A stretch of DNA of 64,000 nucleotides from Azohydromonas caseinilytica. GTDB lineage: Bacteria > Pseudomonadota > Gammaproteobacteria > Burkholderiales > Burkholderiaceae_C. The notes below the pieces were generated by a model. The model was not told the DNA's origin, made no database searches, and saw only the letters and a list, made by a program, of their open reading frames with translations. Position numbers and translations under genes: made by a program. Location of the stretch: NCBI RefSeq assembly GCF_012927045.1, contig NZ_JABBFW010000009.1:1-64000 (forward strand), written 5' to 3'. Below, in pieces: positions 1 to 64,000 of the stretch; the stretch's first letter is position 1, and the number at the start of each line of letters is the position of its first letter.

Positions 1-107
1 AGATGCGCCGGCTGCGCACGCGCTTTGAGCGCCGTGCCGACATCCATCAGGCCTTTGTGACCCTGGGCTGCGCGCTCATTTGCTGGAACCACTTGCTGCC
101 CTCGTAG
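1..107 (+). pseudogene. IS5-family transposase, C-terminal fragment
   Basis: Reading from base 3, 34 codons run to a TAG at 105-107. The peptide contains RRLRTRFERRADIHQAF followed by a hydrophobic stretch ending ICWNHLLPS. This arginine-rich segment plus ICW is typical of the end of IS5-group DDE transposases (family knowledge). The 5' part lies outside the window, so I cannot tell whether the element is intact; I treat it as a partial or remnant copy. It directly abuts the next transposase remnant, which suggests nested insertions. Confidence 0.6.
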
Positions 108-133
108 GCCAAAAAGTTAGAACTTCTTATGTC

Positions 134-848
134 ATGGCGCGTCGCGGCAAGGTCGGCCTGGCATGGGCGCCAGCTGCAGATGCGCATTCATTCCAGGACG
201 CGGCACAGGAACTACCGCGGCGCTCCTGGCGCCCCATCACCCGCTACTTCCGTGACGGGCACACCGAGCAGTGGTGGGCGGCCGAGCTCAAGCTCTTTGG
301 CTACGGCCCGGACCGCGAAGTGCGCTAGATCGTGGCTACCACCGACCCGGCCACGCTGCCGCCGCTGACCACTTGGTATCTGACCACGAACATGTCCTTG
401 GATCAGGCGCCTGTGGCACATGTCGTGTGGCTTTACGGCATGAGGGCCTGGATCGAAGAGCACTACAAACGCGTGAAGGACGAGCTTGGCTGGGCCGACT
501 TCATGATGCGTGCCGACCATGCCATTCGCCGCCACTGGGCCCTGGTGTGGTGTGCCTTCTCGTTTTGCTGGTGGCACGAGGTACAGCGCGCCAAGCCATT
601 GTTCGAGCTGCACCAGAGCGTTTCCTGTGCACCTGAAAAGGTGCGGGGGAAAAATAAGGAAGCGCAAACGCCCGGTGCAGGGCTACTGGCCGCGGGCGCT
701 GCGTCGCGTCCAATCATGGCTGGCCCCGTGGAAGTGGCTCAACACCTGTTGGCGGGCGTGGCGCGACGAGCCGCCGCCGCCTGAGCTTGCCAAACTCATG
801 GAAGCTGTCGCGGCTGGCTTCGGAATTGACCTCTATCTCCGGGAATAA
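134..848 (+). pseudogene. IS701-like DDE transposase, decayed C-terminal half
   Basis: The reading frame that ends at 328 continues after an in-frame TAG (326-328) and again encodes transposase sequence: WIEEHYKRVKDELGWADF and then IRRHWALVWCAFSFCWW, hallmarks of the C-terminal part of IS701-type DDE transposases. Around 640-655 the homology moves to another frame, which finishes with PPPPELAKLMEAV and LYLRE and stops at 848. So there is at least one nonsense codon and one frameshift, and the N-terminal half with most of the catalytic core is missing. The element can no longer make an active enzyme. It lies between the IS5-like tail and the end of the liv operon. Confidence 0.75.
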
Positions 849-930
849 CAAAGTACCGCTGTATGGCGGGCACGGTGAACAAGAAATTCATCCCCAGGCC
901 AGACAGCACGGGCCCGGGTTTGACACATCT

Positions 931-1899
931 TCAAGCAGCGTTGCGACGGCGCTGTTGCCAAGCCAGCAGTTCGCCGACGAAGCCGCGGCGGAAAGCGACC
1001 ACGCACACTACGAAGATGGCACCAATGATCACTGTCACCCAGGAGCCGACGCGATCGGCCAGGAAGTTCTGCAGCCCGATGATGGTGAAAGCGCCCAGCA
1101 CCGGTCCGGCAAAGGTGCCCATGCCGCCCAGCAACGTCATCAGCACCACTTCACCCGAGAGTGACCAGTGAACATCCGACAACGTAGCAAAGCCCAGCAC
1201 CAGCGTCTTGAGCGCGCCGGCCAGTCCGGCAATGGCCGTTGAAAGTACGAAGGCCAGCAGTTTGTACTTGTCCACGTCGTAGCCCAGCGATACCGCGCGC
1301 GGTTCATTCTCTCGGATGGCTTTGAGTACCTGCCCGTAAGGTGAGTGCACGATGCGGATCACACCCAAAAATACGCCCACGAAGATTGCCAACACCAGGA
1401 AGTACATCGCGATGTCATGGCCGAGCGGAACAACGCCAAACAAGTGACCGCGTGGCACACCCTGCAGCCCATCCTCGCCGCCGGTAAAGGGTGCTTGCAG
1501 GCAGACGAAGTACACCATTTGCGCCATGGCCAACGTGATCATGGCGAAGTAGATCCCTTGGCGCCGAATGGCGATAAGTCCGACCAGCAACCCGATCAAC
1601 GCTGCGATGGCCGTACCTGCCACCAACCCAAGCTCTGGCGACCAGCCCGCACTGCGCACCAGCCAACCGGTGGCGTAGGCCGCCGAGCCCATAAAGGCCG
1701 CATGACCGAAAGACAACAGGCCCGTGAAGCCCAGCAGCAGGTTGAAGGCGCAGGCGAAGATAGCGAAGCACAGCGCCTTCATCATGAGCACCGGGTACAG
1801 CCCGATGAAAGGCGCGGCCAGCAGCACCGCCAGCACGATTAGCCACAGCAGGCGCGCTCGCCGCTGCAGGCTGACAGCAGAAGTGGCAGTGGCGCTCAT
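931..1899 (-). CDS. livM: Branched-chain amino acid ABC transporter, permease LivM
   Basis: Inner-membrane permease of a HAAT-family (LIV-type) uptake system. It has about eight to ten hydrophobic helices and the conserved segment LLLGFTGLLSFGHAAFMG near residue 55, characteristic of LivM. About 322 residues is normal for LivM. Two ATG codons in tandem are possible starts; the second (1899) sits five bases after an AAGGAG and fits a ribosome site better than the first (1902), which overlaps the livH stop. It is the last gene of the iclR-livGFKHM operon. The transported substrate cannot be told from sequence; LIV-type systems also carry amides and aromatic acids. Confidence 0.9.
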   Translation of the reverse strand: MSATATSAVSLQRRARLLWLIVLAVLLAAPFIGLYPVLMMKALCFAIFACAFNLLLGFTGLLSFGHAAFMGSAAYATGWLVRSAGWSPELGLVAGTAIAALIGLLVGLIAIRRQGIYFAMITLAMAQMVYFVCLQAPFTGGEDGLQGVPRGHLFGVVPLGHDIAMYFLVLAIFVGVFLGVIRIVHSPYGQVLKAIRENEPRAVSLGYDVDKYKLLAFVLSTAIAGLAGALKTLVLGFATLSDVHWSLSGEVVLMTLLGGMGTFAGPVLGAFTIIGLQNFLADRVGSWVTVIIGAIFVVCVVAFRRGFVGELLAWQQRRRNAA

Positions 1900-2783
1900 C
1901 ATTTCTCCTTGCCGAACAGGCCGGCGGGCCGCAACACCAGCACGATGGCCATGATCACGAACACCACGATGTTCGAAGCTTCGGGATAAAAGACCTTGGT
2001 CAGCCCCTCCACCAGCCCCAACATCAAGCCGGTAAGGATAGAGCCCAGGATTGAACCCATGCCGCCAATCACCACCACCGCGAACACGACGATGATGAGG
2101 TTGCTGCCCATCAGCGGCGTGATCTGAATCACCGGAGCGGCCAGCACGCCGGCCAGTGCCGCCAGCCCTGCGCCGGCGGCGTAGGTCAGCATCACCATCA
2201 CCGGCACATTGATACCGAAAGCCTGCACCAGCGCCGGGTTTTCAGTGCCCGCGCGGAGTGTGGCCCCGAGCGGTGTTTTCTCGATCAGAAACCACGTACC
2301 CAGGCACACCAGCAGCGAGGCGCCAATGACCCAGGCACGGTAGTTGGGCAGCACCATGAAGCCAAGGTTGGTGGCGCCTTGCAGCAGATCAGGCACCGGG
2401 TACTGCTGCCCCGAGACACCAAACTGTTCACGGAACACGCCCTCGGCGATCAGCGCCAAGCCAAAGGTCAATAGCAAGCCGTACAGCGGATCGAGCTTGT
2501 AGAGCTGCTTGAGCAAGGTGCGCTCGATGACCACGCCCAGCGCACCCACTACCAGTGGCGCCAGCAACAGTGCCACCCAGTAGTTGATGCCTAGGTACTC
2601 CAGGCTCAGCCATGCCACATAGGCGCCGATCATGTACAGCGCGCCATGCGCGAAATTCACGATGCCCAGCAGTCCGAAGATCACGGCCAGCCCGAGGCTG
2701 AGCATGGCGTAGAAGGAGCCGTTGACCAGACCCAGCATGAGCTGACCCAGAAAGGCCTGGTGCGGTATGCCGAAGATGTCCAC
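1899..2783 (-). CDS. livH: Branched-chain amino acid ABC transporter, permease LivH
   Basis: Second membrane subunit, 294 residues with a GTG start at 2783. It carries the LivH signatures GLVNGSFYAMLSLGLAVIFG and VNFAHGALYMIGAY near the N-terminus and the EAA-like loop GGMGSILGSILTG near residue 245. It pairs with LivM to form the transmembrane pore. Its stop overlaps the livM start region, so the two are translationally coupled. A 7 bp stem-loop lies in the 91 bp gap upstream, between it and the binding-protein gene. Confidence 0.9.
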   Translation of the reverse strand: MDIFGIPHQAFLGQLMLGLVNGSFYAMLSLGLAVIFGLLGIVNFAHGALYMIGAYVAWLSLEYLGINYWVALLLAPLVVGALGVVIERTLLKQLYKLDPLYGLLLTFGLALIAEGVFREQFGVSGQQYPVPDLLQGATNLGFMVLPNYRAWVIGASLLVCLGTWFLIEKTPLGATLRAGTENPALVQAFGINVPVMVMLTYAAGAGLAALAGVLAAPVIQITPLMGSNLIIVVFAVVVIGGMGSILGSILTGLMLGLVEGLTKVFYPEASNIVVFVIMAIVLVLRPAGLFGKEK

Positions 2784-2824
2784 GAGGTCAGTTCCGTAGT
2801 GGAGTGCCGTTACGGCGAACCGCC

Positions 2825-2851
2825 GCAGGAGTACGGCAGCCCGCCTCCTGC
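2825..2851 (-). promoter_or_regulatory. Stem-loop between livK and livH
   Basis: Arms GCAGGAG (2825-2831) and CTCCTGC (2845-2851) enclose a 13-base loop. There is no T-run, so it is not a classical terminator. Stem-loops in this position often stabilise the upstream binding-protein message or reduce read-through to the permeases; that role is inferred here. Confidence 0.35.
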
Positions 2852-2874
2852 AGCGCGGCGACGGGCTCAGCGCA

Positions 2875-4080
2875 TCACTGCTTCCACAGCGCGCACTTGC
2901 TCTCGGCCTTGGTGGTAAAAGCTGCCTCGCCCTTGATGGTTTCCACCACGTTGTAGTAGTCCCAAGGCTCGGTGGACTGTGCCGGCGTCTTGACCTGCAT
3001 CAGATACATGTCGTGCACCATGCGGCCGTCCTCGCGCACATAGCCGTTCTTGGCGAAGACGTCGTTGACCTTGATCTTCTTGAGTTGCGCCATCACCTTA
3101 TCGCCATCATCGGTGCCTGCAGCTTTGACAGCCTGCAGGTAGCTCAAAGCCACCGAGTAGTCGGCGGCCTGCAGGGACGAAGGCATGCGTTTGACCTTGT
3201 CAAAAAACTTGCGACCCCAGGCGCGCGACTCGGCGTCGCGGTTCCAGTACCAACTGTCGGTGAGGTACATGCCTTGCGTGTTCTTCAGGCCCAGCGAGTG
3301 CACATCGTTGATGAACATCAGCAAGCCAGCAAGCTTCATCGACTTGGTAATACCGAATTCGTTGGCCGCCTTGATGGCATTGATTGTGTCGCCACCAGCA
3401 TTGGCCAAGCCCAGGATCTGTGCCTTGCTCGACTGCGCCTGCAGCAGGAAGCTGGAGAAGTCACTGGCCGACAGCGGGTGCTTGACCGAGCCCACGACGG
3501 TGCCGCCGGACGCCTTGACGACATTGGCCGTGTCGTTTTGCAGCGACTGGCCAAAGGCGTAGTCGGCGGTGAGGAAGAACCAGCTTTTGCCGCCGGCACG
3601 CACCACGGCGCCTCCCGTGCCTTTGGCCAGAGCCACCGTGTCATAGGCCCAGTGGATGGTGTAGGGTGAGCACTGCTCGTTGGTCAGCGCCGAAGTGCCG
3701 GCCCCCACGGCGATAAAGGGCTTTTTCTTCTCAGCGGCGACCTTGGCCATGGCCAAGCTGGTGCCGGAGTTGGTGCCGCCGATGAGCATGTCCATGCCCT
3801 GCGTATCGAACCACTCCCGCGCCTTGGCCGCAGCGACGTCCGCCTTGTTCTGGTGGTCGGCCGAGAGCAGTTCAATCTTTTTGCCGTTGATGTTGCCGCC
3901 CATGTCGGCAATGGCCATGCGGATGGCTTCGGCGCCGCCCTGACCGTCGATGTCGGAGTAAAGGCCGCCCATGTCACTGATGAACCCGATGCGAATCACG
4001 TCACCCGAGAATTGGGCGTTAGCCGTTCCAATCGATGCGGCGGCAACAGCACAGCCCGTGGCGAGAGTCTTGAGCTTCAT
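2875..4080 (-). CDS. ABC transporter substrate-binding protein (LivK type)
   Basis: Periplasmic receptor of the LIV-type system, about 401 residues. I chose the ATG at 4080 because GGAAGGAGA lies seven to eight bases upstream; an ATG at 4098 has no such site. The N-terminus is a Sec signal peptide (MKLKTLATG, hydrophobic core, cleavage near ANA-QF), followed by IRIGFISDMGG, the usual start of the Peripla_BP_6 fold. Two alpha/beta lobes follow, with VGSVKHPL and an FTTKAESKC tail typical of binding proteins for aromatic or branched-chain acids in Burkholderiales. It sits in the middle of the operon and is probably its most abundant product. Confidence 0.9.
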   Translation of the reverse strand: MKLKTLATGCAVAAASIGTANAQFSGDVIRIGFISDMGGLYSDIDGQGGAEAIRMAIADMGGNINGKKIELLSADHQNKADVAAAKAREWFDTQGMDMLIGGTNSGTSLAMAKVAAEKKKPFIAVGAGTSALTNEQCSPYTIHWAYDTVALAKGTGGAVVRAGGKSWFFLTADYAFGQSLQNDTANVVKASGGTVVGSVKHPLSASDFSSFLLQAQSSKAQILGLANAGGDTINAIKAANEFGITKSMKLAGLLMFINDVHSLGLKNTQGMYLTDSWYWNRDAESRAWGRKFFDKVKRMPSSLQAADYSVALSYLQAVKAAGTDDGDKVMAQLKKIKVNDVFAKNGYVREDGRMVHDMYLMQVKTPAQSTEPWDYYNVVETIKGEAAFTTKAESKCALWKQ

Positions 4081-4105
4081 ATTTCGGTCTCCTTCCAATA
4101 GTTAA

Positions 4106-4909
4106 TCAGACACCCAAGTACTCCCGCAGCTTCTGGCTGTGCTGCGGCAGTTGCGCCTGGGTGAATTCCTCGATCACGCGGCCGTGCTCCATCACGAGGA
4201 AGCGATCCGCCAAAGGGGCGGCAAAGCGGAAGTTCTGTTCCACCATCACGATGGTGTATCCCTGACGGCGCAGCGTCGTCACCATCTCGGCGAGTTTCTG
4301 CACGATCACCGGCGCCAGACCTTCCGAGATTTCGTCGAGCAATAGCAGCCGCGCGCCGGTGCGCAGGATACGCGCCACTGCCAGCATTTGTTGCTCTCCA
4401 CCGGAGAGGCGCGTGCCTTGGCTGGCGGCACGCTCGCGCAGGTTGGGGAACATCGTGTAGATCTGCTCCACGCTCATGCCTCCCTTAACGAGCACCGGCG
4501 GCAGCATCAGGTTTTCTTGCGTCGAAAGACTGGAGAAGATGCCACGCTCCTCAGGGCAGTAGCCAATGCCCAGCCGCGCAATACGGTGCGTGGGCAACCC
4601 AACGCTTTCAGTGTCGTGGACTTTGATCGAGCCCTTACGGCTGCCCGTGAGGCCCATGATGGCCCGCAGCGTGGTGGTGCGCCCGGCGCCGTTGCGTCCC
4701 AGCAGCGTCACGACCTCGCCTTCGTCCACCGTAAAATTCACCCCGTGCAGCACATGTGATTCGCCGTACCAGGCGTGAAGGTCCGAGACCTCCAGAAAGC
4801 GCCGGCGTGCGCCGCCAGTGGACGGCGCTACGGCGGGGGTAGAGGCGGCAGACTGCATCCCCATGTGCGGCAGCGGAGTGGCCACGTCGGCAATTTGCGA
4901 GCGGTCCAT
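4106..4909 (-). CDS. livF: ABC transporter ATP-binding protein LivF
   Basis: One of two cytoplasmic ATPases of the LIV-type importer, 267 residues. It has the ABC signature LSGGEQQMLAVAR and Walker B LLLLDEISEGLAP, with the LivF-typical VEQNFRFA H-loop region replaced by VEQN (no His visible at the usual place). The Walker A motif reads GRNGAGRTTT, with Arg in place of the invariant Lys; see findings. An N-terminal extension of about 37 residues precedes the first ABC strand, so the true start could lie further in. The start overlaps the livG stop by one base (TGATG), showing translational coupling. Confidence 0.87.
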   Translation of the reverse strand: MDRSQIADVATPLPHMGMQSAASTPAVAPSTGGARRRFLEVSDLHAWYGESHVLHGVNFTVDEGEVVTLLGRNGAGRTTTLRAIMGLTGSRKGSIKVHDTESVGLPTHRIARLGIGYCPEERGIFSSLSTQENLMLPPVLVKGGMSVEQIYTMFPNLRERAASQGTRLSGGEQQMLAVARILRTGARLLLLDEISEGLAPVIVQKLAEMVTTLRRQGYTIVMVEQNFRFAAPLADRFLVMEHGRVIEEFTQAQLPQHSQKLREYLGV

Positions 4910-5685
4910 CAGTGGGCTCCCTGCAGCTCGACATTGGCACTTCCCATATAGGCCTCCACTACGGCCGGATTGGCCGATACCTGGGCATACGGCCCTTCAG
5001 CCAGCACAGCGCCGCGCTGCAGTACCGTGATGGTGTCAGCGATGCTCGACACCACGCTCATGTTGTGTTCCACCATCAGCACTGTGCGGTCCGCCGCTAC
5101 TTTTTTGATGAGTTGGCGGATGCGATCCACATCCTCGATGCCCAGGCCCTGTGTGGGCTCGTCCAGCAGCATCAACCGCGGCTCCATGGCCAGCGTGGTA
5201 GCAATTTCCAGCGAGCGCTTGCGTCCGTAGCTCAACTCCACGGCCGGCAGATCGGCATAGCGCTGCAAATCCACCGCGTGCAGCAGTTCCATCGCGCGCT
5301 CGTTGAGCACGTTGAGAGTGCGCTCGGAACGCCAGAACTGGAATGACGGTCCCAGGTACTTGCGCTGCAACGCCACACGCACGTTCTCCAGCACGGTCAG
5401 GTGCGGGAACACGGCCGAGATCTGGAATGAGCGGATCACGCCGCGGCGCGCCACCTGCGCCGGCGCCTCGCGCGTGATGTCCTGCCCCTCGAAGAAGATG
5501 CGGCCCGAGGTCGGCTGCAGGAACTTGGTCAGCAGGTTGAAGCATGTGGTCTTGCCCGCACCGTTGGGCCCGATCAGGGCATGGATGGTGCCCCGGCGCA
5601 CGCGCAAGTTGACCTTGTTGACCGCGACGAAACCCTTGAATTCGCGGGTGAGGTCCTGGGTTTCCAGGATGTGATCGCCACTCAT
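4909..5685 (-). CDS. livG: ABC transporter ATP-binding protein LivG
   Basis: The second ATPase of the importer, 258 residues. The start chosen is ATG at 5685, preceded by AAGGAGG and overlapping the iclR stop (ATGA). A longer open frame upstream to 5886 reads antisense-like basic residues and is rejected. It has an intact Walker A (GPNGAGKTT), a Walker B LMLLDEPTQGLG, and VEHNMSVV as the H-loop. The ABC signature is ELSYGRKRSLEIA, of the LivG-type degenerate form. It works with LivF to drive LivHM. Confidence 0.9.
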   Translation of the reverse strand: MSGDHILETQDLTREFKGFVAVNKVNLRVRRGTIHALIGPNGAGKTTCFNLLTKFLQPTSGRIFFEGQDITREAPAQVARRGVIRSFQISAVFPHLTVLENVRVALQRKYLGPSFQFWRSERTLNVLNERAMELLHAVDLQRYADLPAVELSYGRKRSLEIATTLAMEPRLMLLDEPTQGLGIEDVDRIRQLIKKVAADRTVLMVEHNMSVVSSIADTITVLQRGAVLAEGPYAQVSANPAVVEAYMGSANVELQGAH

Positions 5686-6572
5686 GCGCCGCCTCCTTGC
5701 TTGACGATGTCCCGGGAGGCCAGCGGCACCGAGCCGCCCAGCCGCTGTGTGAGCTCGCGCGCCGTGCCAAGCACCACCTCCAGGTGCCGCGCACCGCCGT
5801 CGGTGCCGAGCATGCTCTTGTTGATGCAAACGCCTACGCCAGCCACGGCCTGCCCTGAAGCGTCGAACACTGGGGCGCCCATGCAATACACGCCTTCGCG
5901 CACACCTTCGTCATCGACGCTGTAGCCGCGCTCACGCGTGGCGCGCAGCTCGCGCCTGAGTGCCGTGCGCGTGAGCGGCCCCTTGCCGGACATGCGGGGC
6001 AGCGGATCGGCCGGAAACAACTGCGCCAGCCGTTCGATCGGTTGGTGCGCCAGCATGGCCTTGCCCGTGGCGGCCAAATGCGCAGGCAGCCGCATGCCGA
6101 CGTTGAATGCCAAGCCCAGCGGCCGCCGCCCCGGACGAGCGGCCACGTACACCACCTCGGTACCGTCGAGCACCGAGAGGATGATGGTTTCGTCGTGCGC
6201 CCCGCCAGCCGTGGCTTTCCACAAGGCGTTGAATTCCTCCGTCACCTGCGTACCGGCCACGAAGGCCTCGGCCAGCCCCATCACCCGCGCGCCGATTAGG
6301 AAAGCGCCGTCGGCCTGGCGGCGCAGGTAGCCAAAGCTCAACAGCGTGTTGCACAGCCCATGCACGCTGCTCTTGGGATAACCCAGCTCGGCCACCAGCC
6401 GCGCTAGGGTCAACGGCCGGCGTGCTTGCGCAATGCGCTCCAGCAAGGTCAACGCCCTGGCCACGGCAGGCACCAAAGGCGGCTGCGCCGGCACGGCATT
6501 CCCCTGGGCTGCAGCCATAGCCTGTGGAACAGAGCCACGGGCACGGGCAGCGAGTGTGGCTGGATTGTTCAA
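5682..6572 (-). CDS. IclR-family transcriptional regulator of the liv operon
   Basis: An IclR-type regulator, 296 residues if the TTG at 6572 is used and 278 if the ATG at 6518 is used; neither has a clear ribosome site. A winged helix (LTLARLVAELGYPKSSVHG) is followed by the IclR effector domain, with HLAATGKAMLA and YSVDDEGVREGVYCMG as typical segments. It is the first gene of the liv operon and overlaps livG by four bases, so it is likely co-expressed and controls uptake in response to a small acid. The TTG lies inside a set of GTTCA repeats that look like an operator, which favours the internal ATG. Confidence 0.85.
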   Translation of the reverse strand: MNNPATLAARARGSVPQAMAAAQGNAVPAQPPLVPAVARALTLLERIAQARRPLTLARLVAELGYPKSSVHGLCNTLLSFGYLRRQADGAFLIGARVMGLAEAFVAGTQVTEEFNALWKATAGGAHDETIILSVLDGTEVVYVAARPGRRPLGLAFNVGMRLPAHLAATGKAMLAHQPIERLAQLFPADPLPRMSGKGPLTRTALRRELRATRERGYSVDDEGVREGVYCMGAPVFDASGQAVAGVGVCINKSMLGTDGGARHLEVVLGTARELTQRLGGSVPLASRDIVKQGGGA

Positions 6573-6592
6573 TTAGCTGAACGGTGTTCAAT
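6567..6592 (-). promoter_or_regulatory. Possible IclR operator
   Basis: GTTCA (6567-6571) and TGAAC (6578-6582) form an inverted repeat with a 6-base spacer. GAAC (6579-6582) and GTTC (6586-6589) form a second one. GTTCAAT occurs twice as a direct repeat, 19 bases apart. The cluster overlaps the start of the IclR-type gene, as expected of an autoregulatory site. No binding consensus for this regulator is known to me. Confidence 0.35.
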
Positions 6593-6883
6593 AGACGGAA
6601 CCGGATGGTCGGCACTCACAGGCCGAATGTCATCCCCCCGTAAGCTTGAATTCGGGGAATATCCTGTAAGGACTAACCCTGCTAGCTCTCGACGGCCAGC
6701 GGCGAAGACTCGTGCGCCTTTGCAAGCGAGTCGGAAGAATCAAATTCGTGTTGTTTGCGAAATCACCCTTTTGGGGGACGCTCTATCCCCCAATGGTGCG
6801 ATGCGCTTGAGTGCGCGGTTGCTCTCAAGCAACCAGAGGTGTGCCGCCTCGATGAGCGCTGCGCCTGGTTAGAAACATGCGCC
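6573..6883. other. Gene-free stretch between iclR and the pilin gene
   Basis: About 310 bases without a convincing gene on either strand. It holds the operator-like repeats at its left edge and a stem-loop at 6771-6793 (arms TTGGGGG and CCCCCAA, loop of nine bases). The promoter of the iclR-liv operon should be here (reading leftwards), but I cannot identify -35 and -10 boxes with confidence. Confidence 0.4.
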
Positions 6884-7321
6884 TCAGCGGCTCCAGCACG
6901 CTTGGGGCGTGCGCTGCACGCTGCCTGGGCTCACCGTCACCATCAGTGCGGTGCAGCCGCTGTCGGCCGCCTGGCTGCGACCGGCCACGGCGGTGGCTGT
7001 GACGACATAGCCGGCGGCGCCAGCAGCGGTAAGTGAGAGCCTGTAGAAACCCCCTGCGCTGACGGCGCTCAGACCCAGCCCCAGCGGCGGTGCTGCGTTC
7101 AGTTCGGCCGCATAGCTGGCATGGGTGCTGCGCCATCGCTCCTGGGCCTGTTCAACCTGCATCAGCGCCACCAGCGCATCGGTGCGCCGCGTCTTGCGTA
7201 CCTGGGCCAGGTAGGAGGGATAGGCCATGCCTGCCACCACGGCAGCAATGGCCAGTGCCGCTGCCACCTCCACCAGCGTGAACCCGCGGCTGGCCGTTCT
7301 GGAAAAGTTCGCTTGCGCCAT
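6884..7321 (-). CDS. Type IV pilin-like protein (PilE type)
   Basis: 145 residues from ATG at 7321. The N-terminus has a class III prepilin signal: a short basic leader, then RGFTLVEVAAALAIAAVVAG, with cleavage expected after the Gly and a Glu at mature position 5. The C-terminal part carries DSGCTALMV and PQACW, the two-cysteine disulfide loop of PilE-like minor or major pilins. It is processed by the prepilin peptidase PilD and assembled in the inner membrane into type IV pili. No other pilus genes are nearby, so it is probably an isolated pilin locus. A longer open frame upstream to 7432 lacks support. Confidence 0.85.
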   Translation of the reverse strand: MAQANFSRTASRGFTLVEVAAALAIAAVVAGMAYPSYLAQVRKTRRTDALVALMQVEQAQERWRSTHASYAAELNAAPPLGLGLSAVSAGGFYRLSLTAAGAAGYVVTATAVAGRSQAADSGCTALMVTVSPGSVQRTPQACWSR

Positions 7322-7470
7322 GAGCGCAGTGTGTCCATCGCATTCGCAGTGCGAGTGGCGACAGAATGCGGCGCTCCCCCAGGCATGCGGCAGGAAAAAC
7401 ATGGAGACGGCGGACGTCCCTGAGCGGCACACCTTGTCCAGCGAACGTACGGCTCTGGCGCTAAGCGCCC

Positions 7471-8106
7471 TCAGGCTGGCTCATCCAGTGCCGGCCGCGC
7501 CAAGTGCATGTCATCGCTCCAGCCCACCAGCATGAAGCCCTGCGGGGTATGCAGCAGGCGGTTGACCGCGGCGTTGCCGACCTGCCAAGTGCGCGGCGCC
7601 TGCAGGTCCAGCCGCGTGGCGGCCCGGTACAGGCAGTCCAGCACGCCGCCGTGCGAAACCAGCGCGATCGACTGTCCCGGATGACGCGCCGCCAATTGCG
7701 CAGCCGCCGTGACACAGCGGTCGTAGAACGCGCGCAGCGTTTCCCCGCCTTCCGGACCAAAGTCCGGATCGCGTCGACGCCAGCGCAGGCTGTCCTCGGG
7801 CCAGCGCTGCTCGATCTCGTCGAAGCGCAAGCCCTCGAAGCAGCCAAAGCGCCGCTCACGCAGACCGGGCTCCCGCTGCACCGGCAAGCCGGCGGCCTGC
7901 GCGAAGGCAGCGGCGGTTTCAACGGCACGCCCCAGGTCGCTGGCATAGACCGCCTGCAATGGCTCGTCGGCCAGCGCCTGCGTCAGGCATTGGGCCTGCC
8001 AGCGGCCATGGGCGTTGAGCGGAATATCGGTGTGGCCCTGGATGCGCGTGTCGGCATTCCAGTCCGTTTCACCGTGGCGGATGGCGATGATGCGGGTGGC
8101 TTCCAG
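7471..8106 (-). CDS. Histidine phosphatase (phosphoglycerate mutase-like), probable CTG start
   Basis: The catalytic motif RHGETDW of the histidine phosphatase superfamily is encoded in frame at about 8061-8081, upstream of any ATG, GTG or TTG. Extending the frame leftwards to CTG at 8106 gives a 211-residue protein (LEATRIIAIRHGETDWN...) with AAAGGA six bases before the CTG. Later motifs are SDLGRAVETA, GCFEGL and SHGGVLD (second catalytic His). The length fits cobC/gpmB-like phosphatases. Starting at the first ordinary codon (TTG, 7959) would remove the catalytic His. The substrate is unknown. It follows the YbhB-like gene by 35 bases. Confidence 0.8.
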   Translation of the reverse strand: MEATRIIAIRHGETDWNADTRIQGHTDIPLNAHGRWQAQCLTQALADEPLQAVYASDLGRAVETAAAFAQAAGLPVQREPGLRERRFGCFEGLRFDEIEQRWPEDSLRWRRRDPDFGPEGGETLRAFYDRCVTAAAQLAARHPGQSIALVSHGGVLDCLYRAATRLDLQAPRTWQVGNAAVNRLLHTPQGFMLVGWSDDMHLARPALDEPA

Positions 8107-8141
8107 GGGGATTCCTTTGACGGAGCGGGGCGAAACAGCGC

Positions 8142-8774
8142 TCAGGACTGCGCCAGCAGCCGGCGGTTGAGCGTGTAGGTGCCGCTGAACGTGGCCTCGG
8201 CCAGCACATGGTCGGCCAGCGCCACGCGGGCCTGGGTACCTGTGAAGGCCCCCTCCACCGCCAGGCGCGGCACCGACAGCGCGTAGAGCGTGAACACGTA
8301 ATGGTGCACCAGCGCGTCATTGAAGGGCGGGAAAGGCCCGTCATACCCGAAATAGTTGCCGGCCATCTGGGCATCGCCGGCAAACCAGCCGGTGTAGTCG
8401 TTAAGGCCCTGCCGCGCGCCATGGGGCGCAGCCGGCCCGGGCTTGCCGCGCGGCGTGAAGCCGCTGCTGAACTGACCTTCGCCGATTTCCGTGAGCGTGG
8501 GCGGCAGGTCCACCAGCACCCAGTGGAAGAAGTCCACGCGCGGCAGGTCGGCCGGTACTTCACGATCGGCCTTGTTGACGTCGTCGCCGCGGCTGGGCAC
8601 GTCAGTGTCATGGCAGATCAGCGCCAGGGAGCAGGTGCCTGCCGGCACGCCGCTCCAGGCCAGGTGCGGATTGAGGTTGGCGGCAAAGCCAACGCCCTCG
8701 CCTTCAATGCGCCCGGCAGCGTAGCGCTCGGGGATGCGCGCGCCGTCGGTCCAGCTCTCACTCCAGAGTTTCAT
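8142..8774 (-). CDS. YbhB/YbcL family protein (Raf kinase inhibitor-like)
   Basis: 210 residues from ATG at 8774, the first start from which the family fold begins (MKLWSESW). Typical PEBP-like segments are present: NLNPHLAWSGVP, then SLALICHDTDVP and later FFHWVLVDLP near residue 85, and GYDGPFPPFND, the phosphate-binding pocket region. Bacterial members are cytoplasmic or periplasmic and have no firmly known function. No signal peptide is visible. It probably shares a transcript with the downstream histidine phosphatase. Confidence 0.82.
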   Translation of the reverse strand: MKLWSESWTDGARIPERYAAGRIEGEGVGFAANLNPHLAWSGVPAGTCSLALICHDTDVPSRGDDVNKADREVPADLPRVDFFHWVLVDLPPTLTEIGEGQFSSGFTPRGKPGPAAPHGARQGLNDYTGWFAGDAQMAGNYFGYDGPFPPFNDALVHHYVFTLYALSVPRLAVEGAFTGTQARVALADHVLAEATFSGTYTLNRRLLAQS

Positions 8775-8905
8775 GACACGGTCTTTCTTGACTGAGGGGG
8801 AAACGCGAGCGCCGCCAACGCGCACGATGCTTCCGGATGCCATCAGGCCCGGAGTCAAGGCGGCCCGGACGCCAGGAAAGGTCTTCGCGGCGCGGGCTCC
8901 GCGGC

Positions 8906-9229
8906 TTACACGCCCCAGACGATCGGGTAACCCGCCGCCTGGGCACGTTTCATCATCTCCACCAGCGGCCACACGCGCTGGCGCAGGCTCACGCTCTCGT
9001 GCGGCGGCAATTGCCTGCCCTCTGCGGCGGCTTCGGCCTCGGCCTGGGCCCGCGCGGCCTCCTCCGCCGCCACCGCCTGCTCCAACAAGGCGCGCAGCCG
9101 AGGCATGTCCTCAACTTCGAAGATGCCCTGGGGGCTGGGCTCGCGGCCCATCAGCCGCAGCAGGTGATCGCCGTTGACACCGAGCATCACCACGTCGCCC
9201 GCAGCCTTGGACTTGAACTTGTAGATCAT
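8906..9229 (-). CDS. DUF1840 domain-containing protein
   Basis: 107 residues. The start MIYKFKSKAAGDVVML and the end MMKRAQAAGYPIVWGV match the DUF1840 family, which is nearly confined to beta- and gammaproteobacteria. The middle is a charged Glu/Ala-rich helix (residues about 50-75). The ATG overlaps the stop of the methyltransferase gene by four bases (ATGA), so translation is coupled. Its function is unknown. Confidence 0.85.
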   Translation of the reverse strand: MIYKFKSKAAGDVVMLGVNGDHLLRLMGREPSPQGIFEVEDMPRLRALLEQAVAAEEAARAQAEAEAAAEGRQLPPHESVSLRQRVWPLVEMMKRAQAAGYPIVWGV

Positions 9230-10479
9230 TGTTTGGCCATGTAGTCGCGGTTGAAGGGATAGCCGGATTGTGCGCCGCGCATCGGCCCGTCGCCGACGTT
9301 GCCGCTGGGCCGGCTGGCCAGCATCTGGTGCAGCGACAGCCAGCCCTGCTCGAAGCTCGCGGCACTGCCGGCCAGGTACAGCCGGTAGGCGCGCAGCACC
9401 CGCTCGCCGGCCAGCGCCCGTGCCTGATCCAGCTGCGCCTCCAGCGCGTCGGACCAGGACCACAGCGTGCGTGCGTAATGCGGGCGCAGGTTTTCGGTGT
9501 CGAGCATCTCCAGCCCCGCGTCGGCCATCTCGCGCAGCACGTGCGAGACATGCAGCAGCTCCCCGCCGGGAAAGATGTAGCGGTCGATGAACTCGCCGAT
9601 GCCTGCGCCGAGCTGGCGGTTGCGGGTGCCGCCGGCCGTGATGCCATGGTTCATCAGCAGCCCGCCAGGCTTGAGCAGGCGGCGGATCTTGGCGAAGTAG
9701 GTCGGCAGGTTGGCCCGCCCCACATGCTCGAACATGCCCACCGAGGCGATCTTGTCGAAGGGCTCGTCCTCGGCCAGCGCCCGGTAGTCCAGCAGCTCCA
9801 TGCGCACGCGCCCGCGCAGGCCGCGCGCCTCGATCAGCCCGTTGACGTGGGCATGCTGGTTCTGCGACAGCGTGATGCCGGTGGCCTGCACGCCGTGGTG
9901 CTCGGCCGCCCACAGCAGCAGGGCGCCCCAGCCCGCGCCGATGTCCAGGAAGCGCTCGCCCGGGCGCAGCATGAGCTTGCGGCAGATGTGCTCGAGCTTG
10001 GCCTCCTGGGCCTGCGCCAGCGTCATGCCGGCGTCGCGGAAGTAGGCGCAGGAGTACACGCGGCGCGGATCGAGCCACAGCGCGTAGAAGTCGTCCGAGA
10101 CGTCGTAGTGGAACTGCACCTGGCGCGCGTCGGCCGCAGGCGTGTGACGCGCCAGTGCGCGCCCCGCGTCCAGCAGCTCGCGCCAGGCGCGCAGCGGCGA
10201 GCGCTCGGTGGTGCGCGTGGGATCGGCGGCGATGAGCTGCACCGCCAGCTGCATCACGTCGCGCGGCGCGCCGCCGATGTCGAGCCGGTGCTCGACGTAG
10301 TCCTCGGCCACGCGCCCGATCTGGCCGGTGGCCAGATGCGCCAGCGTGCGCAGGTCGCGCAGCGCCAGCGTGACGCCGGCCTGCAGCGGCCCCAGGCGCC
10401 GCCCCCCGGGCAGCGTCACCGCCAGGGGCGGGTGCAAGGAAGCGATCTTGCGTTCAACCAGGGCTTCGAGCGTCGTCAT
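9226..10479 (-). CDS. cfa: Cyclopropane-fatty-acyl-phospholipid synthase-like methyltransferase
   Basis: 417 residues. The enzyme transfers a methylene from S-adenosylmethionine to unsaturated acyl chains of membrane phospholipids (or is a close relative of that family). The N-terminal 120 residues are lipid-binding-like, followed by QFHYDVSDDFYALWLD, which marks the CFA family, then the SAM site LDIGAGWGALLLW near residue 190, and later FEHVGRANLPTYF and the HDCLRYR-like region near the end. The start chosen is ATG at 10479; a longer frame to 11064 overlaps the EAL gene and is rejected. It forms an operon with DUF1840. Confidence 0.85.
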   Translation of the reverse strand: MTTLEALVERKIASLHPPLAVTLPGGRRLGPLQAGVTLALRDLRTLAHLATGQIGRVAEDYVEHRLDIGGAPRDVMQLAVQLIAADPTRTTERSPLRAWRELLDAGRALARHTPAADARQVQFHYDVSDDFYALWLDPRRVYSCAYFRDAGMTLAQAQEAKLEHICRKLMLRPGERFLDIGAGWGALLLWAAEHHGVQATGITLSQNQHAHVNGLIEARGLRGRVRMELLDYRALAEDEPFDKIASVGMFEHVGRANLPTYFAKIRRLLKPGGLLMNHGITAGGTRNRQLGAGIGEFIDRYIFPGGELLHVSHVLREMADAGLEMLDTENLRPHYARTLWSWSDALEAQLDQARALAGERVLRAYRLYLAGSAASFEQGWLSLHQMLASRPSGNVGDGPMRGAQSGYPFNRDYMAKQ

Positions 10480-10621
10480 GGCGCGCGGCGGGCAGTCACA
10501 GTTGGCCCCATCGTGGAAGAAAGCGCCGGGCGCCGCAATGCGCCTGCTGCAATGCACCACCTGCGCATGGGTAGGCCCATCCCGGCCGCCCGCCCGGAAA
10601 TGTCCGATTTGCGGCCCGGGT

Positions 10622-12784
10622 TCAGGCCGGGCCGTGCTCCTGCGCCGCCTCGGTGAACCGCTGCTGCAGCAACTCGGCCTCCAGCGCCGGCGCCCACAGG
10701 TAGCCCTGCCCCTCGTGGCAGCCGATCTGCGCCAGGAAATCGCGCTGCTCCCGGGTCTCCACGCCTTCGGCAATGACGCCCAGCTCCAGCGCCCGCGCCA
10801 TCTGCACGATGGCGCGCACGATGGCGGCGTCGCTGTCGTCCCCGGGCAGGCCGCGCACGAAGCCGCGGTCGATCTTGAGCTTGTTGATGGGAAAGCGCTT
10901 GAGATAGGCCAGGCTGGAATAGCCGGTGCCGAAGTCGTCCACCGCCAGCCGCACGCCCAGCTGGGCCAGCGCCTGCAGCCGCGCCAGGGTTTCCTGCGCG
11001 TCCTGCAGCAGGATGCTCTCGGTGAGCTCCAGCTCCAGCAGCTGCGGCGGCAGCGAGGCCGCATCCAGCGTGGCCTGCACCTGGTCCACGAAATAGGGCT
11101 GCTGGAACTGCAGCGCCGACACGTTCACCGCCACCGGCACCTTCCAGCCCTGGCGCTGCCACTGCGCGGCCTGGTGCACCGCCTGCGTCAGCACCCACTC
11201 GCCGATGGCCACGATGAAGCCGCTGGCCTCGGCCACGGGAATGAACTCCGCCGGCGAGATGTCGCTCCCGCGCTCCGGGTCGTACCAGCGCAGCAGCGCC
11301 TCCACGCCGATGACGCGCCCGCTGTCCAGGTCGTGCTGGGGCTGGTAGGCCAGCCGGAAGCGCTTGCTGGCCAGCGCCAGCCGCATGGCATGGTCGAGCC
11401 GGATGCGCGAGCGCGCGTCCAGCGGCTGCGGCACCGGATGGTGCAGCCGGTAGCTGGAGCGCCCGCCGGCCTTGGCGCGCTGCATGGCGGTCTCGGCATG
11501 GCGCAGCAGCTCGTCGGCGGAGCTGCCGTCGATGGGGTGCACGGCAATGCCGATGCTGCAGGTGAGCGTGAACTCGGCGCCTTCGAGCGTGAGCGGCCGC
11601 GCCACGGCTTCGAGCACGCGCCCCGCCGCCAGCTCCGCGCCGCGCGCGTCGCTGTCGCGCACCAGCAGCGCGAACTGGTCGCCGCCCAGCCGCGCCACCA
11701 TGTCGCCCTCGCGCACGCAGTGCTGCAGCCGGTTGCGCATCTCGCACAGCACGCGGTCGCCGCCCTGGTGGCCCAGGCTGTCGTTGACCTGCTTGAAGTG
11801 GTCCAGGTCCAGCACCAGCAGCGCGAAGCCCTCGCTGCCGGGCAGCGCCGCCGCCGCGGCACGCGCCACCATGTCGCCGAACTGCGCGCGGTTGGCCAGC
11901 CCGGTGAGCGGGTCGGTGCTGGCCAGGCGCTCGATGCGCTGGTCCGCGGCGATGCGCTCGCTCAGGTCGCGGAAGGAGTAGACCCGCCCGATCGGGCGCC
12001 CGTTGATCCACTGCGGCTGCGTCACGCGCTCCAGCACCTGGCCCGAGCGCAGCCGCAGCCGGTCGCTGGCCTGCATCAGCACGGCCTCGCGCACGTTGTC
12101 CAGGCGCTGCTGGTAGCGCACCGGGTCGCTCACGCTGCTGCGCATCCAGTCATAGACGGCCGCGTCGTTGCCGCTGTGCAGCAGCGCCTCGGGCAGGGCC
12201 CAGATCTGGGCGAAGCGGCGGTTGAAGCTGCGGATGCGGCCGGCCAGGTCGGTGACGAGGATGCCGTCGGCGGTGGACTCCAGCGTGGCGCGCAGCTGCG
12301 CCAGCAGCTGCTCGCGCTCCTGCTCGGCCGCGCGCTGCGCGCTGTGGTCCTGCAGCGCCACCATGTACAGCCGCGGCGGCAGCGGCCGGATGCGCCGCGT
12401 GAGGTAGAGCGTGCTGCCGTCGGCGCGCGGCAGCAGGGTCTCCGAGCTCAGCTCGGCCGCGGGCTCGCCCTGTGCGGCGGCCTCGGCCCAGAAGGCGAAG
12501 TCCTCGGGCGTGGGCAGCAGCGTGTCGGCCCCGGCGGCCAGCACCTCCTGGCGCGAGCGCTGCAGCAGCCGCAGCGCCGACTCGTTGACGGCGCACACCT
12601 GCAGGGTGTCGGCCTGCACCAGCCACACCGCCTCGTTGAGGTTCTCGATCAGCTGCGCCCAGGCCGCCAGCGGCGTGGGCTCCTGCGGCACGGCGACCGC
12701 GGCCGGCAGCGGCGCCGGCACTCCCGCCCCGCCAGCGGACTCGGTGGCGGCGCGGGCCAGCAACTCCGGGCAGCGCGGCGTCAT
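10622..12784 (-). CDS. PAS-GGDEF-EAL protein, probable c-di-GMP phosphodiesterase
   Basis: 720 residues, no signal peptide or membrane segment. Two PAS-like regions (about 40-150 and 160-280) lead to a GGDEF domain (285-450) whose signature is GGDQF at about residue 364, so cyclase activity is doubtful. The EAL domain (460-715) keeps GVEALLRW, ELTES, DDFGTGYSSL, KIDRGFV and AEGVET, all needed for hydrolysis of cyclic di-GMP. I infer a phosphodiesterase with a regulatory GGDEF domain. Its ATG overlaps the stop of the HD-GYP gene (ATGA), so the two are coupled and share a promoter at about 14313-14339. Confidence 0.9.
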   Translation of the reverse strand: MTPRCPELLARAATESAGGAGVPAPLPAAVAVPQEPTPLAAWAQLIENLNEAVWLVQADTLQVCAVNESALRLLQRSRQEVLAAGADTLLPTPEDFAFWAEAAAQGEPAAELSSETLLPRADGSTLYLTRRIRPLPPRLYMVALQDHSAQRAAEQEREQLLAQLRATLESTADGILVTDLAGRIRSFNRRFAQIWALPEALLHSGNDAAVYDWMRSSVSDPVRYQQRLDNVREAVLMQASDRLRLRSGQVLERVTQPQWINGRPIGRVYSFRDLSERIAADQRIERLASTDPLTGLANRAQFGDMVARAAAAALPGSEGFALLVLDLDHFKQVNDSLGHQGGDRVLCEMRNRLQHCVREGDMVARLGGDQFALLVRDSDARGAELAAGRVLEAVARPLTLEGAEFTLTCSIGIAVHPIDGSSADELLRHAETAMQRAKAGGRSSYRLHHPVPQPLDARSRIRLDHAMRLALASKRFRLAYQPQHDLDSGRVIGVEALLRWYDPERGSDISPAEFIPVAEASGFIVAIGEWVLTQAVHQAAQWQRQGWKVPVAVNVSALQFQQPYFVDQVQATLDAASLPPQLLELELTESILLQDAQETLARLQALAQLGVRLAVDDFGTGYSSLAYLKRFPINKLKIDRGFVRGLPGDDSDAAIVRAIVQMARALELGVIAEGVETREQRDFLAQIGCHEGQGYLWAPALEAELLQQRFTEAAQEHGPA

Positions 12785-14259
12785 GCAATGCGCTCCTGCG
12801 CCAGCGGCGCCGGGGCGGCATCGAAGAAATAGGCCACGCGCTGGCTCGCGCCCAGGTAGTTCTGCACCTCGCGCGGCAGCTGGCTGGGCTTGAGGCTGCG
12901 CCGGATGGCCACGCCCGGCTCATGCTCCAGGTCCAGCAGCAGCGCCTCGTCGCGCGGCACGCGCGCGTCGTACACCAGCACGCGCGGCCGCAGCGGGCGC
13001 CCGGCATTGACGCTGGTCACCAGCGCATAGCGCTCGTCGCTGAGCTGCACCACCGAGCCCGCCGGGTACACGCCCATCATGCGCACGAAGGCGCCCATCA
13101 GCCACGGGTCGTGCTTGGTCGGGCCCTGGGTGAAGAGCAGCGACAGCGCCTCGTGCGGCGTCAGCGACGCCGCCGGCAGCGGCCGGTTGCACAGGTTGTC
13201 GTAGCGGTTGACCAGCGCCACGATGCGCGCGCTCATGGTCAGCCGCGACAGCTCCAGCCGCTGCGGAAAGCCGCTGCCGTCGGCCAGCTCGTGGTGCTGC
13301 CCGATCACCAGCAACGCCGTCGGCTCCAGCCCCATGCGGCGCCCATGCACCACGCCCAGCGCGACATGGTCGCGATAGATCTTGAGCTCCGAGGGGCTGA
13401 AGCCTTCCTCCAGGTAGCGCAGCCGCTCGGGCACGTCGATCTTGCCGATGTCGTGCAGCAGCGCCCCCATGCCCAGCACCTGCAGCTCGGGCTCGGTGAA
13501 GTTCAGCAGCCGCCCCAGCAGCAGCGACAGGACGGTGACGTTGAGCGCATGCGCCGAGCTGCGGTCGCCGGCGCTCTCGGTGAGCAGCCGGATGCAGCTC
13601 TGGGGGTCGCTGAGCATCTGCTGCAGCAGCTCGCCCGTGAGGGCCTGGGTGCGCTCGCGCGCGGCGGCGGGCTCGTTGGCGCGCAGCAGCTCGCTGGCAT
13701 CGCGCCAGCCGCGGGTGGCCTCGGCATAGCAGCGCTCGCACTCCTGCTGCGCCGCGCGCTGCAGCGCCAGGGTCTGGCGGCGCTGGCGCCGCGCAGTCTC
13801 CTGGGGGCTTTCGGCGACCGCCGCGCCCTGGGCAGCCGCGGCGGCGCCCGCCTCGGCCCCACCGGCCGGCTCGGACGGCTCGGGGGCCATGGGCTCGACG
13901 CCCGGGTCTTGTGCCTGGGCCGCCGGGGCCGCTGGAGAAACCCCGGCGTCCGGGACGGTCGGGGCTTCGCCGGGCTCGGCCTCCCGTGCTTCGGCAACCA
14001 GCCAGCTCGGCCTCCTCGCGGGGGCCGCGCCACCGGCGGCTGCCGTGGCGGCCAGCGCGGCGCGCACGCGGCGCATCTCGCTGCGGTTGGGGTCCCAGCG
14101 CACGCGCTCCAGCCCGAGGCCGCGAATGGTCTCGATCTGGGCTTGGCTGCTGATGACGAAGCTGCTGCGCGGAAAGGGATGCGAGATCCAGCTCAGCTCC
14201 AGCTGGACGTACATGCCAGGCAGGAGATCGTGTACGTCAATGGTTTCGGGGAGCTGCAT
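12781..14259 (-). CDS. HD-GYP domain protein with N-terminal DUF3391
   Basis: 492 residues. The N-terminal 65-70 residues (IDVHDLLPGMYVQLELSW) are a DUF3391-type domain, followed by an Ala/Pro/Glu-rich linker (about 75-150). The HD-GYP domain contains LHDIGKIDVPERL near residue 267 and HHELADGSGFP, so the canonical GYP is GFP here. Members hydrolyse c-di-GMP with a metal centre or act as sensors. It is the first gene of a two-gene operon with the GGDEF/EAL protein. A sigma-28-like promoter lies about 54 bases upstream, linking it to the flagellar regulon. Confidence 0.9.
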   Translation of the reverse strand: MQLPETIDVHDLLPGMYVQLELSWISHPFPRSSFVISSQAQIETIRGLGLERVRWDPNRSEMRRVRAALAATAAAGGAAPARRPSWLVAEAREAEPGEAPTVPDAGVSPAAPAAQAQDPGVEPMAPEPSEPAGGAEAGAAAAAQGAAVAESPQETARRQRRQTLALQRAAQQECERCYAEATRGWRDASELLRANEPAAARERTQALTGELLQQMLSDPQSCIRLLTESAGDRSSAHALNVTVLSLLLGRLLNFTEPELQVLGMGALLHDIGKIDVPERLRYLEEGFSPSELKIYRDHVALGVVHGRRMGLEPTALLVIGQHHELADGSGFPQRLELSRLTMSARIVALVNRYDNLCNRPLPAASLTPHEALSLLFTQGPTKHDPWLMGAFVRMMGVYPAGSVVQLSDERYALVTSVNAGRPLRPRVLVYDARVPRDEALLLDLEHEPGVAIRRSLKPSQLPREVQNYLGASQRVAYFFDAAPAPLAQERIA

Positions 14260-14312
14260 CGGAACGGCAAAGCACGGCCCCGCACGCGGGGCGGTCTACA
14301 TCTATGTCGTGG

Positions 14313-14339
14313 TTGTCGGCATTTGTGGCCTCGACTTGA
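14313..14339 (-). promoter_or_regulatory. Sigma-28 (FliA)-like flagellar promoter
   Basis: On the minus strand TCAAG (14339-14335) is followed after 14 bases by GCCGACAA (14320-14313). The enterobacterial sigma-28 consensus is TAAAGTTT-N11-GCCGATAA, which gives the same 14-base spacing after the first five bases; TCAAG is the usual -35 core in betaproteobacteria. The -10 box lies about 54 bases before the HD-GYP start codon. Confidence 0.65.
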
Positions 14340-14486
14340 GCCGCCGGGCACTGAACTTGCGCCCGGCGTGCAAGGTGCACGGCGGCGCCGGCTGGTCCGG
14401 GCTCAGCCTTGCAGGCCGCGCACTCGCAGAGCTCGCGCCCTTCGCCCGGCGCGCCGACGTGCGCAGGCACGTCGGCCGGTCCGGGC

Positions 14487-14921
14487 TCAGCGCCTGATCC
14501 GCGTGGACAGGACGATGGCGGAGGTGGTGCGCTCCACGCCCTGGAGCGCGCCGATGCGGTCGATGAGCTCGTCCAGCTCGCCGATGGAGCCCGCCGTCAG
14601 CACGGCGATGAGATCGAAGGGGCCGCTGACCGAGTGCAGCAGCCGCACCTGCGGCATGCGCCGCAGCGCCGCCTCGATGGCGCCGCCCTGCTTGGTCGCG
14701 GCCGTGATCAGCACATGCGCGCACACCTGCGGCCCCTCCGCCTCCTCGGGCACCACCACGGTGTAGCCCGCCACCACGCGGCGGCGCTCCAGGCGCTGCA
14801 ATCGGCTCTGCACCGTGGTGCGCGACAGCCCCAGCCGCCGCCCCAGCTCGGCGGTGCTGGCGCGGGCGTTCTCGCGCAGCAGCGCCAGCAGCGCGCGGTC
14901 CACGTCGTCGAGTTCGGCCAT
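14487..14921 (-). CDS. Lrp/AsnC family transcriptional regulator
   Basis: 144 residues from ATG at 14921. The N-terminal helix-turn-helix reads DDVDRALLALLRENARAS, then LSRTTVQSRLQRLE as recognition helix, followed by GYTVVV and a RAM effector domain (SVSGPFDLIAVLTAG). It is divergent from the saccharopine-dehydrogenase-like gene with 122 bases between them, a layout in which the regulator usually controls its neighbour and itself. Lrp family members of this size sense amino acids; lysine or a derivative would fit the neighbour (inference). Confidence 0.9.
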   Translation of the reverse strand: MAELDDVDRALLALLRENARASTAELGRRLGLSRTTVQSRLQRLERRRVVAGYTVVVPEEAEGPQVCAHVLITAATKQGGAIEAALRRMPQVRLLHSVSGPFDLIAVLTAGSIGELDELIDRIGALQGVERTTSAIVLSTRIRR

Positions 14922-15043
14922 GCGCCGATTCTCTACGGCAAAGCGCTGAAATCGCCACGGCATTTCGTCGTGCTGGGCGCTGCAATCGACAACACACCGC
15001 GCCACGATCGGGCTGACCCACACCCGTTCAGGAGGAAGCCGCG

Positions 15044-16177
15044 ATGAAAGACGTTCTCGTGCTCGGTGCCGGCCGTGTCGGCAAGGTGGCTGCGCAACTG
15101 CTGGCCGATTCGGGCGACTACGTGGTGACGCTGGCCGACCGCCACGCCGGCGCGCTGCAGGACTTCGGGCCGGCCTCGCTGCGCCGCCACACGCTGCAGG
15201 TGGACGCGGGCGACCCCGCGGCGCTGCAGGCCGCGCTGCAGGGCCGCTTCGCCGTGCTCAATGCCTTTCCCTTCGATTGCGCCGCCCGCGTGGCCGAGGC
15301 CGCGCGCGCCCAGGGCGTGCACTACCTGGACCTGACCGAGGACGTGGCGGCCACGCGCCGCATCAAGGCGCTCGCCGCGGACGCGCCCTGTGCCTTCATC
15401 CCGCAATGCGGCCTGGCGCCGGGCTTCGTCTCCATCGCCGCGGCCGACCTGGCGCGGCGCTTCGAGCGGCTGGAGACCCTGCGGCTGCGCGTGGGCGCCC
15501 TGCCGCTCTACCCCAGCAACGCGCTGGACTACAACCTGACCTGGAGCACCGAGGGCCTGATCAACGAGTACATCCAGCCCTGCGAAGCCATCGTGGACGG
15601 GCACCGCGCCGAGGTGGCGGCGCTCGAAGGCCTGGAGCACTTCAGCCTCGACGGCGTGCGCTACGAGGCCTTCAACACTTCCGGCGGCCTGGGGACGCTG
15701 TGCGAGAGCTTCGAGGGCCGCGTGCGCGAGCTCAACTACCGCAGCATCCGCTACCCCGGCCACGGCACACTGATGAAGGCGCTGCTGCACGACCTGCGCC
15801 TGCGCGAGCGCCCGGCGCTGGTCAAGGAGATCTTCGAGCACGCCATCCCCGGCACCGACCAGGACGTGGTGGTGGTCTTCGTCACCGCCACCGGCTGGCG
15901 CGACGGCCGCCTGGGGCAGCACAGCCTCGCGCGCAAGGTGCTGGGCCAATGGGCGCAGCCCGAGCCGCGCAGCGCCATCCAGATCACCACCGCCGGCAGC
16001 GCCTGCGCCGTGCTGGACCTGCTGGCCCAGGGCCGCCTCCCGCAACAGGGCTTCATCCGGCAGGAGCAGATCGCCCTGGACGACTTCCTGGCCAACCGCT
16101 TCGGCGCCGTCTACGCCGAGGCAGCCCCGCACGGCGACGCGCCCGGGACGCCCTCGCCGCTGCAGTTGGCGGCCTGA
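15044..16177 (+). CDS. Saccharopine dehydrogenase-family protein
   Basis: 377 residues, cytoplasmic. A Rossmann start (VLVLGAGRVGKVAAQLL) binds NAD(P); next come the catalytic-type half (LAPGFVSIAAADLARRF, NLTWSTEGLINEY) and a C-terminal segment rich in Arg/Asp. The family contains saccharopine dehydrogenase, lysine 6-dehydrogenase and carboxynorspermidine synthase, which oxidise or reductively join amine substrates; the exact reaction here is not determinable. AGGAGGAA sits at a good distance from the ATG. Divergent from an Lrp-type regulator, so a role in amino acid (lysine-type) breakdown is plausible. Confidence 0.85.
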   Translation: MKDVLVLGAGRVGKVAAQLLADSGDYVVTLADRHAGALQDFGPASLRRHTLQVDAGDPAALQAALQGRFAVLNAFPFDCAARVAEAARAQGVHYLDLTEDVAATRRIKALAADAPCAFIPQCGLAPGFVSIAAADLARRFERLETLRLRVGALPLYPSNALDYNLTWSTEGLINEYIQPCEAIVDGHRAEVAALEGLEHFSLDGVRYEAFNTSGGLGTLCESFEGRVRELNYRSIRYPGHGTLMKALLHDLRLRERPALVKEIFEHAIPGTDQDVVVVFVTATGWRDGRLGQHSLARKVLGQWAQPEPRSAIQITTAGSACAVLDLLAQGRLPQQGFIRQEQIALDDFLANRFGAVYAEAAPHGDAPGTPSPLQLAA

Positions 16178-16205
16178 GCGGCGCCCGAAAGGCTGACACG
16201 CCGCC

Positions 16206-16260
16206 GTCCCCTCGCCCGCTCGGCGGGCGAGGGACAGGGGTGAGGGTTGGAGCTGCAGCG
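16206..16260. repeat. Dispersed REP-type hairpin repeat, copy 1
   Basis: An 11 bp perfect stem (16209-16219 paired with 16223-16233) with loop TCG, containing CTCGCCCGC and GCGGGCGAG, is followed by AGGGGTGAGGG. Read on the minus strand the element is CTGCAG-N6-CCCTCACCCCTG and then a CCCTCNCCCGC stem. The same arrangement recurs at 35366-35412. Such elements are scattered through many proteobacterial genomes. After the saccharopine-type gene the hairpin may also act as a terminator. Confidence 0.6.
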
Positions 16261-16330
16261 GCGCGATGGCGAGGGAGCCGATACACCATCCTTCAGAGCT
16301 GCACTGCCTCTTATCTCTTGAGGTAAAGCA

Positions 16331-16347
16331 TGTGCGCATAGCGCACA
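16331..16347 (+). promoter_or_regulatory. Palindromic operator candidate upstream of pobR-like gene
   Basis: A perfect 17-base palindrome, TGTGCGC-ATA-GCGCACA, lies about 105 bases before the IclR-type regulator. Known PobR/PcaU-type operators contain similar inverted GTGCG/CGCAC half sites (family knowledge), so it is likely the autoregulatory binding site. Confidence 0.55.
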
Positions 16348-16452
16348 AACCCACCTTTTCCCTCACGACAGTCAAGCCGCGACTGCCTACATTCCGGGCA
16401 CTGAACAGACACGCCGCCGGGCTTCTCCCGGCGCACCGCCCGGAGACCTGCC

Positions 16453-18517
<2,065 letters not shown>

Positions 18518-18540
18518 ATCCGGACCCCGGCCACAATAGG

Positions 18541-18571
18541 AACGGGCGCCCCAGCGGCGCCCGTTTTTTTC
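18541..18571 (+). terminator. Rho-independent terminator after pobA
   Basis: AACGGGCGCC (18541-18550), loop CCAGC, GGCGCCCGTT (18556-18565), followed by a run of T. A textbook intrinsic terminator 23 bases after the pobA stop. Confidence 0.92.
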
Positions 18572-18600
18572 ATCCCATTGCCTTCCACAGGAGACATCCC

Positions 18601-18906
18601 GTGATCCTCGAACTGGTCGACATCCGCATCCACCCGGGCCAGCAGGCCGCCTTCGACGAGGCGGTGCAGCGCGGCCTGAGCACCATCATCGGTCCCTTCC
18701 CCGGCTGTCGCGGCTGGAAGGTGAACAAGGGCATCGAATCGGCCGAGCGCTACGTGGTGCAGATCTTCTGGGAGACGCTGGAGGACCACACCGTGCGCTT
18801 CCGCGGCTCGGAGGCCTTCGCCGCCTGGCGCGCCATCGTCGGCCCCTTCTTCGCGCAGCCGCCGCAGGTGGAACATTTCGAGTTCGTGGGCAAGTCCGAG
18901 GGCTGA
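18601..18906 (+). CDS. Antibiotic biosynthesis monooxygenase (ABM)-fold small protein
   Basis: 101 residues from a GTG at 18601, six bases after AGGAG; a much longer open frame reaches back into pobA and is not the gene. The sequence ILELVDIRIHPGQQAAFDEAV, then FPGCRGWKV, RYVVQIFWETLEDHT and FRGSEAFAAWRA fits the dimeric alpha/beta-barrel ABM family. Members oxidise small aromatics or are only structural; the function here is unknown. It lies just behind the pobA terminator, so it must have its own promoter or read-through. Confidence 0.75.
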   Translation: MILELVDIRIHPGQQAAFDEAVQRGLSTIIGPFPGCRGWKVNKGIESAERYVVQIFWETLEDHTVRFRGSEAFAAWRAIVGPFFAQPPQVEHFEFVGKSEG

Positions 18907-19012
18907 GACGCCGCCGGGCGTGAATTACTGCCTTCCGCAACAGGCGGGTGGCATGAGCTGATAGCGGCGCATTGCCCACATCCGGACACACGCCGCGGAC
19001 GGCGCGGGCCGG

Positions 19013-21763
<2,751 letters not shown>

Positions 21764-21800
21764 GCCGGACACCGGATTGTTTACCGAGAGTTGACGCTGC

Positions 21801-21825
21801 GGTCACTCGCTGTCGCCGAGTGACC
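21801..21825. terminator. Bidirectional hairpin between converging genes
   Basis: GGTCACTCG (21801-21809) and CGAGTGACC (21817-21825) form a 9 bp perfect stem with a 7-base loop. It sits between the kinase (+) and AEC transporter (-) stops. The T-run is weak, so efficiency is uncertain. Confidence 0.55.
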
Positions 21826-21883
21826 TCATTGTTGCCGGCCTGTTCACAGCACTGGGCAGGCCGGGGCACCGAAGGCCGCCGGA

Positions 21884-22795
21884 TCAGCCCTTCACCGCCC
21901 CGGCCAGCCACAGCAGCCCGGGCGACAGCACCAGCAGCGCCAGCGTGGACACCAGCACGCCGCCGGCGGCGACCTCGCCGTGCGGCGTGAGGCGCTCGGC
22001 GTAGAGGTAGCTCGCCACCGCCACCGGCATGGCCAGCTGCAGCAGCATCACGCCCGCCACCAGGGGTGGCAGTCCCAGCAGCACGCCCACCAGCAGCCCG
22101 GAGAGCGTGCCCACCACCAGGCGGATGGAGCCCAGCCACGCGCCCTGGCGCAGGCCGCCGTGCGACACCGTCACCAGCGCGTAGCCCAGGCTCAGCAGCA
22201 TCAGCGGCACGGTGAGCGAGCCCACCAGCCGGGCGCTCTCCAGCACCGGCGCGGGCAGGCTCCAGCCGCTCCAGCGCAGCAGCCCCGCCGCCGCGACGGC
22301 GAAGACCACGCCGCGCGGGAAGCGCGTGCGCTGCGTGGAGGAGCGCGACAACACCCACACCCCCACCGTGTGCTGCAGCATCGAGGTGATGGCGAAGGCC
22401 GCCACCGCGATGGCCAGGCCCTCGTCGCCGAAGGCCAGCTGCGACAGCGGCAGCCCCAGGTTGCCGCTGTTGGGCAGCACCGCCGCCGGCAGCAGGCCCA
22501 GCACCGGCAGTTTCAGCAGGCGCAGCGCCAGGGCGGCCAGGGCGGCGGCAATGAGAAAACCCAGCACCGTGGCCGTCCCGGCCTGCAGCAGCGCCTGGCC
22601 GCCCAGCGGCGTGGTCAGCAGCGTGTGGAACACCAGCGCCGGCGTGGCGAAGTTGGCGGCCAGCACCGAGATGAACTCGCCCGGGAACGGCTTCTTCTTC
22701 CAGGCCCAGTAGGAACCGACCGAGGCGCAGGCCACCACCGGCAGCAGCAGCGCGGCAATGCGCAGGTAGAGGGAAAGGCCGTCGAGGAGGGTCAT
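21884..22795 (-). CDS. AEC family transporter (auxin efflux carrier-like)
   Basis: 303 residues from ATG at 22795; a longer open frame upstream runs into the tRNA and is rejected. About ten transmembrane helices, with NFATPALVFHTLL near residue 50, LPNSGNLGLPLS near 110 and LLQLAMPVAVASYLYA near 255, the AEC pattern of two 5-helix repeats. Bacterial members export or import organic anions such as malonate or malate. The substrate is unknown. A second AEC gene lies at 38136-39161. Confidence 0.88.
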   Translation of the reverse strand: MTLLDGLSLYLRIAALLLPVVACASVGSYWAWKKKPFPGEFISVLAANFATPALVFHTLLTTPLGGQALLQAGTATVLGFLIAAALAALALRLLKLPVLGLLPAAVLPNSGNLGLPLSQLAFGDEGLAIAVAAFAITSMLQHTVGVWVLSRSSTQRTRFPRGVVFAVAAAGLLRWSGWSLPAPVLESARLVGSLTVPLMLLSLGYALVTVSHGGLRQGAWLGSIRLVVGTLSGLLVGVLLGLPPLVAGVMLLQLAMPVAVASYLYAERLTPHGEVAAGGVLVSTLALLVLSPGLLWLAGAVKG

Positions 22796-22818
22796 GCGGG
22801 CAAAGGAGCGGGGCAAGA

Positions 22819-22850
22819 AAAAAGCCCCGTGCATTGCTGCGCGGGGCTTT
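22819..22850 (-). terminator. Terminator of tRNA-Phe
   Basis: On the minus strand AAAGCCCCG, a 12-base loop and CGGGGCTTT are followed by three more T. It begins nine bases after the encoded CCA of tRNA-Phe. Confidence 0.85.
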
Positions 22851-22858
22851 CTCTTGTT

Positions 22859-22934
22859 TGGTGGCCAAGGGCGGAATCGAACCACCGACACGCGGATTTT
22901 CAATCCGCTGCTCTACCAACTGAGCTACTTGGCC
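22859..22934 (-). tRNA. tRNA-Phe (GAA)
   Basis: 76 bases with the 3' CCA encoded. The acceptor stem is GGCCAAG with CTTGGCC, the D-arm has AGCTCAGTTGGTAGAGC, the anticodon loop reads ATTGAAAATC with anticodon GAA, and the T-arm has GGTTCGATTCC. A terminator follows on the same strand. Confidence 0.97.
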
Positions 22935-23008
22935 GTGAAGCTGCGCATTCTATCAGTGCTTTTTGAAAGTTTGCAAGCCCTTTTTGATGAATCTGCTCCG
23001 AACCGCCT

Positions 23009-23680
23009 TCAGGCGCCGCCGCGCTTGTTGCGCGAGAGGTCCACGCCGAGCTGCTTGAGCTTGCGGTAGAGGTGCGTGCGCTCCAGGCCGGTCTTCTCGG
23101 CCACGCGGGTCATGGAACCGTTCTCCTTGGCCAGGTGGAACTCGAAGTAGGTCTTCTCGAAGGCGTCGCGCGCCTCGCGCAGCGGGCGATCCAGCTCGAA
23201 GCTGAACTCGCTGCTGAGCGCGCCGCCCAGGTTCAGCGCCGGCACCCCGTAGCCGCCACCACTGCCGTCGCCCGTCGCGTCGGCATGGCCTGCGGCGGCG
23301 CCGGGCGCGGCGGCCGTGGGCTTGGCCAGGCCCTGCTCCACGGCGCGCAGCAGCTTCTGCAGCGTGATGGGCTTTTCCAGGAAGGCCATCGCGCCGAAGC
23401 GCGTGGCTTCCACGGCGGTGTCGATGGTGCCGTGGCCGCTCATCATGATCACGGGCATGGTCAGCTGGCCGGTGCTGCCCCATTCCTTGAGCAGCGTGAT
23501 GCCGTCCACGTCGGGCATCCAGATGTCCAGCAGCACGAGGTCGGGGCGCATCCGCTCGCGCAGGGCGCGGGCCTGGGCGGCGTTCTCGGCCAGCTCCACG
23601 CCGTGCCCTTCGTCCGTCAGGATCTCGGAGAGCAGGGCGCGGATGCCCAGTTCGTCGTCAACAACAAGGATGGTCGCCAT
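23009..23680 (-). CDS. Response regulator, NtrX-like without AAA+ domain
   Basis: 223 residues. A receiver domain (1-120; ILVVDDELGIRALLSEIL, acceptor Asp in LVLLDIWMPD, then MSGHGTIDTAVEATRFGAM) is joined by a Gly/Ala-rich linker (about 125-150) to a C-terminal Fis-type helix-turn-helix (MTRVAEKTGLERTHLYRKL). The central sigma-54-interacting AAA+ domain of classical NtrX is missing. It lies 22 bases downstream of ntrY and is most likely its partner. Without AAA+ it should act with sigma-70 or as a repressor. Confidence 0.9.
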   Translation of the reverse strand: MATILVVDDELGIRALLSEILTDEGHGVELAENAAQARALRERMRPDLVLLDIWMPDVDGITLLKEWGSTGQLTMPVIMMSGHGTIDTAVEATRFGAMAFLEKPITLQKLLRAVEQGLAKPTAAAPGAAAGHADATGDGSGGGYGVPALNLGGALSSEFSFELDRPLREARDAFEKTYFEFHLAKENGSMTRVAEKTGLERTHLYRKLKQLGVDLSRNKRGGA

Positions 23681-23702
23681 GGATGCTCGGTGCGCTCGGC
23701 CT

Positions 23703-26012
23703 TCAGCTGGCCGGCGGGAGGAAGGCCGATGCGGCCGCGGCAGGCACGGCGGGGGCAGCGGCGAGATTCGAAAATGATAGCGTCACTTGCGCACCCGCCG
23801 CCGGGGCGTCGGGCGCCTCGCCGCCGCTGCGGTTGGCAATGCGCACCCGCGCGCCATGCTCGTCGGCGATCTTCTTGACCACCGCCAGCCCCAGCCCCGT
23901 GCCCTTGGTCTTGGTCGTGACATAGGGCTCGAAGGCGCGCTTGAGCACCTTGTCGGCGAAGCCCGGGCCGTTGTCCAGGATGCGCAGCCTCACCCCGCGC
24001 GCCGTGCCCTGCTCGCCCGACTGCACCTCCGTGAAGAGCTGCACCCGGCCGTCGGGCTTGTCGGCCACGGCGTCCAGCGCGTTTTGCAACAGGTTGTGCA
24101 CCACTTGGCGCAGCTGCGTGGCGTCGCCCTGCACCCAGGGCAGGTCCGGCGCGCAGTTCACCACCAGCCGGCCCTGCTCGATGGCATGCCCGTACAGCGC
24201 CAGCACCTCGGCGATGAGCGCATTGAGGTCCAGCGCCGCCAGCTGCGCCGAGGGCAGCCGCGCGTAGTCGCGGAACTCGTTGACCAGCTCCTTCATCGCC
24301 TGCACCTGCGTGACGATGGTGCCCACCGAGCGCACCAACAGCGCCTGGTCGTTGCCTTCGAGCTTGGCTTCGAGCCGGTGCTGCAGCCGCTCGGCCGAGA
24401 GCTGGATCGGCGTGAGCGGGTTCTTGATCTCGTGCGCCAGGCGCCGCGCCACCTCGGCCCAGGCCGCCGAGCGCTGCGCCGACACCACCTCGGAGATGTC
24501 GTCGAACACCACCAGCCGCGCCTCCTGCGGCAGCGTGGCGCCGCGCACCAGCAGCGTCTGCACGTCGGGCTGCTCGGGGCGGTCGGCCGCCGGGTCGCCA
24601 CGGCGCTCGAAGGCGTCCTGCCACTGGCCGCGCTCGCCGGCCTCGGGGCTCTCGGCCAGCAGCTCGAAGCGCTGCCAGATCGCCTGCGCGAACTCCTGCA
24701 GCCCCGGCACCTCCTCCAGGCGCTGGCCGCGACAGGCCGACAGCGGCGACTTGAGGATGCGCGTGGCGCCGGGGTTGACGGTGTCGATGCGGCGCTGCTC
24801 GTCGAACACGATCACGCCCGCGGTCATGTTGTCCAGGATGGTCTGCAGGTGCGCGCGCGCGCGCTGCAGCTGCGTGACGCTGGCATGCGCCTGCGCGCGG
24901 GCCTCGGCCAGCTGCTGCGTCATGTCGGCGAAGGAGCGCGTCAGGCCCCCGAGCTCGTCGCGCGAGGCGAACACCGGCTTGGCGCCCAGGTCGCCGGCCG
25001 CCACCTGGCGCACGCCCTCGGCCAGCAGCAGCAGCGGGCGCGCGAGCTGGTGGCCCAGCGCCACGGCCAGCAGCACCGCGCCGAACACGGCCAGGATCAG
25101 CGTGAGCGTAAGCGTGCCGATGTACATGCGCCGCAGGCCCTCGCGCGCCAGCGCGCGCTGCTGGTACTCGCGGTAGGCGGCCTGCACCGCCAGCGCCTGG
25201 CTGGTCAGGTTGCCGGGCAGCGGGCGCACGGCCATCAGGAAGCGGTCGTCGGCGGCCAGGGTGATGTCAATGCGCGGCACGGCCGCGATCGCGCGCACCA
25301 GCGCCGGCGGCGCGCCGGCCGTGCCCTCGTCGTCCAGGCCCTCGATCTGGCTGGCGACGCGCCCGCCGCGCGCCTGGCGCAGCAGCGCCGCCGAGGGCCG
25401 CGCCGGCGCGATGGCCGTGGCGCTGCCGCCCACGCTGAACAGCACCTGGCCCGAGGGGCTGACCAGCGCCACGGTCTGCGCCGAGAGCTGCTCGCGCGCG
25501 CGCTCCAGCGCCAGCGCCATGGGCAGCCCCGGCGTGTCGGCCAGGTGCTCGGCGGCGAACTGGGTCTTGGCCGCCAGGTCGGCCTGCTGCGCGTCCAGCG
25601 TGCTGCGCCCCAGCGCCAGGCCGGCATTGAGCGCGCCCTCGACACGGGCATCGAACCAGATCTCGATGCTGCGCGTGACGAACTGGTAGCTCACGGTGTA
25701 GACCAGCGCCCCCGGCACCACGCCCACCAGCGCGAAGATGCCCGCGAGCTTGAGCAGCAGCCGGCTGCCGAACTTGCCGCGGCGCACGCGCAGCGCCAGC
25801 CGCCCCGCGGCCGTCAGCAGCACCGCCGTCAGCAGCGCCAGCACCGCCAGGTTGGCGATGAAGAGCCAGGTCCAGTGGCGTTCGTAGAAAGCGTCCGGGT
25901 CGCCGGCGGCGCCGCCGGTGGACAGCGACAGCACGAAGCCCGCCACCAGCGCCACGCCCGTCAGCGCCACCAGCCCCACCAGCACGCTCGTGCGTCGGGC
26001 CTTGCTGCTCAT
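23703..26012 (-). CDS. ntrY: Nitrogen-regulation-type sensor histidine kinase NtrY
   Basis: 769 residues, inner membrane. Hydrophobic segments at about 10-32, 50-70, 85-112 and 310-332 anchor it and enclose a periplasmic region. A HAMP domain (to about 387) is followed by a PAS domain, HisKA with LAHEIKNPLTPIQLSAERL (phospho-His near 530) and HATPase_c with NLLQNALDAV, DNGPGF and GTGLGLAVVKKI. Order and architecture match NtrY of the NtrY-NtrX system (nitrogen or redox response). It is followed by its regulator and preceded by the DUF4390 gene and rsmB. Confidence 0.9.
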   Translation of the reverse strand: MSSKARRTSVLVGLVALTGVALVAGFVLSLSTGGAAGDPDAFYERHWTWLFIANLAVLALLTAVLLTAAGRLALRVRRGKFGSRLLLKLAGIFALVGVVPGALVYTVSYQFVTRSIEIWFDARVEGALNAGLALGRSTLDAQQADLAAKTQFAAEHLADTPGLPMALALERAREQLSAQTVALVSPSGQVLFSVGGSATAIAPARPSAALLRQARGGRVASQIEGLDDEGTAGAPPALVRAIAAVPRIDITLAADDRFLMAVRPLPGNLTSQALAVQAAYREYQQRALAREGLRRMYIGTLTLTLILAVFGAVLLAVALGHQLARPLLLLAEGVRQVAAGDLGAKPVFASRDELGGLTRSFADMTQQLAEARAQAHASVTQLQRARAHLQTILDNMTAGVIVFDEQRRIDTVNPGATRILKSPLSACRGQRLEEVPGLQEFAQAIWQRFELLAESPEAGERGQWQDAFERRGDPAADRPEQPDVQTLLVRGATLPQEARLVVFDDISEVVSAQRSAAWAEVARRLAHEIKNPLTPIQLSAERLQHRLEAKLEGNDQALLVRSVGTIVTQVQAMKELVNEFRDYARLPSAQLAALDLNALIAEVLALYGHAIEQGRLVVNCAPDLPWVQGDATQLRQVVHNLLQNALDAVADKPDGRVQLFTEVQSGEQGTARGVRLRILDNGPGFADKVLKRAFEPYVTTKTKGTGLGLAVVKKIADEHGARVRIANRSGGEAPDAPAAGAQVTLSFSNLAAAPAVPAAAASAFLPPAS

Positions 26013-26028
26013 CTCTGTCCCCTAATGC

Positions 26029-26637
26029 CTATTCCGGCCGCAGCGTGCGCTCGATGCCCAGCACCCAGTCGGCCTGGTTGCCGATGCCCAGCTGCATGGG
26101 CCGCGGCAGCTGCTCGGTGTCCAGCCGCCAGCGCCACTCGACGTAGTAGCGCGACTCGTCGCCCTCCAGCTGCCCGGGCTCGGCAATGCGCCAGCGCGCC
26201 GTGCGCGTCATCGACGCCATGGCCTCGGCCAGCGTGGCGTAGCTGGTGTGCAGGCCGCCCAGGCTCACGCGGTAGCTCTCCGTGAGCGGCTGGTACGACA
26301 GCCGCCATTGCCGCGTCTGGCGCGCCACGCGCTCGTCGCGCCAGTACCAGCGCGGCCGGTACACGCTGGCGTCGGTCTCGAAGTACAGCGGCACGCCGCG
26401 CTGCAGCGCGTCCTCCACCGCGCGCGGCAGCGCCACGCGCAGCGCGTAGTCCAGCAGCAGCGCGCCGTCCTGGCGCCGCACGGCCAGCTCCTGCAGCTCC
26501 AGCGCGCCCGCGCGCGGCGCGAGCGGCCACAGCAGGGCCAGCAGACAGACGAACAGCCCTCCCCAGCGTCCGAGCGCCGCACGGAACCTGCTGAACGGCG
26601 GGAAAGCGGCGGCGACACGGATCGAAGGCGGGATCAA
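26029..26637 (-). CDS. DUF4390 domain-containing protein
   Basis: About 202 residues. A hydrophobic N-terminal segment (GGLFVCLLALLWPLAPRAGA) acts as signal peptide or anchor, then comes the DUF4390 region: ELQELAVRRQDGALLLDYAL, YRPRWYWRDERVA, and a C-terminus VEWRWRLDTEQLPRPMQLG. No ATG is available; the TTG at 26637 overlaps the rsmB stop and is the best start, so translational coupling is likely. The family is conserved between rsmB and ntrY in Burkholderiales; its function is unknown. Confidence 0.8.
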   Translation of the reverse strand: MIPPSIRVAAAFPPFSRFRAALGRWGGLFVCLLALLWPLAPRAGALELQELAVRRQDGALLLDYALRVALPRAVEDALQRGVPLYFETDASVYRPRWYWRDERVARQTRQWRLSYQPLTESYRVSLGGLHTSYATLAEAMASMTRTARWRIAEPGQLEGDESRYYVEWRWRLDTEQLPRPMQLGIGNQADWVLGIERTLRPE

Positions 26638-27953
26638 GGCTTGTGCAGCAGCGCGTAATAGAAACCGTCCCCGGGCGGGACCTGGTCGGAAGGGGCATTG
26701 TCGGCCAGGGGCAGCAGATGCCCGGGCGACGCCGGGTCCAGCCGGGCGCCCTGCGCGCCCTGGCGTTGCAAAAACGCATCGACTTGGTGCGCGCCCTCGG
26801 CCTTGAACAGCGAGCAGGTGGCGTAGACCAGCCGCCCGCCCGGCTTGAGCAGCGGCCACAGCGCGTCCAGCAGCCCGGCCTGCACCTTCACCAGCTGCGC
26901 GACGTCGGCCGGGCGGCGCAGCCAGCGCGCGTCCGGATGGCGCCGCACCACGCCCGAGGCGCTGCACGGCGCGTCGAGCAGGATGGCGTCGAAGGGACGC
27001 CCGTCCCACCAGTCGGCCACGCGGCGGCCGTCGGCGGCCTTGAGCTCCGCCTGCAAGCCCAGACGGTCCAGCGTCTCGCGCACACGGCCCAGGCGCTGCG
27101 GGTCGGCATCCAGCGCCACGAGCTCCAGGTCGGCCAGCTCCAGCAGGTGCGCGGTCTTGCCGCCGGGGGCGGCGCAGGCGTCCAGCACGCGCGCGCCGGC
27201 GGGCAGTGGCGCCACGCCCGGCACCTCCAGGCCCAGCAGCAGCGGCGCGGCGCGCTGGGCCGAGAGGTCCTGCACCGACACGTCGCCGTCGGCGAAGCCG
27301 GGCAGTTGCGTCACCGGCGCCGGCTGCTCCAGCAGCACGGCGTGGGGGCCGATGGCGCGCGCGGCCAGGCCGGCGTCAGCCAGGCGCCGCACGTAGCCGG
27401 CGGCGTCGCCGCGGCGGGCGTTGACGCGCAGCGTCATGGGCGGGCGCTCGTTGGCGGCGCGCAGCAGCGCGCTCCACTGCTCGGGCCAGTCCTGGCGCAC
27501 GCGCTCGATCCACCAGGCGGGATGGCTGTAGGCCGCCACCGGGTCGCGCTGCAGGTCCGCGACGAGCTGGTCGCGCTCGCGCAGGAAGCGGCGCAGCACG
27601 GCGTTGACGAAGCCGGCGGCGTTGGGGCTGCGCTTGCGCACCGCCTTGACCGCCTGGTCCACCAGCACGTGCGGCGCGTAGACCTCGGGCGGCCACAGCA
27701 GGGCCAGGGCGGTGGTGAGCAGCGCATCGACCTCGGCCGGCGGCGTCTTGGGCGCGAGGCGGGCGCGGGCGGCGTTGGCCGCGCCCAGGCGGCGCAGCGT
27801 GTCGAAGCTCAGGGCCTGGGTACCGGCGCGGGCCTCGGCCGGCACGCTGGCCAGTACCTCGGTGAGCGAGCGCCCGGCGCGCACGGCGGCCAGCGCGTCG
27901 GCGGTGTGGCCCAGCAGCCGCGCCAGCGGCAAGGAAGTGGGGGAAGACGACAT
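26634..27953 (-). CDS. rsmB: 16S rRNA (cytosine(967)-C(5))-methyltransferase RsmB
   Basis: 439 residues. The N-terminal 150 residues are a NusB-like RNA-binding domain (VDQAVKAVRKRSPNAAGFVN). The C-terminal Rossmann methyltransferase has the SAM site DACAAPGGKTAHL, the motif IV LDAPCSASGVVRRHPD and motif VI YATCSLF, providing the two Cys used by m5C enzymes. It methylates C967 of 16S rRNA in the cytoplasm. It is the first gene of rsmB-DUF4390-ntrY-ntrX and is divergent from folE. Confidence 0.94.
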   Translation of the reverse strand: MSSSPTSLPLARLLGHTADALAAVRAGRSLTEVLASVPAEARAGTQALSFDTLRRLGAANAARARLAPKTPPAEVDALLTTALALLWPPEVYAPHVLVDQAVKAVRKRSPNAAGFVNAVLRRFLRERDQLVADLQRDPVAAYSHPAWWIERVRQDWPEQWSALLRAANERPPMTLRVNARRGDAAGYVRRLADAGLAARAIGPHAVLLEQPAPVTQLPGFADGDVSVQDLSAQRAAPLLLGLEVPGVAPLPAGARVLDACAAPGGKTAHLLELADLELVALDADPQRLGRVRETLDRLGLQAELKAADGRRVADWWDGRPFDAILLDAPCSASGVVRRHPDARWLRRPADVAQLVKVQAGLLDALWPLLKPGGRLVYATCSLFKAEGAHQVDAFLQRQGAQGARLDPASPGHLLPLADNAPSDQVPPGDGFYYALLHKP

Positions 27954-28115
27954 GGGGCGCGCAGTCTAGACCCCGCGGGCGCGCCGCCCGGCGGCAGGGG
28001 CAGCGCATCCGTCACGGCCGCGGCGGGTTTCACAGTGGGTCACCGGCCTCCTGCAAGCCCTTACGTGGGCAACGACAATCCCCCGATTGCGATCCCCGCA
28101 GCGACCCTTCGAGTG

Positions 28116-28832
28116 ATGAACACCAAACTGCCCGTCGAGGAGGCCCTGGTTGCCAGCGCCTCCGAGCGCATCCGCCAGCGCCTGGAGCGAGCCGGCCGCC
28201 GCTTCCACGCCAACGACAACATCTCCGCCTTCATTCGCGAGGGCGAGATCGACCAGATCAAGGCCGAGGTCGAGTCGCACCTGAAGCAGGTCCTGCGCGC
28301 GCTGGTGATCGACACCGACAGCGACCACAACACCAACGACACCGCGCAGCGCGTGGCCAAGATGTTCGTGGACGAGGTGTTCCGCGGCCGCTATGTGCCG
28401 GTGCCCAAGGTCACCGAGTTCCCCAATGCCGAGCGGCTGAACGAGCTGATGATCGTGGGCCCGATCAAGGTGCGCAGCGCCTGCTCGCACCACCTGTGCC
28501 CGATCCTGGGCCGGGTCTGGGTCGGCATCCTGCCCAACGAGCATTCCAACCTGATCGGCCTGTCGAAGTACGCGCGGCTGTGCGAATGGATCATGAGCCG
28601 CCCGCAGATCCAGGAAGAGGCCGTGACCATGCTGGCCAACGAGCTGCAGGAGCGCGTCAAGCCCGACGGCTTGGCGCTGGTGATGGAGGCGGACCACTTC
28701 TGCATGCACTGGCGCGGCGTGAAGGACGACGAGTCCGTCATGACCAACTCCGTGATGCGCGGGGCCTTCCTGAAGGACGCCAGCCTGCGCCGCGAATTCC
28801 TGTCCCTGCTCAGCCGCAAGAACAATTTCTGA
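28116..28832 (+). CDS. folE: GTP cyclohydrolase I
   Basis: 238 residues from ATG at 28116. It converts GTP to dihydroneopterin triphosphate, the first step of folate and tetrahydropterin synthesis. Key segments are DTDSDHNTNDTAQRVAKMF, the zinc/GTP site VRSACSHHLCPILGRVWVG (Cys, His, His), GLSKYARL, then RPQIQE and the second zinc Cys in ADHFCMHWRGV. An N-terminal extension of about 35 residues precedes the conserved core, as in many Burkholderiales. BLUF follows 62 bases downstream on the same strand. Confidence 0.94.
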   Translation: MNTKLPVEEALVASASERIRQRLERAGRRFHANDNISAFIREGEIDQIKAEVESHLKQVLRALVIDTDSDHNTNDTAQRVAKMFVDEVFRGRYVPVPKVTEFPNAERLNELMIVGPIKVRSACSHHLCPILGRVWVGILPNEHSNLIGLSKYARLCEWIMSRPQIQEEAVTMLANELQERVKPDGLALVMEADHFCMHWRGVKDDESVMTNSVMRGAFLKDASLRREFLSLLSRKNNF

Positions 28833-28894
28833 GTCGGCCCGATCCTTGCCCGCCTGATCCTTTTTCCATTTGTCACGCGATTGGAGACAAGCCC

Positions 28895-29317
28895 ATGCTG
28901 GTACGCCTGATGTATGTGAGCCGCGCCCGGGACGGCGTGGAGGCGGAGACGGTGCAGGCCATCGTGCGCCAGTCCAAGTCGCACAACCCGGCGGCGGGCA
29001 TCACCGGGGTGCTGTGCTGCACGGAGGGGCTGTTCGTGCAGGTGCTCGAAGGCGGCCGGGCCGCGGTCAATGCGCTCTACAACAAGATCGTGGCCGACCC
29101 GCGCCACCACGACGTGCAGCTGCTGGCCTACGAGGAGACCACCGAGCGGCATTTCACCGGCTGGTCCATGGGGCAGGTGAACCTGGCGCGATTGAACCCG
29201 TCGCTGCTGCTGAAGTATTCCGAGACGGCGTCGCTCGATCCCTATGCGATGAGCGGCAAGGTGGTGCTGGCCTTGTTCGAGGAGCTGGCCTGCACGGCGG
29301 CGGTGGTGGGGCCGTGA
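28895..29317 (+). CDS. BLUF domain blue-light photoreceptor
   Basis: 140 residues with ATG at 28895, seven to eight bases after TTGGAGA. A single BLUF domain: the flavin-facing Tyr in LMYVSRA (residue 7), HNPAAGITGVL (Asn and the TG turn), the essential Gln in FVQVLEGG, and GWSMGQ with the conserved Trp/Met pair. Such proteins bind FAD and change hydrogen bonding on blue light. The tail after about residue 95 is short, so it must signal to another protein rather than carry its own effector. It may share a transcript with folE. Confidence 0.92.
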   Translation: MLVRLMYVSRARDGVEAETVQAIVRQSKSHNPAAGITGVLCCTEGLFVQVLEGGRAAVNALYNKIVADPRHHDVQLLAYEETTERHFTGWSMGQVNLARLNPSLLLKYSETASLDPYAMSGKVVLALFEELACTAAVVGP

Positions 29318-29342
29318 CGCCGCACATCCGCGGCCCCGCCCC

Positions 29343-29591
29343 TCACTGATCCGACCCCCTCAGCTTCAGCCGCGTGTCCGGCACCTGGATTCGCGGCCCT
29401 TGCCGCGACACGATCCAGCCGTGCAGCCGGACCGTCAGCTCCTCGACCAGCGCGTCGTCGGCCACGTCCACCAGCAGCATGCGCTCGCTGCGGTGCTGCA
29501 CCACCGCCGCCGGCAGCGACGCGACCACGCCGGCAGCCTCGTCCGGAGAGGCGGCGTCGGCGGCGCAGCGCCGCAGGATCAACGTGACCAT
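29343..29591 (-). CDS. Small protein, possibly detached I9-type inhibitor/propeptide
   Basis: 82 residues from ATG at 29591, 30 bases after the upstream subtilase stop. I do not recognise a named family. The pattern strand VTLILRR, helix SPDEAAGVVASL, strand pair AVVQHRSERMLLVDVAD, helix DALVEELTVRL, strand GWIVSRQ and a C-terminal GPRIQVPDTRL resembles the beta-alpha-beta-beta-alpha-beta ferredoxin-like fold of peptidase inhibitor I9 propeptides. Coupled to a subtilase that lacks an obvious propeptide, it could act as chaperone or inhibitor in trans. This is inference. Confidence 0.55.
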   Translation of the reverse strand: MVTLILRRCAADAASPDEAAGVVASLPAAVVQHRSERMLLVDVADDALVEELTVRLHGWIVSRQGPRIQVPDTRLKLRGSDQ

Positions 29592-29621
29592 GGCGGCCTG
29601 TATAGCACCGGGCACCGGGCT

Positions 29622-31157
29622 TCAGCGCGGCAGTCCGGCGCCCTCCAGGGTCGGATCGAAGCCCAGCGGCCGCGCCGCCTGGGTCAGCAGGCCCAGGAGG
29701 GCGATGGAGCGCTCCCGGCCGCGCGGCAGGCCCAGCAGGTCCGGACGCGCCGACAGCAGCGCCGCGGCCATGCCCGTCACCGCCGGGCAGGCCATGGAGG
29801 TGCCGCTCATCACGCCATAGAGGCCGCCGGGCAGCGTGGAGACGATGCCCCCGCCCGGGCCGGCCAGGTCGATGGCCGGGCCGACGTTGGAGAAGCCGGA
29901 GATGTAGATGCGCGGATCGATGGGCGCGAAAGGCTCGACCTCGTCCAGCACCTCGCTGGAGCCGGGCGGGTAGGTGCCCTTCTTCGCCGCGCTGCTCACC
30001 GCCACCGCGAGGGCCCAGGCGGCCGGGTAGGACACCGGGCCGCGCCCGTCGTTGCCGGCCGCGGCGATGCAGAGCGTGCCGCGGTCGAAGGCGTCCTTGA
30101 GGGCGGCCTCCACCGCCTCGTCGGCGTAGGCCGAGCCCAGGCTGAGGTTGAGCAGGTCGCAGCCGTCGGCCACGCCCTGGTCGATGGCGCGGACGATGTC
30201 GTAGTTGGTGGCGCCCTGGCCCGAGTTCGGGAACACGCGGTAGCCGTAGAGCCGCACGCCGGGCGCGACGCCGCGCTTGCCCGGCGCCGGCCGGCCCGGC
30301 TGCAGCGAGCCGGTGCTGGCGATGATCCCGGCGACATGGGTGCCATGCTCGCCCTGCCGCTGCGCCGGGCCCGGGCCGCCCGCGTCGCCCTCCTCGGCCA
30401 CGAAGGCGCCGCCGCCGGCCAGCTCCAGGTCCGGGTGGTTGAAGTCCACGCCCGAGTCGATGACGCCCACCGTCACGCCCCGGCCGGCGTCGGGCGGCAG
30501 CTGGCCGTAGAGCTCGGCGGCGAAGTCCGGCACCGACAGGTCCACCGGCTCCATCTCCAGCGCCGCGCCGTCCTCCAGCACCACGTCCCGGCGCCCGATG
30601 CCCCAGTAGCCCGGCGGCCCGTAGGCCACCAGCACGTCCAGCCGCACCGGCGCGGCGCCCAGCCGCAGGGCGACCTGGCCCTGCGCGTCGGAAAGTCCGC
30701 CGGCGCCGATGCGGCGCGCGAAGTCGGTGAAGGCCAGTACGGTGGCGCGGCGCACGGGCTGGCGGGTGCGGGCGTCCAGGCAGCGCACGGCCAGCGTGGT
30801 GGCCGCCGCCACCGTCGCGGCGGGATAGAGCTCGGACTCGATCTCCAGCAGCGGGCGGCGCGCCTGCTCGTAGCGCACCAGCGGCACGGCCCGCACGCCG
30901 GGGTCGGACACCCGCAGCGCCGCCCTCTCGGCCGGCCCCATCTCCACCAGCTTCGGCCCTGTCGGGCAGATGGAGTGCAGCACTCTCATATGGGGATGCG
31001 GCGGCACCAGCCCATGCGCCAGCACGTTCAGCCGCGCGCTGGCCGCCTGCTCGAACAGCGCCTGGTTCGCACCCACCCGGGCCAGATCGTCGGAGTGCAG
31101 ACCCCGTACCGGCAGCAGCACGTACCGCGCCGCCGGCTCCACCGTGTTCGTCGCCAT
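29622..31157 (-). CDS. S8 family serine peptidase, no signal peptide
   Basis: 511 residues; GAAGGCGG precedes the ATG. The catalytic triad is visible: Asp in VGVIDSGVDF (about residue 238), His in GEHGTHVAGI (about 277), Ser in SGTSMACPAVTG (about 450). Residues 1-115 are of unknown fold; about 120-190 (LAVRCLDARTRQPVRRATVL, DAQGQVAL) resemble a carboxypeptidase-regulatory-like beta domain. No leader peptide is seen, so it is either cytosolic or exported by an unusual route. No I9 propeptide is fused; a small gene just downstream may supply one. Confidence 0.85.
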   Translation of the reverse strand: MATNTVEPAARYVLLPVRGLHSDDLARVGANQALFEQAASARLNVLAHGLVPPHPHMRVLHSICPTGPKLVEMGPAERAALRVSDPGVRAVPLVRYEQARRPLLEIESELYPAATVAAATTLAVRCLDARTRQPVRRATVLAFTDFARRIGAGGLSDAQGQVALRLGAAPVRLDVLVAYGPPGYWGIGRRDVVLEDGAALEMEPVDLSVPDFAAELYGQLPPDAGRGVTVGVIDSGVDFNHPDLELAGGGAFVAEEGDAGGPGPAQRQGEHGTHVAGIIASTGSLQPGRPAPGKRGVAPGVRLYGYRVFPNSGQGATNYDIVRAIDQGVADGCDLLNLSLGSAYADEAVEAALKDAFDRGTLCIAAAGNDGRGPVSYPAAWALAVAVSSAAKKGTYPPGSSEVLDEVEPFAPIDPRIYISGFSNVGPAIDLAGPGGGIVSTLPGGLYGVMSGTSMACPAVTGMAAALLSARPDLLGLPRGRERSIALLGLLTQAARPLGFDPTLEGAGLPR

Positions 31158-31482
31158 GGACCGCCTTCAGAAAGATGCGATGCCTCATGCGGGGCAACAG
31201 GCGGGCCTTGGGCGGCCAAGCGAGGAGCCCTTCCGCGCCGCTCAAGGATGCGGTGCAAGCCGGACCCGGGCATCGCGGTATTTCAGGAGCCGGTCGGCTT
31301 GATACCAGCGCCAGACAAAATACCAGCATTCCTTGCGCCGGGTTTGTATTTGGCGCCGTTTCCGGCGCCATTGGCTCCATTCGATCTGTTACGGGTTCAA
31401 GCCCGCCGTGGACCCGGGAACGTGAACCATCACAACATGAAAATTATTCCCACCCCTGCAGCCATGGCGTGCTGCTGCCTTT
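31158..31482. other. Gene-free stretch with a stem-loop
   Basis: About 325 bases between the subtilase (-) and the end of the acyltransferase gene (-). TGGCGCCG (31351-31358), loop TTTC and CGGCGCCA (31363-31370) form a stem-loop without T-run. The motif ATACCAGC is repeated at about 31307 and 31321. No gene is convincing. From here base composition falls towards the AT-richer island. Confidence 0.4.
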
Positions 31483-33415
31483 TCAAAAGCCGACGCTCTG
31501 CATCAAGCCAGCCGCGACCAGTTTTGCACCCGCAACGGTCAGGTGATTGTCATCAAAGTAATAGGCCACGCCACCATTCGCGGCCATGCACTTCGCCTCG
31601 TCGCAAAATATTTGCGCCGGATCAATGATGGTCACTTCACGAGGAATCTCATGAAGCCGCGCTCTCAAGTATTCACTCCGGCTTTTCCACCAGGAAGCGT
31701 CCGCCCCATAGATTCGACCTCGCGCATCACCAGCCTCCAACACCAGTTCATCGATGCTCTTTGGAATTTCCGGCGCCTGCAACACCAGGAAAACCTTCTT
31801 CCCGCTGCCGACGAAGTGGCGCAAAACATTCACATAGGAATTCCAGACTTTTTCTCTCTCGCTTTGCCCAACGTCATCGACAAGCCTTGGATATTTGCCT
31901 GTATGACCACCAAACAGCCAGTTGTTGATCCGGTAGGAAACAACGACATTGCGAATGTCCTTATTTTCCGCAATGTATTTAGCTGCTTGATCCGTCCATT
32001 CCGAGCAATATTTGAACTGTCCCCCAACCGTTCTGCCAAAAGTCGGCACACAGTTGCTGAAAGAAAAATGCTTCAAACTGAGACCATATGCCGCCAGCTC
32101 ATCCGCCATTGCATAGGCAAGCTCAACCGCATGACTGTCCCCAAATGCAGCCCAGCTCAGCTTGCCCGCATGATATTCGCAAGCATCCTTGGCCTTGATA
32201 AAGCTTTCACCAGCAGTGTGGCAATCAGCACGACGCGGGCTTGGCGTTATGGATTTCAAAACGACAAGCTGGTCCCTGGTCGCCTTCATCTCCATGAAGC
32301 CGTTCTTCACATGTCCAGCCAATCCCAACGCAATAAGAGCCACACTGCCCGCCGTGCCATATGAAAAAATCTGCTTGCGGTCAAAACGCCATCCATTTCT
32401 GAATGGCGACTCCACATACCTCCAGCTCAGATATGCGAGCAGCACGGCAAAGACAGACAAGAAGCCAAATACCACCTTATCCGATTCACCGTAACCCGCA
32501 TGCCGGGCAAACGCAAACAAAGGTTGATGCCACAAGTAGAGGCTGTAGCTTATCAAGCCTATACCAACAAACCACTTGTTCGCAATGAATTTACCGGCAA
32601 TAGTTTCCTGAGTGGCGCACACTATTATCAATGCCGCACCCACGGTCGGAACCAGGGAATAGAGACTCGGAAACGGCGTCTCCTTGTCGAAGAAAAATAT
32701 CGCATACACAATCAGCGCCAAGCCTATCCAGGCGCCAACCTCTTTCTTCGCCACAGAGAAATTCAATCGACGCTTATCCAGGGAAGCCATGGCCACGAAT
32801 GCGCCAATCAAGAGCTCCCAGCTGCGCGTCGGCAGCAAGTAAAAATTCGCCGCTGGCGCATGCACCGCTCCCCACTGCGCAGCCGCCAAGCTGGCCGCAA
32901 ATACTGCAGCAAAGAAGGCCAACATCCAGCGCAGTCCCAGTCGCCAAGCAAGCATCAATGCCATGGGGAACAATACGTAATACTGCTCCTCCACGGCCAG
33001 GCTCCAGGTATGCAGGAGCGGCTTCAGCTCGGCAGCCCCCTCAAAGTAGCCACTTTCCTTCCAGAAGAGAAAGTTGGAGCCGAACAAAGACACCGCCACC
33101 AAGCTCTCGGAAAAGTCTTTCAAGTCTCTTGGCGACAAAAGTACCCATGCAAACGGCAGGCACGCCAAAATGACCAGGAACAAGGCCGGCAGTATTCTTC
33201 GCGCCCGCCTCTCGTAAAATTTAATGATATTGAAATTGCCCGCCAGCACCTCGGACAATATGATCCCAGTGATGAGATACCCGCTAATGACAAAGAAAAC
33301 ATCCACACCGACGAATCCGCCACTGAACAGATCGAAGCCAGCATGAAAAAGCACAACAGGAACAACGGCAATTGTCCGCAGCCCGTCTATCTCTGCGCGA
33401 TATTTTTTTTTCCAT
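31483..33415 (-). CDS. OafA-like O-acyltransferase with SGNH domain, start out of frame
   Basis: Integral membrane acyltransferase (Acyl_transf_3, about ten helices, residues 1-340) fused to a C-terminal periplasmic SGNH domain, with AFGDSHAVELAY as the GDS block and DDNHLTVAGA as the catalytic Asp/His block. It would transfer acetyl groups to cell-surface sugars. The usual start (YRAEIDGLRTIAVVPVVLFH) is encoded, but no start codon is in frame: ATG at 33415 is followed by GG-less ATGG plus nine A and then the domain one base out of phase. With eight A the protein begins MEKKYRAEIDG. GTG at 33354 would delete the conserved His. Base composition is AT-richer than neighbours, suggesting transfer. 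Confidence 0.85.
33403..33411 (-). repeat. A9 homopolymer tract at acyltransferase start
   Basis: Nine T on the plus strand (nine A in the coding strand) lie directly after ATGG. Loss of one A, or gain of two, restores the reading frame. Such tracts slip during replication, so it is a candidate phase switch. A sequencing error is the alternative. Confidence 0.6.
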
Positions 33416-33425
33416 CACGATATTG

Positions 33426-33542
33426 TCAGAAGTGGTCTGCACCAATCAAAATTCCGATGTTGCGGCACTCGCAAACACCCATATTCAACAGAACGCGATT
33501 GCCGGCATATTTATGCAGGCCATCAGGAATATTGATGAAACC
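33426..33542 (-). pseudogene. Short coding-like remnant upstream of the acyltransferase
   Basis: An open stretch of 38 codons ends with TGA at 33426-33428 and reads GFINIPDGLHKYAGNRVLL..., ending GILIGADHF. It has no start codon and a stop just upstream. Composition is AT-rich like the acyltransferase. It may be the C-terminal scrap of a deleted surface-polysaccharide gene. I do not recognise the family. Confidence 0.25.
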
Positions 33543-33670
33543 CTAATTATAACTCAGCTTCGAAGCCATAAAACAGTCCTTCTCGTGAGAAATCAGCAAC
33601 ATATACCTTGCGTCACGAGGCCATGAACTGTGCGAAAAATGGGTACACGACTCGCCGCCCCAGCCAAGCC

Positions 33671-35056
33671 TCACGCTGCGGCGGCCTTACCCGCCAGGGC
33701 GTCCTGCCGCATCGCCTTGAGCCAACCCACCGCGTAATGACCCTCCTCCTCACTCGCCCCCACCGACACCCCGCTCCCCCCCGGCACCACCGTGAAGGTG
33801 CGCTGTGCGGCGTCCCAGCCGTGCACGCTGGCGACGTGCATGGCCTGCATGCCGTCCACCCAGCTGTAGCAGGTATTCGTCAACACCGGCGCGGGGTTCA
33901 GGTCCCAACCGGACAGGGACGCCACGACGGCCGCCGCCGCGACCTTGGCGTGGGCGTTGGCCATGTGGGCGCTCTTGGGCATCAGCGGGGCGGACAGCAC
34001 GGCGTCGCCCAGCAGGTGCACGCCGGCCTCCTTCGGCAGCGCCTTGGCCGAGAAATCCAGGAAGTCCACCTCGCACCAGCGGCCGTTGGCCTTCGCCAGC
34101 CCGCTGTGCGCGGCGATGTCGCCGGCGCGCATGTCGGGCAGGACGTTCAGCACGTCGCCGCGCTCGCGCTCGCCCAGCTCGAATTCCACCTCGCGCCCGT
34201 CCGCCGACACCGCCACCGCCCGGTGCGAGGGCCGGTACTCGACGATGCCGGCATAGCGCTCGGCCCACACCCGCTTGAACAGCGCCGCCTTGCTCACCGG
34301 CTCGGGGTTGGCGTCGAACACCAGCACCTTGGATTTCGGCTTCTCGCGCTTGAAGTAGTCGGCCACCAGGCAGGCGCGCTCGTAGGGGCCGGGCGGGCAG
34401 CGGAACGGGGCTTCGGGAATGGTCAGCACGAACACGCCGCCGTCGGGCATCGCCTGCAGCTGCGCGCGCAGCGCCTGCGTCTCCGGCCCGGCCTTCCAGG
34501 CCTGCAGCACCCGGCCGGCCGCATGCGCGGCGGGCAGGCCGTCGATGCGCTCGCGCATCAGCTCGACGCCGGGGGAGAGGATCAATTTGTCCCAGCGCAG
34601 CGAATCGCCCGAGGCCAGGCGCGCCTCGCGCTTGTCGAAGTCCAGCGAAGTGACACGGTCGCGCACGCGCCGCACGCCCAGGCGCTCCAGGCCCTCGTAG
34701 CCGAAAGTCAAGTCGGCGAGCGTGCGGTGCCCGGCCAGCACCAGGTTGCTGTGCGGGCAGCTCACCAGCGCGGGCTCCGGCTCCACCAGCGTCACCTGCA
34801 GCCGGTTGCCGGAGAACAGGCGCAGGTAGCGCGCGGCGGTAGCGCCGCCCCAGCCGCCGCCGACCACCAGCACGTGGGCACTGCCCGGGGTCGAAGTGGT
34901 CGAGGCGCAGCCGGTGAGATTGAGCAGTCCGGCCGCGCCGGCCGCCTGCAGCCAGCGGCGGCGGGATGGATCAATGCACCTGAGCGCCTGCCCTTCGACA
35001 GGCCCAGGGCGAACGAGGGATGAGGTGGCCGGCGACTGCCTGGAATCCGTGCTCAC
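33671..35056 (-). CDS. fccB: Flavocytochrome c sulfide dehydrogenase-type flavoprotein
   Basis: 461 residues, GTG start overlapping the cytochrome gene stop (GTGA). After a Tat-like leader (SRRRWLQAAGAAGLLNLTGC, possibly also a lipobox) comes an FAD domain, VLVVGGGWGGATAARYLR, then VSCPHSNLVLAG with the flavin-linked Cys region, FRCPPGPYERACLVADYF, and a C-terminal FCSD-type segment (NTCYSWVD). Members oxidise sulfide and pass electrons to the cytochrome subunit in the periplasm. Residues about 13-26 (PATSSLVRPGPVEGQAL) are encoded by a dispersed repeat, so the leader is unusual. The symbol is by similarity of layout. Confidence 0.85.
   Translation of the reverse strand: MSTDSRQSPATSSLVRPGPVEGQALRCIDPSRRRWLQAAGAAGLLNLTGCASTTSTPGSAHVLVVGGGWGGATAARYLRLFSGNRLQVTLVEPEPALVSCPHSNLVLAGHRTLADLTFGYEGLERLGVRRVRDRVTSLDFDKREARLASGDSLRWDKLILSPGVELMRERIDGLPAAHAAGRVLQAWKAGPETQALRAQLQAMPDGGVFVLTIPEAPFRCPPGPYERACLVADYFKREKPKSKVLVFDANPEPVSKAALFKRVWAERYAGIVEYRPSHRAVAVSADGREVEFELGERERGDVLNVLPDMRAGDIAAHSGLAKANGRWCEVDFLDFSAKALPKEAGVHLLGDAVLSAPLMPKSAHMANAHAKVAAAAVVASLSGWDLNPAPVLTNTCYSWVDGMQAMHVASVHGWDAAQRTFTVVPGGSGVSVGASEEEGHYAVGWLKAMRQDALAGKAAAA
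34990..35015. repeat. Dispersed repeat CCCTTCGACAGGC...GGGCGAACG
   Basis: The stretch from CCCTTCGACAGGC to CAGGGCGAACG matches the very widespread proteobacterial intergenic repeat that encodes VRPEPVEG when read in one frame. Here it lies inside the 5' end of the flavoprotein gene, in frame, encoding VRPGPVEGQ. Confidence 0.7.
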
Positions 35057-35460
35057 GGCCGCTGGGCCACGAAGAAGGCGGCGAGCTGTTCGATCTGCGC
35101 GGCGTCGTAGCCGCGGGCGATCTGGTGCATCACGGTGGCCTCGCGCGCGCCGCTCTTGAAGGCCTGCATCTGCTCGATGAGCCAGGGCGCGGGGCGGCCG
35201 GCCAGGCGGGGGATGGCGGAGCCGGCCGGGGCATGGCCGTCGGTGCCGTGGCAGGCGGCGCAGGTGGCAGCCAGGGCGTGCTGGCGGAGTTCGGCGGGGG
35301 TGGTGGGGGGCTGGGCTTGGGCGCCGAAGCTGACGGCGAGCACTCCGGCCAGCATCAACCGATGTCTGCAGCCCTCACCCCTGCCCCTCTCCCGCGGAGC
35401 GGGCGCGGGGAAGTGAGGCGCTTGAGCCTTCCGGGTGTCGCTTGGGAAATGAAAAGCCAT
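35053..35460 (-). CDS. Cytochrome c, class I (FccA-like)
   Basis: The longest frame starts at ATG 35460 (135 residues); ATG at 35355 (100 residues) gives a normal signal peptide MLAGVLAVSFGAQA-Q and is more likely the true start. The haem site is CAACH followed by GTDGHAPAG, and the sixth ligand is probably Met in EATVMHQIARGY. Small size fits the monohaem periplasmic electron acceptor of an adjacent sulfide dehydrogenase flavoprotein. The two genes overlap by one codon. The first 35 residues of the long form are encoded by a REP-like hairpin repeat. Confidence 0.8.
   Translation of the reverse strand: MAFHFPSDTRKAQAPHFPAPAPRERGRGEGCRHRLMLAGVLAVSFGAQAQPPTTPAELRQHALAATCAACHGTDGHAPAGSAIPRLAGRPAPWLIEQMQAFKSGAREATVMHQIARGYDAAQIEQLAAFFVAQRP
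35366..35412. repeat. Dispersed REP-type hairpin repeat, copy 2
   Basis: CTGCAGCCCTCACCCCTG is followed by CCCCTCTCCCGC, a short loop and GCGGGCGCGGGG, the same order as at 16206-16260 on the opposite strand. It overlaps the long form of the cytochrome gene. Confidence 0.6.
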
Positions 35461-35495
35461 GGCGGCGGGGGCCCGAGGGTGGGACGCCGCCACGC

Positions 35496-36086
35496 TCACA
35501 GCGTCGTGGCGGTGCGCAGGCCGAACAGCGGCTTCAGCAGCCGCGTCGGGTACTGGAGCAGGGCCCGGTTGTAGGCCTGCACGGCGTCGTTGAAGACATG
35601 GCGCGCCACGCCCTGGCGCGTGTCGATGTCCTGCAGCGTCAGCAGCCAGCCGGCGATGTCCTCGCGATGGCGCAGCTCCGGGTGCTGGTCCAGCAGCGCG
35701 CGCAGGCGCGAGAGCGCCGAGGCCAGGCGGCTGTCGGCATGCAGCAGGTCGGCCAGGGTCTTGCTGGCCAGCGGGCGCAGCAGCTCCACCGTGCGCTGCA
35801 GCTGCGCCTGCGCCTCCAGCGCGGCGTCCAGCGTCGGCGCCTCGGCCGCCAGCGGCTCGCGCAGCGCCTCCACCAGCGGCGGCAGCGCCTCGCGGCGGCG
35901 GCGCGTCTGCTCCTCGATCTGGCCCCAGGCCACGACGATGGCGGCGCGCAGCCGCATCAGCCGGTTGTGCGCGCCCAGCATCCACAACACCAGCACCGCC
36001 ACCGCCACGCCCAGCCAGGCGCGTGACGAGACAGCCGCCACCAGCGCCGCAATCGCCGCCCAGCTCGGCACCCAGTCCCAGCTCAC
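35496..36086 (-). CDS. LemA family protein
   Basis: 196 residues with a GTG start that overlaps the queC stop (GTGA). One N-terminal transmembrane helix ([20 protein letters not shown]) is followed by long helices: [20 protein letters not shown], then LVEALREPL and [19 protein letters not shown], the last being the LemA-type YN.....PS region (here YNRALLQYP). Membrane-bound, C-terminal part probably exposed to periplasm or cytoplasm. Function of LemA proteins is not established. Confidence 0.83.
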
Positions 36087-36811
36087 GCCGGCAGCTCCGC
36101 GCCGGCGCCTCCCGCGCGCCAGCCCTCATAGCCCTGTTGGCGCAGCGCGCAGGCCGGGCAATGGCCGCAGCCATGGCCCCAGGGGTGCAGCGGCCCGCGC
36201 TCGCCCAGGTAGCAGGTGTGGGTGTGCTCGACGATCAGCGCATTGAGCGCGTCGCCGCCCAGGCGCTGCGTCAGGGACCAGGTCTGGGCCTTGGTCAGGA
36301 ACATCAGCGGCGTCTCCACCGTCATGGGCGCGTCCAGCCCCAGTGACAGCGCCACCTGCAGCGCCTTGAGCGTGTTGTCGCGGCAGTCGGGGTAGCCGGA
36401 GTAGTCGGTCTCGCACATGCCGCCCACCAGCACGCTGGCGCCGCGCCGGTAGGCCAGCGCGCCGGCGAAGTTCAGGAACAGCAGGTTGCGGCCGGGCACG
36501 AAGGTGTTGGGCAGCCCGTTGGCCTGCATTTCAACGGCACGCTCGCTGGTGAGCGCCGTGTCCGAGATCTGGCCCAGCAGGCGCAGATCCAGAACATGGT
36601 CCTCGCCGAGCCGGGCACTCCAGTCCGGGAAGGCGGCACGCAGCTCATCGATCACCCGCAGCCGGCACTCCAGCTCGATGCAGTGGCGCTGCCCGTAGTC
36701 GAAGCCGAGGGTTTCGACCGCGCTGTAGCGCGACAGCGCCCAGGCCAGGCAGGCGGTGGAGTCCTGCCCGCCGGAAAACAGCACCAGGGCCTTGCGCGGG
36801 TCGGTCGCCAT
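36083..36811 (-). CDS. queC: 7-cyano-7-deazaguanine synthase
   Basis: 242 residues from ATG at 36811. It turns 7-carboxy-7-deazaguanine into preQ0 with ATP and ammonia, a step of queuosine tRNA modification. The PP-loop is LFSGGQDST at residue 11, followed by [32 protein letters not shown] and the zinc cluster CGHCPAC near the C-terminus. It is five bases downstream of proA and overlaps lemA-like, so it is part of one minus-strand operon. Confidence 0.95.
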
Positions 36812-36816
36812 GGCGA

Positions 36817-38100
36817 TCAGCCGCGGATCTCGCCCTGTCCCAGCACGACCCACTTCAGCGAGGTCAGCCCCTCCAGCCCCACCGGGCCGCGCGCATGGAA
36901 CTTGTCGGTGCTGATGCCGATTTCCGCGCCCAGGCCATATTCGAAGCCGTCGGCAAAGCGGGTGCTGGCGTTGACCATCACGCTCGACGAGTCCACCTCG
37001 CGCAGGAAGCGCATGGCGTTGGGGTGGTTCGTGGTCAGGATCGCGTCGGTGTGGTGCGAGCCGTAGCGGTTGATATGGGCGATGGCCTCGTCCAGCGTCT
37101 GCACCACCTTCACGCTGATCACCGGCGCCAGGTACTCGGTGGACCAGTCTTCTTCCGTCGCGTCCACGACCTGGGCGCCGGGCACGTCGGAGAGGATGGC
37201 CTTGGAGGCCGGGCAGCAGCGCATCTCCACGCCCTTGGCCGCGAAAACGGCGCCGATGCGCGGCAGGAAGGCCCGGGCCTGCGCCGCATGCACCAGCAGC
37301 GATTCGGTGGCGTTGCAGGGGCTGTACTTCTGGGTCTTGGCGTTGTCGGTAACGACCAGCGCCTGCTCCAGGTCCACCTCGGCGTCCACGTAGGTGTGGC
37401 AGTTGCCGTCCAGGTGCTTGATGACGGGCACGCGCGCCTCGCTGGCGATGCGCTCGATCAGGCCCTTGCCGCCGCGCGGAATGATCACGTCCACGTACTC
37501 GGGCATCGCGATCAGCTTGCCTACGGCGGCGCGGTCGGTGGTCTCGATCAGCTGCACGGCTTCGGCGGGCAGGCCGGCTTCCGTGAGGGCGCGTTGCACC
37601 AGCTTCCACAAGGCGATGTTGGAGGCGATGGCCTCGGAGCCGCCGCGCAGGATGCAGGCGTTGCCGCTCTTGATGGCGAGTGAGGCGGCCTCGATGGTCA
37701 CGTTCGGGCGGCTCTCGTAGATCATCCCGAACACGCCCAGCGGCACGCGCATGCGGCCCACGCTGATGCCGGTCGGACGCCGCTTCACGTCCGTGATCTC
37801 GCCGATGGGGTCGGGCATGGCGGCGATCTGCTCGCAGCCTTCGGCCACCGTCTCCAGCACCTTCGGCGTGAGGCGCAGGCGGTCCACCATCGGCGCGGCC
37901 AGGCCATTGGCCTGGGCCCGCTCGATGTCCTGGGCGTTGTCGGCCTGCAGCGCTTCGGTCTGCTCGCGCAGCAGCCGGGCCAGGGCGCGCAGGGCTTTGT
38001 CCTTGGCGGCCGTCGGCGCGGCGGCCATCGCGGTGGCGGCGGCGCGCGCGGCGCGGCCGAGACGGGTCATCAGGACATCAAGATCGGTGGGCGCAGTCAT
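36817..38100 (-). CDS. proA: Glutamate-5-semialdehyde dehydrogenase (gamma-glutamyl phosphate reductase)
   Basis: 427 residues. Second step of proline synthesis: reduction of gamma-glutamyl phosphate with NADPH. Family segments are [35 protein letters not shown]-like [22 protein letters not shown], and the catalytic Cys in KYSPCNATE. The start is ATG at 38100; an upstream extension of the frame to 39183 covers the AEC gene and is rejected. No proB is adjacent. Confidence 0.95.
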
Positions 38101-38135
38101 GCGCGGGATTGTCGCGCAAGGTTTTGTGCTTCCGT

Positions 38136-39161
38136 TCAGCCCGGGATTCGCGCCAGCACCAGCACCCACAGCGGCGCCGTCAGCGCAAAGGCCAGCGTGC
38201 ACAGCAGCGTCGCGGCGGCGGTTTCGGTTTCCAGCGTGCGGTAGCGCTGGGCGAAGATCAGCGCGTTGCTGCCCGGCGGCAGTGCCGCGGCCATCACCGC
38301 CACCGACAGCGCCAGCGGCTCCAGCCCGAACACCCACTTCCCCGCCGCCAGCACCAGCACCGGCAGCAGGAACAGTTTCAGCAGCGCGATCGAGAACACG
38401 CCGCGCAGCGTGCCGTGCAGGCTCTGCCGGCCCAGCGACAGCCCGATCAGCAGCAGGCACAGCGGCGCCACGGCGCTGGCCAGCAGTCGCAGCCATTCGT
38501 CCAGCGCCGCCGGCAGCGGCAGGCCGAGCAGGTTCCAGCCCAGTCCGGCCAGCACCGGCAGCACCACGGGGTGGATCAGCGTGGCGCGCACGGTCGCGCG
38601 CACGGCGGCGGCCATCGAGCCGCCGCGGCCGTCGGCGTGGCGCAGCCGCGCGCGCGCCAGGTCGGCCTCGGCCAGCACGGTGAGCAGCGTCAGCAGCGTG
38701 AGCGCATGCAGGCTGACGATGGGGACGTGGATCGCCAGCCCGGCCTCGCCGTACAGCGCCGCCGCCACCGGCACCCCCACTTGCACGGAGTTGCCGAAGC
38801 CGGCGGTGACGGCGCGCGTCGCGGGCACGGCCGCCTGGGTGCTTGACAGCGCCATGCCAGCCGCGCCGTGCAGCCGCCAGCGCTGCACCAGGTACACGGC
38901 CAGCACCATCGCCAGCAGCGGCCCGTAGTAGGCGGCCAGCGTGCGCCAGGGCATGTGCGCGAAGTCCAGCCGCGCCATGGCGCGGAACAGCAGCGCGGGA
39001 ATGAACAAATACTGCGCCGCGGCCGAGAGCACGCGCGCCGGATCGGCGCCGCCCGCGCCGCCCTTCCTGCCGTCCGTGAGCCAGCCCCAGCGGGCCGCGG
39101 CCCAGCCGAGCAGCACGGTGGCGAAGAGGGCGGGCAGCTTGTCGAGGACGGTGTCGGGCAT
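38136..39161 (-). CDS. AEC family transporter
   Basis: 341 residues, about ten transmembrane helices. Typical AEC sequence: [17 protein letters not shown] near residue 55, [18 protein letters not shown] near 120, [14 protein letters not shown] near 230, and [17 protein letters not shown] near 290. Probably carries an organic anion across the inner membrane; substrate unknown. It lies 35 bases upstream of proA on the same strand and may share its transcript. Confidence 0.87.
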
Positions 39162-39299
39162 GGGGGCGCGAGTATCGCGGCATGGGCTTGGCCCCGATCC
39201 GGGTGGGGGCCCCGCCCCGCAGCCGCCGGGATCAATCCCTCAGAAGTGGGACTTAGATTCGTGTTTCCCCCTACCCCCACCTTTGCTGGAGCCTCCCGC

Positions 39300-40088
39300 A
39301 TGACTTCTTCCCAGCCCCTGGAGCCCGTTTCCGCCGCCGGCCTGGACGCCCTCGCCAAGCTCGTGCGCGACGCCGGCGCGCTGATCATGGACATCTACGC
39401 CACCGATTTCGCCGTGCGCGGCAAGGAGGACGCCTCGCCCGTCACCGAGGCCGACGAGAAGGCCGAGGCGCTGCTGCTCAAGGGTTTATCAAGGCTCTTC
39501 CCGGGCATCCCGGTGGTGGCGGAGGAAGCGGTGGCCGCGGGCGGCGTGCCGGAGGCGGCGGAGGACCAGTTCTGGCTGGTCGATCCGCTGGACGGCACCA
39601 AGGAGTTCATCAGCCGCAACGGCGAGTTCACGGTCAACGTGGCCCTGGTGCGCAAGGGCCGGCCGGTGGCGGGCGTGGTGTACGCGCCGGCGCTGGAGCG
39701 GCTCTTCGCCGGCGCGCAGGGCCTGGGCGCCTGGATGGAGCAGAGCGGCCGGCGCCAGGCCATCCAGGTGCGCCCGGTGCCCGAGGGCGGGCTGACGGTG
39801 GTGGGCAGCCGCTCGCACGGCGACGCCGACGCGATGAACGCCTTCCTGGGCGGGCGCAAGGTGGCGGAGTTCCGCAGCGCGGGCTCCTCCTTGAAGCTGT
39901 GCCTGGTGGCCGCGGGCGAGGCGGACCTCTATCCGCGCCTGGGCCGCACCATGGAATGGGACATCGCCGCCGGCCACGCCGTGCTTGCCGCCGCGGGCGG
40001 GCGCGTCAGCCTCCTCGACGGCCGGCCCATGAGCTACGGCAAGCCGGGGTTCGAGAACCCGCATTTCGTGGCGGAGGGGAAGGCCTGA
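39300..40088 (+). CDS. cysQ: 3'(2'),5'-bisphosphate nucleotidase CysQ
   Basis: 262 residues. Hydrolyses 3'-phosphoadenosine 5'-phosphate to AMP and phosphate, clearing the by-product of sulfate assimilation. Inositol-monophosphatase fold with metal-binding VAEEAV (Glu), VDPLDGTKEFI, and the C-terminal WDIAAGHAVLAAAGG. Start ATG at 39300; the preceding bases show only a weak ribosome site (TGGAG). Convergent with topB, with a hairpin between. Confidence 0.92.
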   Translation: MTSSQPLEPVSAAGLDALAKLVRDAGALIMDIYATDFAVRGKEDASPVTEADEKAEALLLKGLSRLFPGIPVVAEEAVAAGGVPEAAEDQFWLVDPLDGTKEFISRNGEFTVNVALVRKGRPVAGVVYAPALERLFAGAQGLGAWMEQSGRRQAIQVRPVPEGGLTVVGSRSHGDADAMNAFLGGRKVAEFRSAGSSLKLCLVAAGEADLYPRLGRTMEWDIAAGHAVLAAAGGRVSLLDGRPMSYGKPGFENPHFVAEGKA

Positions 40089-40118
40089 GGGCTCACCGAG
40101 GCCCCGCCTCAAAAGAAC

Positions 40119-40151
40119 AGCGGCCGGCGGGCTTTGCACCCGCCGGCCGCT
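40119..40151. terminator. Bidirectional terminator between cysQ and topB
   Basis: AGCGGCCGGCGGG (40119-40131), loop CTTTGCA, CCCGCCGGCCGCT (40139-40151): a 13 bp perfect stem between converging genes. AAAAG flanks on the left give a T-run for the minus strand; on the plus strand it is followed by CTTT. Confidence 0.75.
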
Positions 40152-40174
40152 GCGCTTTCAGCCGCGCTGCCGTC

Positions 40175-42781
<2,607 letters not shown>

Positions 42782-42870
42782 GGTGTCTCTAGAAAAGGCC
42801 GCAGGCCGCCTGGGCGGCCTGCGTGCCTACAATCCGGTCCTCTCGCGCGCGCATGTGCATGCGTGCGCCC

Positions 42871-43383
42871 ATGGAATCAATGTACCGAATGAAGCCCACC
42901 GTGCAAGCCGAGCCCCAAGCCGCCCCTGGCCGCCGCATCCAGGTGCGCCGCTCCGGCGTCCACGGCAAGGGCGTCTTTGCGCTGCAGCCCATCGCCCAGG
43001 GCGAGACCATCCTCGAATACAAGGGCGAGCTCATCACCTGGGAAGAGGCGCTGCGCCGCCACCCGCACGACCCGTCCAATCCCGACCACACCTTCTACTT
43101 CCACATCGACGACGAGCGCGTCATCGATGGCGGCCACGGCGGCAACGCCTCGCGCTGGATCAACCACGCCTGCGTGCCCAACTGCGAGGCCGAGGAGGAC
43201 GAGGGCCGGGTCTTCATCAAGGCGCTGCGCGCCCTCAAGCCCGGCGAGGAGCTGTTCTTCGACTACGGGCTCATCATCGACGAGCGCTACACCGCCGCGC
43301 TCAAGAAGCGCTTCGCCTGCCACTGCGGCCACCGCCAATGCCGCGGCACCATGCTCGCGCCCAAGACGAAGAAAAAGGGCTGA
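42871..43383 (+). CDS. SET domain protein lysine methyltransferase
   Basis: About 170 residues; ATG at 42871, 42880 or 42889 are all possible and none has a good ribosome site. A stand-alone SET domain: RSGVHGKGVFA (SAM site), INHACVPNCEAE, GEELFFDYG and a post-SET zinc cluster CHCGHRQCRGT. These are the full set of catalytic and structural motifs of eukaryotic-type SET enzymes. The target is unknown; bacterial members can modify ribosomal or nucleoid proteins. Divergent from topB, upstream of birA. Confidence 0.9.
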   Translation: MESMYRMKPTVQAEPQAAPGRRIQVRRSGVHGKGVFALQPIAQGETILEYKGELITWEEALRRHPHDPSNPDHTFYFHIDDERVIDGGHGGNASRWINHACVPNCEAEEDEGRVFIKALRALKPGEELFFDYGLIIDERYTAALKKRFACHCGHRQCRGTMLAPKTKKKG

Positions 43384-43424
43384 GCGCACGTACACGCCGC
43401 AGGGCCGCCGCACGTTAATCCGCC

Positions 43425-44339
43425 ATGAACGAATCCCGCCTCCCCTGGCAAGCCGAAGCCCTGTGGCGCCAGTTGCAGCCGCTGCTGCCGGGTCTGTCCA
43501 TCGAGGTGGTGGCGCACGCCGACTCCACCAACACCCGGCTGCTCGAACGCGCGCGGCTGTCCGGCGGACGCCATGAGCGCGCGCTCATCCGCGCCCCCGA
43601 AGCCCCGCCCGCGCCCAACGAGCCGCCCACCCCGCTGGGCCGCCGCGCCGACGACACCCAGCCCTGCCTGCTGGTGGCCGAGCACCAGACCCGCGGCCGC
43701 GGCCGCCTGGGCCGCACCTGGCAGTCCACCCCGGGCGCCTCGCTGACCTTCTCGCTGTCGCTGCCCTTCGAGCCCGTGGACTGGTCGGGCCTGTCGCTGA
43801 GCGTGGGCGTGGCGCTGGCCGACGCGCTGGACCCGCTGCAGCCGGGCCAGGCGCCGCGCATCGGGCTGAAGTGGCCCAACGACCTGTGGCTCATCGACGC
43901 GCCCGTGGTGGGCCGCAAGCTCGGCGGCGTGCTGATCGAGACGGTGGCCGTGGGCCGGCGCCGCATGGCCGTGGTCGGCGTGGGCCTGAACCTGCATCCG
44001 CAGCCCGTGCGCGACGCCGCCAGCGGCGTCGCCAGCCTCAGCGAGCTCGACCCGGCCGTGACAGCCCCGGCCACGCTGCACCGCGTGGCGCTGTCGCTGG
44101 CCCAGGTGCTGCGCCAGCATGAGCGCGAGGGCTTCAGGCCCTTCGTCGAGCGCTACGCGCGGCGCGACCTGCTGCAGGGCCGCCCCGTGACCACCACCGC
44201 CCCCGCCCTGGAAGGCATCGCCCGCGGCGTGGCCGAGGACGGCGCGCTGCTGGTGGAGACGCCCCAGGGACTGCAGCGGCTTTCCAGCGGCGAGGTCAGC
44301 GTGCGGCTGGCCGGCATGCCGGTGGACGGCGCGTCCTGA
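43425..44339 (+). CDS. birA: Biotin--[acetyl-CoA-carboxylase] ligase
   Basis: 304 residues. Attaches biotin to the carrier protein of acetyl-CoA carboxylase through biotinyl-AMP. The active motif is GRGRLGRTW near residue 90 and the biotin site continues with LKWPNDLWL and GRKLGGVLIE. There is no N-terminal helix-turn-helix, so this enzyme is monofunctional and does not repress biotin genes. A Pro-rich loop (about 60-70) is an insertion. The stop overlaps the next start (TGATG). Confidence 0.93.
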   Translation: MNESRLPWQAEALWRQLQPLLPGLSIEVVAHADSTNTRLLERARLSGGRHERALIRAPEAPPAPNEPPTPLGRRADDTQPCLLVAEHQTRGRGRLGRTWQSTPGASLTFSLSLPFEPVDWSGLSLSVGVALADALDPLQPGQAPRIGLKWPNDLWLIDAPVVGRKLGGVLIETVAVGRRRMAVVGVGLNLHPQPVRDAASGVASLSELDPAVTAPATLHRVALSLAQVLRQHEREGFRPFVERYARRDLLQGRPVTTTAPALEGIARGVAEDGALLVETPQGLQRLSSGEVSVRLAGMPVDGAS

Positions 44340-45151
44340 TGCGCCGCCCGCTCGCAGCGCTGCTGCTGCTGATCAACCTCGCGCTGCTGACCTGGGTGCT
44401 GTTCGGCGACTTCCAGGGCCGCAGCGAGCGCGAGCCCGCGCGGCTGCAGCAGCAGCTCAATCCCGAAGGCGTGCGCGTGGTGCTCCCGGAGTCCGGAACG
44501 GGCGATGCCGGGCTGGCCAGCCTGCCGCGCAACGCACCGCCCGCCGCCGCGGCCTCGGACGCCGCGCTCACCGCCTCGGCGGCGGCGCTGGCCATGGCGG
44601 CGTCGGCGGTGCCGGCCGGCCTGGGCGCCTCCACCGCCGCCGGCGGGCTGGGCCCGGTGGCGGGCGCCGTGACGGCCCTCAATGCCGTGTGCCTGGAAGC
44701 CGGCCCCTTCGACATGGACGACCTGCCCGCGGCCGAGGCCGTCCTCACGGGACTGCCCGCGGGCAGCTGGCGGCGCGTGAAGCTGGAGCCGGAGCCGGCC
44801 TACCTGGTGTATGCCGGCCCCTTCGCGAACCAGAAGGCCGCGCTGCGCCGGCTGGACGACCTGCAGCGCCACGGCGTGGACGCGGAGCTGGCCAGGGAGC
44901 TGCCGGCGCTGGAGCCCGGGCTGGTATTCAGCCGCCACACGGAAATGGCGCAGGCCCTGGCCGCGCTGGAGAAGCTGCAGCACGACACGCGCAACACGCG
45001 CCAGGCGCGCGTGGTGTCCACCAGCGAGGCCGCCGCCGTGCTGCTGCGCGTGGAGCGCCCCACCGACGAGGTGCGTGGCCAGATCGCCGCCCTGGAGCCC
45101 ACGCCGGCCCTGCGCGGCGGGTTCAGGGGTTGCCGCAAGACGGCGAGCTGA
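44339..45151 (+). CDS. SPOR-like membrane-anchored protein
   Basis: 270 residues. An N-terminal helix (AALLLLINLALLTWVLFG) anchors it in the inner membrane. A low-complexity Ala/Ser-rich linker (about 55-110) leads to a domain with CLEAGPFDMDDLPAAEAVL, AYLVYAGPFANQKAALRRLD and HGVDAELAREL, in the style of SPOR peptidoglycan-binding domains (YLVYAGPF...A). Translationally coupled to birA; in related genomes coaX often lies between the two, but it is absent here. The true role is unknown. Confidence 0.7.
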   Translation: MRRPLAALLLLINLALLTWVLFGDFQGRSEREPARLQQQLNPEGVRVVLPESGTGDAGLASLPRNAPPAAAASDAALTASAAALAMAASAVPAGLGASTAAGGLGPVAGAVTALNAVCLEAGPFDMDDLPAAEAVLTGLPAGSWRRVKLEPEPAYLVYAGPFANQKAALRRLDDLQRHGVDAELARELPALEPGLVFSRHTEMAQALAALEKLQHDTRNTRQARVVSTSEAAAVLLRVERPTDEVRGQIAALEPTPALRGGFRGCRKTAS

Positions 45152-45280
45152 AGGCGGCCCTCCGGGGCTGTCGTAACGGGCCACGGCGCCTACACGCCCT
45201 CAGCCCGCATTGGTCAGACTGGCTGAACAACGGCCTCACTGAATGGGGCCACTATCCAATTCCACTGGGCAATCCTGAGC

Positions 45281-47170
45281 TCAGCGCCTGCGCGCGAGCT
45301 GGAGCCCGCGCCGGCGCCACAGCAGCGCCCCCGACGCGGCCAGCAGGCCCAGCAGCCAGGCCGGCTGCAGCGCGCCGCCGCAGACGCCGTCGCGGCCGCA
45401 GGGGCCTGCGGGCGTGGGCGTGGGCGTGTTGACCGGGTTGGCCGGCAAGTCCTGCGCCGAGGCCGCGTGCGCGCGGATCAGTTCAGCCGTGTTGATGTCC
45501 GCGGCCGTGCGCGCGGGTGCGCTGTAACCCGTGGGGTTCCCGGCGTAGCGCAAGGCCTCGTAGGCGTCCAGGATGCCCGCGCCGCAAGTGCTGGTGGTGC
45601 AGACGCAGCGCCCCGGGTTGTCGTTGGAGCAGGCGGCCATCAGCGGCGTGGAGGTGTTGTTGTAAAGCGCCGTCACCGTCGCGTGCGGCCGTGCGCTGGC
45701 CTTGAGCCCGTCAACGATCTGGTCGGCCGTCAGCGCCGAGTTGCGGCTGAGCATCAGGCTGATCGTGGCCGAGACCAGCGGCGCGGAGAAGCTGGTACCG
45801 ATGACGTTCTCGCTCGTATAGCCCGAGCCCTCCGGGGACTGCGCCCCGGTATCGGTTGTGGTCCACAGCCCACCGTCGCCCAGGAAGCTGTTCCAGGCGC
45901 CGTCGTTGGCGGTGTCGTCGGGGTCGCCGCCGACGGTAGAGACCGTCAGCGCGCCGAAGTTGGAATAGACGGCCTTGAAGCCGTCGCGGTTGAGCGCGCC
46001 CACGCCGATGACGTTGTTGCAGTTGGCCGGTCGCGTCGGCGCGGTGTGCTCGTTGCCCGCTGCAGCCACCACCACGGCGCCGGTCTGGCTGCGGACATCA
46101 TTGATGGCCGACTGGTACTCGTTGCCGCAGGCCGCGGTGCCGCCAAAGCTGACGTTGATGACGCGCGCCGGGTTCGGGTTGACCGGCGCGTTCGCCACCG
46201 TCAGGCCCGCGGCCCAACGGATGCCGTCGGCGATGTCGCTCACGTCCGCACCGCACTTGCCCGCCACCCGCACCGGCACGATCAGGTTGCCCTGGTTGGC
46301 ACCTGCGACGCCGAGGTTGTTGTTGGTCAGCGCCGAGATCAGCCCGGCGATCTTGGTGCCGTGCCAGCTGCTCGTTGGGTCCAATTCGCAGCCGCTGAAG
46401 GCGCCCGTGGTGCTGTTGACGAAGTCGCCGGGGTCGTGCGGATCGGCGTCGCGGCCGTTGCCATCACCCGCGTACTCGACGGTGCTGACGAAGTCGTAGC
46501 CGCCGATCCAGCGCCCAGCGAGGTCCTCGTGGTCGGTGATGCCCGAGTCCAGCACGGCCACGCGCGTGGCCGCGATGTTGGCGCCGGTGACGATGCTCCA
46601 CGCTTCCTGGAAGCGCGGCACGCCGCGCAGGCGCTGCGCGATGGGCAGCGCGTTAACCTGGGCGTTGCTCTGGGTGTTGAGCGGCTTGAGCCACCACTGC
46701 TGGTCGAAGTCCGGGTCGTTGGGGTCGGTGCTCTGCAGCCGCCGCTCGCGCACGTTGGGCTCCACCCACAGCACGTCGCCGCGCGCGGCCAAGCGCCGCG
46801 CCAGGCGCTGCGCCTGCTCCAGCGTCAGCGGCTTGTCGAAGCGCAGCACCTGCGAGGCGCTGCCGGTGGCGCTGATGGCGGGCACCGAGGGCACGTCGAT
46901 GGCGGCGCGGTCCAGCGCGGCTTCGCGCAGCACGCGCTGCAGCCGCTCGCGGTGGCGCTCGCCCAGGGTCGAGCGCCGGTCGCGCGACAGCGCCTGCTCC
47001 CGCTCCACCTGAGCGTGCGCGGGCGCGTCGCGCAGCCGCACGATCAGGCCGTTGACCGGCGCTGTGGCCGGGTTGTCGAACAGCGGGCGGGCCTGGGCCG
47101 CGCCCGCGGCCAGCAGCGCCGACGCCGCCAAGGCCGCCGCCGCGGCCTGGTGATTCATCGCTTTCCTCAT
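45281..47170 (-). CDS. Secreted S8 subtilase with GlyGly-CTERM-like tail
   Basis: 629 residues. Sec signal peptide (HQAAAAALAASALLAAGAAQA), then a propeptide with VNGLIVRLRDAP and LWVEPNVRERR, then the catalytic domain: Asp in VAVLDSGITDH, His in SWHGTKIAGL (unusual HGTK in place of HGTH), Ser in IGTSFSAPLVSA. Cys-rich loops suggest disulfides. The C-terminus has a Thr/Pro linker, CGGALQPAWLLGLLA, one hydrophobic helix and WRRRG: the tripartite Gly-Gly/TM/Arg tail recognised by rhombosortases. A rhombosortase gene is at 62166. Expected to be exported, cut and released or anchored at the surface. Confidence 0.9.
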   Translation of the reverse strand: MRKAMNHQAAAAALAASALLAAGAAQARPLFDNPATAPVNGLIVRLRDAPAHAQVEREQALSRDRRSTLGERHRERLQRVLREAALDRAAIDVPSVPAISATGSASQVLRFDKPLTLEQAQRLARRLAARGDVLWVEPNVRERRLQSTDPNDPDFDQQWWLKPLNTQSNAQVNALPIAQRLRGVPRFQEAWSIVTGANIAATRVAVLDSGITDHEDLAGRWIGGYDFVSTVEYAGDGNGRDADPHDPGDFVNSTTGAFSGCELDPTSSWHGTKIAGLISALTNNNLGVAGANQGNLIVPVRVAGKCGADVSDIADGIRWAAGLTVANAPVNPNPARVINVSFGGTAACGNEYQSAINDVRSQTGAVVVAAAGNEHTAPTRPANCNNVIGVGALNRDGFKAVYSNFGALTVSTVGGDPDDTANDGAWNSFLGDGGLWTTTDTGAQSPEGSGYTSENVIGTSFSAPLVSATISLMLSRNSALTADQIVDGLKASARPHATVTALYNNTSTPLMAACSNDNPGRCVCTTSTCGAGILDAYEALRYAGNPTGYSAPARTAADINTAELIRAHAASAQDLPANPVNTPTPTPAGPCGRDGVCGGALQPAWLLGLLAASGALLWRRRGLQLARRR

Positions 47171-47276
47171 GGCAGTCCTGAAGTCCGTCGCAGCGGGGGA
47201 CTATAGGCCGGCGCGCGAGGCCCCGACCGCCACACAGGCCGATGCGCCACGGCGGCGGCGCGGGTCGGCGCGCACG

Positions 47277-47300
47277 AAAAAGCCGCCCGAAGGCGGCTTT
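47277..47300 (-). terminator. Rho-independent terminator after gap
   Basis: On the minus strand AAAGCCGCC (47300-47292), loop TTCG, GGCGGCTTTTT (47287-47277). It follows the gap stop by 24 bases. Confidence 0.9.
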
Positions 47301-47323
47301 CACGCGGGAGGCGCAGCGACGGC

Positions 47324-48325
<1,002 letters not shown>

Positions 48326-48340
48326 TCAGTCTCCTGCTTG

Positions 48341-48382
48341 AAAAACCCAAGCGCCCGGCGCCGCTGCAGTGGGCGGCGCCGG
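48341..48382 (-). terminator. Terminator-like hairpin between tkt and gap
   Basis: On the minus strand CCGGCGCCGC (48382-48373), an 8-base loop and GCGGCGCCGG (48364-48355) are followed at 48345-48341 by TTTTT. It would reduce tkt read-through into gap. Confidence 0.6.
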
Positions 48383-48406
48383 ACGCGCTAAACCCTGGTC
48401 AGCGTC

Positions 48407-50455
48407 TCACTTGCCCAGCACGGTGCGCACGGTGGCAACCACGTTCTCGGCCGTGAAGTGGAAGTGCTTGAACAGCACGCCCGCCGGGGCGCTCTCGCCG
48501 TAGCTGTCGATGCCGATCACGGCGGCGCAGCCGTACTTCCACCAGAAGTCGGTCACGCCGGCTTCCACCGCGATGCGCGGCAGGCCGTCGGGCAGCACCG
48601 AGGTCTTGTACGCGCGGCTCTGGCGGTCGAAGGTGGTGGTGCTGGGCACCGAGACCACGCGCACGGCGATGCCGGCCACGGCCAGCTGCTGCTGTGCGTG
48701 CAGCGCCAGCTGCACCTCGGAGCCGGTGGCCAGGATCACGGCCTGTGCCTTCTTCTTCAGGCCCACCTCGCTGGGCTCGGCCAGCACGTAAGCGCCCTTG
48801 GCGATCTCGTCCAGCCCGGCCTTGGGCAGGTAGGCGAGGTTCTGGCGGCTCAGCAGCAACGCCGTGGGGCGCGTCTTGTTGAGCAGCGCGGTGCTCCAGG
48901 CCACGGCCGTCTCGGCGGTGTCGGCCGGGCGCCAGACGTCGAGGTTGGGGATCAGGCGCAGCGAGGCGGCGTGCTCGACGCTCTGGTGCGTGGGGCCGTC
49001 CTCGCCCAGGCCGATGGAGTCGTGCGTGAAGACGTGGATCACGCGCGCCTTCATCAGCGCGGCCATGCGGATGGCGTTGCGGCTGTAGTCGCTGAAGGTC
49101 AGGAAGGTGCCGCCGTAGGGGATGTAGCCGCCGTGCAGCGCCACGCCGTTCATGATCGCGGCCATGCCGAACTCGCGAACGCCGTAGTTGATGTGGCGCC
49201 CGCCGTTGGGCTGGCCCTGCTCGTCGAAGCGCAGCGCGGGCGTGCTGCTGGTGTTCGTGAGGTTCGAGCCGGTGAGGTCGGCGGAGCCGCCCAGCAGCTC
49301 GGGCAGCGCGCGGGTGAAGGCTTCCAGCGCGATCTGGCTGGCCTTGCGGGTGGCCACCGTCTCGGCCTTCTCGTGGGCGGAGATGGCGGCATCGACGGCG
49401 GTCTGCGCGAAGTTGGCGGGCAGCTCGCCGGCCATGCGGCGCTTGAACTCGGCGGCCTGCTCGGGGAAGGCCTCGGCGTAGGCGTCGAAGCGCTGCTGCC
49501 ACTCGGCCTGCGCCGCGGCGCCGCGCTCCTTGGCGTCCCAGGCCTGGTAGGCCGGCTCGGGGATCACGAAGGGCTCGTGGCTCCAGCCCAGCGCGCTGCG
49601 GGTGAGCGCGATCTCCTCGTGGCCCAGCGCCTCGCCGTGCGCCTTGGCGGTGCCGGCGCGGTTGGGCGAGCCATGGCCGATGTTGGTCTTGCAGATGATC
49701 AGCGTGGGCCGGCCGGTGACGCCCTTGGCCTCTTCCAGCGCGGCGTCCACGGCGTCCACGTCGTGGCCGTCGATGGGGCCGATGACGTTCCAGCCGTAGG
49801 CCTCGAAGCGCTTGCGGGCGTCGTCCACGTACCAGGGCGTGACCTGGCCGTCGATGCTGATGCCGTTGTCGTCGTACAGGGCGGTGAGCTTGTCGAGCTT
49901 CCAGGCGCCGGCCAGCGCGCAGGCCTCGTGGCTGATGCCCTCCATCAGGCAGCCGTCACCCAGGAACACGTAGGTGCGGTGGTCGACGATGGTGTGGCCG
50001 TCGCGGTTGAACTCCGCGGCCAGCAGCTTCTCCGCCAGCGCCATGCCCACCGCGTTGGTGATGCCCTGGCCCAGCGGGCCGGTGGTGGTTTCCACGCCGG
50101 GGGTGATGCCGACCTCGGGGTGGCCCGGGGTCTTGCTGTGCATCTGGCGGAAGTGGCGCAGCTCCTCGATGGGCAGCGCGTAGCCCGTGAGGTGCAGCAG
50201 CGCGTAGATCAGCATCGAGCCGTGGCCGTTGGAGAGCACGAAGCGGTCACGGTCGGCCCACTGCGGATCGGTGGGGTTGTGGCGCAGGTGGCGATCCCAC
50301 AGCGCCACCGCCATGTCGGCCATGCCCATCGGGGCGCCGGGGTGGCCGGAATTGGCCTGCTGCACGGCGTCCATGGCCAGCGCGCGGATGGCATTGGCCA
50401 TCAGGGTGCTGGGGTCCTGGGTGGCTTCGCGGGGGAGATCGGCGACGAGGTCCAT
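48407..50455 (-). CDS. tkt: Transketolase
   Basis: 682 residues. Thiamine-diphosphate enzyme of the pentose phosphate pathway that moves two-carbon units between sugar phosphates. Clear family motifs: [43 protein letters not shown] (ThDP motif GDG...), [32 protein letters not shown] and GSEVQLAL. The start at 50455 adds 18 residues before [13 protein letters not shown]; either could be used. Same strand as gap. Confidence 0.96.
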
Positions 50456-50632
50456 GCGGTTTCAGGCCTGAGAGCAGCAAAAACGCGGATTTTATGCCGC
50501 CCCCCAAGCCTCCCCTTTTGCGGCCGGTCCAAACCGCGCACGGCGCACGCGCATTTGCCGCCACGCCGGCTTGAGCGAGGTCAATGCACGCGGCGCCCGC
50601 GCTGCCACGCTGGAGCTTGAAGGAGACCCACC

Positions 50633-51211
50633 ATGCGCCCTGCTTCCCTCATCGTCATTCACGAGGAACACCAAGCCCTGGCGGCCATGCTGCGCTCGCT
50701 GTCGCTGCTGCTGGCGCAGTCCCGGCGCGAAGGCCGCATGCCCAACTTCGAGGTGCTGCGCGCGATGCTGTTCTACATCGACGAGTTCCCCGAGCGGCTG
50801 CACCACACCAAGGAAAGCCAGCTGCTGTTCCCGCGCCTGCGCGAGCGCTGTCCGGAGCTCGGTCCCGTGCTCGACGCCTTGGACGCCGACCACGCGCAGG
50901 GCGAGCAGGCCATCCGCCGCCTGGAGCATGCGCTGCTGGCCTTCGAGATGATGGGCGAGCCGCGCCGCGCGGAATTCGAGGCCGCGGCCGAGCGCTACAT
51001 CGACTTCTACCTCTCGCACATGGGCACCGAGGAGAACACGGTGCTGCCCGCGGCCGAGCAGCACCTGCGGCCCGAGGACTGGGCCGAGCTCGACGCCGCC
51101 TTCCTCAGCCACCGCGACCCGCTCACCGGCCACCCGCCCGAAGACGTGTACCAGCCACTGTTCAGTCGCATCCTCAACACCGCCCCGGCGCCGATCGGGC
51201 TGGGCGAGTGA
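50633..51211 (+). CDS. Hemerythrin HHE cation-binding domain protein
   Basis: 192 residues with GAAGGAGA before the ATG. A four-helix HHE domain that binds a di-iron centre for oxygen or redox sensing: HEEHQALAAML, ERLHHTKESQLLFPRL, ADHAQGEQAI and YLSHMGTEENTVLP supply the His/Glu ligands. Residues about 10-150 are the domain, and the tail is short with no output module. An intrinsic terminator follows at 51253. Confidence 0.9.
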   Translation: MRPASLIVIHEEHQALAAMLRSLSLLLAQSRREGRMPNFEVLRAMLFYIDEFPERLHHTKESQLLFPRLRERCPELGPVLDALDADHAQGEQAIRRLEHALLAFEMMGEPRRAEFEAAAERYIDFYLSHMGTEENTVLPAAEQHLRPEDWAELDAAFLSHRDPLTGHPPEDVYQPLFSRILNTAPAPIGLGE

Positions 51212-51252
51212 GGGACTGAATTCCGCTGTCCAGCCCTCCCTTTGCAAGCAAC

Positions 51253-51281
51253 AACGCCGGCTCCATGCCGGCGTTTTCGTT
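51253..51281 (+). terminator. Rho-independent terminator after hemerythrin gene
   Basis: AACGCCGG (51253-51260), loop CTCCATG, CCGGCGTT (51268-51275), followed by TTCGTT. Confidence 0.75.
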
Positions 51282-51307
51282 GGTGGGGCCAAGCCTTCGG
51301 ACAGCCC

Positions 51308-51540
51308 CTTGTGAACAAGCCCCGAAGCACGCACAGCTTGTCCAAAGCCTTGTCCCGCTTGATTTTTTGAGGGTTTCGCCGTTGCTGGAACGGCCTTGTG
51401 GGCAACCCGGCCGCTCACCACAGCTTGTCCCCGTTCTTGTCCCGGGCGCCGCTCTGGCAATCAAGCCAGCACGCCCTCCCGCATTCCGCCCTGTGGGCAA
51501 GCCTTCAACGGGACACAGCTTGTCCAAGCCCTTGTTCCCG
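51308..51540. repeat. Three ordered repeat modules (TGTGnnCAA / CACAGCTTGTCC / TTGTyCC)
   Basis: Three modules start at 51310, 51397 and 51492. In each, TGTGnnCAA is followed exactly 22 bases later by CACAGCTTGTCC (51332, 51419, 51514), and 18 bases after that by TTGTCCC or TTGTTCCC (51350, 51437, 51532). The bases between are not conserved. Modules are 87 and 95 bases apart. TGTGAACAA is one mismatch from the DnaA box TGTGNATAA. Confidence 0.85.
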
Positions 51541-51653
51541 AAGCCGGCGTTTTCAGGCGTTTGGCGCCCTCCCCGCCTTCTGATTCGCTTGTATTTCTTC
51601 TCCAGAGAAGTTCATTTTTAAAAGTGGTCGTGGTGGTAGGCCCCGCCCCGGCC

Positions 51654-51662
51654 TGTGGATAA
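51654..51662 (-). promoter_or_regulatory. Perfect DnaA box
   Basis: TGTGGATAA, the reverse of TTATCCACA, matches the consensus DnaA box exactly. It lies 29 bases right of the AT-rich stretch. Confidence 0.65.
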
Positions 51663-51865
51663 CCGAAGTTTGTTCTTTTGCGGCGCGAACTTGGCCCGCG
51701 CTCAAGGCTGGGGACCGGCCGGCTGTTTGTTCCGGCGCGAACAGATAACAAACATCGGGCGGGGCGCCGGGGCTGTGGACAAGGCCGAGTTGTTGTCGAA
51801 GCTGACCACAGCCTTGTGCACAGGCGCGCCAGAGGGGGTCGAAGGCCGGTCCTACACTGCCGCGC

Positions 51866-52576
51866 ATGACCGTGACCGCCCTGATCCTGGCCGCCGGCCG
51901 CGGCGAGCGCATGCGCCCGCTGAGCGACCGGACCCCCAAGCCGCTGCTGTCCGTACAGGGACGGCGTCTCATCGAATGGCACCTGCAAGCGCTGGCGCGC
52001 GCCGGGGTGCGCCGCGTGGTGATCAACACCGCCTGGCTGGAAGAGCAGTTCGAGCCCGCGCTGGGCGACGGGTCACGCTACGGGCTGGAAATCCTCTATT
52101 CGCACGAGGGCCGCGACCATGGCGGCGCGCTGGAAACCGCCGGCGGCATGAAGAAGGCGCTGCCGCTGCTGAGTGACACGTTCTGGGTGGTGTCGGGCGA
52201 CGTGTTCGTGCCGGAATTCGCCTTTGCCCACAAGGATTTATTGGATTTCCAGGCCACCGGGACGCTGGCCCGGCTGTGGCTGACCGACAACCCGCCGCAC
52301 CACCCGCGGGGCGATTTCGGCATCCGCGACGGGCTGGCCGTGCGCGAGGCCGAGGAGCGTTTCACCTGGACCAGCCTGGGCCTGTTCCGCCGCGCCTTCG
52401 TCGAGGAGCTGATGGCGGATCTGCCGCACGGTGCCAAGGCGCCGCTGCGGCCCTATCTGGATGCCGCCATCGGGCGCGGTGCGCTGGGCGCCCAGCGCTG
52501 GTGCGGCGGCTGGACCGACGTGGGCACGCCCGAGCGGCTGGCGGCCCTGGATGCACAAGGCAGGCAAACCGCATGA
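51866..52576 (+). CDS. murU: N-acetylmuramate alpha-1-phosphate uridylyltransferase-like nucleotidyltransferase
   Basis: 236 residues. Probably makes UDP-N-acetylmuramic acid in the cell-wall recycling pathway. Nucleotidyltransferase start LILAAGRGERMRPLSDRTPKPLL, then VINTAWLEEQFE, a metal-binding GDVF and FTWTSLGLFRRAF near residue 165, and WCGGWTDVGTPERL at the end. Usually amgK sits next to it but not here. The stop overlaps the next start (ATGA). Confidence 0.85.
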   Translation: MTVTALILAAGRGERMRPLSDRTPKPLLSVQGRRLIEWHLQALARAGVRRVVINTAWLEEQFEPALGDGSRYGLEILYSHEGRDHGGALETAGGMKKALPLLSDTFWVVSGDVFVPEFAFAHKDLLDFQATGTLARLWLTDNPPHHPRGDFGIRDGLAVREAEERFTWTSLGLFRRAFVEELMADLPHGAKAPLRPYLDAAIGRGALGAQRWCGGWTDVGTPERLAALDAQGRQTA

Positions 52577-53805
52577 ACACCTCTATCGACGCTTCGCAAG
52601 CTTCTTCCGTCGCCGCCGCGCCGGCGGCGTCGCGCATCGCCGTGGTCGGTGCTGGCCCGGTGGGCTTGGCCCTGGGGCTGCTGGCCGCGCGCCACCTGCC
52701 GCAGGCGCAAATCTCTCTGTTCGATGCGCGCGCCCTGGACAAGGACATCGCCGCCGACCCGCGCGTGCTGGCACTGTCGCTGGGCAGCGTGCAGCTGCTG
52801 CAGCAGCTGCGCGCCTGGGACGGCGGGCGCGCGCAGCCGATCCAGGAGGTGCTGGTGTCGCAGCAGCCGCCGGGCACGCTGCCGCTGGGCGGCGAGCCGC
52901 AGGTGCGCATCCGCGCGGCTGAGGAAGCGGTGCCGATGCTCGGCGCCGTGCAGTCCTACGGTGCGGTGGTGGCGCCGTTGCAGCGCGCCTGGCTGGAGCA
53001 GGCGGCCCAGCAGCCGCAGCGCTTGTTCACCCGCTTCGGCACGCCGGTGGCCTCGCTGAAGCCGCTGCCGCAGGGCGTGGAGGTCGATGCCGGCATCGCC
53101 GAGAGCTTTGACTTGGCCGTGGTGGCCGAGGGCGGCGTGTTTGCCGAGCAGGCGCGCAAGTCCATCGCGCGCGACTACGCGCAGACGGCCTGGATCGGTA
53201 CCGTGACGCTGGAAGGCGGCAGCCCCGGGCTGGCCATCGAGCGCTTCACGCGCCAGGGCCCGGCCGCGCTGCTGCCGCTGCCGCCCGGGCCCGACGGCCT
53301 GCAGCGCGCCGCGCTGGTGTGGTGCGTGGACAGCCGCGACGACCCGGTGAAGGACCTCAATGACGCGCAGCGCCTGGCGGTGCTGTCGTCCATCTTCCCG
53401 CCCGAGGCCGGCCGGCTGGTGGCGGTGACGCCGATGAAGCACTTCGCGCTCGGCCTCAATGCCGAGCGCACCCTGGCGCGCGAGCGCACCGTGCGCATCG
53501 GCAACGCGGCGCAGACGCTGCACCCGGTGGCGGGCCAGGGGCTGAATCTGGGTTTGCGCGACGCCTTCACGCTGGTGCAGGCCCTGCGCCGCGGCAATTC
53601 GGTGGGTGCCGCGCTGCGCCGCGTGGAATTCCAGCGCGCCCCGGACCGCTGGAGCGTGATCGCCGCCACCGATTTCCTGGCCCGCAGTTTCACCTGGCAA
53701 TTGCCGGGATTGCCGACGGCGCGGGCGCTGGGTTTGGCCTTATTGCAGGCGGTGCCGCCGCTGAGGTCGGCACTGGCGCGGCAGATGATGTTTGGGCGGC
53801 GGTGA
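52573..53805 (+). CDS. UbiH/Coq6-family FAD-dependent hydroxylase
   Basis: 410 residues from ATG at 52573. Flavin monooxygenase that probably acts in ubiquinone ring hydroxylation. FAD site RIAVVGAGPVGLALGLLA near residue 22, DPRVLALSLGSVQLL, and the C-terminal GNAAQTLHPVAGQGLNLGLRD near residue 315, typical of UbiH/UbiI/UbiF. The central DG motif region reads LAVVAEGG (the usual GADG replaced by AEGG). The position hydroxylated cannot be told. Coupled to murU. Confidence 0.88.
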   Translation: MNTSIDASQASSVAAAPAASRIAVVGAGPVGLALGLLAARHLPQAQISLFDARALDKDIAADPRVLALSLGSVQLLQQLRAWDGGRAQPIQEVLVSQQPPGTLPLGGEPQVRIRAAEEAVPMLGAVQSYGAVVAPLQRAWLEQAAQQPQRLFTRFGTPVASLKPLPQGVEVDAGIAESFDLAVVAEGGVFAEQARKSIARDYAQTAWIGTVTLEGGSPGLAIERFTRQGPAALLPLPPGPDGLQRAALVWCVDSRDDPVKDLNDAQRLAVLSSIFPPEAGRLVAVTPMKHFALGLNAERTLARERTVRIGNAAQTLHPVAGQGLNLGLRDAFTLVQALRRGNSVGAALRRVEFQRAPDRWSVIAATDFLARSFTWQLPGLPTARALGLALLQAVPPLRSALARQMMFGRR

Positions 53806-53824
53806 AGGTCAACAGGAGCGGGGA

Positions 53825-53926
53825 ATGTGGATAGAGCGGTTTTTCCTGCTGGAAATGAATGCCGTGCAGGCCACTGCCGCAGACCAATACACCACGCTCA
53901 CCACGCCGTCATTCCTGCAGCACTAG
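53825..53926 (+). CDS. Very short hypothetical ORF
   Basis: 33 residues (MWIERFFLLEMNAVQA...), with GGAGCGGGGA just before the ATG. No relatives are recognisable. It may be a chance open frame or a remnant next to the decayed toxin-antitoxin pair. Confidence 0.2.
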   Translation: MWIERFFLLEMNAVQATAADQYTTLTTPSFLQH

Positions 53927-53978
53927 AAAATCAGGCGTTTCTCAACCGGGCCGGGAGCGGATCGAAGGAGCCGATGCC

Positions 53979-54178
53979 ATGACTGCCACTGAAAAAGCGT
54001 TGCTCGAAAAGATCCGGCAATTGCCCCGGAGCGCGTGGCCGAAGTCGAGGATTTCGTGGATTTCCTGCGCGAGCGCGAGGAAGCGCAACGCCTGACCCAC
54101 GCCGCTGCCAAGGCCAGCGAAGCGAGCTTTGCACAGGTTTGGGACAACGACGAGGACGCCGCCTACGACCGGATGTGA
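53979..54178 (+). pseudogene. DUF2281-like antitoxin gene, frameshifted
   Basis: GAAGGAG lies eight bases before the ATG. The frame MTATEKALLEKIRQLP runs to a CCCC tract (54024-54027) and then must shift by one base to continue as PERVAEVEDFVDFLRERE, then THAAAKASEASFAQVWD and EDAAYDRM, stopping at 54178. One missing C explains it. The N-terminal helix and VEDFVDFL are typical of DUF2281 antitoxins. It is followed by a toxin fragment. Confidence 0.75.
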
Positions 54179-54181
54179 GCG

Positions 54182-54340
54182 ATGGCCGGCGCATCCAAAT
54201 TCAGCCTGGGTTTTGCCGATGTTGTGCTGGTGCCGTTTCCGTTCACGGCTCAGTCCGGCACCAAGAAGCGCCCGGCCGTCGTGTCAGCTCTGAATTTTTA
54301 TTGTGTGCGGACAATAATGTCTTGTGAAAATGACAAATAA
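54182..54340 (+). pseudogene. MazF/PemK-like toxin, truncated
   Basis: MAGASKFSLGFADVVLVPFP, FTAQSGTKKRPAVV is the N-terminal strand and loop of PemK/MazF ribonucleases. After residue 36 the sequence changes to AT-rich unrelated DNA and stops at 54340 after 52 residues, less than half the family length. It starts three bases after the antitoxin stop. The module is dead. Confidence 0.78.
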
Positions 54341-54375
54341 TAACGTTGTATTGAATTTGGCATTTTCTGTGAATT

Positions 54376-55188
54376 TCACAACCGCCGATGCCCCAGCGCC
54401 GGCAATTGCACCCGCACCTGCGCCATGCGCGCCGGGTTGAATTCGGCGATGGCAATTCCTTCCCCCTCCTCCACCACCGAGAGAATTTCGCCCCAGGGGT
54501 CGATCACCATGCTGTGGCCCCAGGTGCGGCGGCCGTTCTCGTGCTGGCCGCCCTGCGCGGCGGCGAGCACGTAGCACTGGTTCTCCACCGCGCGCGTGCG
54601 CAGCAGCAGCTCCCAGTGCGCCCGGCCCGTGGTGTAGGTGAAGGCGGCCGGGACGCTGATCACGTCGCACGGGCCCTGGCCGTCCTCGAAGCTCATGGCC
54701 CGGTACAGCTCCGGGAAGCGCAGGTCGTAGCAGACCGACAGGCCCACCCGCAGCGGCCCGGCCTGCACCGCCACCGGCGCCTCGCCCGGCTCCAGCGCCA
54801 CCGCCTCGTCGTAATGCTCCTTGCCGTTGTCGAAGGCGAAGAGGTGCAGCTTGTCGTAGCGCGCGGCACGCTGGCCGTCCGGGCCGTACACGCAGCAGGC
54901 GTTGCGCACGCGGTGGCCGTCGGCGGAGCGGATGGGCAGCGTGCCGCCGATCAGCCACAGCCCGTGGCGCTTGGCCGCGTCGGCCAGGAAGTCCTGGATC
55001 GGCCCGTGGCCGTCTGCTTCAGCGATGCGCAGTTTGTCGCGGTCGTCCTGCCCCATCAGGCAGAAGTACTCCGGCAGCGAGGCCAGCGTGGCACCCTGCG
55101 CCGCGGCCTCGGCGATCAGCCGCGCGGCGGCCTCCAGGTTCCGGCCCACGTCGGGCGTGGACACCATCTGCAGGGCGGCAAGTTTCAT
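54376..55188 (-). CDS. Nitrilase-superfamily amidohydrolase
   Basis: 270 residues from ATG at 55188. Catalytic triad: Glu in SLPEYF (about residue 41), Lys in RYDKLHLF (about 110), Cys in [10 protein letters not shown] (about 152). The sequence resembles Nit1/Nit2 deaminated glutathione or omega-amidases, which repair or hydrolyse side products. Cytoplasmic. It lies 46 bases downstream of yhdP on the same strand, a common pairing in betaproteobacteria. Confidence 0.92.
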
Positions 55189-55234
55189 GAGGTGGTTCTC
55201 CCTTGGGACGATCAATGCGGTCGATGGACCGGGC

Positions 55235-58200
55235 TCAGTTGCGCAGCGGCGGGCTCGACGCCGCGGCGGCGGCCTCCGCGGCCTCCGGCGGTGGCGGGCG
55301 ATCCAGGTTGGGCAGCGGCTTGTTGGGCGAGCGCTCCAGCTTCGCGACCTGCGGGTCGCTCCACGGGCCGGTGACCTGGAATTCGCGCGTGCCGGCCTGC
55401 ATCAGCGGCTTGCGCAGGAACAGCTGGGCCAGGAAGGTGCCCAGCCCTATCGCCGGGTTGATGGCGGCATAGGCCAGCGAGGCGGTGCCGGCATTGATCT
55501 CGGGCACCACCACCACGTGCAGGTCCTGCTTCTCGTGCGCGATGTCCACGTTGCCTTCCATCAGCACCGCCGCCTGCAGGCCGCGCATGAGCAGGTTGTT
55601 GGTCTCGGCCACGCCGTCGTCCATGCGCACGTCGCCGGTGATGCTGTCGAAGGCGAAGCCCTGCAGGAACACGTCGCGGAAGTCCAGCGTCAGCCGCCGC
55701 GGCAGCGACTGCAGGCTCAGCACCGACAGCAGCCGCCCCGCGCCCGCGTCGGCCTTGAGGAAGCGGCCGCGCTCCAGCTCCACGCGCAGCTGGCCGTCCA
55801 TGCGCGCGGGGTCCGGCGCCAGCGGCGAGCCGGGCCAGGACACCTCGCCCTGCAGCCGGCCCTTGCCGCCCTGCAGCACGCCGCCGAAGCCCAGGCGCTG
55901 CAGCAGCGCGCCGCTGTCCTGCAGCTCCAGGCGGAAGTCCATCACCATGCGCCGCCGCCCGTCGGGCCCCGGCGTCCAGCGCCCCAGCGCCTTGAGCTCG
56001 GCCTCGCCCGTGGTGAGCGACAGGCGGTCGAGCTGCCATTCGGCCTGGCGGCCCGAGGTGCGCCGATTGACGGCCTGGATCTCCACGCGGCCCAGGTCGC
56101 GCCCGCCGAGCTCGAAGTCGCCCACCACGATGTCCAGCGCTGGCACGCTCGCCGGGGCCTGCGCCAGCAACGACTCCACGCCCTGCGCCGCGCTGGGCGG
56201 CAGCGCCAGCCGCGCCAGCCGCGCGCGCACATGGCCGGCCTGCGCCGCGCTGCCGGGCTGGAACTCGACATGGCCGTCGAGCTGGTCGGCATGCAGGTTG
56301 GCGCGCCACGCCGGGTCGCCGCCCACGCGCGTGATGCCGGCCACCACGTGGTCCAGCCGCCGCCCGTTCACCATCAGCTGATCCACCTGCAGCGCCGCGC
56401 TCAGCGGCGGCAGGGCGTCCTCGCCGCCGGCGCCGCCACCCGCGGCAGCACCGCCGCTGCCGTTGGCCCCGGCGCCGGTGGCCGCCAACTGGTCCCAGGT
56501 CTTCTCCCAGGCGTCCAGATCCAGCGCCGGCAGGGCCACGGCGATGCTGAAACCCTGCACCGGCTGCGGCGCGGGCTGGTGCACGCCCAGCCCGCCGCGC
56601 AGCAGCAGCGGGCTGCCGTCGGTGTCCTTGCGCTGCAGGTCGCGCACCAGCTGCGCCTGGAACAGGCCCGCAGCCTCCACCTGCCAGTGCTCGTGCAGGG
56701 CCGCACCCTCGGCCACCACGCGCGTACCCACTTGCAGCGGCAGCGCCGTCTCGGCCGCCTTGCCCAGCGGCGCGGGCAGCCCGGAGGCCATGCCCGCCAG
56801 GTTGGTCGTGACCTGGAATTCCGGATGCCCCTGGCGCACGTTCACCTGCAGCCGGTAGGCGGACTGGCCGTCGAAGGCGCCGGCCAGGCGCGAGAGGAAG
56901 CCCAGCTCCGGCGCGCGGCGCAGCCCTTCCGCGCTGGCGGTGCCGCTGCCGTTGAAGCGCAGCGCGCCGTCGGGCTGGGTGCCGCCCTCGAATACCGCGT
57001 CGCCGCCCAGCACGCGCGCGCCGCCGGTGAGGCTCAGGCGCTGGCGCGTGAAATCGACCCGCGCCTTCGTGGCGGCCAGCAGCGGCACGTCGGGGTTGAG
57101 GCGCACGTCGTTGCCCGCCAGCAGCACGTTGCCCTGCACGTTGCTCTTGTCGATGTCCAGTAGCGGCAGCTGCAGCGCCAGGCGCAGCTCGGCGTTGCCG
57201 GTGGCGCTGGCCTGCGCCAGCGCGCCGCCGATCCACTCGCCCACGGGCGAGCCGTTCACGAAGCGCAGCATCTCGGCGGCCGGTCCGCGCCCCAGGCCCT
57301 CGATGCGCAGCTGGGCCTGCGCCAGGTCGGCAATGCCGCCGTTGACGCCCGCCAGCTCCACGCCCAGCGCGCGCGCGCGGGCGTCGCGCAGCTGCATGGA
57401 CATGCGCTCGAACACCAGCTCGCCGCCCACCTGCGTGAACACCGGCCAGGCCGGCTCGTCGGGCACGTAGGCCAGCGTCACGCCCTCGACCTGGCCGGCG
57501 ATGCGGAACTCGCCGCTGCCCGCGCGCCGGTACGGGAAGTCGTGCAGGTCGCCGCGCACGCGGAAAGCAGCTTGCGGGATGCGGCCCTCGCGCACGGCCT
57601 GCTCCACCCAGTGGCGCGTGTCCTTCGGGAGCGTCAGCGGCAGGTAGCGCGCCACGGCCTGGGCCCGGCCCTGCTGGAGCTTGCCGTCCAGGTCCAGGAA
57701 GCCGGGCAGCCGGCCCTGGGCGTCGGTGCGCCAAGTGGCGTTGAAGCTGGCCTGGGCGTCGGCATTGAGCAGCCGGGCGTCGCGCAGGTGGACTTCCACC
57801 TTCGGCGCCGACGGGGCCGCGGCCGTCTGCAGCCGCCAGGCAAGCTGGGCGCTGAAGCGCTCCACGGGGATGCGCGGCTGCTCGAACAGGCCCGGGAACT
57901 CCAGCGCGCCTTGCGCCAGCGCCAGCCGCGCGCTGCCGCCGGCCTCGCTGGCGTCGAACTCGGCGTCCAGCTTCTCGAAGCCCGGCCGCCCGATGTCGCC
58001 GGCCTTGTCCGCCGGTGCGCCAGCCAGGCTCAGGTCCTGGGTGCGGCCCTTGATGCGGTAGCGCTCGGGCTGTTCCAGCGGCCCTTCCCAGCGCGCCTCC
58101 AGCCCGGAGACGACCCCTTCGGGTGCCAGTGCCTGCAGCTGCGCTTCGAGCTTTTCGGGCAGCGGCACGCGGCTCATCAGCCGCGCCAGCAGCCCCAGGT

Positions 58201-59302
58201 CCAGGCGCTGGGCCTGGAGCTCGCCGCCGGGATGCGCGCCCTGGCGCAGGTGCAGCCGGGTGTCGCTGGCGGGCCATTGCAGGCCGTCGGCGGTGGTGAA
58301 GCCCAACTGCTGCGCGGTGACGGTGAGATCGTCCTCGTCGCGCTGCGCCACCAGCCGGCCCTGCAGCTGCGCCAGTGCCAGCGGCTCACGCTCGGGCAGG
58401 CGCAGGTCCAGGTCGCGCAGCGCCACGTCCAGCGTCGCCTCGCGCACCGTGCCGCGCTCCACGTCCAGCCAGGCGCGCAGCGCGCCCTGCCCACCCCGCA
58501 GCGCCGCGGGCAGCGACACCAGCCGCTGCAGCGGCACCAGGTCGATGCCGGGCAGCTCGGCGTAGAGCGTGCCGCGCCAGCGCTCGAAATCGGCCGCGCG
58601 TGCCAGCAGCGGCTGCGTGAAGCGGCCCTGCACCGTCCAGGGCTGGCCCCAGGCCGGCGGCGGGGTGGCGTCCAGCCGCAGCGCGTGGCGGCGCAACCCG
58701 TTGCGCAGCAGCAGCCGCACCTGCGTCAGCTCCACCGGCGCGCCGCCGCGCTGCTCGTCCACCCAGCGCACGCGCGCGTTGCGCACCATGAATTCCGGCT
58801 GGGCGAAGAACCAGTCGGCCAGCGCCGTGTCCTTGGGCCGGCCGTCCTCGGCCGTGGACAGCGGCAGCCCGGCCACGAACAGCTGGCCCTGGGCGTCGCG
58901 GCGCAGCTCCAGGCGCGCATCGTCGATCAGCAGCTGCTCCAGCCTCAATCGCAGCGTCAGCAGCGAGCGCGCCGACACCGCGGCCGACACGCGCGGCAGC
59001 CGCAGCGCCTCGCGTTGCTGCGCGTCCAGCAGCACCACGTCGCGCAATTCCAGAGCCGGCACCCAGCCACCGCCGCGCAGCTCGATGTCGCCGATGCGCA
59101 CGGGTACACCCAGCGAGCGGCTGGCGTGTGTCTCGATCTGGGGCAGCCACTCGCGGGCGTGGGGCAATATGGCCCAATGCAGGACGGCCATGGCGAGCAG
59201 CAATAAGCTCCAGGCCGCGATCAGCACTCCGGCTGCCAGCCGCACAGCCAATGGCCAGCGCAAGCGGCGGCGGGCAGCAGGATCGGAGGGGAGTGGAGGC
59301 AT
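55235..59302 (-). CDS. yhdP: YhdP/AsmA-family large envelope protein
   Basis: 1355 residues. One N-terminal membrane helix (AAGVLIAAWSLLLLAMAVLHW, about 24-45) and a very long beta-rich DUF3971 (YhdP) region. C-terminus LAYAAINPAIGLGTFLAQLF is the AsmA_2-type end. YhdP family members bridge the periplasm and take part in phospholipid transport to the outer membrane. Ends 46 bases before the nitrilase gene and is divergent from glnE. Confidence 0.9.
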   Translation of the reverse strand: MPPLPSDPAARRRLRWPLAVRLAAGVLIAAWSLLLLAMAVLHWAILPHAREWLPQIETHASRSLGVPVRIGDIELRGGGWVPALELRDVVLLDAQQREALRLPRVSAAVSARSLLTLRLRLEQLLIDDARLELRRDAQGQLFVAGLPLSTAEDGRPKDTALADWFFAQPEFMVRNARVRWVDEQRGGAPVELTQVRLLLRNGLRRHALRLDATPPPAWGQPWTVQGRFTQPLLARAADFERWRGTLYAELPGIDLVPLQRLVSLPAALRGGQGALRAWLDVERGTVREATLDVALRDLDLRLPEREPLALAQLQGRLVAQRDEDDLTVTAQQLGFTTADGLQWPASDTRLHLRQGAHPGGELQAQRLDLGLLARLMSRVPLPEKLEAQLQALAPEGVVSGLEARWEGPLEQPERYRIKGRTQDLSLAGAPADKAGDIGRPGFEKLDAEFDASEAGGSARLALAQGALEFPGLFEQPRIPVERFSAQLAWRLQTAAAPSAPKVEVHLRDARLLNADAQASFNATWRTDAQGRLPGFLDLDGKLQQGRAQAVARYLPLTLPKDTRHWVEQAVREGRIPQAAFRVRGDLHDFPYRRAGSGEFRIAGQVEGVTLAYVPDEPAWPVFTQVGGELVFERMSMQLRDARARALGVELAGVNGGIADLAQAQLRIEGLGRGPAAEMLRFVNGSPVGEWIGGALAQASATGNAELRLALQLPLLDIDKSNVQGNVLLAGNDVRLNPDVPLLAATKARVDFTRQRLSLTGGARVLGGDAVFEGGTQPDGALRFNGSGTASAEGLRRAPELGFLSRLAGAFDGQSAYRLQVNVRQGHPEFQVTTNLAGMASGLPAPLGKAAETALPLQVGTRVVAEGAALHEHWQVEAAGLFQAQLVRDLQRKDTDGSPLLLRGGLGVHQPAPQPVQGFSIAVALPALDLDAWEKTWDQLAATGAGANGSGGAAAGGGAGGEDALPPLSAALQVDQLMVNGRRLDHVVAGITRVGGDPAWRANLHADQLDGHVEFQPGSAAQAGHVRARLARLALPPSAAQGVESLLAQAPASVPALDIVVGDFELGGRDLGRVEIQAVNRRTSGRQAEWQLDRLSLTTGEAELKALGRWTPGPDGRRRMVMDFRLELQDSGALLQRLGFGGVLQGGKGRLQGEVSWPGSPLAPDPARMDGQLRVELERGRFLKADAGAGRLLSVLSLQSLPRRLTLDFRDVFLQGFAFDSITGDVRMDDGVAETNNLLMRGLQAAVLMEGNVDIAHEKQDLHVVVVPEINAGTASLAYAAINPAIGLGTFLAQLFLRKPLMQAGTREFQVTGPWSDPQVAKLERSPNKPLPNLDRPPPPEAAEAAAAASSPPLRN

Positions 59303-59433
59303 GTCGGAACGCCCGCCGGAAATGCGGCGCGACAGGTACTACGGGTGATCGGGAACCGGACGCCAGCGCGGACGAGTTTCCGGGGGCCGCTCCATGACCC
59401 GGTCAATCTAGCACATGGGGTTTTGCCGGCACG

Positions 59434-62169
59434 ATGGCTTCTGCTTCACCTATTCCGACCGATTCGACCGATGAACCGCCCTTGGCGGAGCACAGCCGTT
59501 TCGTGCAGCGGGTTCGCCGCCGCCACGCCGACCTGCTGCCCTTGCTGGCAGAAGGCGTGCCCGACACGCCCAAGATCCAGGCCCTGATCGACACCCTCTG
59601 CGCCGCCGGCCGGCCCCTGCCCTCGGCGCTGCGCGTGGCGCGGCAGCTGGTGCTGGAGCGGCTGGCGGTGCTGGACGTGGAGCAGCGCGCGCGCATGGAG
59701 GACGTGGCCTTCGCCATGACGACGCTGGCCGAGGTCACGCTCGAAGCCGCGCTGGCGCAGGCCCGCGCCGACGAGGCCCAGCGCCACGGCGTGCCGCGCA
59801 ACGCCGCCGGTGACGTGATCGACTTCTGGATCGTCGGCATGGGCAAGCTCGGTGGGCGCGAGCTCAACGTCTCCTCCGACATCGACCTCATCTACGTCTA
59901 CGAGGAAGACGGCGAGACCGACGGCGCCAACCCGATCAGCGCGCACGAGTATTTCGCCAACGTGGCCAAGCGGCTGTACGCGCTCATCGGCGACACCACC
60001 GAGGACGGCTTCGTGTTCCGCGTCGACCTGGCGCTGCGGCCCAACGGCAACTCCGGCCCGCCGGTGGTGAGCCTGTCGATGCTGGAGACCTACTTCTTCG
60101 CGCAGGGCCGCGAGTGGGAGCGCTTCGCCTGGCTCAAGAGCCGCGTGGTGGCGCCGCGCGAGGCGGTGACCAGCGGCCGCGCGCTGCAGCTGCGCGACCT
60201 GGTGACGCCCTTCGTCTACCGCCGCTACCTGGACTACGGCGTGTTCGAGGCGCTGCGCCAGCTGCACCTGCGCATCCGCGAGGAAGCCCAGCGCCGCGCC
60301 GCCGGCCGGCCCGAGCGCGCCAACGACGTCAAGCTCTCGCGCGGGGGCATCCGCGAGATCGAGTTCATCGTGCAGCTGCTGCAGGTGGTGCGCGGCGGCC
60401 AGTTCCCCGAGATTCGCACCCGCTCCACGCTGCGCGCGCTGCAGAAGCTCACCGTCGCCGGCCTGATGGCGCCGGCCACCGCCGAGCGGCTGGCGCAGGC
60501 CTACACCTTCCTGCGCAACATCGAGCACCGCATCCAGTACCTCGATGACCAGCAGACGCACCTGCTGCCCACCGGCGACGGCGACCTGAACTGGATCGCG
60601 CGCACGCTCGACCTCACCTGCAGTGCCGACGCCTGCGAGCTGCTGGACCGCCTGGGCGAGACGCGCGAGTTCGTGGCGCTGGAGTTCGACGCCCTGCTGC
60701 ACGACGGCCGCACGCCGCCCTCGCGCGGCAACGGCTGCCGCAATTGCGGCAGCCCGCCGCAGCCGGTGGACGACGAGGCCTTCCTGCAGAAGCTGCCCGA
60801 GGCGCTGGGCCAGCGCGTGCGGCAATGGGTGCAGCAGCCGCGCGTGCAGGCGCTGCGCGACGAGAGCAAGCTGCGCCTGGCGCGGCTGGTGCAGCGCGCG
60901 GCCGACGCGGTGCAGCAGCAGGCCTGCACCGGCGAGGCGGCGCTGCGCTTCATCGACTGGGTGGAGCCGCTGCTGCGCCGCGAGAGCTACCTGGCGCTGC
61001 TGGTCGAGCGGCCCGAGGTGCAGGCGCGGCTGCTGCGGCTGCTGGGCCTGGCACGCTGGCCCATGCGCTACCTGATGCGGCACCCGGGCGTGATCGACGA
61101 GCTGGCCGACCGCCGCATCCTCGACCAGCGCTTCGACCCCGCCGCCTTCGTGCGCGAGCTCGACGAGCGCCATGCCGCCTGGGAGCGCTCGGGCCAGGCC
61201 GACGAGGAATCGCTGCTCGACACGCTGCGCCGCGCCCACCATGCCGAGGTGTTCCGCACCCTGGTGCGCGACGTGGAAGGCCACATCACCGTGGAGCAGG
61301 TGGCCGACGACCTCTCGGCGCTGGCCGACGCGGTGCTGGACCGCACGGTGCACTGGGGCTGGCAGCACCTGCGCCAGAAGCACCGCGACGTGCCGCGCTT
61401 TGCCGTCATCGCCTACGGCAAGCTCGGCGGCAAGGAGCTGGGCTACGGCAGCGACCTGGACGTGGTCTTCCTCTTCGACGACGAGGACGAGCGCTCCCCG
61501 GAGGTCTACGCCGCCTTCGTGCGCAAGCTCATCACCTGGCTGACGTTGCGCACCGCCGCCGGCGAGCTCTTCGACATCGACACCGCGCTGCGGCCCAACG
61601 GCAACTCCGGGCTGCTGGTGACCTCGGTGCAGGCCTTCGAGAGCTACCAGCTGCGCCGCGGCAGCAACACGGCCTGGACCTGGGAACACCAGGCGCTCAC
61701 GCGTGCGCGCTTCTCCGCCGGCGATGCGGCCCTGGGCGCGCGCTTCGAGGAGATCCGCCGCGCGGTGCTGAGCGCGCCGCGCGACGCCGTGGCGCTGCGC
61801 CAGGAAGTGCACGCCATGCGCGACAAGATGCGCGCCGGGCGCCCGGTGAAGGCGGGGCTCTTCGATGTCAAGCACAGCCCCGGCGGCATGGTGGACGCCG
61901 AGTTCGCCGTGCAGTTCCTGGTGCTGGCCCATGGCGAGCGCCATCCGGAGCTGCTGGGCAACGTGGGCAACATCGCGTTGATGCAGCGCGCCGAGGAGGC
62001 CGGACTGCTGCCGCCGGGCGTCGGCCGCGCGGCGGCCACCGCCTACCGCGAGCTGCGCCGCGCCCAGCACCGCGCGCGGCTGGACGAGCAGCCCACGCAG
62101 TTCCCGCCGGCGCAGTACGCCGCGGCGAGCGAGGCCGTGCTGGCGCTGTGGCACGCGGTCTTTGATTGA
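59434..62169 (+). CDS. glnE: Glutamine synthetase adenylyltransferase/adenylyl-removing enzyme
   Basis: 911 residues. Adds or removes AMP from glutamine synthetase according to PII state. Two nucleotidyltransferase halves: GMGKLGGRELNVSSDIDLIY (removal, about 130-150) and AYGKLGGKELGYGSDLDVV (addition, about 660-680). FDVKHSPGGMVDAEFAVQ lies near residue 810. The CXXC-like segment NGCRNCGSP (about 435) is unusual but may be local. Its stop overlaps the rhombosortase start. Confidence 0.96.
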   Translation: MASASPIPTDSTDEPPLAEHSRFVQRVRRRHADLLPLLAEGVPDTPKIQALIDTLCAAGRPLPSALRVARQLVLERLAVLDVEQRARMEDVAFAMTTLAEVTLEAALAQARADEAQRHGVPRNAAGDVIDFWIVGMGKLGGRELNVSSDIDLIYVYEEDGETDGANPISAHEYFANVAKRLYALIGDTTEDGFVFRVDLALRPNGNSGPPVVSLSMLETYFFAQGREWERFAWLKSRVVAPREAVTSGRALQLRDLVTPFVYRRYLDYGVFEALRQLHLRIREEAQRRAAGRPERANDVKLSRGGIREIEFIVQLLQVVRGGQFPEIRTRSTLRALQKLTVAGLMAPATAERLAQAYTFLRNIEHRIQYLDDQQTHLLPTGDGDLNWIARTLDLTCSADACELLDRLGETREFVALEFDALLHDGRTPPSRGNGCRNCGSPPQPVDDEAFLQKLPEALGQRVRQWVQQPRVQALRDESKLRLARLVQRAADAVQQQACTGEAALRFIDWVEPLLRRESYLALLVERPEVQARLLRLLGLARWPMRYLMRHPGVIDELADRRILDQRFDPAAFVRELDERHAAWERSGQADEESLLDTLRRAHHAEVFRTLVRDVEGHITVEQVADDLSALADAVLDRTVHWGWQHLRQKHRDVPRFAVIAYGKLGGKELGYGSDLDVVFLFDDEDERSPEVYAAFVRKLITWLTLRTAAGELFDIDTALRPNGNSGLLVTSVQAFESYQLRRGSNTAWTWEHQALTRARFSAGDAALGARFEEIRRAVLSAPRDAVALRQEVHAMRDKMRAGRPVKAGLFDVKHSPGGMVDAEFAVQFLVLAHGERHPELLGNVGNIALMQRAEEAGLLPPGVGRAAATAYRELRRAQHRARLDEQPTQFPPAQYAAASEAVLALWHAVFD

Positions 62170-62870
62170 GCGACGCGGGGTCGCGCCCGGGCGGCGTGAG
62201 CCTCGCGGCGTCGTTGCCAGATGGCCGCGCCGTGCCGCCGCCCGCTGAGGCCGCCTGGGCCCAGGCGAGCGGCAGCCGCGCCTGGCTGGCGCTGTGCGCG
62301 CTGCTGGCCGCGGGTGCCGTGGCCGCTTTTCTGCTGCCGGCGCCGGTCGCCCTGCTCGATGGCCAGCCCGACCGCTGGCTGCGCGAGCCCTGGCGGCTGT
62401 GGACGGCGGCCTGGGTGCATTGGACGCCGCTGCATCTGGCGGCCAACGTGGCCGGCGTGGTCGTGCTGGCGCTGTACGGCCAGGCGGCGGCGCTGCGCCG
62501 CGCCCATGCGCTGGCCTGGTTCATCGCCTGGCCGCTGACGCACTGGGCCCTGGCGCTGTGGGCGTTGCGGGGCCTGCCCGGGCTGGCGCACTACGGCGGC
62601 CTGTCGGGCGTGCTTCATGCTGGCGTGGCGGTGGCCAGCACGGCGCTGCTGGCCCGCCCGGGCCTGCAGCGCGCGGTGGGCGCGGCGGTGTGGGCGGGTC
62701 TGCTGCTGAAGCTGGGATGGGAGACGGCTGGACTGCCCGGGTCACCGGGGGCGCGGCCGGGAGGATGGGATTTCGCCGTCGCGACGCAGGCCCACGCCGC
62801 GGGGGCGCTGGCCGGGCTGCTGTGCGCCCTGGCCGTGGAATGGCATGAGCGAAAGAAAAAACAACCTTGA
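62166..62870 (+). CDS. rrtA: Rhombosortase (rhomboid-family sorting protease)
   Basis: 234 residues with a TTG start at 62166 overlapping the glnE stop (TTGA); GTG at 62196 is an alternative. Six or so membrane helices. Rhomboid motifs: WVHWTPLHLAANVAGVVVLA (helix 2 His and Asn), catalytic Ser in YGGLSGVLHA (about residue 147), His in QAHAAGALAGL (about 210). Rhombosortases cut GlyGly-CTERM tails from exported proteins; a subtilase with such a tail is at 45281-47170. Overlaps the EamA gene. Confidence 0.85.
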   Translation: MSDAGSRPGGVSLAASLPDGRAVPPPAEAAWAQASGSRAWLALCALLAAGAVAAFLLPAPVALLDGQPDRWLREPWRLWTAAWVHWTPLHLAANVAGVVVLALYGQAAALRRAHALAWFIAWPLTHWALALWALRGLPGLAHYGGLSGVLHAGVAVASTALLARPGLQRAVGAAVWAGLLLKLGWETAGLPGSPGARPGGWDFAVATQAHAAGALAGLLCALAVEWHERKKKQP

Positions 62871-63747
62871 TACCCGTGCCGTGGCCGCCGTGCTGCTGTG
62901 CTGTGGGCTGTGGGGGCTGAACCAGGTGGCGACCAAGGTGGCGCTGGCCGAGATCCCTCCGCTGCTGCAGGCCGGGCTGCGCTCGGCGGGCGCGGCAGTG
63001 CTGGTGACGCTGTGGGCGCGTTGGCGCGGCATCGCGCTGGGTGGCGCGCCGGTCGGTTCGTGGCGCGGAGGGTTGCTGGCCGGGGCGCTGTTCGCGGCCG
63101 AATTCGGCTGCGTCTTCATCGGGCTGCTCCACACCAGCGCCTCGCGCATGGTGGTGTTCATCTACTTGGCGCCCTTCGTGGTGGCGCTGGGCATGCCGCT
63201 GATCGCGCGCGTCGAGCGGCTGTCGCGCGTGCAGGCGGCCGGGCTGCTGGTGGCCTTTGCGGGTGTGGCCTGGGCCTTCGGCGAGAGCTTCAATGGCCCG
63301 GCGGCGGCGGGCTCGCGCCAGTGGCTGGGCGATGCGCTGGGCGTGCTGGCGGCGGTGCTGTGGGGCTGCACCACGCTGGCCATCCGCGGCAGCCGGCTCT
63401 CGACGGCGCCGGCCGAGGTGACGCTGCTCTACCAGCTGGGCGTCTCGGGGGTGCTGTTGATCGCGGCCTCGATGCTGGTTGGCGAAGGGCTGCCCGCGCG
63501 CGTGGGTGCGCTGTCGCTGTCGATGCTGGGCTTCCAGACCGTGGTGGTGTGCTTCGCCAGCTACCTGCTGTGGTTCGAGCTGCTGCGCCGCTATCCGGCG
63601 ACGAAGCTCTCGGCCTTCACGCTGCTCACGCCGGTGGCTGGTCTGGGGGCCGGCGTGCTGCTGCTGCAGGAACCGCTCACCGCGCGGCTGCTGGCCGCGG
63701 CGGCGGCGGTGTGCGTGGGGATCGCGGCCGTGAACCGGCCGCGCTGA
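62845..63747 (+). CDS. EamA family drug/metabolite transporter
   Basis: 300 residues, ten transmembrane helices in two EamA repeats. Typical: LWGLNQVATKVALAE near residue 22, FVVALGMPLIARVERLSRVQ near 110, WGCTTLAIRGSRL near 172 and LLTPVAGLGAGVLLLQEPL near 260. The exported metabolite is unknown. Overlaps rhombosortase by 26 bases, so it is coupled. Confidence 0.92.
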   Translation: MSERKNNLDTRAVAAVLLCCGLWGLNQVATKVALAEIPPLLQAGLRSAGAAVLVTLWARWRGIALGGAPVGSWRGGLLAGALFAAEFGCVFIGLLHTSASRMVVFIYLAPFVVALGMPLIARVERLSRVQAAGLLVAFAGVAWAFGESFNGPAAAGSRQWLGDALGVLAAVLWGCTTLAIRGSRLSTAPAEVTLLYQLGVSGVLLIAASMLVGEGLPARVGALSLSMLGFQTVVVCFASYLLWFELLRRYPATKLSAFTLLTPVAGLGAGVLLLQEPLTARLLAAAAAVCVGIAAVNRPR

Positions 63748-63772
63748 GAGAACGTGGACTCAAGGCATCGGT

Positions 63773-63791
63773 CCCGCCGCCAAGCGGCGGG
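63773..63791. terminator. Hairpin between converging genes
   Basis: CCCGCCGC (63773-63780), loop CAA, GCGGCGGG (63784-63791). No T-run, so only possibly a terminator. Confidence 0.45.
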
Positions 63792-63813
63792 GCCGGCAGG
63801 CCGGGCCGCAGCC

Positions 63814-64000
63814 TCAGGCCGTGGCGGCCGTTTCGGCGTCGTTGGCGGCCAGCTTCTGGGCCAGCTCCTTGCGGAAGCGGTTGAGCGCCTGCACCGAGTT
63901 GAACTCCCGGCCCATGAGCAGGCTCAGGTTGTGCAGGAGGCGGTCGACGACCTTGCCTTCCCACTCGGCGTCGAACTGGATCTGCTTGTCCAGCCACTGC
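63814..64000 (-). CDS. Unidentified gene, C-terminal part only
   Basis: The last 61 residues of a minus-strand protein that begins outside the window: QWLDKQIQFDAEWEGKVVDR, LLHNLSLLMGREFNSVQALN, RFRKELAQKLAAND, stop at 63814-63816. It reads as helical, charged, with no membrane segment. I do not recognise the family. Convergent with the EamA gene. Confidence 0.6.
   Translation of the reverse strand, partial: QWLDKQIQFDAEWEGKVVDRLLHNLSLLMGREFNSVQALNRFRKELAQKLAANDAETAATA

Follow-up and report, generated by a model that had tools for sequence, protein, structure and literature searches.

An oriC-homologous module with an upstream DnaA-box array beside murU in Azohydromonas

Introduction

Bacteria are, to our knowledge, thought to keep one replication start site per chromosome. 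This makes a short non-coding region of Azohydromonas caseinilytica puzzling: what is DNA with DnaA boxes and the outline of a replication origin doing beside murU? The region, 654 bp long (51212–51865), belongs to a stretch of 64,000 nucleotides, which in its whole length is called the window here, and lies between a hemerythrin-like gene, which ends at 51211, and a murU-like gene, which starts at 51866 (both names were read from translations). An initial annotation, made from the letters alone, described it as a protein-binding array and compared it with a replication origin, with a DnaA titration site such as datA or DARS, and with the relic of an integrated replicon. The first part of the region contains the following features:

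51253–51275, + strand: terminator-like inverted repeat 3' of the hemerythrin-like gene, with perfect arms AACGCCGGC/GCCGGCGTT
51307–51356, + strand: array module 1, a DnaA-box triad, seen in no other genome
51394–51443, + strand: array module 2; A. australica, A. aeria and A. lata have it in register
51489–51538, + strand: array module 3; these relatives have it in register too, A. aeria showing deviations

Each module spans 50 bp and consists of TGTGnnCAA (at 51310, 51397 and 51492), followed 22 bases later by CACAGCTTGTCC and, after 18 more bases, by TTGTCCC or TTGTTCCC. In its strict form the pattern occurs three times in the window, always inside the 654 bp region, and in 1000 dinucleotide-preserving shuffles of the region not even one module arose, a zero that is descriptive, the pattern having been defined post hoc from the same data. 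DnaA boxes with at most one mismatch to TTATCCACA/TTGTCCACA number seven, as against a mean of 0.145 and a maximum of two in 1000 shuffles. With none of the 1000 shuffles reaching the module or box counts, a chance origin of these features was rejected. The fixed spacing that the initial annotation had described thus stands, and the other features that it listed, namely an AT-rich palindrome, a consensus DnaA box at 51654 and variants at 51774 and 51814, are all present. A CRISPR or RNA element was also considered and rejected; an Rfam scan of 50600–52600 gave two matches, both sub-threshold.

A family-wide origin module

The part of the region nearest to murU resembles a module found throughout the family, as defined by GTDB, to which Azohydromonas belongs. 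A profile built from copies 1 (this element) and 2 (see below), R1, matches 159 of 200 family genomes, and a second profile, R2, made of 26 elements from other genera only, matches 189 of the 200, including 174 of the 178 of good quality. Among 60 genomes drawn from the order, two of which are family members, 12 match R2, and none of the ten from other families exceeds 54.5 bits. In the A. caseinilytica genome the three best matches reach 106.4 (copy 1), 105.2 (copy 3) and 97.2 bits (copy 2), the next one 17.4. Azohydromonas copies in general score 97–119 bits, copy 3 of G002, one of the Azohydromonas genomes named below, 120.8, and two elements of a relative that had been left out of the profile (G098) 111.5 and 110.0.

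Position supports the reading of this module as an origin. It lies between dnaA and dnaN (our own label for the gene) in four of 17 inspected genomes (G199, G185, G117 and G082), and 39–260 kb from dnaA in ten genomes with both positions known (G006, G007, G010, G098, G101, G146, G175, G178, G188 and G215). Cumulative GC-skew minima were taken within contiguous stretches of 189–230 kb in four genomes, and in three of them an element lies at most 6 kb from the minimum and far from dnaA: G098 (minimum 389.3k; elements 394.6k and 398.8k; dnaA 134.9k), G175 (101.1k; 98.65k; 0.6k) and G007 (39.9k; 40.07k, 49.3k and 69.3k; 0.35k). At spaced sampling points the skew is mostly negative on one arm and positive on the other; single samples depart from this rule, e.g., 3300k in G098, and the curve of G007 drops again past 95k. 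G215 does not confirm the element as origin, its minimum at 1470.5k coinciding neither with the elements (1376.5k and 1377.1k) nor with dnaA (1431.8k). In this genome the minimum and the KOPS breakpoint (1485k) are both about 90–110 kb from the two modules (L082, L138–L146), which possibly reflects a recently moved origin or an inversion. In G007, G010, G098, G101, G175 and G215, parS sites with at most one mismatch are 14–38 kb away from the closest element and 71–285 kb from dnaA, so that the element is the nearer one in all six of these non-Azohydromonas genomes.

In the alignment of the family, AT-rich DNA is followed by TAG-type triplets, a GC-rich stretch, a DnaA box and more boxes at fixed spacing. 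The core of copy 1 contains the same parts:

51589–51830, + strand: oriC-homologous core, 106.4 bits and E 2.7e-30 with R2, a profile containing no Azohydromonas sequence
51610–51624, + strand: AT-rich putative unwinding element with the TTTTAAAA palindrome (51616–51623), conserved in four species
51625–51639, + strand: five DnaA-trio-like triplets, TGG TCG TGG TGG TAG, degenerate relative to TAG
51640–51652, + strand: GC-rich stretch from the triplets to the first box
51654–51662, − strand: consensus DnaA box TTATCCACA
51681–51693, + strand: position where copies 2 and 3 keep an IHF-like site, at a distance of 27 bases from the first box; lost here, with mismatches at five of nine specified positions, as counted by eye
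51774–51782, − strand: DnaA box TTGTCCACA; like its counterpart in copy 2, it lies 120 bases from the first box
51814–51822, + strand: DnaA-box variant TTGTGCACA

Homology of this core to the oriC module of the family is well supported by the profile matches, and the comparison with a replication origin made in the initial annotation proved right. As far as its letters tell, the core has the general oriC layout of an unwinding region, trio-like triplets, a GC-rich stretch and DnaA boxes, so the further remark that no element of this form had been described fails for the core. The distance of 120 bases between the first box, TGTGGATAA, and the second, TGTGGACAA, is the same in both copies on the contig of the window.

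Three copies in Azohydromonas

DNA searches of the A. caseinilytica genome found three full copies, on two contigs (C89, which holds the window, and C30):

Copy 1, C89 at 51.6k, in the window: beside murU
Copy 2, C89 at 149.7k: between a pilin-like gene and an O-antigen-ligase-like gene (names read from sequence)
Copy 3, C30 at 31.5k: directly behind an mnmE-like gene (our own label), about 5 kb from dnaA

The same three copies are present in three further genomes, G001, G002 and G003, taken as A. australica, A. aeria and A. lata. In all four genomes, 98–102 kb separate copies 1 and 2 (98 kb in A. caseinilytica), and copy 3 is on another contig. The end of C30 beyond dnaA has a GC content of 0.56, compared with about 0.70 over most of the contig (L034, 4001–7048), and is perhaps a mobile element.

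A search with the MurU protein yielded 14 loci. In three of them, from A. australica, A. aeria and A. lata, the element adjoins murU. The stretches covered for the other 11, all from outside these species, do not contain it; in 'A.' sediminis (L006) and at one further locus (L007) just a short gap separates the hemerythrin-like and murU-like genes. The initial annotation had held that absence or scrambling in close relatives would reduce the array to a local repeat. This condition fails within the genus, where the element is conserved in four species; outside these species it is absent from murU, in 11 of the 14 loci.

In a tree of the elements, the branch uniting the Azohydromonas copies has a support of 0.916 and that joining copies 2 and 3 one of 0.996. 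Grouping by place is supported with 0.999 for copy 1 and 0.977 for copy 2, and with just 0.10 for copy 3. Since elements of about 250 bases give low resolution, only the branch uniting Azohydromonas and the copy-wise branches were used. The copies cluster by place and not by species, so its duplication seems to have taken place in this lineage and to predate the split of the four species.

Conservation differs among the copies. Identity among the four genomes is 80–82% for the core of copy 1, 71–78% for copy 2 and 62–74% for copy 3, the last from three genomes only. When the core of copy 1 was compared with the four-fold sites of murU (70–79%), it was the higher in all six species pairs, by 3–10 points, which speaks for selection, and its main DnaA boxes are intact in the four species.

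The array is less conserved in sequence, with 54–62% identity among the four genomes. Its spacing is kept, however, as the initial annotation would lead one to expect from its fixed intervals and drifting spacers: A. australica, A. aeria and A. lata have two modules each in register, the second of A. aeria deviating. The spaced TGTG...CA triad pattern was seen upstream of five of 32 elements scanned, four of them copies 1 and one a copy 2, and among the three Azohydromonas copies an array of two or three modules is found only at copy 1. The triads lie on the opposite side of the putative unwinding region from the boxes of the core. Against the right end of R2 the modules score low, with 7–8 bits (E 0.5–1.3) in A. 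caseinilytica, at most 17 bits in A. aeria and at most 13 bits in A. australica; hence the array is not claimed as a proven duplication of that end.

Copy 1 differs from the other copies in a further respect. A match to the IHF consensus stands at an offset of 27 bases beyond the first box of the module. Ten of 26 family elements have a best match with one mismatch or none, compared with 5 of 1300 shuffled stretches; 18 elements have at most two mismatches, 17 of these at the 27-base offset, and eight have three. All seven copies 2 and 3 keep the site at this offset (0–1 mismatch), whereas none of the four copies 1 has a match there, their best match over 45 positions scanned having 3–5 mismatches. 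From this difference it appears that copy 1 has diverged functionally from copies 2 and 3. Loss alone does not mean inactivity, since an element of G098 also lacks the site.

The triplets concern the genus as a whole. One of five is TAG in copy 1, compared with two in G199, three in G175 and G185 and four in G098 and G007. Ten readable Azohydromonas copies from the four species have 0–2 TAG of five. The lower number relative to the five elements from other genera (2–4) hints at a drift in single-strand recognition in Azohydromonas.

Which copy is the main origin

The three copies raise the question of which one serves as the main origin, and KOPS polarity, GC skew and parS were used to address it. 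The motif taken for KOPS was GGGNAGGG. In samples from known arms, it occurs forward:reverse 38:10 and 2:19 in G007 and 33:3 and 9:50 in G215, each time as the most biased of its own letter permutations. On the contig of the window there are two forward and 29 reverse motifs, without a switch in polarity at either of its two copies; right of copy 1 the count is 0 forward and 23 reverse (rank 1 among permutations). The corresponding contig of A. australica (C13) has 7:23, with rank 2 to the right of copy 1. Around copy 3 of A. australica the motifs point mostly away from the copy. The forward:reverse counts are 7:19 towards dnaA, where KOPS ranks only 16th among 43 control permutations, and 3:0 on the opposite side. 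In G003 four of six point away on each side, and KOPS on C30 of A. caseinilytica is uninformative. The KOPS breakpoint was rejected as a means of locating an origin, being too noisy to do so to within 40 kb; the distance between the best breakpoint and the minimum of the skew is about 42 kb in G098, 37 kb in G175 and 31 kb in G007.

At copy 1 the GC skew changes sign, from −0.018 to +0.004 in A. caseinilytica and from −0.020 to +0.006 in A. australica, which would fit copy 1 as an origin, and at the sole copy 3 tested, that of A. australica, no turn was found. Estimates corrected for gene strand agree with the turn at copy 1 (1.4 and 2.4 standard errors), and with all three codon positions the differences are weak. 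The corrected skew at four-fold sites was dropped because its own control failed, the arms of G007 not being clearly different.

In A. australica parS is on the contig of copy 3, 68 kb away and slightly nearer to dnaA, and a different contig carries copies 1 and 2. In A. caseinilytica parS is on a contig (C1) with none of the three copies. Homologues of genes at 113–130k of C89, the contig of the window, lie in the vicinity of dnaA in G007, G215 and G098. Given the unswitched KOPS at copy 1, and the position of copy 3, some 5 kb away from dnaA and on the parS contig of A. australica, copy 3 appears to be the better candidate for the main origin and copy 1 would not be it, a conclusion that carries real doubt.

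What copy 1 may do

Copy 1 is homologous to oriC and is one of three full copies, which form one clade that clusters by place; its core is conserved, and an array of DnaA-box triads lies upstream. The explanation that accounts best for these observations is an ectopic oriC paralogue, its place conserved across four Azohydromonas genomes, that would serve as a DnaA-binding regulatory or reserve site and not as the main origin; the chances that this is so are about even. Judging from the strong boxes, the array and the conservation of the core, the most likely event is assembly of DnaA, which would bind the boxes and the array and build an orisome-like complex. Routine firing is made less likely by the unswitched KOPS and the lost IHF-like site, and copy 1 may mainly take up or process DnaA, like datA or DARS in effect, or possibly act as a reserve origin. 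The conservation of copy 1, which exceeds that of copies 2 and 3, counts against this explanation in part, for a mere sink does not predict it.

The same conservation, together with the full oriC scores of all three copies and the sign change of GC skew at copy 1 in two genomes, would suit an active secondary origin, on a chromosome that, if only in certain conditions, initiates replication at more than one oriC; multiple matches are common in the family as well (62 of 189 positive genomes have two or three by hand count, some perhaps partial). KOPS polarity, constant across copies 1 and 2, argues against it, and it is a serious possibility that we consider improbable on balance. A related reading has three functional native oriC copies, of which the one at murU, having its own DnaA-box array and no IHF-like site, would serve either for a second initiation or as a switch, and fire unlike the main origin. 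It would make this a natural multi-origin chromosome, and is rather unlikely. It is unlikely that copy 1 is itself the main origin of Azohydromonas and copy 3 a diverging leftover. The identity values of copies 1 and 3 and the skew, which turns at the former and not at the latter, agree with this, as do the ten family genomes with a module distant from dnaA, but the 0:23 KOPS count to the right of copy 1, the closeness of copy 3 to dnaA and its sharing of the parS contig in A. australica, and the 11 of 14 fetched murU loci, outside the three relatives, that have no module do not.

The core of copy 1 ends 35 bases ahead of the murU start codon, a position that would suit a DnaA-responsive control region for this gene. 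The conserved features match oriC, unwinding region included, and copies 2 and 3 adjoin other genes, which makes such a role very unlikely. Scarcely any weight falls on a decaying duplicate without function: degenerate triplets and the loss of the IHF-like site would be expected of it, but the core is more conserved than the four-fold sites of murU and than the array, the main boxes are intact in four species, and copies 2 and 3 have degenerate triplets too. The integrated replicon relic named in the initial annotation is not supported, as blastn at E 1e-5 found no match in 72,556 plasmid records, the core is conserved and paralogues are present in the same genome.

Relation to known systems

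Copy 1 resembles the basal unwinding system of oriC, in which, as far as PMC6669920 and PMC10721633 describe it, DnaA boxes adjoin DnaA-trios; an AT-rich stretch, triplets, a GC-rich stretch, a first box and boxes at fixed spacing are common to both. Cytosine can stand in for the central adenine of a DnaA-trio, according to the relevant part of PMC10721633. Copy 1 is unlike that system in being ectopic, in having two further copies, the upstream triad array and degenerate triplets, and in lacking an IHF-like site at the conserved place.

The core of DARS1 and DARS2 consists of three DnaA boxes in a fixed arrangement. With these sites and datA of Escherichia coli copy 1 shares a cluster of DnaA boxes outside oriC, and a function of this type is possible. 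The minimal datA, in the account that PMC10380432 gives of it, comprises one IHF site and four DnaA boxes, and copy 1, an oriC paralogue, has no IHF-like site at the conserved position in any of the four species; the identification with datA was rejected on this ground, and of the titration-site comparison in the initial annotation only the possible function is kept.

More than one oriC-like region per chromosome is on record in DoriC, whose putative double origins include Ralstonia pickettii 12D with two (PMC4403523). Those were called by box counts, skew and neighbouring genes, as the passages on DoriC in that article have it, whereas Azohydromonas has three homologous copies in four species. 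The same passages state that, as of 2015, there was no evidence of two functional origins ever being used on one bacterial chromosome (PMC4403523). Among the matches listed in a literature search whose scope excluded most subscription journals, no title dealt with oriC of Azohydromonas or with homologous extra oriC copies in the family; a paper on the genome of Cupriavidus metallidurans (PMC2864759) contains the terms oriC and DnaA boxes. A genus with three homologous, conserved copies makes firing, silencing or DnaA regulation by the extra ones directly testable. The family, moreover, seems to move and double its origin often and, if so, offers natural experiments on what oriC requires.

Bipartite origins are described for Bacillus subtilis and Helicobacter pylori in the part of PMC4403523 that concerns them, and many inspected relatives likewise have two DnaA-box regions, as two modules 0.3 kb (G199) to 6 kb (G061) apart. 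Copies 1 and 2 of Azohydromonas differ in their distance of 98–102 kb, and copy 3 in being on another contig. In seven of 17 genomes, two modules about 2–6 kb apart flank a conserved gene pair (L081, L084, L085, L090, L091, L096 and L097), which at L081 consists of a PTPS (queD-like) and a radical SAM (queE-like, just under the Pfam cut-off) gene; the modules around this pair are a bipartite origin away from dnaA. Another recurring module site has its own set of shared genes (L078, L082, L087 and L092), which at L082 match RdgC, PagL, LTXXQ and the nucleoside-gate family. G185 has two modules in opposite orientation within the gap between dnaA and dnaN (L086, 9165–9712).
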